From: Gammaproteobacteria bacterium
GTDB taxonomy: Bacteria; Pseudomonadota; Gammaproteobacteria; HK1
Length of the DNA stretch: 46,435 bases
Assembly: GCA_022826505.1 (NCBI GenBank)
Contig: JAJDUQ010000132.1
Location: 1 to 46,435 of the forward strand
Direction: 5' to 3'
Shown here: piece by piece, positions 1 through 46,435 of the stretch
Layout of the letters: each line of letters begins with the position of its first letter
Numbering within the stretch: position 1 is the first letter of the stretch
Program-made: the position numbers and the translations under genes
Notes under the pieces: model-generated
Databases searched by the model: none
What the model saw: the letters and a program-made list of their open reading frames with translations, nothing else
What the model was told of the DNA's origin: nothing

Positions 1-2
1 CT

Positions 3-128
3 CGTCTCAAGCGCGGCGGGATGCGCTGGACCGTCGCTGGCGCCAACGCCATCATCGCCCTGCGCTGCGCCGTGGAGAGCAACCGCTTCGACGACTTCTG
101 GGAACGACGCGCCTGCGTAGCAGCATGA
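3..128 (+). pseudogene. ISKra4-type transposase, C-terminal end (cut by window edge)
   Basis: The open frame enters from the left edge and stops at 126-128. Its 41 residues contain GMRWTVAGANAIIALRCAV followed by a segment ending FDDFWERRA, which matches from memory the conserved C-terminus of ISKra4-family transposases. Only this end is visible, so I cannot say whether the element is intact; the rest lies upstream of the window. No clear terminal inverted repeat could be identified in the 280 bases after the stop. It marks the left edge of the window as a site of past insertion. Confidence 0.7.
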
Positions 129-408
129 ATCTCATAAATGAGACGTGCACCCACCGCACGAACGAGCAGAATCCCGCCCGAAGGTGTCGTGGGTCGCCGG
201 GCTGCCTCGCTGCGAAAACGCCGAACCCGGCGGACAGCCTTGCTTCCCGAAGTTCCGAGATGGAGTCCCGGGTCGGCTGCGTTCCGTGGCGAAGCCGCCG
301 CTTGCGGTCGGAACGTGTCCTGCCGTTGTGGTATCGCCCCGGTTTCAGGCTGACGCAGTGAGCTCCCTTCGCCGCAATGGTGCAGTGCGCCGTGAAAGCC
401 GCACTGCA
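129..408. other. Intergenic DNA between transposase end and oxidoreductase
   Basis: No convincing gene is seen. The stretch probably includes the non-coding right end of the insertion element. The short open frames here are of arbitrary composition and lack ribosome binding sites. A hairpin lies at the right edge (380-409). Confidence 0.5.
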
Positions 409-409
409 C
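380..409 (-). terminator. Hairpin at the end of the oxidoreductase gene
   Basis: The arms 380-389 (GTGCAGTGCG) and 400-409 (CGCACTGCAC) are perfect 10-bp inverted repeats around a 10-base loop. The structure begins at the stop codon of the minus-strand gene that ends at 409. No T-run follows on the minus strand, so it is not a textbook intrinsic terminator. It may protect the 3' end or assist Rho-dependent termination. Confidence 0.45.
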
Positions 410-1377
410 TATCTCGGTTGGTCCTGCGGAACCTGCGCGCCCTTGCGGATGAATTCGAGGGTGGGCGCGAATCGCTCGATCGCACCGGTCGAAACCCTGT
501 CGATGCTGACCTGCACGTGGGAGATGCCCTCACTGCGATACGCGTTCAGCGCCCCGGCGATCTCCGCCGGCTCGCCGACCACCGGCTCGAGGGGTTTGTA
601 GCTGTGGCCGGTCGGCAGCGCGTTCCACCATGGAGGGGCGTCCGGCTCCGCGGTCAGCACGGACACCGTCCTCTCCAGTGTCGCGGGGTCACGCCCGATC
701 TCGGTACAGGCCTCGTCGACCCGTTCGCGCAACGGCGGCACGCCATCGGGACTGTTGTTGGTCGAAGTCCAGTAGACGTTCCACATGTCGGCGTAACGGG
801 CGGTAAGCCTGAGCATCTTGTGGCCTTTGGTGCCGACCATGATCGGCGGACCCTCGGGGCGGGGACCGCGCGGACGGAGCACACATTCGCGCGCCTTGTG
901 GTAGCGACCGTCGAAGTCGACCTCACCGGTCTTCAACAGTGCGGACACGATCTGGATGGCTTCCTCGAACCGGGCGTAGCGGTGGTCGCAGGGATAGCCG
1001 AAGGCGTTGTACTCCACCTCGTGGTAACCCGTGCCGACCCCCAGGATCAGGCGCCCGCCGCTGATCTCGTCGACGGTGTCGGCCATCTTGGCCAGCAGGG
1101 CCGGATTGCGGAAACCCATGCCCAGCACGAGGTTTCCGAGCTCGACGGTCCTGGTGCAGGCGGCCAGGGCCGACAGCATCGACCACGATTCCCAGTTTCC
1201 GTTGGGCTCGGCTGCGCCTCGCATGTGGTAGAGGAGATGGTCGTCGAGCCACACGGAGTCGAATCCGACATCCTCGGCCAGCTTCGCGATGTCCCGGAGT
1301 TCCGACCAACCGAGACCCGTCCGATCGCTCGTCGGCAGATCCAGTCCTACCTTGATCCGGTCCAGCTTGGTGCTCAC
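409..1377 (-). CDS. Luciferase-like (LLM class) F420/flavin-dependent oxidoreductase
   Basis: A 322-residue member of the bacterial luciferase-like superfamily, which are TIM-barrel enzymes using reduced flavin or F420. The N-terminus has a typical beta strand (IKVGLDLP), then DSVWLDDHLLYH and the family hallmark SGGRLILGVGTGYHEVEY near the middle; the C-terminal third carries the usual GISHVQVS strand. Length is normal for the F420-dependent subgroup. I chose the GTG start at 1377 because AGGAGG lies 6 bases upstream; a longer frame to 1428 adds 17 unconserved residues and has no such site. It appears monocistronic, with a hairpin at its 3' end. Substrate and cofactor cannot be told from sequence; F420 is inferred only from family resemblance. 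Confidence 0.88.
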   Translation of the reverse strand: MSTKLDRIKVGLDLPTSDRTGLGWSELRDIAKLAEDVGFDSVWLDDHLLYHMRGAAEPNGNWESWSMLSALAACTRTVELGNLVLGMGFRNPALLAKMADTVDEISGGRLILGVGTGYHEVEYNAFGYPCDHRYARFEEAIQIVSALLKTGEVDFDGRYHKARECVLRPRGPRPEGPPIMVGTKGHKMLRLTARYADMWNVYWTSTNNSPDGVPPLRERVDEACTEIGRDPATLERTVSVLTAEPDAPPWWNALPTGHSYKPLEPVVGEPAEIAGALNAYRSEGISHVQVSIDRVSTGAIERFAPTLEFIRKGAQVPQDQPR

Positions 1378-1701
1378 GTTGCGCCTCCTGGTGCCGATGG
1401 GTTTCGGCGACGGACATCCCCGGCACATCCCGTTGCCTGGTTCGATTTTCTCCGTTGCGGCGCTGAAAGTCCTGTCCCTGGGCCTCGCCGGTCACGGAGC
1501 AGCCGCAAATCGCGGCGACTGCCCGGCCTCAGTGTGGACCGTGAGCGATGCGCAGAACGCGATGGTATCCTCCGGCGCGCCGCCGACCCGCTTCATCGGT
1601 TGCCTCGCCGACGTCGAATGTTCGTTGGAATCGGGCAACTCGGTGTCCTGATCGGCGAATCGCCCCCGATCCGTTGGAGATGACAGCAGGAGACCCCGCA
1701 G
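1378..1701. other. Divergent intergenic region
   Basis: This lies between the minus-strand oxidoreductase and the plus-strand tautomerase, so it should hold both promoters. I could not pick out convincing -35/-10 pairs. No gene is seen. Confidence 0.4.
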
Positions 1702-2064
1702 ATGCCCGTCATTCGCGTCGAAGTCCCCTCCGGCACGCCCGCCGACACGCAGAGCGCCATCCGCACCTCCGTCAAGGAGGCGGTGCTCAGGACCCTCGCA
1801 CCCAAGGAGACGAAATACGACTATGTCGCCGTGCGCGAGGTGGTCGGCGAGATCGGCGACGGCGTACCCCTGGTGGAGGTCGATCTGCGCCCGGGTCGCG
1901 AACCGGAGCGCAAGAAGGCGCTGGCCGACGCCATCGCCGAGATCCTGAACGACACGATGGGCGTCGCGGCCGCCGACGTCTACGTCCTGTTCCGCGAGAA
2001 CCCGGCGGAGAATCACTACTGCGGCGGCACGCCGCTCGCCCCGTGGGTGCCGGCTGACGTGTAG
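1702..2064 (+). CDS. Tautomerase family protein (4-OT/MIF fold)
   Basis: The 120-residue product starts MPVIRVEVPSG, so that Pro becomes residue 1 after Met removal, as required in the tautomerase superfamily where the N-terminal proline is the catalytic base. The length is about double the 60-residue 4-oxalocrotonate tautomerase unit and fits the longer two-unit, Tautomerase_2-like proteins. The segment around residues 60-95 (EVDLRPGREPERKKALADAI) resembles the start of a second beta-alpha-beta unit. A good AGGAG site lies 9 bases upstream of the ATG. The cupin gene follows 122 bases downstream in the same direction. The substrate is unknown; a role in degrading an unsaturated keto acid or aromatic is only inferred from the family. 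Confidence 0.8.
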   Translation: MPVIRVEVPSGTPADTQSAIRTSVKEAVLRTLAPKETKYDYVAVREVVGEIGDGVPLVEVDLRPGREPERKKALADAIAEILNDTMGVAAADVYVLFRENPAENHYCGGTPLAPWVPADV

Positions 2065-2186
2065 CTTCGAAGCAGGCTGTCGGCCGGGGCTCACGGTTGG
2101 GCGGGCTCCGTATGGTCTTCTCGTTCTTCCAACACGACGTCGCCACACTCGGCAACCGCTGATGTGATCAAGAAGGGAGCAGTGCC

Positions 2187-2618
2187 ATGCCCGACCACAA
2201 GCAGCAGGACCACGGTCCCGTCTATATTCACGAGGACGAGATGGACTGGGAGACGCTCCGGTTCCCGGGCCAGCACTCGAAGATGGTTCTTCACCCGACA
2301 CCGGATGACCCGACCCATCCGAATGCCGGGTTCGTGCGCTACGAACCGGGCGCGCATCATCCGCGCCACCGCCACCAGTTCGCGCAGGTCTGGTACGTGC
2401 TGGAGGGCGAGTTCCGGATCGGCGCGCGTACAGTCGGGCCCGGCACGGTGGTGTTCCACGCCGATCCGCACTTCGAAGAGGACCTGTCGACCGAGACCGG
2501 CGGGCTGATGTTCTTCGTCCAGTATCAGGGACCGACCACCGGCGGCCAGCCGATCTACGACGGCCGTTTCAACGTGGCCGAACGAAAGCCGCTGTCGGAA
2601 GAGCGGCTGGATATCTGA
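2187..2618 (+). CDS. Single-domain cupin protein
   Basis: A 143-residue protein with both cupin motifs. Motif 1 is EPGAHHPRHRHQFAQVWYVLEGEF, residues about 53-76, with the His-x-His and downstream Glu metal ligands. Motif 2 is near GPGTVVFHADPHFEEDL, residues about 85-101. This is enough for a small metal-binding beta barrel. It starts with ATG behind AAGGGAG. It lies downstream of the tautomerase on the same strand and may be co-expressed with it. Such proteins act as small dioxygenases, isomerases or ligand binders; nothing here decides between these. Confidence 0.8.
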   Translation: MPDHKQQDHGPVYIHEDEMDWETLRFPGQHSKMVLHPTPDDPTHPNAGFVRYEPGAHHPRHRHQFAQVWYVLEGEFRIGARTVGPGTVVFHADPHFEEDLSTETGGLMFFVQYQGPTTGGQPIYDGRFNVAERKPLSEERLDI

Positions 2619-2777
2619 GGGGCGCTTCGCCGAACCGCACGCTGTGGCGGATTCAGCGGCTGCGGAGCACGCAGAACTCGTGATGGCGCCTTCGCACCGG
2701 ATCAGGTCGAAGGCACCGCCGGCGAAGTCGAGTCGGCCCATGTCCGCCACGCGGGCTTCCAATCGATCCTCGATCTG

Positions 2778-4328
2778 CTACTGAAGCAGGCTCACGTCCG
2801 AGGAATGCTGTCTTGCGCGTTCCAGACCTCTGATGGACCGGGTGCGGTTCGGCGTGCGTTCCAGAGCCCTCCTGAATTGGACCGTCGCCTCTTCCATCCG
2901 GCCGCGTGCCAACAGGAATTCGCCGTACATCTCGTGCGCCGGCTTCATTGGCGACGGCGGGCCGGACGGGGCGTTCAGCTCGGCCTCGAGAGCGGCCGCC
3001 TCCGCGAGAAATGCCTCGGCCGCATCATCGTCGCCCCGAGCCGATGCCAGTGCCGCCTCCAGCTCCTTCTCCCCGACCGCGACGATCCGGGCGCGCCAGG
3101 CCCTGGACGCCTTTCCCTCCAGGCGTTTACGGGCATCCCGGATGTTGGCCAGCGCGACCTCCGCCGCCTCCGGCTTGCCCGTGTACGCGGCACTCAGACC
3201 CACGGCGAGCTGCAGCGCCGCGTGACGGCGATCGGCATCGGTGAGAATGCGGTGGTCGAACTCGGACCAGCGTTGCGTTTCCAGCGTGTGGCGCGCGAGC
3301 ATTTTCATGGTGCCCCTGCGAACCCGTTTGCTCGGAAACGCCTCCAGTGTCCGGAACGCCTCGTCGAGCGCCCACTGCGCCTGCTCCTCGTCGCCGAGCT
3401 GAAGCTGACCGTAGTGGTACCACTGCAGCGAATGAAATTCGGACCGGCCTCGTGCGAGACCTTTGCGTTCCACGTGCTCGAGCGCGGCCTCGTAGGAGGC
3501 TTCATTGGAGGCCACGACGCCCTCCCACATCCCGAGCTGGACGAAGATGTGCGACGGCATGTGCAGGGCATGGGGGGCGGCCGGTGCGATCTGCGCGTAC
3601 GCCTTTGCGGCGGGCAGGGCGAGAATCGCGTGCTCCGGGTCGTCGAAGGCGTGAATGATGAAATGCGCCGCGCCCGGATGCTCCGGGTTGCGCGCGAATA
3701 CTTCCATGGCGATGGCCCCGGCGCGCACCTGCCGGGCGAACCCCTTGTCGCCGCGGCGGACGGTGCCGAGCAGGGACAGGGCGTACAGCGTCGCGATTTC
3801 GTCGTCTTCGGGGTACGTCTCGTGCAGACGTCGCATCGTCTCGGAATACGCGATGTCCCTGGAGAGCTTGTCGCCGGAGCCGTAGAGGACGTCCACCGCT
3901 TCCATGAGACTCCGCTCGCGTCCGGCCGGCGTTCTTGCTGCGCGGTCTTCCGGCGTCGATGCATATCCTGCCAGGGCGGTATGGGCAGCCAGGCGATCCT
4001 GCTCGAACCACAGGGGATGGTTGTAGCTGAGCGCTTCGCCCCAATAGGCCAGCCCGAAGTCGGGGTCGATGGCTTGCGCTTTGTGAAACGCCTCGCCGGC
4101 ATCCTCGAATTCAAAGCTGTGAAACGCCTTCATGCCGGCCAGGAACGCGGCTTGAGCTTCGGGCGCGCCGGAGTTGGGAAAGTCGATGTGGCCCAGGTCC
4201 GCGGTCAGGCCGCCGGCGGAGTCGTCGCCGGTCTCGGCGGGAAGGGCGGCACCGAACCATCCCAGTGCCGTTCCGAGGCAGATCACCGGCAGGAAGGATT
4301 GCGCGCATCGGACACTGGCGTCGGTCAT
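2778..4328 (-). CDS. Exported tetratricopeptide-repeat protein
   Basis: A 516-residue protein with an N-terminal signal peptide: a short charged start, a hydrophobic stretch ending around LGWFGAALPA, then a mature domain beginning ETGDDSAGG. The mature part is an alpha-helical repeat protein with TPR-like pairs such as the segment ending FHKAQAIDPDFGLAYWGEAL near residues 75-95 and a last repeat near the C-terminus (FRRALERTPNRTRSIRGLER). Family-like motifs include MPSHIFVQLGMWEGVVASNE. The start at 4328 follows AGGAG; an upstream in-frame start at 4460 would place 44 basic residues before the signal peptide and is disfavoured. It is probably a periplasmic or lipid-free exported scaffold. The function is unknown; related proteins are usually annotated only as TPR proteins. 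Confidence 0.8.
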   Translation of the reverse strand: MTDASVRCAQSFLPVICLGTALGWFGAALPAETGDDSAGGLTADLGHIDFPNSGAPEAQAAFLAGMKAFHSFEFEDAGEAFHKAQAIDPDFGLAYWGEALSYNHPLWFEQDRLAAHTALAGYASTPEDRAARTPAGRERSLMEAVDVLYGSGDKLSRDIAYSETMRRLHETYPEDDEIATLYALSLLGTVRRGDKGFARQVRAGAIAMEVFARNPEHPGAAHFIIHAFDDPEHAILALPAAKAYAQIAPAAPHALHMPSHIFVQLGMWEGVVASNEASYEAALEHVERKGLARGRSEFHSLQWYHYGQLQLGDEEQAQWALDEAFRTLEAFPSKRVRRGTMKMLARHTLETQRWSEFDHRILTDADRRHAALQLAVGLSAAYTGKPEAAEVALANIRDARKRLEGKASRAWRARIVAVGEKELEAALASARGDDDAAEAFLAEAAALEAELNAPSGPPSPMKPAHEMYGEFLLARGRMEEATVQFRRALERTPNRTRSIRGLERARQHSSDVSLLQ

Positions 4329-4600
4329 GGCTCGACTCCTCGCGACAGTCGTCGGCGCTCGGCGGGATCGACCGGTACGATCGAAATGGTAGTGGCGGGT
4401 CGGTTGCGCGGACAAGACCGACGGCGCGACAGCCGCCGGCGCGACAGGTGTCAGGAGCAACAGCGCGGATACTGGACTTCCTGCTTTCCTTCACCGAATG
4501 GGGTTTGTGTGGTTTTGTTTTCGACTCGGATTGCGAAGCGTACGTGTTCGGCCGCATTCCCGTCGCCAACGTGGCGGGGTCGGATCATCGCAGGTACCTG

Positions 4601-5011
4601 ATGGAACGCCGGGGGGACGGCGTGTCGATCATCCGCACGGAAACCCGGGAAGCCACCGGTTTGCCTCCCGAATACGAAGTGGTCGACGGATCGAGCCTGA
4701 TACTCCGGATTCCTGCCGCGAAGCTGGAGCTTGTTCCTGCCGACGCAACAGTCATGGCGCATTCCCGAGGCGAGCCCCTCGCCGACATCGAGGTCCTCAC
4801 CGGCAGAATGTCGCTCATCGGCGAGGACACCCGGCGTATTGGACAGGGCGGCTCCAACCCGGCGTTTCAGCCGACGGCCAGTCCGCTTCGCGGCTTGTCC
4901 GCGGCTGACATCGGTCGTTCGACGGCAGCATCCGTGGCGGCGACGGTCAATCTCCTGACTCGGGACCGCGAATCGTTGAACGACATTGTCGTGGTTGGAG
5001 ATTGGTGTTGA
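4601..5011 (+). CDS. Doubtful hypothetical protein
   Basis: A 136-residue frame of unknown family, starting ATG with only a weak AGG upstream. The first about 85 residues have codon use and composition that look coding (for example GLPPEYEVVDGSSLILRIPA), while the last 40 are less convincing. I recognise no domain, signal peptide or membrane segment. It fills the otherwise empty gap between the divergent TPR gene and the multicopper oxidase. It could be a real small gene, a decayed gene or chance. Confidence 0.3.
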   Translation: MERRGDGVSIIRTETREATGLPPEYEVVDGSSLILRIPAAKLELVPADATVMAHSRGEPLADIEVLTGRMSLIGEDTRRIGQGGSNPAFQPTASPLRGLSAADIGRSTAASVAATVNLLTRDRESLNDIVVVGDWC

Positions 5012-5089
5012 CGGATGATGCCGATTCCATGGCGGCTCGTTTGCATTTCCGCAGTATCGATTGTCTCAATCAGAGTGAGGATCACCAGA

Positions 5090-6577
5090 ATGTCATCAGC
5101 ACTTTCGAGGCGGCAGTTTCTTGCCGGTAGCGCGGCCATGCTCGGTGCGGGTTACGTCCCCGGCATCTGGAGCAAGACGACACCGACCCGGCTACCGATA
5201 CCCCCTGTGGTCGACGGTAGCCGGGGAAGGCCGATCGATCTGCGGATTCGCAGCGGCACCTGGAGCTTTAAACGCGGCGTCAGGACTCCAACCCTGGGGT
5301 TCAGCCAGGATTACTTGGGACCGACGATTCGAACCCGGCAACACAGTGAACTCGATTTGCGCTACCGGAATACACTGACCGAAAGCGTGGCTGTTCACGG
5401 CCACGGTCTGCATGTACCAGGCGAGGTCGATGGTGGTCCACAATTGACAATCGAACCTGGTGCAGACTGGCAGCCCGGTCTATCCATCGTGCAGCCGGCA
5501 GCTACCTGCTGGTATCACTCCCATACCCACGGCAAGACCGGCGAACAAACCTATCGTGGACTGGCCGGTCTCATCATCATCGATGACGAGGTAGCCGACT
5601 CGCTGCCGCTGCCCCGTCGATATGGTGTCGATGATTTGCCCATTGTCATCCAGGACCGAACCTTCGATGAGCAAGGTCGATTGGTCTATTCACTACTTGA
5701 CGCAGACGAGGACGGCTGGCTGGGTGACACCATCGTCATCAACGGCGCGGTGGCGCCGGTTGCCAACGTGCCCGCCGGCAAAGTGCGGTTGCGCCTTCTC
5801 AACGGTGCCAATGCACGATTTTATATCGTGACCTTTGCCGACAACCGTACGTTTCACAAGATTGCCAGTGACGGCGGTTTACTGGAAGCGCCGGTGCCGT
5901 TGACGATGATGGAGATGTCACCTGGCGAGCGATGTGAAATCGTCATTGACATGGCCGATGGCAAGACCGCCGGATTGCTGACCCTGTTCGAAGACGAATT
6001 TGACGATGACGAAGAAGGCGTTCTCGGCAGTTTGTCGAATCTGTTCGGCCGATCCGAGGCTGCCCTTCCGCCGCCATCGTTGACGTTGACTGTCGATAAC
6101 GCCCTGGCGGCAAATACAGCGCCGCTACCCGAGCGACTGGCTGCCATTGTCCGCCCGCAACCCCAGGAGATAGTGCGAACTCGTGACTTCATGCTCGGCA
6201 TGGACAACGGTGATGGCGATGACGACGGTGGTCATGGCGCTATGGACATGACCATCAACGGTGCGGCGATGGACATGAACGTGATTAACGAACGAATTGA
6301 ACGCGGCGTCTGGGAACGCTGGCGTATCCGCTCCGATCAGGGCGCACATCCGTTTCATGTGCACGGCTGCTCGTTCCTGATTGAGCGGATGGAAGGCGAA
6401 ACGGCATTACCGGATCAGCGAGGCTGGAAAGATATCGTAGTGGTGGATGACGACGACTGGTCGGAAATCGTCGTGCGTTTCGATCATCCGGCGACCGAGC
6501 AGTATCCCTATATGTATCACTGTCACATTCTGGAGCATGAGGATCGTGGCATGATGGGACAGTTCACCGTGAGTTGA
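5090..6577 (+). CDS. Tat-exported multicopper oxidase (CueO/SufI-like)
   Basis: A 495-residue multicopper oxidase with three cupredoxin domains. The start MSSALSRRQFLAGSAAML is a twin-arginine signal, so the enzyme is exported folded. All copper-ligand motifs are present: HGHGLH (about H103, H105), WYHSHTHG (H143, H145), HPFHVHG (H420, H423, H425) and YHCHILEHEDRGMM (H477, C478, H479, H483, axial M488), so trinuclear and type 1 sites should be functional. An acidic insert (DDDEE near residue 310) and a Gly/Asp/Met-rich stretch (around 370-395) resemble the regulatory inserts of cuprous oxidases. I moved the start from 5015 to 5090 so the twin-arginine motif sits at the N-terminus. The gene is visibly less GC-rich than its neighbours. 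A copper detoxification role is inferred. Confidence 0.9.
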   Translation: MSSALSRRQFLAGSAAMLGAGYVPGIWSKTTPTRLPIPPVVDGSRGRPIDLRIRSGTWSFKRGVRTPTLGFSQDYLGPTIRTRQHSELDLRYRNTLTESVAVHGHGLHVPGEVDGGPQLTIEPGADWQPGLSIVQPAATCWYHSHTHGKTGEQTYRGLAGLIIIDDEVADSLPLPRRYGVDDLPIVIQDRTFDEQGRLVYSLLDADEDGWLGDTIVINGAVAPVANVPAGKVRLRLLNGANARFYIVTFADNRTFHKIASDGGLLEAPVPLTMMEMSPGERCEIVIDMADGKTAGLLTLFEDEFDDDEEGVLGSLSNLFGRSEAALPPPSLTLTVDNALAANTAPLPERLAAIVRPQPQEIVRTRDFMLGMDNGDGDDDGGHGAMDMTINGAAMDMNVINERIERGVWERWRIRSDQGAHPFHVHGCSFLIERMEGETALPDQRGWKDIVVVDDDDWSEIVVRFDHPATEQYPYMYHCHILEHEDRGMMGQFTVS

Positions 6578-6658
6578 CCATCCAAAGCAATCCGAGCGTG
6601 AGGCCGTTGGCTGCTCGGGCGGCCCCGCCGGTCCGGCCTCGGGGCTTCGGGAATTCGG

Positions 6659-7768
6659 ATGAGCCTCATCAAGCAGCTTGCGCTCGTCGCCGTCCTGTGC
6701 GTCGCCGGCATCGCGGCATACCGGTACGGCTGGCCGCTGGTGGCGCCTGCGGACGGTCGCCAAGCCGCATCGAGTTCGGCGGATGGACAGGCGGCCGAGC
6801 GCCGCCGCGGCGAAAATCGCGCCACCACCGTCCTCGTCGAAGCGGTGGAGCTTCGCGCCCTACGCACGCGCATCGAGGCCGTCGGCACGGCGCGGGCGTA
6901 CCGGTCGGTCACGCTCCATCCCGCGGCTGCCGGCGAGGTGGCGGCTGTCCGTTTCGCTCCCGATCAGATCGTGCGCCGCGGCAGCGTGCTGCTGGAGCTC
7001 GACAGCCGTCGCGAGAAGCTGGCGGTCGACCTCGCCCGCGTGCGGGCCGAGAACGCGCGGCAGCTCCTTTCGCGCTACGAACGCTCGGCCGGCAGCGGTG
7101 CGTACGCGGAGTCGACCGTCTCGGACGCCCGCAGCGACCTCGCCGAGGCCGAAATCGCGTTGCGCCAGGCCGAGGTGGCACTGAGCGAACGCCAGGTCAT
7201 CGCGCCGTTCGATGGATTCGTCGGTCTGACCGAGATCGACGTCGGCGACCGTATCGGCACCGGCGACGCCATCGCGACCCTCGACGACCGTGCCAGCCTG
7301 CTCGTCGGCTTCTCGGTGCCGGAGCTCTTCCTGGGGCGCATCGGCAAGGGTCATCCCGTCGAGGTCGCGACCTGGGCCGCCCGCGAACAGCCGATCACCG
7401 GCGAGATCGTCGCTCTCGACAGCCGCATCGATCCCGTGAGCCGAAGCTTCACCGCCCGCGCGCGAGTGGCGAACGCGGGCGACGCCTTCCGCCCCGGCAT
7501 GAGCTTCGCCGTCACCCTCGACGTGCATGGCAGCCGTTATCCCCTGGTCCCGGAGATCTCCGTCCGCCATGGCACCGAAGGAGCTTTCGTCTGGGTGGTG
7601 CGCGAGGGTGCGGCGGAGCGGGTGCCGGTGCGCATCGTGCAGCGACAGGAGGCGACGGTGCTGGTCGACGCGGCGCTCGAAGAGGGCGAGCCGGTCGTCG
7701 TCGAGGGCATTCAGCGCCTGAGACGGGGTCTGTCCGTCACGGTCGCCACGCTCCGGCAGTCCTCGTGA
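6659..7768 (+). CDS. RND efflux periplasmic adaptor (HlyD/AcrA-like)
   Basis: A 369-residue membrane fusion protein. Residues about 5-25 form an N-terminal membrane anchor (LALVAVLCVAGIAAYRYGW). The lipoyl/barrel-sandwich half starts near VEAVGTARAYRSVTLHPAAAGEV and is resumed after the helical hairpin at ERQVIAPFDGFVGLTEIDVGD; a beta-barrel follows (ITGEIVALDSRIDPVSRSFT). It starts with ATG and ends 19 bases before the pump gene, so the two form one operon. No outer membrane channel gene is nearby. It should link the pump to a TolC-like channel encoded elsewhere. Confidence 0.92.
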   Translation: MSLIKQLALVAVLCVAGIAAYRYGWPLVAPADGRQAASSSADGQAAERRRGENRATTVLVEAVELRALRTRIEAVGTARAYRSVTLHPAAAGEVAAVRFAPDQIVRRGSVLLELDSRREKLAVDLARVRAENARQLLSRYERSAGSGAYAESTVSDARSDLAEAEIALRQAEVALSERQVIAPFDGFVGLTEIDVGDRIGTGDAIATLDDRASLLVGFSVPELFLGRIGKGHPVEVATWAAREQPITGEIVALDSRIDPVSRSFTARARVANAGDAFRPGMSFAVTLDVHGSRYPLVPEISVRHGTEGAFVWVVREGAAERVPVRIVQRQEATVLVDAALEEGEPVVVEGIQRLRRGLSVTVATLRQSS

Positions 7769-7787
7769 GCGTGCCGGTTTTCCCGTC

Positions 7788-10700
7788 ATGATCGGCCGAG
7801 ACCTTCCGGCGCTGGCGATCCGTCGCCCGTTGCTGGTCCTGGTGCTCAACCTGCTGATCGCGCTTGCCGGACTCGCCGCCGTCCTCGGCATGGAGGTGCG
7901 CGAGCTGCCCGACATCGATCATCCCGTGGTCACGGTGCGAGGGAACTTCCCCGGTGCGTCACCGGAAACGGTCGACGTCGAGGTGACCGCGCTGGTGGAA
8001 GGCGCGGTGGCGCGCGTCGGCGGTGTCAAGGAGGTGCGCTCGTCGAGCGAGGAGAACAACTTCCGCATGCGCGTGGTCTTCGCTCCCGACGTCGACCTCG
8101 ACGCCGCGGCGAGCGACGTGCGCGAGGCGGTCAGCCGGGTCGAGCGGCAGCTCCCCGAAGCGGTGGAGCGGCTCACCGTCATCAAGGCCGATGCCGACGC
8201 GAGCCCCATCGTGCGCCTGGCTGCGTCAAGCGGGTCGCTGAGCGAGGAGGGGCTGACCCGAATCGTCGAAAAGGACGTCATCCCCGCCCTCGTCTCCATC
8301 GACGGCGTCGCCACCGTCAATCTGTTCGGCGACCGCGAGCGCCGGCTGCGCGTGGTGGTCGATCCCCTGCGTCTGACCTCGTTCGGACTGTCCGTCGGCG
8401 ACGTCGCGGCGGTGCTTCGCAGCGCTCCGTTCGACCTGCCCGCCGGCAGCTTCCGCTCCGAGGACCAGGAGCTCATCGTGCGCGCCGACGCCACCGTGGT
8501 CACCGCGGATCAGGTGCGTCACCTGATCCTCCGAGACACGGTGACCATCGGTGACGTCGCAGAGGTCTTCTTCGGGGCGGAGGACGCGCAGTCCTACGTG
8601 CGCGAGGACGGACGGCGCGTCCTCGGTCTCGGCATCGTCCGGCAGGCACGGTCGAACACGCTGGACATCTCCGACGGCGTGACCCGCGCGGTGGAGCGCC
8701 TCAACGATCGCTTCGACGAGGTGGAGGTCACGACCATCGCCGACGACGCGACCTTCATCCGCGGCTCGGTGCGCGAGGTGGTCATCACCCTGTCCATCGC
8801 GGTGGCGATCGTGGTGGCCACCATCTGGCTCTTCATCGGCTCGCTGCGCGCCACGCTGATTCCGACGGTGGCCATCCCCCTGGCCCTCATCGGCACGGTG
8901 GCGGCGATCTGGCTCGCCGGCTTCTCCATCAACCTGCTGACCCTGCTCGCGCTCGTGCTCGCCACCGGCATGATCGTCGACGATTCCATCGTCGTGCTCG
9001 AGAACATCCAGCGCCGCCGGGGCCCGGCGCTCGCGAGCCGCGCGGCGGCGGTGCTCGGCACGCGGCAGGTCTTCTTCGCGGTGGTCGCCACGACCATCAC
9101 CCTGGTGTCGGTCTTCGTTCCGATCTCCTTCCTGCCGAGCACCGCCGGACGCCTGTTTCGGGAGTTCGGATTCGTCCTGGCGATCGCGGTCACCATCTCT
9201 TCGTTCGTTGCGCTTTCCCTGGTGCCGGCGCTCGCGGCCCGGTTGCCGGAGGGCCCGCCGGCGCGACGGCGCCGGCTCACCGCACTCGGCCGGTGGCTGG
9301 CCGGGCTCTATGGACGCACGCTGCGTCTGGCGCTCGGCGCGCCCGTGGTCGCAGCGGCCGTTGCGCTCGCGTTCGGCGCCTTCGCCTGGGCGCTGTTCGG
9401 GGTCCTCGACGAGGAGCTGATCCCACCCGAGGATCGCGGCGTGCTGCGCGTCTTCGCCACCGGGCCCGACGGCGTCAGTCTCGCCTATTCGGATCGGCAG
9501 GCGGACCGCATCGAGGAGGTCCTCGAGCCCTACGTCGCGAGCGGCGAGATCGCACGCGTGCTCACCACCGTCGGGCGCTGGGACCTCAACCGCGTCCACA
9601 CCATCGCGCCGCTCGCGCCGTGGGACGAGCGCCACCGCAACCAGCACGAGATCATGAGGGAGCTGCGCCGCTCCATGGCGCAGATCCCCGGGGCGCGTGT
9701 CAGGGTCTCCAGTCCGAACTCGCTGGGCCTTCGCGCGAGCAGCGCCACCGGCGTCGAGGTGGCTCTGCTCGGCACCGACTACGAACGCATCTTCGAGGTC
9801 GCCAGGACATTCGCCCGGGCCATCGAGGACGACCTCCCCCACTTGAGCGATCCCGATATCTCCTACCAGCCCACCCAGCCGCAGCTCTCCGTGCATCTCG
9901 ACCGACGCCGCGCCGCCGATCTCGGCCTGCCGCTCGACGGCATCGCGGCAACGCTGCGCGCGATGATCGACGGCGACGAAGTGACCGACCTGAACGTCGA
10001 CGACCAGATGATCCCCATTCTGCTGGAGGCCGAGGGCGGCGCCATCGACGACCCGACCGATCTGGTGAACCTCCACGTGCGAAGCCGTTCCGGTGCGCTG
10101 GTGCCGCTGTCGAGCGTCGCCACCATCACCGAGGAGGGCGTCGCGGCCGAACTCGACCGCCACCGCCAGCACCGTGCCATCGAGATCGACGCCGACACCG
10201 TCGTCGGCTATCCCTTGCGCGATGCCGTCGAGGACCTGAAGGGCCTGGCCGAGCGCCTCCTGCCCCCGGACATCGAGATGATCCTGCTGGGCGAGGCCGC
10301 GGCGCTGGAGGAGACCTCGCGCGAGGTGGCGCTGACCTATGCCATCGCGCTCATCGTGGTCTTCCTCGTGCTGACCGCCCAGTTCGAGAGCTTCGTCTCG
10401 GCCGCGGTGATCATGGCGACCGTACCCTTCGGCCTCGCCGCCGCGGTGCTGGCGATGTTCCTGACCGGCACCTCGCTCAACATCTACTCGCAGATCGGCC
10501 TCGTCATGCTCATCGGCATCATGGCGAAGAACGGCATCCTGGTGGTCGAGTTCGCCGAACAGTTGCGCGACCGCGGCCTTGCCGTGCGCGACGCCATCGA
10601 GACCGCCGCCCGGGTGCGGCTGCGCCCAATCGTGATGACCATGATCTCGACGGTCCTCGGCGGCTTGCCCCTGATTCTGAGCGGAGGTCCCGGGGGCGAG

Positions 10701-10898
10701 GCTCGCGCGGCCATCGGCTGGGTGGTGTTCGGCGGTCTCGGCCTCGCGGCGCTCTTCACGCTCTATCTGACGCCGGTGGTCTACCTCGCCCTGGCCCGCT
10801 TCGCGAAGCCGCGCGCGGCCGAGGGCGCGCGCCTCGAACGCGAGCTGCGCGACGCCGTGTCCGTCTCCGCACGCACGAGAGCGCGCCCGGCAGAGTAA
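7788..10898 (+). CDS. RND efflux pump permease (HAE1/AcrB-like)
   Basis: A 1036-residue inner-membrane pump with the duplicated RND layout: TM1, a large periplasmic loop, TM2-7 (from about residue 330), a second loop, then TM8-12. The proton-relay motif in TM4 is intact (GMIVDDSIVVLENIQRR, the two Asp near residue 397). Further family motifs are TLIPTVAIPLALIGT and GIMAKNGILVVEFAEQLRD in the C-terminal half. Length and pattern are full-size, with no frameshift. It is co-transcribed with the adaptor just upstream. Resemblance is to the drug-type HAE1 group rather than heavy-metal pumps, because the TM4 motif has DD and no Met-rich metal relay; the substrate is unknown. Confidence 0.93.
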   Translation: MIGRDLPALAIRRPLLVLVLNLLIALAGLAAVLGMEVRELPDIDHPVVTVRGNFPGASPETVDVEVTALVEGAVARVGGVKEVRSSSEENNFRMRVVFAPDVDLDAAASDVREAVSRVERQLPEAVERLTVIKADADASPIVRLAASSGSLSEEGLTRIVEKDVIPALVSIDGVATVNLFGDRERRLRVVVDPLRLTSFGLSVGDVAAVLRSAPFDLPAGSFRSEDQELIVRADATVVTADQVRHLILRDTVTIGDVAEVFFGAEDAQSYVREDGRRVLGLGIVRQARSNTLDISDGVTRAVERLNDRFDEVEVTTIADDATFIRGSVREVVITLSIAVAIVVATIWLFIGSLRATLIPTVAIPLALIGTVAAIWLAGFSINLLTLLALVLATGMIVDDSIVVLENIQRRRGPALASRAAAVLGTRQVFFAVVATTITLVSVFVPISFLPSTAGRLFREFGFVLAIAVTISSFVALSLVPALAARLPEGPPARRRRLTALGRWLAGLYGRTLRLALGAPVVAAAVALAFGAFAWALFGVLDEELIPPEDRGVLRVFATGPDGVSLAYSDRQADRIEEVLEPYVASGEIARVLTTVGRWDLNRVHTIAPLAPWDERHRNQHEIMRELRRSMAQIPGARVRVSSPNSLGLRASSATGVEVALLGTDYERIFEVARTFARAIEDDLPHLSDPDISYQPTQPQLSVHLDRRRAADLGLPLDGIAATLRAMIDGDEVTDLNVDDQMIPILLEAEGGAIDDPTDLVNLHVRSRSGALVPLSSVATITEEGVAAELDRHRQHRAIEIDADTVVGYPLRDAVEDLKGLAERLLPPDIEMILLGEAAALEETSREVALTYAIALIVVFLVLTAQFESFVSAAVIMATVPFGLAAAVLAMFLTGTSLNIYSQIGLVMLIGIMAKNGILVVEFAEQLRDRGLAVRDAIETAARVRLRPIVMTMISTVLGGLPLILSGGPGGEARAAIGWVVFGGLGLAALFTLYLTPVVYLALARFAKPRAAEGARLERELRDAVSVSARTRARPAE

Positions 10899-11091
10899 GC
10901 AGGCGCCCTGGAGGCGATGGAAGAGCATGCGACTGACTGGAGGGGGATCCGGCTCATCGACGGTGCCGGGCGCTGGGTCCGGAAGGAGCCGCCTGTCACG
11001 GTGTTGACGCGGCCGTCATCGAATCCATCGCAGAGATCCGGATCGAGCTTCGGGACACCGAGCCGGAGGGTCCGGAGCCGGGCGGCTCGAA
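10899..11091. other. Convergent intergenic region
   Basis: It separates the plus-strand pump gene from the minus-strand dioxygenase. A 67-residue open frame starting at 10917 has no recognisable family and is probably chance. No clear intrinsic terminator with a T-run is seen. Confidence 0.4.
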
Positions 11092-11943
11092 TCAGTACGG
11101 CCGATCTCCCTCCACGGTGACGCGGTGAAGATGTCTGCGCATGGGAGGGAAGTTCCGTTCGGAGCAGAAATAGTCGGCGCTGACGCGATGCTGAGTACAG
11201 CGGTTGTCCCACATCGCGATCGAATTCGCACGCCACCGAAACCGGCACGAGAAGTCCGGATTCTCGGCATGGTCCCACAGGAAGCCGAGTATCGCGGCGC
11301 TTTCCTTCGCACTCATGCCTTCAATGGACCTGCCGGTCGTGCGTTGGAGGTACAGTGCCCTCCTGCCGGTCACCGGGTGCGTGCGCACGATGGGGTGGGC
11401 GGCGCTGAAATCGCCGCCATTTTCGATCGCAGTCATGCCCGCGAACCGACTGTAGTTGGCGACCTTCCCATGGAAGATGCACTTCAGACCGCCGATCAGG
11501 CCCTGCATGGTGTCGGAGAGCGTTTCGTAGGCGAGATACATGTTGGCGAAGTGGGTGTCGCCGCTGAAGGGCGGCACGTCACGGGCATACAGAATGGAGC
11601 CCATCGGGGGTTCGGCGAGAAATGGCAGGTCGGTGTGCCATCCGTCCCCCCAATTGTGGAGTTCATCCGCCTCCTTGACGACCTCGACGATCTCCGGATG
11701 GCCCGGCATGCCCTCCGTCAACGGATGCACGTGAAGGGCGCCGAAGCGCCTGCCAAAGTCCTTGTGCTGTTCGGGGGTGAGCTTCTGGTCGCGGAAGAAC
11801 AGCACGAGGTGATCGAGGAAGGCGTCGGAGATCTCCGAATATGTCTCGTTGTCGAGTTCGTGAGCGAGATCGACGCCGTGGATCTCGGCGCCCAGGGCGC
11901 CGGTGACGGGCTCGACACGAATTCTGTCGTAGCGTTCACGCAT
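11092..11943 (-). CDS. TauD/TfdA-family 2-oxoglutarate-dependent dioxygenase
   Basis: A 283-residue non-haem Fe(II) oxygenase. The iron-binding HxD is in GWHTDLPFLAEPP (about residues 100-112). The distal His is in WDNRCTQHRVSADY and the 2-oxoglutarate-binding Arg follows in MRRHLHRVTVEGD near the C-terminus. The N-terminal segment GALGAEIHGVDLAHEL is typical of the family. I chose the ATG at 11943; the frame continues to 12084 but the added 47 residues are basic and unlike the family. The ribosome binding site is weak. Family members release sulfite from taurine or cleave ether-linked herbicides and other small acids; the substrate here is open. Confidence 0.9.
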   Translation of the reverse strand: MRERYDRIRVEPVTGALGAEIHGVDLAHELDNETYSEISDAFLDHLVLFFRDQKLTPEQHKDFGRRFGALHVHPLTEGMPGHPEIVEVVKEADELHNWGDGWHTDLPFLAEPPMGSILYARDVPPFSGDTHFANMYLAYETLSDTMQGLIGGLKCIFHGKVANYSRFAGMTAIENGGDFSAAHPIVRTHPVTGRRALYLQRTTGRSIEGMSAKESAAILGFLWDHAENPDFSCRFRWRANSIAMWDNRCTQHRVSADYFCSERNFPPMRRHLHRVTVEGDRPY

Positions 11944-12244
11944 CGGTGTGTCGTGTGTGGCGCCGCGTGCGAGCGGAAGCCTGGGTATTGGACAAGCTCG
12001 CCGGCGGACTCGAAAACTGCGGCAGAATGTTAGAGCCGTACCGGTGTCCTTACAATTCCCGCTCTGCGTGCGGCACGCGCACACGATGCAGTCGGGTCGT
12101 TTGCGTCGGAGGTGCGATTACGGCACCGCTTCGACCTCGACGCACCTGTGCAAGAGTGGAATTCCGCGGAGGCGGTGATTGGCAACATGGCAAGTCACCG
12201 CGTAGGTGCTTGAAGATGCGAAAGCCTCCGGCCGGACGCTGAAT
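11944..12244. other. Intergenic region with no recognised gene
   Basis: This region lies upstream of the dioxygenase gene and downstream of the PstB-like gene, both on the minus strand. It should contain the dioxygenase promoter. I see no convincing gene, repeat or RNA. Confidence 0.4.
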
Positions 12245-13051
12245 CTACCCGTACCGTCCCTCGATGTAGTCCGCGGTCTGGCGCTCGCGGGGCGTGACGA
12301 ACATGTCGCCGGTCGGTGCGTGCTCGATGACCTTTCCGAGCAGCATGAAGATGCACTCCTCGCTCGCGCGCCGGGCCTGGGCCATGTTGTGGGTGACGAT
12401 GAGGATCGTGTATTGCCCGCGCAGCTCCCAAACCAGCTCCTCGACCGCCGCCGTGCCGTTCGGATCGAGGGCCGAGCAGGGCTCGTCCATCAGCAGCACC
12501 GCCGGCTTGACCGGCAACAGACGCGCGATGCACAGCTTCTGCTGCTCCTCAAGCGAGAGCTCGGTGGCCTTGTGGTGCAGCCGGTCCTTGACCTGGTCCC
12601 AGAGCAGGACCTGGCGAAGCGCGCCCTCCATGATGTCTTCCCGCTCGCTCTTCGACGCGCCTTCTTCGCGTGCGTGCAGGTCGTAGCCGAACAGCACGTT
12701 GTCGCGAATGGAGACCGGAAGAGGATTGGGACGCAGAAAGACCATGCCGACCTGCTTGCGAAGCTGGACGAGCTCGACGTCGCTGTCGTACACGTTCTTG
12801 CCGTGCACCCTGATGGTGCCCTCGATGCGCACGTAGCCGAGACGCTCGTTGATGCGGTTGACGCTGCGCAGCAGCGTCGTCTTTCCGCAGCCCGATGGAC
12901 CGATCAATGCGGTGATGATCCCGGCCTTGATGTCGAGGTCCACGTCGAACAGGGCCTGGAAGGTGCCGTACCACAGGTCGAGATCCCGGGTTCGAATCGC
13001 GTACCTGGCCGAACTCGCCGTCGTCCTGCGATCGACGCCGGCCTCGGCAAT
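12245..13051 (-). CDS. pstB: PstB-like phosphate ABC transporter ATP-binding protein (start uncertain)
   Basis: An ABC ATPase of the PstB type, which couples ATP hydrolysis to high-affinity phosphate uptake at the inner membrane. The core begins RDLDLWYGTFQALFDVDLDI. Walker A is GPSGCGKTT, Walker B is VLLMDEPCSALDP, and the H-loop is VTHNMAQARR. The ABC signature reads LSLEEQQKLCIAR instead of the usual LSGGQQQRLCIAR. No ATG, GTG or TTG lies in frame between the core and the region antisense to the next gene; an ATT at 13051 gives 268 residues, a normal length, and a GTG about 13165 would add 38 odd residues. No pstS, pstC, pstA or phoU is adjacent, so it is an orphan here. Confidence 0.75.
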   Translation of the reverse strand: MAEAGVDRRTTASSARYAIRTRDLDLWYGTFQALFDVDLDIKAGIITALIGPSGCGKTTLLRSVNRINERLGYVRIEGTIRVHGKNVYDSDVELVQLRKQVGMVFLRPNPLPVSIRDNVLFGYDLHAREEGASKSEREDIMEGALRQVLLWDQVKDRLHHKATELSLEEQQKLCIARLLPVKPAVLLMDEPCSALDPNGTAAVEELVWELRGQYTILIVTHNMAQARRASEECIFMLLGKVIEHAPTGDMFVTPRERQTADYIEGRYG

Positions 13052-13199
13052 GGTCGAATTTCCGTCGGTTGGAACTGCGCCGGAATTCGGTTCTGATCGA
13101 GGGCAACGGCTGCAAATCGATGGTTCATTTCCCGAGGAGTGCGGGCGGGAGCGTGACGTCTTCACCGGGTTCGGCAATTGCGAAGTGAGAGGAGGCGCT
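13052..13199. promoter_or_regulatory. Divergent control region between pstB-like and ppx-like genes
   Basis: This 148-base gap separates two divergent phosphate-related genes and should hold both promoters. I looked for a Pho box (direct repeats related to CTGTCAT) and did not find one. The right end carries AGGAGG, the ribosome binding site of the ppx-like gene. Confidence 0.4.
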
Positions 13200-14162
13200 G
13201 TGGCAGGAGGCGAACACGGACCAGACGCCGGAGGGCGCGCTGACCGGCCCGATTGCCCGGGAGCGGTGGTGTGCGCTATCGATCTCGGCAGCAGGAACTT
13301 CAAGGCGGTGGTGGGACGGATTGCGGGCGGCGCAATCGTCGCCCGGCCTCTCGACAAGGTACGGATGGAGCTCGGCGAGCACCTTGCGGAGAACCGTGGC
13401 TCCATCTCGGAGGCGATGATCGCCAGGATCATGGATGCCCTGGATGCGCTCGCGGCCGGGGGACGTGCCGAAGGAGCGACTGAAGTGCTCGTGGTGGGAA
13501 CGCGGGCGCTACGCGAGGCGCGCAATGCCGGCGCGGTGGTTCGCGCCGCGCGGGTGTCGGGAGTCGAGATCGAAGTCGCCTCCGGTGAGAGGGAGGCAGA
13601 GCTCGCCTATCTGAGCGCGACCGGAGGTGCGCCGAATCGGCTCGTCAGCGATCTGGGCAGCCAGAGCCTCGAGGTCGCCTGGCGGACGGAGGGCGCGATC
13701 GAGTCGAGATGCGTGGAGCCCGGCTACGTGGGCGCCTGGGCCGCCTGGTTCGCCCATGCACCGGCATTTGCCCGGGCTCGCTCCGAGTACGACGCATTCC
13801 TCGCCCGAAGCGTCGACTGTCTGCCCGGGGGAACGGGACAACTCCTCTGCCTCGCGTCCAATACCGCGGCATCGTATGTCCTGGGACGGCCGAAGGCGGA
13901 GGTCGCCAACCGTCCCCTGCCGCATGCTGCGCTCGATGCGGTGATCCGGCGGCTGGAGGGGCTGGATCCCACCGCGTGGCGCGAGCACCGCGATTCGATC
14001 GCGCGAGCGGAAAAGATACTGCCGGGGCTCGTGGTGCTCGATCACCTGATGCGCCGCTCGGGCCACCGCGAAGCCGTGGTGGTGGAGGCCGAGCTTCCGG
14101 TCGGCCTCGTCGTCGAGCACTTCGCGCGCGCCGGGGCGCTCCGGGGCATCGGTTCCGGCTGA
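13200..14162 (+). CDS. Ppx/GppA-family phosphatase-like protein (short form)
   Basis: A 320-residue protein of the exopolyphosphatase/GppA fold (ASKHA ATPase clan). Family motifs are seen in order: CAIDLGSRNFKAVVGRI (phosphate-1 loop), VLVVGTRALREARNA (TSAxRxAxN position), ASGEREAELAYLS, and VSDLGSQSLEVAW where DIGGGSTE is expected. The last motif has lost the glycine triplet (GSQ for GGG), and the protein lacks the C-terminal HD-like domain of full-length Ppx. The GTG start at 13200 sits behind a strong GAGGAGG. It stands divergent to the PstB-like gene, supporting a link to phosphate or polyphosphate. Whether it hydrolyses polyP or pppGpp, or only binds them, cannot be judged from sequence. 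Confidence 0.82.
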   Translation: MAGGEHGPDAGGRADRPDCPGAVVCAIDLGSRNFKAVVGRIAGGAIVARPLDKVRMELGEHLAENRGSISEAMIARIMDALDALAAGGRAEGATEVLVVGTRALREARNAGAVVRAARVSGVEIEVASGEREAELAYLSATGGAPNRLVSDLGSQSLEVAWRTEGAIESRCVEPGYVGAWAAWFAHAPAFARARSEYDAFLARSVDCLPGGTGQLLCLASNTAASYVLGRPKAEVANRPLPHAALDAVIRRLEGLDPTAWREHRDSIARAEKILPGLVVLDHLMRRSGHREAVVVEAELPVGLVVEHFARAGALRGIGSG

Positions 14163-14174
14163 GAGGGTGGTCCG

Positions 14175-14630
14175 TCAGTCGCCCTGGTCGAACCGCGCCA
14201 TCCACGCGGCGATGCCCTGAATGGTGATCGTCCCCCGGTACGCGCCCTCGTCGATGACGAAGAGGTAGCTCGTGTCGTAGTGCTCCATGATCGCGAGCGC
14301 CTTCATGAGCTGCGTGGCGGACGGGATCGATGCGTGCGGCTCCTGCACGTAGTTCTCGACCGGATGGCCGAAAATCTCGGGGAGGCGGCGTTCCATCTCC
14401 TCGAACGTCCGGAGCCGATCCCCCACCACGCGCGCGAGCTGCACGACGTGCTCGGGAACGATCGAGCGGTTCGCGATGTACTTCAATGTCACGCGCCCGG
14501 TGATGCGTCCCGACGCGTCGCGGTAGGGCAGGGACTGCACGCGCGACGAAAGACACTCGCGGAACACGTCGCGGACCAGCATGCCCGAGCGGGCTGTCCG
14601 GGTCACGATGAGAAGGTCGTCCGGAAGCAT
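14175..14630 (-). CDS. CBS-domain protein paired with the ArsB/NhaD-type permease
   Basis: A 151-residue cytoplasmic protein with a CBS pair: the first half has VRDVFRECLSSRVQSLPYRD and GRITGRVTLKYIANRSIV; the second has MKALAIMEHYDTSYLFVID and YRGTITIQGIAAWMARF at the C-terminus. CBS pairs bind adenosyl ligands and often gate transporters. The ATG at 14630 follows GGGGAGACAGG. It lies 35 bases downstream of the permease gene on the same strand, so the pair is probably one operon in which this protein senses nucleotides and adjusts the permease (inference). The much longer open frame running to 16058 is only the permease gene read in another frame. Confidence 0.82.
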   Translation of the reverse strand: MLPDDLLIVTRTARSGMLVRDVFRECLSSRVQSLPYRDASGRITGRVTLKYIANRSIVPEHVVQLARVVGDRLRTFEEMERRLPEIFGHPVENYVQEPHASIPSATQLMKALAIMEHYDTSYLFVIDEGAYRGTITIQGIAAWMARFDQGD

Positions 14631-14665
14631 GATTCGCCTGTCTCCCCGCGGGTCCGACCGCTTCT

Positions 14666-16012
14666 CTACAGGTACCGGATATAGACGTAGACGCTCGCGA
14701 TCACGATGCTCATCAGCATCATCGGGAACGCGAGCATCATGAACGGCAGGAAGCGGATCCGGTGCCCGGCCCGCTCCGCCATGCCGGCCACGATCAGGTT
14801 TGCGCTGGCGCCCACGAGCGATCCGTTTCCGCCCAGGCACGCCCCGAGCGCGAGCGACCACCACAGCGGCATCAGACCTTCGGGCCCGCCGAAGCTGGGG
14901 GCCATGGACTTGATCAGCGGAATCATCGTCGCGACGAACGGAATGTTGTCGACCACCGCGGAGGCGACGGCGGAGATCCACATGATGGCCAGTGCGGTGA
15001 CGGCGAGGTCGCCTCCCGTCGTTTCCAGCACCCACCCGGCGAGGATGGCAAGCACCCCGGCGTGCTCGATGCCGTGCACGACGATGAAGAGCCCCACGAA
15101 GAAGAAGATGGTCACCCACTCGACCTCGCCGAACCGCTGGTGGACGTTCTCCGACTGTGTCTCGGCGCTTCGTCCGACGTTCGCGACGAGCAGCAGGAGC
15201 GCCGCCCCGAACATCGCGATCGTCGCCGGCTCCAGCCGCAGCGGATGGGCGAACACGAAGGCGACGATCACGAGCCCGAGCACCGCGAGCGATTTCTTCA
15301 GCAACGGTACGTCGGTGATCGCTTCGCGCTCCCTGAAGCGCATGATGTGCGCGCGGCGCTCGTCGCTGGCCCCCATCCCGCGCCCGTAGATGAAGTAGAA
15401 CACGGCCAGCGTCACCACCAGAATCAGGGGCGTGATCGGCGCCAGGTTGATCAGGAAGTCGTTGAACGTGAGCCGCACCGCGGATCCGATCATGATGTTG
15501 GGCGGATCGCCGATCAGCGTCGCGGTGCCGCCGATGTTCGACGCGAAGATCTCCGCAACCAGGAACGGATAGGGACTGACGTCCAGCTCGTCGGTGATGA
15601 GCAGCGTCACCGGGGCGATGAGGAGCACGGTGGTCACGTTGTCCAGCAACGCCGAGAACACCGCGGTCACCACCGACAGCATCACCAGAATCGCCCACGG
15701 ACGTGCCAGCACCCGCTTGGCCGACCAGATGGCGATGAACTGGAACACCTCGCTGCGCCGAGTGATGGCCACGATCACCATCATCCCCGTCAGGAGTCCG
15801 AGGGTATTGAAGTCCACGCCCCTGATCGCGGTCTCCTGGTTCAGGACGCCGAGCGAGATCATCAGACCGGCCCCGACCAGGGCAACGATTGCACGGTTGA
15901 CCCGCTCGCTGACGATGACCGCGTAGGTGAGGACGAAGAGGATGCTCGAGACCCAGATCGGGTCCCATCCGAAGATGACGTGGCCGGTGGCGGCCTGTTC
16001 GTGCGCGTTCAC
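14666..16012 (-). CDS. ArsB/NhaD-superfamily ion permease
   Basis: A 448-residue polytopic membrane protein with about 11-12 hydrophobic segments in two halves. The signatures LLDNVTTVLLIAPVTLLI and GGTATLIGDPPNIMIG (first half) and SAVVDNIPFVATMIPLI and LGGNGSLVGASANLIVAG (second half) are the paired re-entrant motifs of the ion transporter superfamily that includes ArsB, NhaD, SLC13 and the melanocyte P protein. I prefer the GTG at 16012 (just before NAHEQAATG); an upstream frame to 16072 adds 20 residues. The gene is followed by a CBS protein. The transported ion is unknown; no ars regulator or arsenate reductase is nearby, so arsenite is not favoured. Confidence 0.85.
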   Translation of the reverse strand: MNAHEQAATGHVIFGWDPIWVSSILFVLTYAVIVSERVNRAIVALVGAGLMISLGVLNQETAIRGVDFNTLGLLTGMMVIVAITRRSEVFQFIAIWSAKRVLARPWAILVMLSVVTAVFSALLDNVTTVLLIAPVTLLITDELDVSPYPFLVAEIFASNIGGTATLIGDPPNIMIGSAVRLTFNDFLINLAPITPLILVVTLAVFYFIYGRGMGASDERRAHIMRFREREAITDVPLLKKSLAVLGLVIVAFVFAHPLRLEPATIAMFGAALLLLVANVGRSAETQSENVHQRFGEVEWVTIFFFVGLFIVVHGIEHAGVLAILAGWVLETTGGDLAVTALAIMWISAVASAVVDNIPFVATMIPLIKSMAPSFGGPEGLMPLWWSLALGACLGGNGSLVGASANLIVAGMAERAGHRIRFLPFMMLAFPMMLMSIVIASVYVYIRYL

Positions 16013-16192
16013 GCCTGCTCGGTGCCCGGTTGGCCTGAGCGAACCTCCAGGAGAGCATGCCGGGACCGGCAATGTGCGGTCCGACTCACCAGCGGCAATT
16101 GCAGTCCGGACCCCCGTCCTCCGGAATGTCGCCGCAATGCCGGATCATGTTTCCGGACGCGTCCCCGCCGGATGTCCTCGACCGCCATTTTG

Positions 16193-16213
16193 TCAAATTT
16201 GTGACACATTTGA
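16193..16213. promoter_or_regulatory. Near-palindromic operator with possible promoter
   Basis: A 21-base stretch centred on 16203 is a near palindrome with one mismatched pair (half-site TCAAAT..GTG), in an AT-rich island inside GC-rich DNA. TTGTCA at 16190-16195 could be a -35 box with GAATAA about 19 bases downstream. It lies between the minus-strand permease (16012) and the plus-strand CBS gene (16365) and could control either. The half-site resembles CRP/FNR-family sites only loosely. Confidence 0.4.
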
Positions 16214-16364
16214 GGAATAACGTGACGCCTGTTCCAGGAGATCGACGCAGCAGCGGAGCCGAATACGTCGGCGCGGCACCATCGCATGCTCGCCGCGTCC
16301 GACGAGTGCCCCCAATCCCGCAAGCCCGACGCTGCGCAAGACCGCGCCCGGAGGACCAGAAGTC

Positions 16365-16820
16365 GTGCGTGTTTCCGAAATCATCAAGGACAAGGGCTCC
16401 AAGGTCGTCAGCGTGTTGCCGACGGACTCGGTCGAAAGAGTGTCCCGCGTGCTGCGAGATGCACGCATCGGAGCGGTGCCCGTCGTCGACGAAGGCGGTG
16501 GGCTCGCGGGCATCCTCTCGGAGCGTGATATCGTCCGCAGCGTCGCCGACCGGGGCTCCGACGTATTGACGGAACCCGCTTCGAGTCTCATGACCCGCGA
16601 GGTCCGGACCTGTACTCCGGAATCGTCGGTCGACCAGCTCATGAACCAGATGATCGATCAACGCATCCGCCATCTCCCGGTCGTGGAGCAGGACGTCCTC
16701 GTGGGGATCGTCAGCGTCAGCGACGTCGTCAAGCACGGGCTTGCAGAAGTGCTTGCGGTCAGGGACACACTGAAGCGATACATCCACGAGGCATCGGTCC
16801 GGGCCATCGACGTCGACTGA
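16365..16820 (+). CDS. CBS-domain protein (tandem CBS pair)
   Basis: A 151-residue soluble protein made of one CBS pair. The first CBS is VSVLPTDSVERVSRVLRDA through GGLAGILSERDIVRSVADRG (residues about 14-63); the second is MTREVRTCTPESSVDQLMNQM through LVGIVSVSDVVKHG (about 76-125). The GTG start has GGAGG 11 bases upstream. This is the common stand-alone type that binds adenosyl nucleotides or NAD and modulates partner enzymes or channels. It sits alone on the plus strand between two transport genes, so its target is not clear from position. Confidence 0.88.
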   Translation: MRVSEIIKDKGSKVVSVLPTDSVERVSRVLRDARIGAVPVVDEGGGLAGILSERDIVRSVADRGSDVLTEPASSLMTREVRTCTPESSVDQLMNQMIDQRIRHLPVVEQDVLVGIVSVSDVVKHGLAEVLAVRDTLKRYIHEASVRAIDVD

Positions 16821-17023
16821 GCCGGTCCGCTTTCGCGTCGCCCGGACCCCGGGTGCAATCGGGTCCGCGGCAAGGGAGCCGGATTGGCGCCGCACCCTCA
16901 CCGGCGGGACGGTTGCGCGAGAGCCGTTCCGTCCGCCCGTGGCGTGTGTCGAATTGCGGGTGTGCGGTTGATGGTCGAGGTGTCGCCCGCGTCCGTGCCG
17001 TCGTTCGGGGCGCCACCAGCCGT
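16821..17023. other. Convergent intergenic region
   Basis: The gap lies between the CBS gene and the 3' end of the minus-strand Na/Pi cotransporter. A short tandem direct repeat is visible at about 17007-17041, where GGGCGCCACCAGCC occurs twice; the second copy encodes the C-terminus of the cotransporter. Confidence 0.5.
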
Positions 17024-18808
17024 TCAGGGCGCCACCAGCCCGGCGAGACGGCGGCTGTGGCGATAGATGCGGGTGAGGTTCTCGATCAGCTCCATCTCTC
17101 TGGTATATGCCTGCATCCGGTTCGGCTCGTCCACGACGAGGCGATCCAGCGCGTGGCGGACCGTGCTCGTGGCCAGCTCCGCCATCTCCGGCTTCATTCT
17201 TCGCACCTGACGGGCAAGCTTCCTGTCCGCCTCGCGCATTGCTTCGGTGGACCTACGCAACGCATCTCCGACCTTTCTGTGGTAGTCGCGGATGATGTCC
17301 GCGGTGGCCGGGCTGACGGTGACTCCATCTTCGGCCAGCTTCTGTCCCAGACCGACCAGGTTGACCTCGATGAGATCGCCCATGTGCTCGATCTGGTTGG
17401 CCGCCTGTATCAGCCGGAGCAACGCATCCGATTCGTTGTGCGACAGCTCCCCGGCGCTGATCTGCGCCAGGTACTCCACGATGCGGGCGTGCAGCACGTC
17501 GACGTCGACATCCATCTCGGCGACTTCCTCCAGCCGGGCCGTGTCGTGGGCAAGAGTGGGCTCGAGGAATTCCTCGTACATGACACCGACCCGATCGCCG
17601 AGCCGACCGATCTCCAGTTGCGCTCGCTCGAGAGCCAGGGCCGGTGTATCCAGGAGCACGTCGTCCAGGTACTTCGGCTCGTACCGGGCGTCGATCTCCT
17701 CGGCTTCGGTCAGCGGCCGGTCGGGCACCACCCACTCGCAGAACCGGGCGAACACTCCGGCAAACGGCAGGAACAGGAACGCGATGCCGACGTTGAACAG
17801 GGTGTGGGCATTGGCCACCTGACGCGGAGTATCGGCAGCGAGCCGATCCATGCCGCTCAGGTGCTCGGCGGCCGGCGAGATGCCGCGCACGAGGTCGGCG
17901 AACGGCGGGATGAACCAGACGATCAGCAGCACCCCGACGATCTTGAAGGTGACGTGGGCGACCGCCACCCGGACCGCTTCACGCGGCTTGCCGATCGCGG
18001 CCAGTCCCGCCGTCGCGCAGGTGCCTATGTTCGCGCCCAAGGCAAGCGCGATGCCGCCCTCGAGGGAGATCAGCCCCTGCGATGCGAGCACGATGACGAT
18101 GCCCATGGTCGCGGAGGAGGACTGGACCAGAGCCGTGAACGCGGTCGAGACCAGGATGCCGATCAGCGGATTGGAGACGTTCTGCATGAGGTCGATGAAG
18201 GGCTGATAGCTCCTGAGCGGCTTCATCGCCCCGCTCATGACCGCCATTCCGAAGAAGATCAGGCCAAGCCCCATGATCAGGACGCCGTACTGCCTGATGT
18301 CCTCCTTCTTGCTCGTGAAGGTCATCAGGAATCCGGCCGCGACCAGCGCCAGCGCGTACTTCTTGATCGGGAAGGCGACGATCTGGGCGGTGATCGTGGT
18401 CCCGATGTCCGCGCCGAGAATGACGCCGATGGCCTGCGAGAGCGACATCAGGTTCGCGGTCACGAACCCCACCAGCATCACCGTGGTGACCGAGGACGAC
18501 TGGATGACGGAGGTCACCACGGCGCCCGTGACCAGGCCCATGACCCGGTTGGTCGTCAGCTTGCCCAGGATCTGGCGCATCTTCTCGCCGGCGACGAGCT
18601 TGAGCGCTTCTCCCATCTGGTCCATGCCGAACAGGAACAGCGCCAGCCCCCCGGCGAGCTGGATGAGCATCGCGGTCCAGTCGAGCCCCGAACCGTCGGC
18701 CGCGGCGACACCCGGCATCGCGAACATCCACAGCACGATGCCGAGTCCCATTCCGAACGCGACGCGCATACCCACCCGTTGGCAACGTTCAGCCGTGAAA
18801 TCGGTCAT
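17024..18808 (-). CDS. Na/Pi cotransporter family protein with PhoU-like tail
   Basis: A 594-residue inner-membrane protein of the NptA/PNaS type. Each half carries the diagnostic QSSS motif: TSVIQSSSVTTVMLVGF and ALVQSSSATMGIVIVLA; the hydrophobic part spans about residues 30-370. The C-terminal about 200 residues are helical and PhoU-like, with ANQIEHMGDLIEVNLV and DYHRKVGDALRRSTEAM. Such proteins use a sodium gradient to move phosphate, with the tail probably sensing status. I chose the ATG at 18808; the frame extends to 18928 with 40 basic residues that look non-genuine. With the PstB-like and Ppx-like genes nearby it supports a phosphate theme. Confidence 0.9.
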   Translation of the reverse strand: MTDFTAERCQRVGMRVAFGMGLGIVLWMFAMPGVAAADGSGLDWTAMLIQLAGGLALFLFGMDQMGEALKLVAGEKMRQILGKLTTNRVMGLVTGAVVTSVIQSSSVTTVMLVGFVTANLMSLSQAIGVILGADIGTTITAQIVAFPIKKYALALVAAGFLMTFTSKKEDIRQYGVLIMGLGLIFFGMAVMSGAMKPLRSYQPFIDLMQNVSNPLIGILVSTAFTALVQSSSATMGIVIVLASQGLISLEGGIALALGANIGTCATAGLAAIGKPREAVRVAVAHVTFKIVGVLLIVWFIPPFADLVRGISPAAEHLSGMDRLAADTPRQVANAHTLFNVGIAFLFLPFAGVFARFCEWVVPDRPLTEAEEIDARYEPKYLDDVLLDTPALALERAQLEIGRLGDRVGVMYEEFLEPTLAHDTARLEEVAEMDVDVDVLHARIVEYLAQISAGELSHNESDALLRLIQAANQIEHMGDLIEVNLVGLGQKLAEDGVTVSPATADIIRDYHRKVGDALRRSTEAMREADRKLARQVRRMKPEMAELATSTVRHALDRLVVDEPNRMQAYTREMELIENLTRIYRHSRRLAGLVAP

Positions 18809-18959
18809 CGCTGCACGCCCCGAGTCCGCATTGTTCGTACCGGCGCTCGACCGCAGGGCGCCGCTGCGAGTGGCGGTCCGATCCCCGCGACATCGCTCGA
18901 ACGCCGCTACATCCCGTGTCGGACGCACGAATCGAAATGGCCGATGCCGGTGGCCTGGC

Positions 18960-19496
18960 TCATTCGCTCTTCTTCGTGGCCGGCGACTTCACGATGACGA
19001 CGGGAATGGACGCCAACTGGACGACCTGCTCGGCCTTCGAGCCCATCAGCAGGTGCTTGATACCAGTCTGGCCGCGGCTGCCCATCACAATCATCCGCGC
19101 ATCCCATTTCTCGGAGAATTCCAGAATGCGCCGAACCGGGATTCCCTTTGCCAGCTTTCGCCTCACGAGAAGTTCGTCCGTCGACTTCAGAGCGGGAATC
19201 TCGTTGCTGCACTCTTCGATGTACTCGTCGAAGAGCTGCTCCGCCGCCTCCGTCAGTGGCACTATGAGCTTCTTCTTCTTGTTGTAGTAGCCCGGTGTTT
19301 CCGCAGGATCGTGAACGACATGAAGGATCGCCGCCGGCGCCTTTCTGAGAGCCGCCTCTTCCAGTCCCCATTCGAGGGCCGCCTTCGAGTCGTCGGAGAA
19401 GTCGATGGCGATGATGATGGGACGGCCGGGATCGTGCCCTGGCGCGACTACGGACTCTTCGGATTTGTTCTTGCGGGACACACCGAGAGGTTCCAT
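18960..19496 (-). CDS. Universal stress protein, UspA family
   Basis: A 178-residue single-domain USP. The N-terminal strand and loop are PIIIAIDFSDDSKAALEWGL. The ATP-binding signature is intact in MGSRGQTGIKHLLMGSKAEQVVQ (G-x2-G-x9-G-S), followed by the final strand IPVVIVKS. An insert of about 20 residues with a Lys run (NKKKKLIVPL) makes it longer than the 140-residue norm. It is on the same strand as the flanking transporter and CorC genes, but gaps of 150 and 250 bases suggest separate promoters. Confidence 0.92.
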   Translation of the reverse strand: MEPLGVSRKNKSEESVVAPGHDPGRPIIIAIDFSDDSKAALEWGLEEAALRKAPAAILHVVHDPAETPGYYNKKKKLIVPLTEAAEQLFDEYIEECSNEIPALKSTDELLVRRKLAKGIPVRRILEFSEKWDARMIVMGSRGQTGIKHLLMGSKAEQVVQLASIPVVIVKSPATKKSE

Positions 19497-19747
19497 GGGC
19501 GGGGCTCCATTGTATTCGAATTGGTTCCCGCACCCATAGCGCGAAATTCTTGCAGGATGGTGACAGCTCGGCGCGCTGGCGGATCAGGCGCTCGCGCCGG
19601 TGTCGGTCCGATTGCAATCAGTGTGGCTGAATCAGCAGGTCGTCGAAGACGTCACGCGGAAGCGCACCGAGCCTTCCGCCAGCCGATCGGTCGGGCGGAG
19701 CAGGGTGCGGCGGAAGACGTCTTCGCGGTCGACGTCAGGACGCCGCG

Positions 19748-21052
19748 TCAGCGTCCTTCCTCGTTGCCGCTCGCCCGTGCCGGTGCAACCGCTCCCACCG
19801 GCTCGACACGCAGCTTGAGAACGGTTCGCTCCGATGCCTCCTCCACGGTGAAGCGATACCCCGACTCCTCGATGCTCTCCCCTCGCATCGGAATGCGGCG
19901 AAGCCTCGTCATGACGAGTCCGCCGATGGTGTGCGATTCCTTCATCGAAAGATTGATCTCCAGCGCGTCGTTGACCTCCGAGACGGCCAAGCGCGAATCC
20001 ATCAGGTAGACCTCTTCGTCGAGCATCTCGTAGACGCGCCGGCGCCGGGGAAGGTACTCGTCGAAGTCGTAGCCCACGTCGATCTCGCCGACGACCTCTT
20101 CCAGCACGTCCTCCATCGTGATCATCCCCACCGTGGAACCGAACTCGTCGACCACGATCGCCATGTGATCGTTGCGGGTGCGCAGCACCGGGAGCAGCTC
20201 GTCGATGGTCTGATGGGCGGAGACGTAGTGGGCAGGATGCGTGAAGTCGTCGATCGGACGCTCCGCGAGTCCGGGATCGATCAGGTCCCAAGTGGTCAGA
20301 GTGACGATGCCGACGACGTTGCTGATGTTCCCCCGGTACAGCGGAAGCCGGTTGAATCCGTGCCGGCGAACGAGCTCGATCGCATTCGCGGTCCTGGTGC
20401 GCTCGTTGATGGCGGTGATTTCGGCCACCGGAATCATCGCCTCGCCCACCGTGGTCTCGGCGAAGCGGATGACTCGGCGGATCCGGCTCCGGTCGAAGGC
20501 GCTCACCGTCGAGGTGCGCTCGGCCATGTCGGCGACGGAGCGGATAAGCTCCCGGGTCATGAACGGCGTGTGGCCCGCCGGGCGCACGCCCACCACGCGG
20601 GCGGCGAGCCGGGCGGCGCGCGAGAAGATGAACACGATCGGGTAGAACAGCGCCGAGAACCCCCGTAGCGGGTACACCACGATGAGGGCGATGTCGTCGG
20701 ATTTCTGCTGGTAGACGCTCTTCGGCACGATCTCCCCGAAAATCAGGAACAACGGCGTGAACACGAGGAAGGCGAGGAGGTCGCCGCGCTCGCCGAAGTG
20801 GCGGATCATGAGCAGGGTGCCGATGGTGGTGAGGATCACGGTGGAGATGTTGGTGCCGACCAGCGTCGTGCCGAGCAGCACCTCGGGGCGCTGGAACAGG
20901 CGCAGAACGAGCTTCGCCCCCCGGTGTCCCTGGTTCGCCCGCGCGTTCAGCTTGATCTTGTCCGCGTTGACGAGCGCGATTTCCGAACCGGAGAAGAAAC
21001 CCTTGAGAAGGAGCAGGACCAGCATGCTCACCAGAATCCAGAAGAGTTCCAT
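19748..21052 (-). CDS. CNNM/CorC-family transporter-associated protein (HlyC/CorC), first copy
   Basis: A 434-residue membrane protein with the CorC/HCC architecture. Residues about 1-190 are a CNNM (DUF21) transmembrane domain with GFFSGSEIALVNADKIKLN and FLIFGEIVPKSVYQQ; about 200-330 a CBS pair with IPVAEITAINERTRT and MAIVVDEFGSTVGMITMEDV; about 345-420 a CorC_HlyC ligand domain. Family members handle magnesium, cobalt or other ions. It begins 18 bases after the stop of the next gene upstream and is probably co-transcribed with that second copy. Specificity cannot be assigned. Confidence 0.9.
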   Translation of the reverse strand: MELFWILVSMLVLLLLKGFFSGSEIALVNADKIKLNARANQGHRGAKLVLRLFQRPEVLLGTTLVGTNISTVILTTIGTLLMIRHFGERGDLLAFLVFTPLFLIFGEIVPKSVYQQKSDDIALIVVYPLRGFSALFYPIVFIFSRAARLAARVVGVRPAGHTPFMTRELIRSVADMAERTSTVSAFDRSRIRRVIRFAETTVGEAMIPVAEITAINERTRTANAIELVRRHGFNRLPLYRGNISNVVGIVTLTTWDLIDPGLAERPIDDFTHPAHYVSAHQTIDELLPVLRTRNDHMAIVVDEFGSTVGMITMEDVLEEVVGEIDVGYDFDEYLPRRRRVYEMLDEEVYLMDSRLAVSEVNDALEINLSMKESHTIGGLVMTRLRRIPMRGESIEESGYRFTVEEASERTVLKLRVEPVGAVAPARASGNEEGR

Positions 21053-21070
21053 GGCGTCTCGTCCCCTCGT

Positions 21071-22666
21071 TCAGTCGGCGGCGGACCGTTGTCGGCCGGG
21101 TGTGCCGGGACCGGTGGTCGGTCCCTCGCTCTCGGTCTGTCCGACGGGCGACGCGAGTTCGGCGTTGGCGTCTCTCGCCGACGATGCCATCGTCTTCTCC
21201 GCCCGCAGTCCCACTGTCCCGTCCGCCGAAGGTCGCTCCTCGGCCGCAGGCTCAGGTTGCGGTTGCGCCGGCAAGCCGGCCGCGACGTTCTCGGTCTCCG
21301 ACTCTTCGTCCTCCCGCTCCAACGCCACCTGTCCACGAGCGACCCGGACCCGGGCGATTCGGTGCGCCTCCATCTCCAGCACGGTGATTCGGACCCCTTC
21401 CACCGTCACGTCGTCGCCCACCCTCGGCAGGCGATCGAGGTGGCGGAACGCCACACCCCCGATCGTGGTCATCCGCGGGTCCTCGATCCCGAAGTTCGAG
21501 AGGTTGTTGAAGTCCGTGAGCTTCATCTCGCCCGGGACCTCGTAGACGTCCTCGTCGCGCTCCTCGTAGTGCTCCTGCCCGTGGATCTCGCCCGAAATCT
21601 GCCCGAAGATGAAGGTGAGCACATCCTTCATGGTGACGAACCCTTCCACGCCGCCGAACTCGTTGAGTACCGCCGCCGCGCGCGCCTGATTGGCCTGGAA
21701 GAAGTCGAACATCTCGTCGACATTCTTGGTCAGGGGGACGACGACGGGCGGGCGCAGAAGGTCGTCGAGGGTGATGGAGGAGAGGTCGGCTTCGTCGAAT
21801 ACCGTTCGCACGATGTCCTCCGCGTGCATGAATCCCACCAGCTTGTCGCGCGAACCGCGGTAGACCGGTACCCGCGGGTGCCGATAGCGACGGAACAGGT
21901 CGAGCGCGTGATCGAGGTCGAGAGACGCCTCGATGAAGTTCGTGCGGGTGCGGGGCGTCATGATCTCGACGATCTCGGTGTCGCCCGCCTCCAGCAGGTT
22001 GTAGATGAGTGCGCGTTCGGTCGCGTTGAGCTCCCCCTCCTCGGCGCTCGTGTCGACCAGGGTTCGGAATTCGTCGACGTGCAGAATGTTCTCCGCCGCT
22101 TTCTCTTCGCCGACGATGCGCGTCGTGAGTCGATCGGAGGCGCCGCGAATCGCCCACACCAGAGGGGTCACGAGCCGCACCCACAAGGTCATCGGGGCGG
22201 CCACGATGCGCGTGGATACCGTCACCGGAGACGAGACCGCGATCGTCTTCGGCGTCACCTCCCCGAGCAGCAGCAGCAGGGGGATCATCACGAGCACGGT
22301 GACGATTCCCGCGCGCTCCGGACCGTAGAACACCACCAGGAGCCCCGCCATGTTGGCGGCGGATGCGATGTTGACGAGTTCATTGCCGCACAGAATGGAG
22401 ATGATGAGGCGCCGCGGGTGGTCGAGCAGTTCGTGCAATGCGTCGGAGTGTCGATTGCGCTCCCTTCGCAGCTTCTGCAGGTCGAGACGAGAAAGCGAGA
22501 ACAGCGCGGTTTCGGATCCGGAGAAGTAGGCCGAACCGAGCAGGAGCAGCACCTGAAGCACGAGGCGCACGACGATGTCGGGATCGCCGATGCGGGACAG
22601 ATCCGGGGTCAGGAACGCGCTCAGCGTCTCGGTGGAGCTCGCGAGTTCCCGAAGCATCCAGTCCAC
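21071..22666 (-). CDS. CNNM/CorC-family transporter-associated protein, second copy
   Basis: A 531-residue paralog of its downstream neighbour. A short N-terminal extension precedes the CNNM domain (LLLGSAYFSGSETALFSLSRL; LLLLLGEVTPKTIAV), followed by a CBS pair (EIMTPRTRTNFIEASLDL; AAAVLNEFGGVEGFVTMKDV) and a CorC_HlyC domain ending near RVARGQVALERE. The last about 80 residues are a low-complexity, Ala/Pro/Glu-rich tail absent from the first copy. The start is GTG behind GGAGG at 7 bases. Tandem unequal CorC paralogs suggest a heteromer or sub-functionalised pair (inference). Confidence 0.9.
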   Translation of the reverse strand: MDWMLRELASSTETLSAFLTPDLSRIGDPDIVVRLVLQVLLLLGSAYFSGSETALFSLSRLDLQKLRRERNRHSDALHELLDHPRRLIISILCGNELVNIASAANMAGLLVVFYGPERAGIVTVLVMIPLLLLLGEVTPKTIAVSSPVTVSTRIVAAPMTLWVRLVTPLVWAIRGASDRLTTRIVGEEKAAENILHVDEFRTLVDTSAEEGELNATERALIYNLLEAGDTEIVEIMTPRTRTNFIEASLDLDHALDLFRRYRHPRVPVYRGSRDKLVGFMHAEDIVRTVFDEADLSSITLDDLLRPPVVVPLTKNVDEMFDFFQANQARAAAVLNEFGGVEGFVTMKDVLTFIFGQISGEIHGQEHYEERDEDVYEVPGEMKLTDFNNLSNFGIEDPRMTTIGGVAFRHLDRLPRVGDDVTVEGVRITVLEMEAHRIARVRVARGQVALEREDEESETENVAAGLPAQPQPEPAAEERPSADGTVGLRAEKTMASSARDANAELASPVGQTESEGPTTGPGTPGRQRSAAD

Positions 22667-22972
22667 GGCGCTACCTCCGTCCGTGCTCGACAGCCGCGTC
22701 CGGTATCCCGACGCGATGCGCCATGCCGGCGCGGCCTCCGAGACCGGCGACCGACAGCCCGAATCCGGAGGCCGGGCGGCGACGCTCGAACGTTGTCAGT
22801 CCGATTGCGCGATTGCGCATCTCGCGCACGTCCGAGGGCTGAGGCGGGTCGGAAAGCGGTTCGGCGTCGCTGGACCGTCGGCCCCGACAACGGGCTTGTC
22901 CCGGCGATCGGATGCCTGTCCGGGAGTGGCGCCATGTCATCGCGACCTCGGGCGCAACGGTGTTTCTCGTGC
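22667..22972. other. Intergenic region with no recognised gene
   Basis: It lies between two minus-strand genes and should hold the promoter of the CorC pair. Short open frames on both strands look like chance. No repeats or RNA were recognised. Confidence 0.4.
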
Positions 22973-23371
22973 CTATTTTCGTCTGTTTTTTCCTTTCCTG
23001 CGCCCCTTGTTCACCTTGTCCTCTTTCTTCTTCTTTTTCTTCTCTTTTTTCCTCGTCTTCTTCTGCTTCTCCCGCCGTTTGCCGTCCTTCTTCTTGTCTT
23101 TCCGGTCTTTCTTTCCCTCCTTGTCCTTTCGTGGCTTCGCCCTGTGGTCGGTCCGCACCGGGGCCGCGCCCGCCTCCCGTGCGTCAGCGGCTTCCGGCAG
23201 CAATCGCATTGCGGACTGCCTGAGCGCGACAGCTCGGTCCGCACCGATTCCCGGAACCGCGACGAGCTGTTCGATCGACGCTCGCGCAACCGCCTCGACC
23301 GAGACGATACCGTGTGCCTCCAATCGCTGCGCGGTCGTGTCACCTATCCCGGAGATGTCTGTGATGTTCAT
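22973..23371 (-). CDS. Helix-hairpin-helix protein with histone-like lysine-rich tail
   Basis: A 132-residue protein in two parts. Residues about 1-60 form a pair of helix-hairpin-helix motifs (ISGIGDTTAQRLEAHGI and VPGIGADRAVALRQSAMR), the non-specific DNA-binding fold also seen in RNA polymerase alpha and repair enzymes. After a short Ala-rich linker, residues about 75-132 are almost wholly Lys, Arg, Asp, Glu and Gly, with long Lys/Arg runs, like eukaryotic H1 tails and bacterial AlgP/HctB-type proteins. The ATG follows AGGAGG. It probably acts as a nucleoid or RNA-binding protein; this is inferred from composition. The DNA of the tail is a homopurine/homopyrimidine tract. Confidence 0.8.
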   Translation of the reverse strand: MNITDISGIGDTTAQRLEAHGIVSVEAVARASIEQLVAVPGIGADRAVALRQSAMRLLPEAADAREAGAAPVRTDHRAKPRKDKEGKKDRKDKKKDGKRREKQKKTRKKEKKKKKKEDKVNKGRRKGKNRRK

Positions 23372-23846
23372 TCGTGTTCGCCTCCTGCGTGGTGCGTCCG
23401 CACACTACACCTCGGGCGCAGCAGGGAACGCCTCGGACACACGGACATGGCAAACCCGGTGACCGACGGGCTCCGATGTTTGGCGGCAGGTTAGCGGGGG
23501 AGCCCGGGGCGGTGTAGTAGTGATTGCCGCAGGTGTCGAGCATCGTGCGGAGCGCGCCGATACTGTCGGAGGCGCACACCATCGCGACGGATCGTCACCG
23601 GGAATCGTCGAATTCCGAGGGAATCCTGGTGCGGACTCCCGTTCCTCGTCGTGCGCCGCCGTCCCGTCCACGCATTCCAGCCGGTTCGAGGCGAGCGGGT
23701 CGCGACCTCGATCGACGCCGGGTTCGCCGTGACCGAACCGGGGTGCATTCGGCCATGGGAGCCTCGATGTCGGCGGCGGGTGTCGATCTTCGATACAGTT
23801 ACGTGCATCTGCTTGCCGCCATTCCAGTGGACGAGGACCGGAAACA
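23372..23846. other. Divergent intergenic region
   Basis: It separates the minus-strand helix-hairpin-helix gene from the plus-strand isomerase and should contain both promoters. A minus-strand frame from 23582 starts MVCASDSIGALRTMLDTCG with coding-like codons, but it overlaps the next gene in another frame and loses plausibility after about 40 residues. It could be a decayed small gene. Nothing else is recognised. Confidence 0.4.
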
Positions 23847-24449
23847 ATGTCCGCCCCCATCGAGTTCTACTTCGACTTCTCATCCCCGTACGGCTATCTC
23901 GCGAGTGAGTGCATCGACGACATGGCGGATCGACATGACCGCGACGTGATTTGGCGCCCGTTCCTCATGGGCGTGGCGATGAAGGTCACGGGCTCTTCCC
24001 CGGTGGTGAACCGACCGATGTTGGGCGAGTACAGCAGGCGGGACATGGTCCGCAGCGCACGGCGTCACAAGGTGCCGTTCCAGTTTCCCGACCCTTTCCC
24101 GATCGCGACCGTCGCGGCCTGCCGCGCCGTGTACTGGATGGAGCGAACCGACGCCGACGGGGCGAGACCCTTGGCGAAGGCACTCTATCGCGCCTACTTC
24201 GCCGACGGCCGGAACATCTCCGAGGCCGAGGTGGTCGCGGACGTCGCTGCCGAGTCCGGCGCCGACCGCGCCGCACTTCTTGCCGGCGTTCAGGAGCCCG
24301 CAATCAAGGACCGCTTGAAGGAGGTGACGAACGACGCGATCGAGCGCGGAATTTTCGGCTCGCCGTTCTTCATTGTCGACGGCGAGCCGTTCTGGGGCCA
24401 CGATCGGATGGACGAGGTCGACCGCTGGCTCGAGACCGGCGGCTGGTGA
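23847..24449 (+). CDS. 2-hydroxychromene-2-carboxylate isomerase-like (DsbA/GST-kappa fold)
   Basis: A 200-residue protein of the NahD group. It opens with IEFYFDFSSPYGYLAS, where the DFSSP serine replaces the catalytic cysteine of DsbA and contacts glutathione in NahD. The helical insert and the closing FGSPFFIVDGEPFWGHDRMDEVDRWL are typical. NahD isomerises hydroxychromene carboxylate in naphthalene breakdown, but most family members are of unknown substrate. The ATG has GAGGA about 10 bases upstream. It stands alone upstream of the TRAP operon with a 378-base gap. Confidence 0.88.
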   Translation: MSAPIEFYFDFSSPYGYLASECIDDMADRHDRDVIWRPFLMGVAMKVTGSSPVVNRPMLGEYSRRDMVRSARRHKVPFQFPDPFPIATVAACRAVYWMERTDADGARPLAKALYRAYFADGRNISEAEVVADVAAESGADRAALLAGVQEPAIKDRLKEVTNDAIERGIFGSPFFIVDGEPFWGHDRMDEVDRWLETGGW

Positions 24450-24827
24450 TGTTTCCGGCGCGTCCACTGTGCGGGAGAGCCGCAGCAGTCGTCCACCGGC
24501 AGATTGGGTGGGCCGAAGGAAACTGTCCCCCGATACCGAACCGGCTTCGTCGGATGCCGTGCGGTCTTCGCGGCGGAGCCCGTCCGAGCCGAGAGGCTGG
24601 TGTTTCAGAGGCTTCGAGCCGGTAAACGGTACACGATTGGCCGGAATTTCATGGCACTTATGCCCAAACAATTCTGATAGAGTCCGATGCCGTGCGTCAT
24701 CAGTGCAATGGCCGCCTCGACGAGAGGCGCCCTGGACACGTGGCACGCATTGACCGCCTACCGAGCTCTCCGGTAAGAAGGGGAAGACGCTTGCAGGCAA
24801 TAGCACTTTGAAGAGTAAGGAGGAATC
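24450..24827. promoter_or_regulatory. Upstream region of the TRAP operon
   Basis: No gene is seen. The right half (about 24620-24700) is more AT-rich than the surroundings and probably holds the TRAP promoter; TGATAG at about 24676 is a possible -10 box, without a clear -35. A strong AAGGAGGAATC ribosome site ends the region. Confidence 0.4.
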
Positions 24828-25904
24828 ATGTTCAAAGATCACACACGTTCCATCGTGGCGGCAGGCCTCGCCGGCTCCGTCGCCCTGGTTGCCGCACTCG
24901 ATGCGGGTGCGCAGGAGCGCGTTCGCTGGAAGATGTCGAGCGCCTTCGGCTCCCAGGTCCCCGTGCTCGGAACCACCGGTGTGGCGTTCTCCGAGCGCAT
25001 ATCGCAGATGTCGGGAGGCAACTTCCAGATCAAGTTCCACGAGCCGGGCGCGCTGGTGCCGGGCGCCAAGGAGTTCGAGCCGGTCGGAAAGGGCGCGGTC
25101 GACGCGGGCTGGACGACCCCCGGCTACCACACCCACGTGTTCGGCGGTGCGGTCGCGTTCTTCACCGCGGTGCCGTTCGGACCCTCCCTCGGCGAGTTTC
25201 AGGCCTGGAAGCGGTTCGGTGGCGGCGACGAGTTGCGCGAGGAGCTCTACAACGCGCACGGCGTGACCTCGGTCGACAGCTTCTGCATCGGTCCGGAGAC
25301 CTCCGGCTGGTTCCGCGAGGAAGTCACCAACCCGACCGAGTACTTCAAGGGCCTCAAGATGCGGTTCTTCGGCCTCGGCGCGAAGGTCATGCAGAAGATG
25401 GGCGCTTCCACCCAGTTGCTCGCCGGCGCGGACATCTTCCCGGCCCTGGAGAAGGGCGTCATCGACGCGACCGAGTTCTCGATGCCGATTACCGACATCA
25501 AGTACGGATTCCACCAGGTCGCCTCCTACAACTACTTCCCCGGCTGGCATCAGCAGATCTCCTGCAGTGAGCTGATCATGAACAAGGAGAAGCACGACGC
25601 GCTGCCCGATGCGTACAAGGCGATGATCCAGGCCGCGGCGGCCGAGCAGGTGGTAGTCGGCTACGCGGAGACCGAGGCGACGAATCCCCTGGCGATGATC
25701 GAGATGGGCGAGAAGCACGGCGTCCACGTCAAGCGCTGGGACGACGAGACCCTGGCAATTCTGGAGCGTGCGTGGCTCGAGGTCATCGCGGAGGAGTCCG
25801 CCGCCGACCCGGTCTTCAAGAAGATCGCGGACAGCTATCTCGCCTTCCGCGAGACCTACCGGATCTGGGGCGACGCCCAGTCGCTCGACGGCACCTACCA
25901 GTAG
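24828..25904 (+). CDS. TRAP transporter substrate-binding protein (DctP family, TakP/FcbT1-like)
   Basis: A 358-residue periplasmic binding protein. Residues 1-27 are a Sec signal peptide ending about DAGAQ. The mature domain carries family segments: ALVPGAKEFEPVGKGAVDAGW, the ligand-contacting PETSGWFREEV, GLKMRFFGLGAKVMQKMG and GVIDATEFSMPITD, then YNYFPGWHQQ. These place it in the COG4663-like subgroup that binds 2-oxo acids, lactate or chloroaromatic acids. It starts ATG behind a very strong AGGAGG. It is the first gene of a P-M-Q operon; a hairpin after it likely favours its expression over the membrane subunits. Confidence 0.92.
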   Translation: MFKDHTRSIVAAGLAGSVALVAALDAGAQERVRWKMSSAFGSQVPVLGTTGVAFSERISQMSGGNFQIKFHEPGALVPGAKEFEPVGKGAVDAGWTTPGYHTHVFGGAVAFFTAVPFGPSLGEFQAWKRFGGGDELREELYNAHGVTSVDSFCIGPETSGWFREEVTNPTEYFKGLKMRFFGLGAKVMQKMGASTQLLAGADIFPALEKGVIDATEFSMPITDIKYGFHQVASYNYFPGWHQQISCSELIMNKEKHDALPDAYKAMIQAAAAEQVVVGYAETEATNPLAMIEMGEKHGVHVKRWDDETLAILERAWLEVIAEESAADPVFKKIADSYLAFRETYRIWGDAQSLDGTYQ

Positions 25905-25925
25905 CGAATTCGTTCGCTCTTCCGT

Positions 25926-25952
25926 CCCTGGAGCCCGTCCCGGGCTCCAGGG
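25926..25952 (+). terminator. Strong hairpin between TRAP binding-protein and permease genes
   Basis: CCCTGGAGCCCG (25926-25937) and CGGGCTCCAGGG (25941-25952) form a perfect 12-bp stem with a 3-base loop, 21 bases after the binding-protein stop. No T-run follows, so it is more likely an mRNA-stabilising or partially terminating structure than a full terminator. Such elements commonly raise the ratio of binding protein to permease. Confidence 0.7.
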
Positions 25953-25987
25953 GTTACGGTTCCGACTGACCGCAGGCCGGGCACACC

Positions 25988-27487
25988 ATGGAACGAACCG
26001 AAACCGTCGTACGGGCGGAGCTGAGAACCGGGCTCTATATCGTGAGTGCGGTGATCGCCGTCGTGGTCGTCGCCTTCTTCGTCGTCTGGAGCCTGCCGGA
26101 CGACGCCCGGCGGGACGTCCTGTACTTCGCCCAGGACTACATCCCGATCGTGATGTTCATGAGCCTCGCGTGCCTGCTCTTCTCGGGCTTCCCGGTCGCA
26201 TTCATCCTCGGGGGGCTCGCCATCCTGTTCGGGCTCATCGGCTACTTTCTGGAGATTTTCTCCCTCATCGAGTTCTTCAACTTCCTGCCCCGAATCTGGG
26301 GGCAGGCGGCGGAGAACCTGGTCCTGGTCGCGGTCCCCGCCTTCGTGTTCATGGGCGTGATGATGGAGCGCAGCGGGATCGCCACCGATCTGCTCTACTG
26401 CGTTCAGGTGCTCCTGAAGCGCGTCCCGGGCGCCCTCGCGCTGGGGGTGACCATCATGGGCACCATCCTCGCCGCGATGACCGGGATCATCGGCGCATCG
26501 GTCACCATGATGACCGCCCTTGCGCTCCCGACGATGCTGAAGCAGAAGTACAGCCCCGCGTTGTCCTGCGGGGTCATCGCGGCCTCCGGCACCCTGGGGA
26601 TCCTGATCCCCCCGAGCATCATGCTCATCATCATGGCCGACCTGATGGCGGTGTCGGTGGGCAACGTGTTCATGGCCGCCCTGCTTCCCGGCCTGGTGCT
26701 TGCCGCCCTCTACCTCATCTTCGTGGTGACGATCGCCACCCTGCGGCCGTCGATCGCCCCGCCCCTGCCTCCCGACATGCTGACCGTTCCCAAGGGGGAG
26801 CTCGGGCCGTTGCTCATGCGCGCGTTCGTCCCGCCGGTGTTCCTCATCTTTCTCATCAAGGGCTCGATCCTGTTCGGCTGGGCCACGCCGAGCGAGGCCG
26901 GCGCGGTGGGCGCGGTGGGGGCGATCATCCTTGCCGCGGCGGCGGGGAACCTGAAGAGGAGCGTGCTCACCGGGGTCTGCCACACCTCGGGCCGGACGGT
27001 GGCGATGATCTTCTTCATCATCATCAGCGCCACCTGCTTCGCCTACGTCTACCGTTCGCTCGGCGGGGACGACATCGTCGAGCACCTCATGAAGGAAGCC
27101 GGCCTCACTTCGTGGGGACTGCTCTTCCTCATCATGGCCATCGTGTTCGTGCTCGGATTCTTCCTCGACTGGATCGAGATCACCCTCATCGTGCTTCCGG
27201 TGTTCGCCCCGCTGGTGGCCGGGCTCGACTTCGGGGACCACGTGGCGAAGGCCGACATCACCTACTGGTTCATCATCCTGATGGCGGTGAACCTCCAGAC
27301 CTCGTTCCTGACCCCACCCTTCGGGTTCGCCCTCTTCTACCTGAAGGGAATCGCGCCGAAGGAGATCAAGATCCAGCAGATCTACCTCGGGATCATCCCC
27401 TTCGTGCTGCTGCAGGTCGTCGGGGTGGTCCTGGTGCTGGCGTTTCCGGACCTGGCCCTCAAGCTGATGCACGGGATCTACGACTGA
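25988..27487 (+). CDS. TRAP transporter large permease (DctM family)
   Basis: A 499-residue membrane protein with about 12-13 hydrophobic segments. Family motifs include FSGFPVAFILGGLAILFGL, PAFVFMGVMMERSGIA, GTILAAMTGIIGASVTMM, the SGTLGILIPPSIMLII loop and FLDWIEITLIVLPVFAPLV near the C-terminus. It carries the sodium-coupled translocation path. It is longer than the usual 425-440 residues, mainly by an N-terminal extension with an extra helix (ISAVIAVVVVAFFVVW) and a larger central loop, as seen in the mannitol/chloroaromatic subgroup. It sits between the binding protein and the small permease. Confidence 0.92.
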   Translation: MERTETVVRAELRTGLYIVSAVIAVVVVAFFVVWSLPDDARRDVLYFAQDYIPIVMFMSLACLLFSGFPVAFILGGLAILFGLIGYFLEIFSLIEFFNFLPRIWGQAAENLVLVAVPAFVFMGVMMERSGIATDLLYCVQVLLKRVPGALALGVTIMGTILAAMTGIIGASVTMMTALALPTMLKQKYSPALSCGVIAASGTLGILIPPSIMLIIMADLMAVSVGNVFMAALLPGLVLAALYLIFVVTIATLRPSIAPPLPPDMLTVPKGELGPLLMRAFVPPVFLIFLIKGSILFGWATPSEAGAVGAVGAIILAAAAGNLKRSVLTGVCHTSGRTVAMIFFIIISATCFAYVYRSLGGDDIVEHLMKEAGLTSWGLLFLIMAIVFVLGFFLDWIEITLIVLPVFAPLVAGLDFGDHVAKADITYWFIILMAVNLQTSFLTPPFGFALFYLKGIAPKEIKIQQIYLGIIPFVLLQVVGVVLVLAFPDLALKLMHGIYD

Positions 27488-27519
27488 GGCTTCAGGACCG
27501 GTACCGAAGGAGAAATCGC

Positions 27520-28293
27520 ATGGCCGACAACCCGTTTCGTCCTTCCGACGATTACTGGACCAGCGAGGCGGACCTTCCCACCCCCGTCAAGCTGGGCGAC
27601 CGGCTCCGCGGCGTGGTCGACCGGGTCGGGCGCTTCGGATCGTGGTTCATCATCCCGCTGGTGATGATCACGTGCTACGACGTGACGCTGCGCAAGCTCA
27701 AGTTCTTCTACGTGTGGGTGCTCGAGAATTTCGGTCGCATCTGGATTTTCGAGTCGACCCTGCTGCAGGAGATGGAATGGCACATGCACACCGTGCTGTT
27801 CGCGCTCGTGCTCGGCTACGGCTACATCCACAATGCGCACGTGCGGGTCGACCTCGTACGCGAGAGGCTGTCGTTCCGGCGCAAGGCGTGGCTCGAGTTT
27901 CTGGGAACCACGTTCTTCCTCATTCCCTACACGCTCGTCGTCATCTGGTTCGCGTCCATCTACGCCTACGACGCATTCATGTCGGGCGAGATCTCCGCTT
28001 CCCTCGTCGGCCTTTCGCATCGCTGGATCATCAAGAGCGTGCTGCTCGTCGGGCTGGTGTTCGCCCTCATCGCCGGGGTCGCGGTGTGGCTCCAGACGGT
28101 GGTGACGCTGTGGGGGCGGCAGGATCTGCGCTTCCCGCTCATGACCATGGAGTGGCCGGAGTTCGCGGGAAATACCATCGAGGGCAAGCGGCGGCTGGTG
28201 CTGGACGAAGAAGGCAACGTGGTGGTGGATCCGTCGGCGGATCCGGACGACCTGGAGCTTCCGCCGGAGGTTGCGGCTACGTCGCGCGCCTGA
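27520..28293 (+). CDS. TRAP transporter small permease (DctQ family, extended)
   Basis: A 257-residue membrane protein with four hydrophobic segments: FIIPLVMITCYDVTLR, the HMHTVLFALVLGYGYIHNAHVRVDL pair with the family HVRVDL motif, FFLIPYTLVVIWFASIYAY and LLVGLVFALIAGVAVWLQ. Both ends are longer than usual; the C-terminal about 45 residues are acidic and cytoplasmic. The ATG at 27520 is behind GAAGGAG. The order P-M-Q is inverted from the usual P-Q-M. Confidence 0.9.
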   Translation: MADNPFRPSDDYWTSEADLPTPVKLGDRLRGVVDRVGRFGSWFIIPLVMITCYDVTLRKLKFFYVWVLENFGRIWIFESTLLQEMEWHMHTVLFALVLGYGYIHNAHVRVDLVRERLSFRRKAWLEFLGTTFFLIPYTLVVIWFASIYAYDAFMSGEISASLVGLSHRWIIKSVLLVGLVFALIAGVAVWLQTVVTLWGRQDLRFPLMTMEWPEFAGNTIEGKRRLVLDEEGNVVVDPSADPDDLELPPEVAATSRA

Positions 28294-28362
28294 TCGGGGT
28301 CCATGGGGTCCGAGCCTCGGCCGGCCGACGAACGCGGCGCTCGAGGGGGGAATCAGTGCATC

Positions 28363-28854
28363 ATGAGGCGCCGGCACCAACCGATCCACCTCAAGGATCT
28401 CGACTGGTACAAGTACGTCCGGCGCTACTTCTGGGACGACGAAACCACCCCCTACCTGGTCCCGGTGGAGCGTCTTCACCGCCGCCAGGCGGACTACGAG
28501 ATACTCGCCTACGTCGTTTTCGCCTCCCTCCTCTATGGCTCGGTCATGCTCCTCACGATGAGCGGCCGGGCCGTCTACGCCGACTCGTTCGGGGTCTCGC
28601 TCTACGCCCTGGTCGTGGTGTGCGTCTCCCTCGTTTTCGCCGTCACCCGGCACTTCCTCGCCGCGAGCGCGTGCGTGCTCGCCCCGGCCGGGGCGCTCGT
28701 GTACAGCCTTTCCTTCGACGTCCACCCGGACCTCGGAAGCTGGGACCGTGTCCTGCTGATCGTTTTCGCTCTGGTGTGGCTGCGCTACTCGATGCGGCTG
28801 ATGCACATCGCCAAGCGTTACCGGGAGATGCCTCCGCCGCCGGCGCAGGACTGA
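28363..28854 (+). CDS. Small membrane protein of the TRAP operon
   Basis: A 163-residue protein I cannot assign to a named family. The N-terminal 40 residues are soluble and aromatic/charged (HLKDLDWYKYVRRYFW), followed by four hydrophobic segments from about residue 50 to 140 and a short basic C-terminus ending in a Pro run. It starts 69 bases after dctQ on the same strand and should be co-transcribed. I chose the ATG at 28363; a GTG/ATG further up at 28303 has worse context. It may be an accessory subunit of the transporter (inference from position only). Confidence 0.7.
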   Translation: MRRRHQPIHLKDLDWYKYVRRYFWDDETTPYLVPVERLHRRQADYEILAYVVFASLLYGSVMLLTMSGRAVYADSFGVSLYALVVVCVSLVFAVTRHFLAASACVLAPAGALVYSLSFDVHPDLGSWDRVLLIVFALVWLRYSMRLMHIAKRYREMPPPPAQD

Positions 28855-29195
28855 GGAGGTGACGGACGCGGGGTGACACCCACGCGCATATCTCATCGGC
28901 CCACGGATGCGGAAGTGGATCTGCGAATATCGGCCGTGCTCTTACGTGGCCGAGGCGCGTGGCGTATTGTCAAGGACTCGCTGCGCTTCGCAATCCCTTC
29001 TCCGTTCCGGCGCGCCCTGCGCGCCATGACTCGCGTTCTCCTTTGTTATTGCAAACGAGAGCCTGCATGGCAACCGGAGGCCTGAGCATCTTCGCGCCCT
29101 GGCTTCTCGAGCGGGAGAGAAATGCGGGTGTGGTCCACCCAGATTGCGTGCCGGCTCCGCCAACGAATCCGTTGAACAAGACCACCGCGCAAAAT
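28855..29195. other. Intergenic region, no gene recognised
   Basis: The stretch between the TRAP operon and the toxin-antitoxin-like unit has mixed composition and only chance open frames on either strand. It contains a short inverted repeat, GGCGCGCC near 29009, with CGCGCC again a few bases on. It may be the left boundary of an acquired island. Confidence 0.4.
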
Positions 29196-29228
29196 CGTTG
29201 ACCGTCAACGGGGGCGGTGTTCATACTC
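29196..29228 (+). promoter_or_regulatory. Operator palindrome overlapping a promoter
   Basis: CGTTGAC (29196-29202) and GTCAACG (29204-29210) form a perfect 7-bp palindrome around one base. Its left arm contains TTGACC, a near-consensus -35 box, with CATACT 19 bases downstream (TTCATA at 17). The first gene of the following unit starts about 36 bases after this. This layout is typical for an autoregulated toxin-antitoxin promoter. Confidence 0.55.
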
Positions 29229-29263
29229 GCGAGAACAGTCGAAGACTTTCCGAGGCACAGTTC

Positions 29264-29737
29264 ATGGCCGCCATGCGAGACCGGTTTGTGGTCGACGTAT
29301 CGTCCCCAGACTGGATTTCGTCGCTGCACCGTCATCTTCTCTCCGTTCGCCCCGAGCCGGAGTGGCAGACGGTATTCGGCGAGCTTGAGGCGATCCTCGG
29401 CTACCGACCGCCCGATTCGGCGCGACTGCACCGGCCCTTGTGGTCAAGCTCGAAATTCGGCGTCGGTCACAGCCATTCTCTCGTCCGCCAGGCAGCGGGA
29501 TGGGCTGCACGAGAGGTGGAATTCGACGCGGAGAGTCCGGTATTCGCCCACGCGGCTGATACCCGAGAGCGGCGCGGGAAGGTGGACCGGAAACGAGCGT
29601 TCAATCTCGACCGAGACTTTCCTCCCTGGGACCCCGGACCATGGCCGGAGGGTTTCACGGTGAGCCGGGAGCAGATATACGACGACATGGGACGACTGAC
29701 CGGAGGACCTGAGGACATATCCGACGACGGCCGCTAG
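29264..29737 (+). CDS. Putative antitoxin-like protein upstream of PIN toxin
   Basis: A 157-residue soluble protein. Its middle (ILGYRPPDSARLHRPLWSSS, then GHSHSLVRQAAGWAAREVEF) matches a small domain I have seen in uncharacterised regulators of restriction and toxin loci, with the pattern LPxSAR..PWW...HSxA..W..AGW. The C-terminus is acidic and Gly-rich, as expected for a disordered toxin-binding tail. The start at 29264 is chosen because the promoter/operator lies just upstream; a TTG at 29144 would put that operator inside the gene. It ends 5 bases before the PIN gene, so the two are coupled. Antitoxin function is inferred from position. Confidence 0.65.
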   Translation: MAAMRDRFVVDVSSPDWISSLHRHLLSVRPEPEWQTVFGELEAILGYRPPDSARLHRPLWSSSKFGVGHSHSLVRQAAGWAAREVEFDAESPVFAHAADTRERRGKVDRKRAFNLDRDFPPWDPGPWPEGFTVSREQIYDDMGRLTGGPEDISDDGR

Positions 29738-29742
29738 TCGGA

Positions 29743-30177
29743 ATGTTCGTCGACACGAACGCGCTGGTTCGGGCGCGCTTCAGGACGGCGCCGTGCCACG
29801 AGGCGGCTCGCGCCACCCTCGCCCGGGCAGGGGCGAATTCCGAGCCCATACGCATCAGCCGCCAGGTTGTACGCGAGTATCTGGTTACGGTTACCCGGCC
29901 CCAGGAGTGGTCCGAGCCGCTTCCAGTGGCTGCGGCACAGCACGATGTCGAGTGGCTTCGTTCCACCTTTGAAATCCTGGAGGACGGAGAGCGCGTCACG
30001 GATTTGCTGCTGGCGTTGTTCCACGAGTTTCCCATCGCAGGCAAACAGATTCACGACGCCAACATCGCCGCGACCATGCTGGCGCACGGCGAACGGCGAC
30101 TGCTGACGTTCAACGCCAAGGACTTCCGGCGCTTTGGGGAGAGAATCGAGCTGGTGGAAGTCGTGTCGGCGGAATGA
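29743..30177 (+). CDS. PIN-domain ribonuclease, VapC-like toxin
   Basis: A 144-residue single PIN domain. The first acidic residue is in MFVDTNALVRA, the second in VVREYLVTVTR, and the third in GKQIHDANIAATMLA; the closing strand is LLTFNAKDFRRF. This set of Asp/Glu residues binds Mg and makes the nuclease likely active. It begins 5 bases after the preceding gene and its stop overlaps the next start by ATGA. VapC toxins cut tRNA or rRNA. Here it is the second gene of a four-gene unit, not a simple pair. Confidence 0.88.
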   Translation: MFVDTNALVRARFRTAPCHEAARATLARAGANSEPIRISRQVVREYLVTVTRPQEWSEPLPVAAAQHDVEWLRSTFEILEDGERVTDLLLALFHEFPIAGKQIHDANIAATMLAHGERRLLTFNAKDFRRFGERIELVEVVSAE

Positions 30178-30581
30178 ACACAGAAGCACCACAGTCTTCG
30201 TTGCGTGCGGCGACGCGGCGAATCGAGGAGGGTCTCGAAGCACGGCGCGTCGGACAAGGTCCTGATGCCGCACGACGCATTTTGGACTGGTACTGCTCCG
30301 ACGGGCGCCGCTACATCAACCGGGCGCGCCGAAACCAGTCGGGGGGAGAGCTGAAAGACTGCGCCCAGTCGAAGGCTTCGCTCGATTCATGGGATGATCT
30401 GATACGTCACGATGCGAGTATGGGCAACGTGACATTCCTCGTCTCGTGTGCGATGGACGCGCGCAACCGCGCGGCGCATCTTGATCGATGGGAACCCGCG
30501 TCTTGGAGCGTCCGGCTTGAATCCAGACTACGAACTTCCGGAGGGCTCTCCGTCCTCCGCGTAAATCGCCGCGATGCCTGA
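30174..30581 (+). CDS. Small protein of unknown family in the PIN/TPR unit
   Basis: A 135-residue protein with no domain I recognise. It is rich in Arg and predicted helical in the first two thirds (RRIEEGLEARRVGQG, ARRILDWYCSDGRRYINRA). The start overlaps the PIN gene stop (ATGA, 4 bases) and its end overlaps the next gene by 8 bases, which argues that it is a real, translationally coupled gene. It has no signal peptide or membrane segment. It may be an adaptor between the PIN toxin and the giant protein, but this is only position-based. Confidence 0.6.
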   Translation: MNTEAPQSSLRAATRRIEEGLEARRVGQGPDAARRILDWYCSDGRRYINRARRNQSGGELKDCAQSKASLDSWDDLIRHDASMGNVTFLVSCAMDARNRAAHLDRWEPASWSVRLESRLRTSGGLSVLRVNRRDA

Positions 30582-33500
30582 ACTACCCCTCTCGGCCCTG
30601 GCCACCGTTCTTCGACCGCTTGTCACGAGCGTTTTCAGGAACGCGCCTCGCCTCATGGCAGAACATCGGGCTGGTCAAGTACCGATGACACAACCGTCCT
30701 CTCTCATGGACGACTTGCTGAACGAGACGCTGCACAGGATTCGTGGCGGCAGCATCGACACCGGCTGGTGGCAAAGCTTGCTGGATCGATTCGTACAACA
30801 ATACATCGCCCCGGAATTTCTGAAGAAGCCCGCACTACAGGAATGGCTTCGCGAGGAGCAGGTTGCAAGCGACCTGAAGACTATCGCGACGTGGCGGATT
30901 ATGGCGACCGCTCAGGATGAGGCCACACTGCGGGATCGCCTCGCGCAAACGTACTCGAACCGAACCGGCGAGGCCCTCCACTTTGCCGCTGGATCCATTG
31001 ATGCCATGGTGGCCATCCTGGTGGCGGGGTACATCGGAGCGATTCGCTCCGACCAACGCGCCGTCGCCGGAATGGTGCAAACGGGATTCTCCCGTGTCGA
31101 TGAACGCTTCGAACACTTGATTCAGGCTGTTTCTCCACTCTCCGATCCATATGTCCGTGCTGCCCACACGCAACATGCAGACAAGGAACTCGCGCGAATA
31201 CTCGCCCTCCGCGCAGTCAATCCCGTGCGGTCACGATCCGATATCCGGAAACTGCTGGGTCGTCTTGACTCCGGCGATCTCGTCGCTGCCGATGATGTGG
31301 TCAAGAGCAGCGTTCGATACTGGACGGCGAGGTTGTGTGCGAGTGAGGCGGAGACACTGGATATCGCAGAAGAGCTCCGAGCGCAGATCAGGGACGATGA
31401 ACCGAATAGGGACTTGGTCATCGTAGATGCGCTGATGTGCGAGATGCGGGGCGATCCAGATGGCGCCGTTCAGCTTCTTCGAGACCGTGAAGACCCTGAT
31501 TCCCGAACTGCATTATTCGGGGTTCTCGCCCGATCACGTGATACGAATTCTGCGCTGGAAGAGTTTGCGGTAGCCATTGGTTCCGCGAATGCCGAATTTT
31601 TCACCGCTGTCGGGTGGAGAAACTGGGTCCACAGCATGGCTGCTGCCGGCAGATGGAAGGAAGCTGCGGAACGTCTGGCCAGCATGGATGGCACGTGGTC
31701 GGATGCGCCAGTATTGGCAGTTATCGAAGGCATCACCAACGCTCAGTTGCTGCTTCCCATAGAGAGAAGAGGCGCGACCGGGGACCTTCAACTATTTGCA
31801 GACATCAACCCGATCCAGGGAGAGCAGGCGGAGATCGCCCATGCGCGTGCCACGGCCTGTTTCAAAAATGCCACGCGTGGACTCGAGGAGATTGAGGATA
31901 CCGATCTCGAGCGGTTCGTCACTGATTGGTGCCGATGGCTCCGGTTGATGGACCCCAACGAGGACAACGCAAGAAGCGCTCACGACGAGATTCGACGGGA
32001 CCTCGAACGCCCCAATCCGGACGTTACGGTGATGCCGTTCGCCCGGGCTTTTGGAGTCTCATTCGACTCGGAGCATCTACGGCGGCATCTTTCTCGCCGG
32101 GAGCGGCTCGGCGGGTTGAATGAGGATGAGCTTCGCGCGGAGTGTCTTCTGTTCTTGACAGACATGGACTCCGGAACAATCGGTGGCCGAGAGGTTCTTG
32201 GTTACCTGGAGACGCGTCGGACACGGCTGGCTCGCGTGATGCCGGCCGAACTCCTCGAGGCCGCGAACATTCGCGCCCTGATCACGGACAACCAGACGGA
32301 AAGGGCTCGCGCGTTGTTGGCGGAAATGCGCGATGGCCTGAATGACGCGGAAGCAATGCGTCTTTCCGCAATGATTGATTCTCATGAGGGACGTGACCCC
32401 CGAAAGGAGCTTGAGCGGGCATACGAGAAAACGGGTGATCTCGTCGATCTTCACAACCTTGTCCGGTTTCTGAAGCAGGCGAATGACAGGGAGTCCCTCC
32501 TGCGCCTTCTTGAGGACCTGGTAGCGAAGCATCGGACCGTCGCGAACTTGACGGATTTGGTGGTCTGCCTGAGCGACCGGCCCTTCTTCGATCATCGCCG
32601 GATAGTCGAAATCCTCGATTCCAACTCGGACTTGGTCGGGCGAAGCCTCGACCTCAAGGCCGTCAAGGCGGTGGCGCTCTTTCATTCCGGCAGATATTCC
32701 GAAGCCAGAGAACTGAACGACCAGCTTCGAAACAGCGGGCACGCGGAGAGGTCACTCTTTCTCGACATCAACCTAGCGGTGGCATCCGGTGACTGGGAGC
32801 GCTTGCCGGAGATTGTCGAGCGCGAATGGCCGAGGCGAGGCGAGCACACTGCAGAGACGCTGGTGGGCTTGGCCCAAGTTGCTGCCCAACAGGTTTCAAG
32901 CCACGGCCGAGCGCTGATGCTCGCCAAGCTGGCCGCGGAAAAGGCACCCGATGATCCGCGTATCCTGGCCGCATCGTACTGGCTGCACTTCGAGCTTGGT
33001 CGAGACGAAGAGGCTGATCGAGGCTGGTTGTCGCGCGCCTTCGAGCTCTCTTCCGGCGACGACGGTCCTTTGTGGTCGGTGGATTTCCGGACAGTTGTCA
33101 CGAAGTGGATGCCGGAGCGACAGAAGCGGCTGGTCGAGATTGAAGAAAATTGGTTGGGCGGCGAGATCCCGACGGGAGTTGCTGCGTCACTGTTGAATGT
33201 GCCCCTGATGCACCTTCTGGTACAGATTCCCGAAGCGAATGCAGACCGCACCGACCGACGCAGGAGCGCACTGGTGCCGGTGGCCTTCGGTGGGCGATCA
33301 TCGGTGGAACTGGAAGTGGGCTGGTCAATCGGACTGGACATCACCTCCATTCTGGTCTTGCACTATCTCGACCTGCTGGAACCGCTTTTCGAGGTGTTCC
33401 ACCGCATCAAGTTCGCTCCCGACGTCATGGAGTGCCTGTTCCATGAGCAGAACAGCGTGCGCTTTCACCAGCCGTCGCGCGTCCGGGATGGCCGACAGGT

Positions 33501-36500
33501 GCGCGCCCTATGCAACCGTCAGCGGATCCGCGTAGCTGGAGAATTTGTAGAACCCGCAGGAGCCGCTGCCGAGGAAGTGGGGCGAGAGCTGGCTGCACTA
33601 TTGCAGATCGCAAGGCAGGAAGGCGGCAAGGTCGTTTGCGTTCTCCCCATACATCGACCCAATTCGCTGATGGAAGAGGAGGCGAATACGTCCGACTGGA
33701 ACGACCTCATCATTTCGGTGCCGGACCTCTGCGGGCTGCTGTTCCGGCAGGGGCGAATCGACGCCGAGACCCACGAACGTGCTCAATTGTATCTTCGGAG
33801 CCAGGGTCAGCCAGGGCGTGGCAATGACGAACCTTCCATTCTGGATGGAACCATCTATCTGGAGGGGCTCGCTCTGTCCCATCTCCAGGGAGCCAAAGTG
33901 CTGGATCAAATTGCTGGCGCTGGTCTGGACCTTTGTATTCACACCGATGTCCTCAATCAAATGGATGGACTGGTCAGGGCAGGTGAGTCGGGTGAACAAC
34001 TTGCAGTGCAACTCGGCGAAGTTCGCAATGTCTTGCGCAGTGCGGTGGAGTCCGGACGAGCCTCCTATCTGCCCGGAAAGGTCGATCCGGAGGACCCGGT
34101 TCTGAATCGACATGACCAGGTCAGCGTCACCCAATCGCTGCTGGCAGCCGCAGCCGACTGTGAAGCCCTCTGTATCGATGATCGTTTCTTCAACAGCACG
34201 GAGCGCTTCGTAGTCGAGGAGGAGGTTGGCCGCACCTTGCCTATCGCCTGCGTCCTCGACATTTTGGACAGCCTTGCTGGATCCGGTCACCTTACCCCCG
34301 AGCGCCTCTGGGCGGCGCGGCACAAGCTGCGCACGAGTGGGTTTGTCTTCGTTCCCTTTGAAGCTGAAGAACTCCTCCACTGGCTGAGGGCCACAATCGT
34401 CGAAGACGGGCAGTTGACGGAAGGCGTGGAATTGCGTGCCATCCGACAGTCGACGGTTCGAACCATTACCATGGGTTTGATCAATCCGGCGGAAGCATTC
34501 GCGCTGTTCGCGGAGCAGACGCAAACGTGCGCATCTGTTATCCGTTCCCTGTGGAGCGATGAATCCGTGACCGAGGAATTCGCCACGGTCCTGTCGGACT
34601 GGATATGGCGGCACATGGTTGTCGATGCGCCTGGACATCATGGAAACGGTGAGAGGGAGAGCCGGAATGTCTGGAATCGCGAGGCAATGTTGCGACGACT
34701 GTGCGTCGTTTTTCTTCCGCCTGGTATCGAGTCGCCGGACCGACGTCGCAGGTATGCGGACTGGGTTGACGAGTCGGTGCTCCAGCCGCTCCGGCCAGCC
34801 AATGCCCACCTTGTCGAAGAGGCGCTGACGGCCATATGCAACATGATTCCCGATCAGGACAGCGAAGCAGAGATCTTTGGTACCGTTTTCTTTGCCCACT
34901 TGCCCGAGTCCTGTCGCCAGTACCTTCTGACGCAGTTCCCTGACCGAGCAAGACAGTGGGGCTTCGAGACACGAAGAACGTTCGGTCTCGAAGCCGACGT
35001 TGCGATAGTCGACCGAGAACTGTTTACCGCGGCGAGGAACGCGTTCTCGGGGATGGGATCGCAATCGGTGCGGTCGATCGCTGGAGAAGAGATATCGGTA
35101 GACCTCGATCCGGACGATGGCCTCATCGTACTGACGCATCCCGTTTCCGACTCCGGCAACAGGACGAAGGTGTCGGACCTTGCGATTCTCTCGCCGGATC
35201 CGAAGGCACGAGTAGCGGCGTTGCGCACAATGATCGAACGATTCGGACCGACGACGCCTGACCTCGTCGACCGTCTTCTTTCTGATTTGGAATCGCGGGA
35301 GCCGGACGACATTGAACTGTCGAATATTTTCCGCGAGGCGGCCAGCGGCCTCGCCGCAGTGCAAGGCGCGCTACTGAGAAAGGTCGATTCCGCTCAACCA
35401 ATCGGTGCGCTCGATGTACTCCCGCAAGAAATGGCGTACTTCGAGAGCTTTGTGGGGCCGCAACCGGAAGGAAGGGATCCGGATCGGTACGTTCGTGAAA
35501 TCTTGATCCCCTATCGCAGAACTCTGCTGGAACGGGATCTGAGTCGGGGTCTCGACATATGCTGTCTCGGAGCGTTGCGCGACGATCTCTGTCCAGGGCA
35601 GTGGATCGCCCATGTAGACGATGATGCGGCGTGGGTGGCTCTCTCCAACTGTGGCGCGGACGAAGCTCCGATCTCGCTGGTTGGTGCACTCGACGTCGCG
35701 CTGTACCGACAAGGTGACGTGCGATTTCAACAGTACGCTGCGCAAGCGGTTTCCAAGCTGTGCGGTGAAGAATTCGGTCAGCAGCAAGACTCCGATTTCT
35801 ACCGGCTTCTCTGGATTTTCGCGCGATTCGCATTCAACCGCATCAATGTCATCGAGAACGGTTCGAAGCAACCGGGATTCTGGAAACGGGTGTGTGCATG
35901 GATGCAGGCTCAATTCATTGCGCGTGCATTGTCAAAGGCGCCGGCTACCGTCGCAATGGACAGGCTGGAGGAGTGGTCCCTGTCCAGTATGGCGCTCGTT
36001 GGGGCCTACGCCGAACTCGTCGAGGCTCGGGAAGAGCCAATGCTGTTGTTCACGGAACGTTTGCCGGCGAGTGACTTGCGTTGTGAAATGCTCGGCCGCC
36101 TTGTTGCACTCAGATCGCGGCACACGAGCGAGGGGCGACGTTTTCCACGGTCAGAGGAAGTCGATCGGGCTTTGGAGGGAACTCGGGAGAGTGGCAATTG
36201 GCTCAAATGTTTCTTTCCCGGTCCGCTCGAAGGCCATCGGCGTCCGACCGCTCCCGCACCGGAGGACCTTTCGGAGGCGTTAAAGGCGGAGGTGCCGGAT
36301 ATCGTCCTCCCGGCATCCTGGCACCTAATTGCGAATACATCGCATTTGCTTGTGCTGAATGAACCCGAGCTTGGTGCCGCAAGGGACGCACTGGCGCGAG
36401 TGCCCCACATTGGGGATGAAGGGGTAAAGCAGAACATTCTTCTTTCCTTGGAGGTTGCAAGCATAGTAGCGAAAACGAACAGAGACACGTTGCTTGCTGA

Positions 36501-36798
36501 CGCAATTGCGGACGCGGCTACCAAGGTCAGCACGAGGGTGTCGAACGAGAACGATATATGGCTGATTCTGGTCATCTGCCTGCAAGCGGCGGCGGCGTTC
36601 GAGGAACGGAATGTCTGGTTTGCTTGGCTCGAAGCAAGGCTGGCAAGAATTGCAAGCTGCCTTCCAGGACCTCCAAGTAAGTCCGTTCGGATATTTCTGG
36701 AACATCTCGATGCCATGGAGACAATCTTGCCAGTCGACTCGTGGTTCCACCGGCGAGCGAGGTCAATCGCGTCCGCCGGAGCGGAGCTTCGTCCTTGA
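30574..36798 (+). CDS. Giant alpha-solenoid protein with PIN-like domains (2074 residues)
   Basis: A 2074-residue intracellular protein with no signal or membrane segment. Residues about 1-190 are helical. About 195-880 is a TPR-like solenoid. At about 911-960 a PIN-like start is seen (IGLDITSILVLHYLDLLEPL, then FAPDVMECL), and a second copy at about 1090-1240 (ILDGTIYLEGLALSHLQ, HTDVLNQM, ending ALCIDDRFF), with Asp residues at PIN active-site positions. The rest is mostly helical with a small beta-rich part near 1490-1525 (ISVDLDPDDGLIVLTH). This recalls, from memory, the TPR plus GreA/B-C plus PIN proteins (family name PIN-TPR-GreABC) found in predicted conflict systems. It is less GC-rich than the housekeeping genes around it. 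Confidence 0.75.
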   Translation: MPELPLSALATVLRPLVTSVFRNAPRLMAEHRAGQVPMTQPSSLMDDLLNETLHRIRGGSIDTGWWQSLLDRFVQQYIAPEFLKKPALQEWLREEQVASDLKTIATWRIMATAQDEATLRDRLAQTYSNRTGEALHFAAGSIDAMVAILVAGYIGAIRSDQRAVAGMVQTGFSRVDERFEHLIQAVSPLSDPYVRAAHTQHADKELARILALRAVNPVRSRSDIRKLLGRLDSGDLVAADDVVKSSVRYWTARLCASEAETLDIAEELRAQIRDDEPNRDLVIVDALMCEMRGDPDGAVQLLRDREDPDSRTALFGVLARSRDTNSALEEFAVAIGSANAEFFTAVGWRNWVHSMAAAGRWKEAAERLASMDGTWSDAPVLAVIEGITNAQLLLPIERRGATGDLQLFADINPIQGEQAEIAHARATACFKNATRGLEEIEDTDLERFVTDWCRWLRLMDPNEDNARSAHDEIRRDLERPNPDVTVMPFARAFGVSFDSEHLRRHLSRRERLGGLNEDELRAECLLFLTDMDSGTIGGREVLGYLETRRTRLARVMPAELLEAANIRALITDNQTERARALLAEMRDGLNDAEAMRLSAMIDSHEGRDPRKELERAYEKTGDLVDLHNLVRFLKQANDRESLLRLLEDLVAKHRTVANLTDLVVCLSDRPFFDHRRIVEILDSNSDLVGRSLDLKAVKAVALFHSGRYSEARELNDQLRNSGHAERSLFLDINLAVASGDWERLPEIVEREWPRRGEHTAETLVGLAQVAAQQVSSHGRALMLAKLAAEKAPDDPRILAASYWLHFELGRDEEADRGWLSRAFELSSGDDGPLWSVDFRTVVTKWMPERQKRLVEIEENWLGGEIPTGVAASLLNVPLMHLLVQIPEANADRTDRRRSALVPVAFGGRSSVELEVGWSIGLDITSILVLHYLDLLEPLFEVFHRIKFAPDVMECLFHEQNSVRFHQPSRVRDGRQVRALCNRQRIRVAGEFVEPAGAAAEEVGRELAALLQIARQEGGKVVCVLPIHRPNSLMEEEANTSDWNDLIISVPDLCGLLFRQGRIDAETHERAQLYLRSQGQPGRGNDEPSILDGTIYLEGLALSHLQGAKVLDQIAGAGLDLCIHTDVLNQMDGLVRAGESGEQLAVQLGEVRNVLRSAVESGRASYLPGKVDPEDPVLNRHDQVSVTQSLLAAAADCEALCIDDRFFNSTERFVVEEEVGRTLPIACVLDILDSLAGSGHLTPERLWAARHKLRTSGFVFVPFEAEELLHWLRATIVEDGQLTEGVELRAIRQSTVRTITMGLINPAEAFALFAEQTQTCASVIRSLWSDESVTEEFATVLSDWIWRHMVVDAPGHHGNGERESRNVWNREAMLRRLCVVFLPPGIESPDRRRRYADWVDESVLQPLRPANAHLVEEALTAICNMIPDQDSEAEIFGTVFFAHLPESCRQYLLTQFPDRARQWGFETRRTFGLEADVAIVDRELFTAARNAFSGMGSQSVRSIAGEEISVDLDPDDGLIVLTHPVSDSGNRTKVSDLAILSPDPKARVAALRTMIERFGPTTPDLVDRLLSDLESREPDDIELSNIFREAASGLAAVQGALLRKVDSAQPIGALDVLPQEMAYFESFVGPQPEGRDPDRYVREILIPYRRTLLERDLSRGLDICCLGALRDDLCPGQWIAHVDDDAAWVALSNCGADEAPISLVGALDVALYRQGDVRFQQYAAQAVSKLCGEEFGQQQDSDFYRLLWIFARFAFNRINVIENGSKQPGFWKRVCAWMQAQFIARALSKAPATVAMDRLEEWSLSSMALVGAYAELVEAREEPMLLFTERLPASDLRCEMLGRLVALRSRHTSEGRRFPRSEEVDRALEGTRESGNWLKCFFPGPLEGHRRPTAPAPEDLSEALKAEVPDIVLPASWHLIANTSHLLVLNEPELGAARDALARVPHIGDEGVKQNILLSLEVASIVAKTNRDTLLADAIADAATKVSTRVSNENDIWLILVICLQAAAAFEERNVWFAWLEARLARIASCLPGPPSKSVRIFLEHLDAMETILPVDSWFHRRARSIASAGAELRP

Positions 36799-36892
36799 GA
36801 CTCGGAAGCAAACAATCGTGGAATTCACGGTGCACGCCCCGACACTGTAGCGGATGGTTACTGTGGTGCAGTGGCGATAACTCCTGTCCGTG

Positions 36893-38146
36893 ATGGTTGG
36901 ACGCACCGGTGGTGAGACCTCGACGCTTGAGCGGTGGGTGGCCGGAATCGGCGTCTGGTGGCCGCAACACCGCGTCGCCTTCGTAGCGCTCGGCGGATGC
37001 ATCACCGTCGCCGACGTGATTCTGGGGGACGGCTGGAACACCTTTGCTCTGATGCTGCCCTGGGGGGTGCTCTTCGGCCTGCACTACATTCTCGCCCGGA
37101 GCCTCGCGATGGATGACGAGAGGGCGGAGCGGCACACCGCGGACCTGCGGCTCAGAGCCTACGATCAGGCCCACATCGACGACATCGGCGGCCGGCACGA
37201 CCTGATCATCGACGCGCACCACCACTTGTGGGACCTCGATCGGAACTATCATCCCTGGCTCTGCGACGAGCCTCCGGTCGAAGGGCGGCACGGCGACTAC
37301 CGCGCGATTCGGCAGAGCTATCTGACCGACGACTTCCGGCGCGACTGGGACGGTCTGCGGGTCGTCGGCTCGGTGTACGTCGAGGCGAAGTGGGATCCGG
37401 CCGACCCGGTGGGGGAGACCGCGTGGGCGGAATCCGTCGCCGCCGAGACCGGCTTCCCCACCGTCATCGTCGCCCAGGCGTGGCTCGGCCGGAAGGACGT
37501 GGAGGAAGTGCTGGCCGCCCAGGCGGACTTCGCCCGGGTGCGGGGGGTGCGCGAGTATCCGGCGGTGGCCGCCCATCCGCACGAGGTCGTTCCCTACGCG
37601 CCGGGCTCGATGAGCGACCCGCAGTGGCAGCGGGGCTATGCGCTGCTCGAAGCCCGGGGCCTCTCCTTCGACCTCCGGGTGCCTTTCTGGCACCTGCCGG
37701 AGGCGCGCGCGCTGGCCGAGCGTTTCCCCGGCATCGTGATCATCCTGGACCACACCGGGAGTCCGAGTCTGCGTACTCCCGAGGGGCTTGCTGCGTGGCG
37801 CAAGTGCATGCGCACCTTGGCCGAAGCGCCGAACACCGCGGTCAAGATCTCGGGGCTCGGTGAGCCGCACCTCCCGAGGTGGTCCGTGCGCACCCATCGC
37901 GACGTCGTGCTGGAGACCATCGACATCTTCGGGGTGGATCGCTGCATGTTCGCGAGCAACTACCCGGTGGACCGGCTGTACGCGCCCTACGGCACCATCA
38001 TGCGCGGCTTCCGGGAGATGACGAGCCGGTTCTCGCTGGGCGAGCGGCGCCGTATGTTCTGCGAGAACGCGATGCGCTGGTACCGGATCGGTCCGGAGAG
38101 TCTGATGGAGCCGCCTCCGCCGGCGAGCTCGTTCCTGGAGCGGTAG
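36893..38146 (+). CDS. Amidohydrolase_2-family protein with N-terminal two-helix membrane domain
   Basis: A 417-residue fusion. Residues about 10-75 hold two hydrophobic helices (AFVALGGCITVADVIL and FALMLPWGVLFGLHYILA) followed by a basic/acidic linker, similar to the 2TM domain found in front of some sensor kinases. Residues about 100-400 are an Amidohydrolase_2 TIM barrel: IIDAHHHLWDLDRNYHPWL with the HxH metal ligands, VVGSVYVEAKWDP, VIILDHTGSP with the barrel His, and MFASNYPVDRLY with the final Asp. This is like 2-pyrone-4,6-dicarboxylate or lactone hydrolases. Both ATG 36893 and GTG 36890 are possible starts. It would tether a soluble-type hydrolase to the inner membrane. Confidence 0.85.
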   Translation: MVGRTGGETSTLERWVAGIGVWWPQHRVAFVALGGCITVADVILGDGWNTFALMLPWGVLFGLHYILARSLAMDDERAERHTADLRLRAYDQAHIDDIGGRHDLIIDAHHHLWDLDRNYHPWLCDEPPVEGRHGDYRAIRQSYLTDDFRRDWDGLRVVGSVYVEAKWDPADPVGETAWAESVAAETGFPTVIVAQAWLGRKDVEEVLAAQADFARVRGVREYPAVAAHPHEVVPYAPGSMSDPQWQRGYALLEARGLSFDLRVPFWHLPEARALAERFPGIVIILDHTGSPSLRTPEGLAAWRKCMRTLAEAPNTAVKISGLGEPHLPRWSVRTHRDVVLETIDIFGVDRCMFASNYPVDRLYAPYGTIMRGFREMTSRFSLGERRRMFCENAMRWYRIGPESLMEPPPPASSFLER

Positions 38147-38239
38147 AGGTCGGTGGAGGACCGTGCCCCGCTCGCGGGAGTCGCCGGTTCGTCTCCGATG
38201 GCCTCGGCTGCGCCGGGACGTACCCGTCCGGTGACGGCA

Positions 38240-38387
38240 TCAAGCGGAAACGGCTCCGGAAAGCACCATGAACACATAGGCATTGGCCTTTCGGAGCCGA
38301 TCTCCGGAGACGACCAGCTTCATGTGGTGAATGCCACGCAGCAGCACATAACGCCCGGACTTCGCGAAGAGCGTTGTCAGCTTCGAT
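38240..38387 (-). pseudogene. C-terminal remnant of a paralog of the gene at 43873
   Basis: Read on the minus strand, this gives about 48 residues with TLFAKSGRYVLLRGIHHMKL and KANAYVFMVLSG before a stop. The gene at 43873-45021 ends with TLFGKSSRFVLIRGIHHVKL and IKAYVFLMLCA at the same spacing. The frame upstream of about 38387 is unrelated to that gene, so only the tail survives. It shows that the unknown family was once present here in a second copy, in opposite orientation to the present cluster. Confidence 0.75.
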
Positions 38388-38391
38388 ACCC

Positions 38392-38550
38392 AACCGCGAC
38401 AAGGAAATCGCGAGGCGGCTCGACCTGACCTTCTACGGCGTGCGCTACCGGATCTCCGGCATCTTCGCGAAGCTCGGCGCGCGCGGGCGGATCGATGCGG
38501 TGCACCGCGCGCGGCTGCGCGGGCTCCTGCCGCCGGCCGACGACGCGTAG
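38392..38550 (+). pseudogene. LuxR-type HTH fragment (C-terminal end of a regulator)
   Basis: The plus strand encodes NRDKEIARRLDLTFYGVRYR followed by a segment ending KLGARGRIDAVHRARLRGLL and a stop. This is the DNA-binding helix-turn-helix of LuxR/GerE regulators, with the usual NKEIA..L.....V..H...I..KLG..RA order. There is no start codon or upstream domain; the fragment abuts the opposite-strand remnant at about 38388. Both look like products of one rearrangement. Confidence 0.7.
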
Positions 38551-39030
38551 GCGCCGCCCGCCGGGCCCACCGCGCTACCTGACGGACGCCGCCTGCGCTC
38601 CGGCCTTGCCCGGTCGCTCCACCAGCATCCGGCCCGCCTCGGCCGTGGGGAGACCCCTTCGGCGAGCCGCATGCCGTGCGGAGCCCGCGCAATGAAGTCG
38701 AATTCCTTTAAATTGCCAGTTTCGAGAGATATCTTCCAACCCCAAGAAAAGCCGAATTTGGGGATTGAAATCGGGCGGGAGGCGCACTGAATATCGCGTT
38801 TGTGTGTGTCAGCGGCGGCGTTGCGGCCGCCTGCGGCGAGGAGAGCGGGCACGCGATTGGCGATGCCGCTATCTGCGCAAGCGCGTCCGGGTGCGACGGA
38901 CGCCGGGCGGCGGCTCCTGGCCTTCGGGTTGCGGGCGAGAGCCCACAGCGCCCGGGCGCGAGCGGAGCGGGCCGGTGGCGGCCGGCGCCGGTTTCGTACT
39001 CTTCGACGAACTCTCCGAGGAGCGGGCTGA
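38551..39030. other. Region upstream of the hydroxylase/YcaO cluster
   Basis: No solid gene is seen. About 38690-38790 is AT-rich compared with its flanks and may hold the cluster promoter. A short open frame lies there (listed separately). The last bases carry GAGGAG, the ribosome binding site of the next gene. Confidence 0.45.
38692..38790 (+). CDS. Candidate short peptide upstream of the cluster (doubtful)
   Basis: A 32-residue frame, starting MKSNSFKLPVSRDIFQ and ending GIEIGREAH, follows GGAG at 9 bases. Its composition differs from the surrounding GC-rich DNA. Directly after its stop another frame reads a Cys/Ser/Gly/Ala-rich stretch (FVCVSGGVAAACGEES, then ICASASGCDG) that would resemble an azole-RiPP core if joined by a frameshift. 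I give this low weight; it may be chance. Confidence 0.2.
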   Translation: MKSNSFKLPVSRDIFQPQEKPNLGIEIGREAH

Positions 39031-41439
39031 ATGGCAGAGGTCGAGCATTCCAGTATGGATCCGGTACTGCTGGATCCCGTCGAGCCTTCCTTTCGGCGCG
39101 CAATCCCCTACTTCCTGCCGGTTGCGGCCATCCTCCTGATCATCAACGCCGCGGTCCAGGGCGGGTGGTGGATCGCGGCTCCGCTCGTCTTCTTCTTCGT
39201 CGTGGACCCCCTGGACACCCTCTTCGGCGTGGAAGAGCGGAACATGAACCCGGACGAGACCAGCGAGGGGCAGTTGCTCTGTCACCGGCTGGCGCTCGAC
39301 ACATGCGTCGCGCTCTGGCCGCCGGCGCTCGCGTTCGTGCTCTGGTGGATGCTTGATGCCGGTGGTCTGGCGATCTGGGAGGTGCTGCTCATGGCGGTGG
39401 TGCTCGGCAACATGTCCACGGTCATCCTCGTTGCCGGCCACGAGCTGATTCACGACCGCACCGCATGGCGGCGCCGCTACGGCGAGTTCCTGCTGAGCTC
39501 GGTCGGCTGCGGGCACTACGCCACGGAGCATGTCTACGTTCACCACCCTCGGGTGGCGACGCCGGCGGACCCGATGACGGCGCGCAAGGGGCAGAGCTTC
39601 TGGCGGTACCTGCCGTGGGCGGTTGCGGGCAGCATCAGGGAATCGTGGCGCCATGTACGCGAGCGGCTGGCGCAGCGCCGGCGGCCGGTGTGGCACTACT
39701 CGAATCCGTTCTGGCGATATGCGCTCGGTGTCGCGTTCTGGTACGCGCTGGCCTTCTGGATGGGTGGACCACTGGGGTTGCTCGTGTTCACCGCGGTCTG
39801 CGGCATGGCCGTGTTCTCGCTCCGCCTCGGCGACTACGTCGAGCACTACGGGCTGAGCCGGCGCTACCTCTCGAACGGCCGTTTCGAGCGTGTTCAGCGC
39901 CAGCACTCCTGGAGTGCGGCGGGCCGCATCTCCAATTGGCTCTACTACAACACCCAGCGTCATGCGGACCATCACTGCAAGCCGGTGCGCCTGTTCCCGC
40001 TCCTGCAGAACCATCGCGCGGATATCGCGCCGCGAATGCCGGGCTGCTACGGCCGGATGTTCGGCCTGGCCCTGAATCCCCGCCGGTGGTTCGAGACGAT
40101 GGATCCGATGGTCGACGAGTGGCGCCGCCGCTTCTACCCCGACATCGACGATTGGCGCGTCTACGACAGTCCCGCGTTTGCGGCGCGCCCGGACATGTTC
40201 AAGGAAATCGCCGAAGTCACCGCCGGAGCGCCACGCATGGCGGGCTGGATCGACGACGCGCCGGATTTGCTCGACGGGTTGCGGGAACGGGAATTCAGCG
40301 ACCTCGATCTGCCGGATGGTTTCGGGCCGGACCCGGAGTACGAGGCCATCGCCCGACGGGGGCTCGCGCGGCTCTACTGGACGCGGGAGCTCGGCGTGCC
40401 CGAAATGCGCGAGCAGATCGACGACATACCGGCGCAGGGCGTTCGGGAAACGGTCGAGACGGTGCGAAGCTACGCCAACCGAAAGGTCTTTCAGATTGGT
40501 GTGCTGGCGATGCGGGGCAGCCTGTCGCCGGCCGAGGCGGCGACCGCGACGGCGAACGTCGCCCAGGCGGCCATCGGCGCGGTGCTGTCCGCGGTTTTCG
40601 AGGATGCGCAGGCGCAGGCAAGGGAGGGCACGGTGCTCGCGCTGTGTCTCGGCGACCTCACCGACCCCGAGGCTGCCGCACGCGCTGCCGCGAACGTCGC
40701 GTTCGTGTGCGACGGCGGCAGCGAGCACCGCGCTCGTGCGCTGTGCGGCCGGTTCGAGCAGGCGCTGCAAGTGCTGTCCCGGGACAGTGTGCTGTTCGAT
40801 GCGCAGGCAAGCGCGACGGCGCTCGCCGCTCGTCCGGCACTGTCGCTTGCGGAATTCGCGGACAACTGCCGCCGCGCCTCGACGTCCCTCCATGCGCTGG
40901 ATCTCGTTCCGGCGCGCACCGTGTTCGTGGCGGGCGAGCTCGACGCGCCGGCCTGGCTGGAAGGGGTGCGGCGTGAAGTGCTGGTCCGGTACCTCGCGGG
41001 CGAGAAGCTGGCGGCTCGGTTGCACGAGATTCGGGGGGTCGGGACGAAGGACGCCCCTGCGCCTGCTTCCGACGTGCTTGACCGCATGCGCGGTGGTGTC
41101 CGCGAAGTGGCGCTTGCTGCCCGTTGTCTGCAGTTGCAGCTTGCGGAGCGCGAGCCGCAGGCGCTCGATTGGCACGTCGACACGGTGTTCGAAGCGGCTC
41201 GATCGCAAGAGTTGATCCACGGGGAGGCCGCAGCCGGCCTCACGCGGGCGTGGCGCCTGTGGCGAGACGTGCGCGGCATCCTGCGCTTTGTCGGCGAAGG
41301 TGTCGAGACCGCACCGCCGGAAACCAGGGCCGTGGTGGCGCGGGCTTGCGGGGTGGCGGACTTCGACGCCCTCACGGCAGAGATTGCGCAGACGGCACGG
41401 TGTGCGGCCCTGGGCGTCGACCAGTTGGCAGGGCATTGA
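39031..41439 (+). CDS. AlkB-type membrane di-iron hydroxylase fused to a degenerate GlnE-like domain
   Basis: An 802-residue fusion. Residues about 25-385 are an alkane-hydroxylase-like membrane protein with hydrophobic helices and the three His boxes: GHELIH (about 137-143), EHVYVHHP (about 166-173) and RHADHH (about 309-314). Residues about 410-802 resemble glutamine synthetase adenylyltransferase: VRSYANRKVFQIGVLAMRG, GTVLALCLGDL, and GGVREVALAARCLQLQLAE with AWRLWRDVRGILRF. The GxGS...SDxD catalytic motif of GlnE is missing, so this half is probably a pseudo-enzyme. The ATG follows GAGGAG. The next gene's TTG start overlaps this stop, so both proteins should be made in step. Confidence 0.82.
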   Translation: MAEVEHSSMDPVLLDPVEPSFRRAIPYFLPVAAILLIINAAVQGGWWIAAPLVFFFVVDPLDTLFGVEERNMNPDETSEGQLLCHRLALDTCVALWPPALAFVLWWMLDAGGLAIWEVLLMAVVLGNMSTVILVAGHELIHDRTAWRRRYGEFLLSSVGCGHYATEHVYVHHPRVATPADPMTARKGQSFWRYLPWAVAGSIRESWRHVRERLAQRRRPVWHYSNPFWRYALGVAFWYALAFWMGGPLGLLVFTAVCGMAVFSLRLGDYVEHYGLSRRYLSNGRFERVQRQHSWSAAGRISNWLYYNTQRHADHHCKPVRLFPLLQNHRADIAPRMPGCYGRMFGLALNPRRWFETMDPMVDEWRRRFYPDIDDWRVYDSPAFAARPDMFKEIAEVTAGAPRMAGWIDDAPDLLDGLREREFSDLDLPDGFGPDPEYEAIARRGLARLYWTRELGVPEMREQIDDIPAQGVRETVETVRSYANRKVFQIGVLAMRGSLSPAEAATATANVAQAAIGAVLSAVFEDAQAQAREGTVLALCLGDLTDPEAAARAAANVAFVCDGGSEHRARALCGRFEQALQVLSRDSVLFDAQASATALAARPALSLAEFADNCRRASTSLHALDLVPARTVFVAGELDAPAWLEGVRREVLVRYLAGEKLAARLHEIRGVGTKDAPAPASDVLDRMRGGVREVALAARCLQLQLAEREPQALDWHVDTVFEAARSQELIHGEAAAGLTRAWRLWRDVRGILRFVGEGVETAPPETRAVVARACGVADFDALTAEIAQTARCAALGVDQLAGH

Positions 41440-43793
41440 CCGATACGAAATCCACGCAGCCGGCGCAAGCGGATCGAGCGGCGGCCAACAGCATACTGCG
41501 CAAGCGGGTTGCCGCCGACCGCGGGGTGGTCGCGGTTCCCGTGCTCGCACCGCAGATCGAGTGGCGTCGCATCTCCTCCGAGCAGGTGCTGCTCGTCTCC
41601 GAATCCGTCAACACCGTCATCCGCAGCCCGCTGTACGCGGCGCTGGTGCCCCTGCTCGACGGCCGGCGCCCGGCGGACGACCTCGTGACGACGCTGTCGC
41701 AAGCCCACTCGGCGCGTGAGGTCCGGCAGGCCATTGCCGCGCTGTCGCGTCGCGGCTACGTGGTCTCCGGGGAGCACGGCCTGGATCGGGCGTCGGCGGC
41801 ATTCTGGTCCTTGCTCGGTGCGTCGCCGCGCTGGGCCGAGGAACGCCTCGGTACGTTGCGGGTCGCGGTTGCCGGCGACGGCGGGGAGCGCCAACAGCGC
41901 CTTGCGGCACGGCTCGGAGCCATGGGCGTAGGCGTCGGTGGGGACGATCCCGCGCTGGTCGTCGCAGTCTGCACCGACTATCTCGAGGAACGCCACGCCG
42001 CCGTCAACGAGCGCCACATCGCCTCCGGCACGCCCTGGATGCTCGTCGCGCCGACGGGCATGCAGCCGCTGTTCGGGCCGGTGTTCCGGGCGGCGGACGG
42101 CGGCCCTTGCTGGCGTTGTCTCGCCTATCGCCTGCGCGGCCACCAGGAGGTCCACAATTTCCTGCGCAACACCGGCGGCGAGAAGGCCGCCTTCAAGTCC
42201 CCGGCCGCGCCCCCGGGGGTGGTGGATACGATCTGGGGTCTGGTCGCAATCGAGGTCGCCAAGTGGCTGGTGCTCGAGGACGATGCGCCGATCCACAACC
42301 ACGCGGTTTCGGTCGACATGACGCGCTTGCGCTGCGAACACCACCATGTCATGCGCCGCCCCCAGTGCTTCGCTTGCGGGGATGCGGCCCTGTACCGAGC
42401 CGATCGCCCGGCCCGGCCAATGCGCTTGCGGCCGAGTCCCAAGGTGGTCCGCAACAGCGGTGGCCTGCGCTCGGTGGCGCCGGAGGAGACTCTCGCGAGG
42501 TATCGGCACCTGATCAGCCCGGTCAGCGGCGTGGTGTCGTGGGTCTCGCGCACCACGGACGAGGCGGACCCGTGGCTCCATGTCTACTGGGCCGGCAGCA
42601 ACTTCGCGTTGACCGCCGATACGCTCGGTACGCTCCGGGGCAGCCTGCGCGCCAAGAGCGCGGGCAAGGGGAGCACGCAGGCGCAATCCGAAGCGAGCGG
42701 GCTCTGCGAAGCGGTGGAGCGCTACTGCTGCGCGTTCCACGGCGAGGAAATCTGCCGATCGGCGAGCTATGCCGACTTCGAGCGGGCCGGCGAGTCGGCG
42801 GCGATCCACCCGAACGCGGTGCAGTTGTTCAGCGAGCGACAGCTCGACAACGCCGGCGAGATCAATGCACGCGGTCATCCGCTCAACTTCGTTCCGGCGC
42901 GTTTCGACCCCGACGCCGAGGTGAGCTGGTCGCCGGTGTGGTCGTTCACCGAGCGCCGGCACCGCTGGCTGCCCACGTCCATCCTCTACGTGACTCCCGC
43001 GGAGCAGCGCTTGCCCAACGAGGCGAAGTCCGATTCCAACGGCTGCGCCGCCGGCAACACGCTCGAGGAGGCCATCCTGCAAGGCTTCTACGAGCTCGTT
43101 GAACGCGATGCCTTCGCCATCTGGTGGTACAACCGGCTGCGATTGCCCGGTGTCGATCTCGAGAGCTTCGACGACGACTACCTGAACGCCGCGCCCGACT
43201 ACTACGCGAGGTTGAACCGGGAGTTGTGGGTGCTCGACGCCACCAGCGACTTCGGCGTGCCGGTCTTCGTGGCGGTTTCCCGGCGCACCGACGGCAAGGC
43301 CGAAGACATCATCTACGGGGCGGGTGCGCACGCGGACCCGCACGTTGCGGCGCTTCGGGCGGTTTGCGAGCTGAATCAGTTTCTCGACTGGACACAGGGT
43401 CCGGGCAGCGGCGCCGGTGGAAAGGTGGTCGACGACCCCATGTGCTTGTGGTGGTGGGACCACGCGAAGCTCGCGGACCACGACTATCTCGCGCCGCTCG
43501 GCGGCGCCGCTCGGCGCACCAGGTTCGACTACCCTCCTTCGGACACCACCGACGTCAAGGAGGATGTGGAGCGGTGCCAGGCCCTGGTCGAGGCCAGGGG
43601 CATGGAGTTCCTCGCGCTCGATCTCACGAGACCCGACATCGGCATGCCGGTGGCGCGCGTCATCGTGCCGGGAATGCGCCACTTCTGGGAACGATTCGCC
43701 CCCGGGCGCCTGTACGACGTGCCGGTGAAGATGGGGTGGCGGGAGCACCCCACCGCCGAGGCCGACCTCAACCCGGCGCCGGTGACCATCTGA
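41436..43793 (+). CDS. Fused leader-binding/E1-like and YcaO cyclodehydratase (azole RiPP type)
   Basis: A 785-residue protein. Residues about 15-110 look like the winged-helix leader-peptide-binding region (LLVSESVNTVIRSPLYAALV, then a helix pair). About 130-330 is E1/ThiF-like with two CxxC pairs (GPCWRCLAYR and PQCFACGD) forming a zinc site. About 350-785 is YcaO, with STQAQSEASGLCEAVERYC and QGFYELVERDAFAIWW as ATP-site motifs and a C-terminus ending NPAPVTI, near the usual Pro-rich tail. Such enzymes convert Cys/Ser/Thr of a peptide to azolines. The TTG start at 41436 overlaps the preceding stop (TTGA). No dehydrogenase or precursor was found adjacent. Confidence 0.88.
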   Translation: MTDTKSTQPAQADRAAANSILRKRVAADRGVVAVPVLAPQIEWRRISSEQVLLVSESVNTVIRSPLYAALVPLLDGRRPADDLVTTLSQAHSAREVRQAIAALSRRGYVVSGEHGLDRASAAFWSLLGASPRWAEERLGTLRVAVAGDGGERQQRLAARLGAMGVGVGGDDPALVVAVCTDYLEERHAAVNERHIASGTPWMLVAPTGMQPLFGPVFRAADGGPCWRCLAYRLRGHQEVHNFLRNTGGEKAAFKSPAAPPGVVDTIWGLVAIEVAKWLVLEDDAPIHNHAVSVDMTRLRCEHHHVMRRPQCFACGDAALYRADRPARPMRLRPSPKVVRNSGGLRSVAPEETLARYRHLISPVSGVVSWVSRTTDEADPWLHVYWAGSNFALTADTLGTLRGSLRAKSAGKGSTQAQSEASGLCEAVERYCCAFHGEEICRSASYADFERAGESAAIHPNAVQLFSERQLDNAGEINARGHPLNFVPARFDPDAEVSWSPVWSFTERRHRWLPTSILYVTPAEQRLPNEAKSDSNGCAAGNTLEEAILQGFYELVERDAFAIWWYNRLRLPGVDLESFDDDYLNAAPDYYARLNRELWVLDATSDFGVPVFVAVSRRTDGKAEDIIYGAGAHADPHVAALRAVCELNQFLDWTQGPGSGAGGKVVDDPMCLWWWDHAKLADHDYLAPLGGAARRTRFDYPPSDTTDVKEDVERCQALVEARGMEFLALDLTRPDIGMPVARVIVPGMRHFWERFAPGRLYDVPVKMGWREHPTAEADLNPAPVTI

Positions 43794-43825
43794 TGCGGAT
43801 CGGTGCAGGCACGTGCCACTCGTGA
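43793..43825 (+). other. Ten-codon micro-frame overlapping the YcaO stop
   Basis: An ATG overlapping the YcaO stop codon (TGATG) opens a 10-codon frame, MRIGAGTCHS. It could be a leader-like or chance frame. No other evidence supports translation. Confidence 0.12.
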
Positions 43826-43872
43826 ACCCTCCGCCGCAATCGCCCGGAACGGCCTAAGGGGGCCCCGGCGTC

Positions 43873-45021
43873 GTGAACGCCCTCGATGAGCTGTGGGCCA
43901 TCACCGAAGAACGCCTGCTTGGCGAGGCATCGTCGCTGGGCGGGTTGCTCGCCGGATTGCGTCCACGCATCTCCCCGGCGTTGATCGGCGGCATCGGATG
44001 GGACAGCCTCGTCGCACGGGCCGGCGATCTGCCGGCGACCTTCGCGGCGTTCCCGTTCGGGTTCGAGGTGCGACTCACCGATCCGAGGCCGTGTGCCGAT
44101 CTCGGCGTGTCCCTGGTGTGTGGCAGCCGAACGGCACAGTGGTTCCTGACCATGGGCAGGGCCCCGGACGCCGATCCCGTGACGGCCGGCATCGCCCGCC
44201 TCGTATGCGACAAGGCGCGGCAAGGCTCCGGCATCCGGCGCATCACCGGGCCGAAGATGCTTCTGGAGTACGACGTCCGCCCGGCGGCGGGCGGCTCGCC
44301 CGCGCAACCCGGCACGTTTCTCTACCCCACCGAACAACCCATATTCGGCTCGCCGTGCGGGGGGGGGGGGGGCGAGCGCGCCGGGGACGTCGGCATCGTG
44401 CTCGATGGCGTCGTGACCGCCACCGCACGGCATCCGGACGCGGCCGAGCGCCGGGAAGTCGAACGGGTATATCGCACGCTCGATTCCGGCACCCGCATCA
44501 TGTCGGTCGGGGCCTTTCCGTCCAGGGAGCGGATGGTACGCCTGGCCCTGGCTGGGCCGAGGCGGACGAGCGACGTCCTGGAGCTCCTCGAACATGTGGG
44601 CTGGCCGGGGGAGCGTTCCACGGTATCGGCGGTCCTGTCGCGCCTTCAGGAGGCGAATGCGTTCGCGAGTCTCGCCGTTCACGTCGATGTTCGCGCCGGC
44701 GGCCTGGGGCCGGCACTCGGCATCGGGCTGTATGCCCGGGACACGGATTGGCTCAGGTCGGGCAAGTACTGGCTCGCCGACGGTACGGACTGGGCAGCGT
44801 TCGTCGAGACCGTCGAAGACATGTCCGGGGTGGTACCGGCCAAACTGTCCGCGCTGGCCGGCTGGTCTTCGGGGGCCGAGACCCTGTTCGGCAAATCGAG
44901 CCGGTTCGTGCTGATACGCGGCATTCACCACGTCAAGCTTGTCGTGAACGACCAGGGACTCGATGAAATCAAGGCTTACGTCTTCCTGATGCTGTGCGCA
45001 CTGCCCCCGCGTCCGCGATAA
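43873..45021 (+). CDS. Unknown protein of the YcaO cluster, with G14 tract
   Basis: A 382-residue soluble protein of no named family known to me, starting GTG. Visible conserved-looking parts are GFEVRLTDPRPCADLGVSLV, KMLLEYDV, MVRLALAG, a strand pair VHVDVRAGGLGPALGIGLY and the C-terminal RGIHHVKLVV with IKAYVFLML. The second copy remnant at 38240 keeps this last block, so it is a real conserved domain. Fourteen consecutive G at 44359-44372 encode five Gly; a change of one G would truncate or shift the protein. It lies 79 bases after YcaO, on the same strand. It could be a tailoring enzyme or partner of the cyclodehydratase (inference). Confidence 0.75.
   Translation: MNALDELWAITEERLLGEASSLGGLLAGLRPRISPALIGGIGWDSLVARAGDLPATFAAFPFGFEVRLTDPRPCADLGVSLVCGSRTAQWFLTMGRAPDADPVTAGIARLVCDKARQGSGIRRITGPKMLLEYDVRPAAGGSPAQPGTFLYPTEQPIFGSPCGGGGGERAGDVGIVLDGVVTATARHPDAAERREVERVYRTLDSGTRIMSVGAFPSRERMVRLALAGPRRTSDVLELLEHVGWPGERSTVSAVLSRLQEANAFASLAVHVDVRAGGLGPALGIGLYARDTDWLRSGKYWLADGTDWAAFVETVEDMSGVVPAKLSALAGWSSGAETLFGKSSRFVLIRGIHHVKLVVNDQGLDEIKAYVFLMLCALPPRPR
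44359..44372 (+). repeat. Homopolymeric G14 tract inside a coding region
   Basis: Fourteen G in a row within the gene at 43873, in frame as read here (C-G-G-G-G-G-E). Tracts of this length mutate at high rate by slippage and are typical phase-variation switches; sequencing error in the tract is also possible. Confidence 0.85.
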
Positions 45022-45240
45022 ACTGCATCCAGTCCATTGATTCGACATTTTGATCCACTTTTCCAGCGCGGATATTGGGTTTCCTACTGGCTTTCCTTTC
45101 GTGCTTCCGGGCGGCTCCTGGCCAGTGATTCAGGCCGGGTAGACGGGGGTCGGGCCGAGCCTCTTCTACCCGGACAGGCGATCGCCGCGGGGCGCCCGCG
45201 ATCGGCCGGTGTGCGCACATGAGTGCCTGCCTACCCTTTG
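45022..45240. other. Intergenic region with a partial short repeat
   Basis: No gene. Bases 45064-45097 resemble 4461-4490 (a GCGCGGATA..TGG..TTCCT core with one 4-base gap). The strand downstream leads into the toxin promoter. Confidence 0.4.
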
Positions 45241-45258
45241 GGTAACGCGCCGGTTACC
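45241..45258 (+). promoter_or_regulatory. Perfect inverted repeat before the toxin-antitoxin genes
   Basis: GGTAAC (45241-45246) and GTTACC (45253-45258) are perfect arms spaced by 6 bases, ending 8 bases before the GTG start. A HigA-type antitoxin downstream would be expected to bind such a site and repress its own operon. Confidence 0.55.
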
Positions 45259-45266
45259 ATTGTCCT

Positions 45267-45596
45267 GTGCTCCAAGTCACCGAGTATGTCGATGCCCGGG
45301 GTCGCCGTCCGTTCGCACGATGGTTCAATCGCCTCGATGGCCAGGCGGCGATCAAGGTCACGGCGGCACTGGACCGCATGGGAAGAAACATCCTGTCTCG
45401 CGCGAAGGGGGTTGGGGGGGGCGTCCTGGAGTACCGGATCGACTCCGGCCCGGGATACCGGATCTACTTCGGGCGGGACGGGGGGACGTTGATCGTGCTG
45501 CTCGGAGGCGGCACGAAGAGGCGCCAACAGGAAGACATCGAGGCCGCCCGGCGGTTTTGGCGCGACTACGACCGACGCAGGGGTCAGGAGGAATGA
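45267..45596 (+). CDS. RelE/ParE (HigB)-family toxin
   Basis: A 109-residue toxin of the RelE/ParE fold, of the subgroup encoded before its antitoxin. It starts TEYVDARGRRPFARWFNRLD, typical of this group, continues with AAIKVTAALDRM, and ends with the strand pair PGYRIYFGRDGGTLIVLLGG and GGTKRRQQEDIEAA, the normal closing motif. The GTG start lies 8 bases after an inverted repeat and the gene ends 4 bases before the antitoxin. It probably cleaves mRNA on the ribosome or poisons gyrase; sequence alone does not tell. Confidence 0.9.
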   Translation: MLQVTEYVDARGRRPFARWFNRLDGQAAIKVTAALDRMGRNILSRAKGVGGGVLEYRIDSGPGYRIYFGRDGGTLIVLLGGGTKRRQQEDIEAARRFWRDYDRRRGQEE

Positions 45597-45600
45597 GGCG

Positions 45601-45918
45601 ATGGCATTGACTCGGGACTTCAAGGAGACCGTGCGGGAACGGCTCCAACGCGACCCCTCCTTTCGCGAGGCGCTTCTCAAGGAGGCGGTCGAGTGCTTTC
45701 TGGCGGGCGACGTGGAGACGGGCAAGTCGCTGCTGCGCGACCACGTCAACGCAACGATCGGATTCGTCGAACTCGGCGGATTGACCGACAAGTCGCCGAA
45801 GAGCCTGATGCGCATGCTCGGCCCGAACGGCAATCCCCATGCGGGCAACCTGTTCGAGATCATCGGCCGCCTGCAGGAGCGCGAGGGCGTTCACCTGGAG
45901 GTCCGTGCGGTCCGTTGA
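45601..45918 (+). CDS. HigA-like DNA-binding antitoxin (COG3636-type)
   Basis: A 105-residue antitoxin. The N-terminal helical part (FREALLKEAVECFLAGDVET) and the HTH (ATIGFVELGGLTDKSPKSLMRMLG, split here by function: GF-x-LA-type turn then SLMRMLGPNGNP) match the DNA-binding prophage-type antitoxin family. It follows the toxin by 4 bases and has GAGG upstream. It should neutralise the toxin and bind the inverted repeat at 45241. Confidence 0.9.
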   Translation: MALTRDFKETVRERLQRDPSFREALLKEAVECFLAGDVETGKSLLRDHVNATIGFVELGGLTDKSPKSLMRMLGPNGNPHAGNLFEIIGRLQEREGVHLEVRAVR

Positions 45919-46128
45919 GCAACGGTGACCGTATACCTCGATCCGTCCAGGGCTCGCGAACCGGAGATCCATTTGGCCACCGACCTCACCAGCTATAGCG
46001 CCGTGCCCTGATGGAGTCCTGATCCGACTACCTCGCCGCCTGACGGTGCGGTTCTCGCTCGGATTGGGCTCCCCCACACATGACGGTGATCGGGTGGACA
46101 ACGCCCGGGGCCGGCGGCGGCGCACCGC
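45919..46128. other. Convergent intergenic region
   Basis: No gene or clear terminator with T-run was seen between the plus-strand antitoxin and the minus-strand S24-like gene. Confidence 0.4.
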
Positions 46129-46419
46129 TCAGACCTCGTTTCCGACGAACACCACGACGCCGCGGATGTCGGTCTCGTTGCCGGCGTCGACGGCGCGCTC
46201 GGGACAGCGCCCGTCCTCAGCGCACAGGGTCCGGGGCCCGTCGCGCTCGACGAGGCGCCGCACCACGGTCTCCCCGCCGCGCGCGGGGTCGCGGACCGCG
46301 ACCAGGCTGCCGTCGACCGCGGGCACGTCGGGGTCTATCCAGACGTAGTCGCCGGCGCGCACGCGCGGGGCCATCGCGTCGTCGGCGATGCGCACGATGA
46401 ACGTCTCGCAACCGAACAT
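46129..46419 (-). CDS. S24/LexA-like peptidase-fold protein without catalytic residues
   Basis: A 96-residue protein matching the C-terminal S24 domain alone: MFGCETFIVRIADDAMAPRV with RAGDYVWIDPD, then SLVAVRDPARGGETVVRRLV and RGVVVFVGNEV. In LexA/UmuD/CI proteins the motif is DSM with a catalytic Ser and a Lys in the T-V-K-R-L strand; here these are Ala (DAM) and Arg (VVRRL), so self-cleavage is unlikely. An in-frame TGA just before the ATG shows there is no N-terminal HTH fused to it. It could be a non-cleavable partner of a repressor or a stand-alone dimerisation domain. Confidence 0.75.
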   Translation of the reverse strand: MFGCETFIVRIADDAMAPRVRAGDYVWIDPDVPAVDGSLVAVRDPARGGETVVRRLVERDGPRTLCAEDGRCPERAVDAGNETDIRGVVVFVGNEV

Positions 46420-46435
46420 CGCCCGCCCGGCTCAC

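Follow-up and report, generated by a model that had tools for sequence, protein, structure and literature searches.

The window analysed here is the entire contig C68 (46,435 bases) of a gammaproteobacterial draft genome that is 94.5% complete with 7.4% contamination. Toward its end lie three consecutive forward-strand genes, a trio already noted in a first-pass annotation of this DNA. They are gene 1 (39031..41439, 802 amino acids), an AlkB-type membrane di-iron hydroxylase with a GlnE-like pseudo-nucleotidyltransferase half; gene 2 (41436..43793), a leader-binding/E1-like and YcaO fusion; and gene 3 (43873..45021, 382 amino acids, GTG start), with a predicted ABBA prenyltransferase-like fold. 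Genes 1 and 3 correspond to listed open reading frames, and the frame of gene 2 is open throughout. On the reverse strand upstream of gene 1 is the C-terminal remnant of a second gene 3 copy (38246..38395), covering model positions 322 to 371 of 372.

The N-terminal region of gene 1 (approximately residues 1 to 380, 39031..40170) matches the FA_desaturase/AlkB family in Pfam (PF00487, 7e-26) and an AlkB structure in the PDB (8f6t, 7e-52). Nine histidines (H137, H141, H167, H171, H172, H272, H311, H314, and H315), which we take to be the ligands of the di-iron site, are invariant in 38/38 sequences, and gene 1 is like AlkB (FtAlkB, 8f6t, 8sbb) in both fold and histidine motifs. In a tree that carries a long-branch warning, the AlkB domains of these 38 hydroxylases fall on one side of a branch separating them from 29 stand-alone AlkBs (support 100/99). 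The C-terminal half (approximately residues 381 to 802, 40171..41436) is GlnE-like, with fold matches to 1v4a and 3k7d and a match to NF010706 (1e-16) that lies far under the model cut-off. Profiles, fold, and the nine-histidine pattern thus bear out the earlier claim of an AlkB-type hydroxylase fused to a GlnE-like domain. While this half shares the fold of GlnE adenylyltransferase, the catalytic Asp pair, SDxD, is mostly lost, the first Asp being kept in 4/38 sequences and the second in 23/38, with A553 and N555 at these places in the window; we therefore rejected an active adenylyltransferase. Fusions of AlkBs in the passages of a review (PMC8918992) are to rubredoxin or ferredoxin, in contrast to the GlnE-like half found here.

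Gene 2 is of the LynD/TruD/MusD kind, joining a leader-binding and E1-like region to a full YcaO domain. Both TIGR03882 and TIGR03604 score above cut-off, and the protein aligns with LynD over residues 38 to 783 (1e-161). The listed frame of gene 2 runs from a TTG farther upstream, at 41124, to 43793, and a second in-frame TTG (41436-41438), the putative start, overlaps the gene 1 stop TGA (41437-41439) in the sequence TTGA (41436..41439). The overlap reported in the first pass is therefore present, with the start codon itself the less certain part, as a GTG at 41526 is preferred by a codon-score gene caller. The hydroxylase lies directly 5' of YcaO in 52 loci, the window included, and an in-frame start codon overlaps its stop in 25 of these 52, a set that includes one locus (L072) whose junction is unreadable. 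An apparent single hydroxylase-YcaO frame of 1571 codons in L072 was rejected because this junction is a stretch of N. The hydroxylase is not directly upstream in 29 of 81 loci (the window plus the best 80 of 181 relatives). Translational coupling of genes 1 and 2 is plausible from this arrangement. The stoichiometric production of the two proteins proposed earlier does not follow from it, as the recurring overlap proves no stoichiometry.

The pairing of YcaO and hydroxylase was followed through a locus set built on the best 80 of 181 confirmed YcaO relatives, in which three pairs of loci (L007/L076, L037/L050, and L051/L052) come from the same genome or contig. A hydroxylase match, in some cases partial and at a contig end, is present in 68/80 of these loci, some of which are truncated at contig ends; of these 68 matches, 57 lie on the same strand as YcaO and within 1.5 kb of it. 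For the 12 loci without a match, 10 genomes were searched and all 10 carry the hydroxylase elsewhere, in one case (G414) as two frames at the beginning of a contig. In an order-level sample of 17 genomes, the same 5 carry both YcaO and hydroxylase, that of G003 covering positions 2 to 679 of 808; this test overlaps the locus set, since G003, G010, and G011 match L021, L077, and L019. Mirror-tree comparison over 41 loci gave r=0.957 for YcaO and hydroxylase, 0.802 for YcaO and gene 3, and 0.820 for hydroxylase and gene 3, with 0/1000 permutations in each case. The neighbourhood is repeated in dozens of loci spanning many phyla by record title, so the gene trio is not a chance association. The pairing is near-obligate in this YcaO clade, which answers the first-pass concern that YcaO relatives might nearly always lack the hydroxylase; that it might be private to this genome was rejected, given its recurrence in dozens of related loci.

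The related loci also identify the kind of pathway. NHLP precursors with a Cys-run core occur in 68/80 loci (best 80 of 181), and 41/69 short precursors from related loci end in LCCCW, the core of the sponge srp proteusin SrpE in passages of PMC10858898 and PMC10286304, so a pathway of this kind is already known. These loci share with the srp cluster (SrpE, SrpC, and SrpI) the NHLP precursors ending in LCCCW, a YcaO, and, in 31/80 (best 80 of 181), a tryptophan halogenase. Although the first-pass annotation knew of no described pathway for the pairing, the trio almost certainly belongs to the srp-type proteusin pathway. The same passages attribute the published modifications of SrpE to SrpC and SrpI. 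The srp literature passages, a scope that excludes the founding 2021 paper, mention neither the hydroxylase nor gene 3, report no hydroxylated or prenylated srp product, and name no finished natural product; a title cited there describes srp clusters as highly distributed in sponge microbiomes. In most cores, Leu or Arg precedes the Cys run, and Trp is absent from 26/69.

The window differs from the srp cluster in lacking a precursor and a halogenase on its contig. A search of all of C68 returned no NHLP match, so the peptide substrate is assigned in trans to contig C215 of the same genome, which carries a precursor ending in RCCCCF, exporters, and a SagB-like oxidase and lacks YcaO; C68 and C187 are the only contigs of the genome that match YcaO. 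This C215 peptide, whose core also lacks Trp, is the likely precursor for the window. The YcaO, precursor, exporters, and SagB-like oxidase do occur together in L007, L008, and L010, the window's nearest relatives by genes 1 and 3. No halogenase, and hence no SrpI-type brominase, matched in the window or in C215:1-16000, while one match lies on C187. We considered whether C68 and C215 are one broken cluster, as the gene 3 stop is 1.4 kb from the end of C68 and the precursor starts within 0.61 kb of the start of C215, and found no evidence that the contig ends meet. With a gene 3 tail on C68 and a hydroxylase tail on C215 (C215:11669-11779), an older rearrangement is equally likely. The DNA 5' of gene 1 has a single match in its own genome, 38 bases inside gene 3.

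Gene 3 had been called an unknown protein, which holds for its sequence: it matches nothing in Pfam, NCBIfam, or PDB sequences, and searches of these with 40 members and a profile found no prenyltransferase, so that no sequence homology links it to known ABBA enzymes. Its conserved residues include E65, K128, E132, D134, R208, R220, R223, H353, K355, and K367. It does not hold for the predicted fold. The AlphaFold model (pLDDT 92.9) has a strand and helix order that, in our reading, fits the five beta-beta-alpha-alpha repeats of an ABBA barrel, and 50/50 Foldseek matches listed are ABBA-type prenyltransferases (best 5.7e-6), with TM scores of only about 0.36 to 0.53 and identities of 8% to 15%. 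The case for gene 3 as a peptide prenyltransferase is evenly balanced. A search for the DMATS family (PF11991) gave 0 matches in 398 genomes and is uninformative because no control matched either. Where gene 3 homologues occur without the srp YcaO, the 20 distinct cores of neighbouring precursors all contain Trp, 13 as the last residue; several are near-copies, the expected 3.9 rests on an assumed Trp rate of 1.4%, and 2/27 precursor rows without a GG boundary (L196, minus strand) were left out.

Two known systems are similar. Proteusins have NHLP leaders and NHLM-type export where cyanobactins have a cyanobactin leader and proteases. The cyanobactin pathways (LynD/TruD, ThcOx, and ABBA F-proteins such as AutF) likewise combine a LynD-like YcaO with an ABBA fold, and the C215 oxidase groups with an oxidase that matches both ThcOx and SagB models; gene 3, in contrast, has no sequence match to any ABBA family. 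AutF is reported in an abstract to prenylate Arg. In Paenibacillus, passages of PMC10853753 describe PalQ/PalX prenylation of the C-terminal Trp of an NHLP precursor, as is predicted for the gene 3 homologues, though PalQ has an isoprene-synthase fold rather than an ABBA fold.

Taken together, the trio probably carries out the tailoring in a proteusin pathway of the srp type, installing azoles and an oxidised alkyl, possibly isoprenyl, group. Sequence and fold support this assignment (a LynD-like YcaO, a hydroxylase of the AlkB type whose GlnE half is degenerate, and an ABBA-fold protein), as does the joint inheritance of these three with NHLP precursors; the one rubredoxin found and the toroid proteins of 41/80 related loci (best 80 of 181), which resemble class II terpene cyclases, also count in its favour. 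Counting against it are the assignment of the substrate in trans within a draft genome, the missing sequence link and low TM scores of gene 3, the cores without Trp, the partial separability of hydroxylase and gene 3, and the attribution of the published SrpE modifications to SrpC and SrpI. The C215 precursor would bind YcaO through its NHLP leader, YcaO would use ATP to convert the Cys run to thiazolines, and the SagB/ThcOx-like oxidase of C215 would oxidise these to thiazoles. Gene 3 may transfer an isoprenyl group to a residue of the core. Supplied with electrons by rubredoxin, the membrane hydroxylase would hydroxylate an alkyl C-H of the peptide while the leader is still bound, with the pseudo-GlnE half as a docking or scaffold domain, before the NHLM ABC exporters cleave and export the product. 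That the hydroxylase acts on the peptide is very probable. Its target could be an amino-acid side chain, a tentative assignment, or the attached prenyl chain, which seems unlikely.

One alternative is that the hydroxylase oxidises a core side chain, such as that of a Leu, Arg, or Phe next to the Cys run, while gene 3 has another role or binds without catalysing; we regard this as possible, if somewhat doubtful. The Leu or Arg that precedes the Cys run in most cores fits it, and the two genes are partly separable, the hydroxylase occurring without gene 3 in 9/80 loci (best 80 of 181). Eight of these nine are shorter than 17 kb and truncated at contig ends; the ninth, L013, is not, with about 10 kb on either side. 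Against it stand the high terminal selectivity of AlkB on alkanes in the abstract of PMC10113152 and the MMPL and LolA-like genes of some clusters, which may point to a lipid-like product.

The Pfam assignment of gene 1 to FA_desaturase also allows a desaturase-superfamily azoline oxidase that would itself turn thiazolines into thiazoles, and SagB-like oxidases occur in only 5/80 loci (best 80 of 181), leaving most clusters without a known azoline oxidase nearby. Yet all five of those loci (L004, L007, L008, L010, and L071) contain the hydroxylase as well, the window's own genome has its SagB-like oxidase on C215, and the histidine pattern and fold are those of AlkB, making this role improbable. 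The least probable of the three, and very unlikely, is that gene 1 encodes a conventional oxidase of alkanes or lipids that simply travels with the cluster. AlkB matches at E up to 1e-60 do occur in 41 other genomes of the 398 in a phylum sample, but none of the matches listed there (two best candidates scored per genome) extends past position 393 of 808, and the near-obligate co-occurrence with YcaO and the mirror-tree correlation above are hard to square with a passenger.

Should a membrane alkane-type hydroxylase and a cryptic ABBA prenyltransferase act on one and the same peptide, lipophilic products that are both oxidised and prenylated would be expected, and mass searches confined to azoles and bromine would overlook them. 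Ribosomal peptide biosynthesis would then gain a class of oxygenase, a docking domain derived from a pseudo-enzyme, and a prenyltransferase family invisible to sequence searches.

A more speculative extension, which we consider rather unlikely, is a peptide-terpenoid hybrid. Gene 3 would found a new ABBA family prenylating proteusin cores on Trp or, failing that, on a residue such as Arg; an NHLP-fused protein resembling class II terpene cyclases would fold the chain and the AlkB-pseudoGlnE protein oxidise it, on the same peptide that YcaO modifies with azoles. Such toroid proteins, absent from the window, are found in 41/80 related loci (best 80 of 181). A match to drimenol synthase has E 1.4e-5, and the DxDD-type position reads DLDS in 17/18 rows and DLDD in the C77 row.

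The three same-strand genes lie at positions 39031–41439, 41436–43793 and 43873–45021 (all +) of contig C68, which is wholly the window (46,435 bases) and belongs to a draft genome of 6.23 Mb in 346 contigs (completeness 94.5%, contamination 7.4%). The first gene had been annotated from the sequence as an AlkB-type hydroxylase fused to a GlnE-like domain, and both halves were matched by sequence and by model. An alkane 1-monooxygenase match spans residues 46–366, and the C-terminal half gave a weak GlnE match. The AlphaFold2 model (alignment of 38 rows, pLDDT 86.4) found FtAlkB as its top structure match (8f6t, 2.5e-16; 8sbb, 9.2e-13), followed by both halves of Escherichia coli GlnE (1v4a, 1.6e-9; 3k7d, 2.7e-9). 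Nine histidines are invariant in 38/38 sequences. The motif LGKLGxxELxxxSDxDLxF of the genome's own GlnE aligns with LGDLASxEAxPGxxLDxLF in the hydroxylase, where the first aspartate of the GlnE pair is kept in 4/38 sequences and the second in 23/38, the window copy having A and N. This catalytic-motif pair is thus mostly replaced, and we read the GlnE-like half as a pseudo-nucleotidyltransferase. In a tree of AlkB domains, for which the program issued a long-branch warning, one branch (100/99) split the 38 hydroxylases from 29 stand-alone relatives, and the window grouped beside related loci L004 and L007 (100/99). The 37-residue tail of a second hydroxylase copy adjoins the RND-like gene of a cluster on contig C215 (C215:11669–11779; L188:673–777).

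The second gene encodes a fused leader-binding/E1-like/YcaO protein, scoring above the NCBIfam cut-offs of TIGR03882 and TIGR03604 and giving almost full-length alignments to LynD, TruD and MusD. This agrees with the first-pass annotation of a fusion, whose predicted TTG start overlaps the preceding stop. The hydroxylase lies directly upstream in 52 loci, window included, with an in-frame start overlapping its stop in 25/52 and none in 27/52 (counting L072, whose junction is unreadable, N); in the other 29/81 loci it is not directly upstream. Coupled translation is thus possible and common on this reading of the junctions, and not required. The earlier suggestion that coupling implies stoichiometric production falls away, as the overlap says nothing on stoichiometry.

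The third product, previously an unknown protein, matched no known enzyme family in searches of family models, PDB sequences or profiles, giving only weak unrelated Pfam/NCBIfam matches from at most 3/40 members. Its model, built from 40 sequences (pLDDT 92.9, pTM 0.92), was more informative: Foldseek returned 59 PDB matches at E ≤0.001, and 50/50 of those listed were prenyltransferases, including IptA, PriB, CymD, AmbP1, CloQ, AnaPT and FunA (best 5.7e-6, TM about 0.36–0.53, identity 8–15%). These matched enzymes share the ABBA fold, and we read the model's strand and helix order as consistent with five beta-beta-alpha-alpha units. The model thus fits an ABBA-fold, prenyltransferase-like protein whose activity is predicted only. 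A 14-G run at 44359–44372, within a stretch exceeding the length in homologues, is a possible slippage or assembly site.

A scan of genome contigs recovered 181 YcaO relatives, many presumably from sponge metagenome bins (the record title of L013 names Spongia). Among the best 80 of 181, HMM matches placed the hydroxylase in 68 (partial matches at contig ends counted), gene 3 in 71, an NHLP precursor in 68, ABC exporters in 64, an NHLP-fused toroid protein in 41, a tryptophan halogenase in 31, a methyltransferase in 16 and a SagB-like oxidase in 5. Requiring 9 kb or more of flanking sequence on each side left 45 loci, 37 of them with the hydroxylase. For the 12 loci lacking it, 10/10 genomes searched had it elsewhere, a search that left out L037 and L050 (4.7 kb contigs). 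By record title, the loci come from Alpha- and Gammaproteobacteria, Acidobacteria, Nitrospira/Nitrospinae, Acidimicrobiia, Gemmatimonadetes, Binatia and others, so the pairing proposed from a single sequence is not confined to its source genome. In the order sample, srp-type YcaO and fused hydroxylase coincided in the same 5/17 genomes; one match (G003) reaches only position 679/808. In the phylum sample (n = 398; E ≤1e-60, two candidates scored per genome), the full-length fusion occurred only in genome G000, with AlkB-only matches in 41 others. The hydroxylase of genome G414 is split over two frames at a contig start. Across 41 three-gene loci, distance matrices correlated at 0.957 (YcaO–hydroxylase), 0.802 (YcaO–gene 3) and 0.820 (hydroxylase–gene 3), values unmatched in 1000 permutations each.

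The trio belongs to the srp proteusin family, because precursors of related loci mostly end in LCCCW, the SrpE core: among 69 short precursors counted there were 41 LCCCW, 7 RCCC and 4 RCCCCA/F cores, along with LCCCGI/F and LSCC types and others. In the srp literature, SrpE combines this core with an LXXXXL leader motif, SrpC turns its cysteines into thiazolines and SrpI brominates its tryptophan (PMC10858898, PMC10286304), and a sponge survey in mSystems describes clusters resembling srp as well as NHLP clusters that carry cupin-4 enzymes (PMC9426513). The kind of pathway is therefore already known; the initial reading knew of no described pathway pairing AlkB with YcaO. Literature searches and the srp texts consulted showed no mention of hydroxylase, GlnE fusion or gene 3 in these clusters, although the founding 2021 paper may list them. 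With its fused hydroxylase and its ABBA-fold protein, the locus counts as a new form of this known pathway.

No NHLP match fell within the window; those of its genome are on contigs C77, C187, C215 and C222, and YcaO matches on C68 and C187 only. C215 carries a precursor ending AAGRCCCCF together with one HlyD-like and two ABC genes, and also encodes a SagB/ThcOx-like protein, whose family was assigned via its L007 homologue. Loci L007, L008 and L010 unite an RCCCCA/F precursor and such an oxidase with YcaO, gene 3 and hydroxylase. They are also the three loci closest to the window in both hydroxylase and gene-3 distance; by YcaO distance L015, L005 and L009 are slightly nearer. The trio therefore probably acts on the C215 precursor. 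A rubredoxin gene lies on C69. A second NHLP cluster, on C187 (L096:418–4275), encodes a halogenase and a protein in which YcaO is fused to SagB. The final ~90 residues of its YcaO domain are in another frame even though the long ORF continues into SagB, a shift that may be an assembly error or real.

It is conceivable, if rather unlikely, that the pathway yields a peptide-terpenoid, with gene 3 prenylating the core, the toroid protein folding the chain, the hydroxylase oxidising it and YcaO making azoles, a reading that can be tested. The toroid profile matched drimenol synthase (1.4e-5, DLDST aligned on DLDTT) and, as a sum over weak repeats, squalene-hopene cyclase (9.5e-6), and the C77 copy has DLDDT at the motif. 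Gene-3 homologues and toroid proteins also occur among NHLP precursors on C77 and, with many precursors, in the single-contig genomes G004 and G012 (same genus or family), where close srp YcaO and fused hydroxylase are both absent and G004 has two distant YcaO-like matches. A JmjC_2 oxygenase adjoins these clusters on C77, L194 and L196. Near these homologues (L194–L196 of G004/G012, and C77), 27 precursor rows, 25 with a GG boundary, gave 20 distinct cores: tryptophan occurred in 20/20, terminally in 13/20, and cysteine in 0/20. PalQ, an enzyme with a fold different from that of gene 3, prenylates the C-terminal tryptophan of an NHLP precursor (PMC10853753). Contrary to a general tryptophan rule, 26/69 srp-locus cores lack the residue, as does that of C215. 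Class II terpene-cyclase-like toroids with DLDS/DLDD are NHLP-fused at L045:4966–6264 and in 40 more of the 80 loci; on C77 (L095:7986–8981) the toroid lies beside the NHLP domain rather than fused.

Elsewhere in the window, positions 30574–36798 encode a 2074-residue protein carrying PIN-type domains. A short open frame at 38374–38550, by eye like a LuxR-type helix-turn-helix end, lies back to back with a gene-3 remnant and is perhaps recombination debris. Downstream, at 45267–45918, a Gp49-like gene (E 2e-4, narrowly below the cut-off) forms with its small partner what resembles a toxin-antitoxin pair, and an S24 peptidase-like gene at the contig end (46129–46419) has DNA matches of 77–94% at six further places in the genome.
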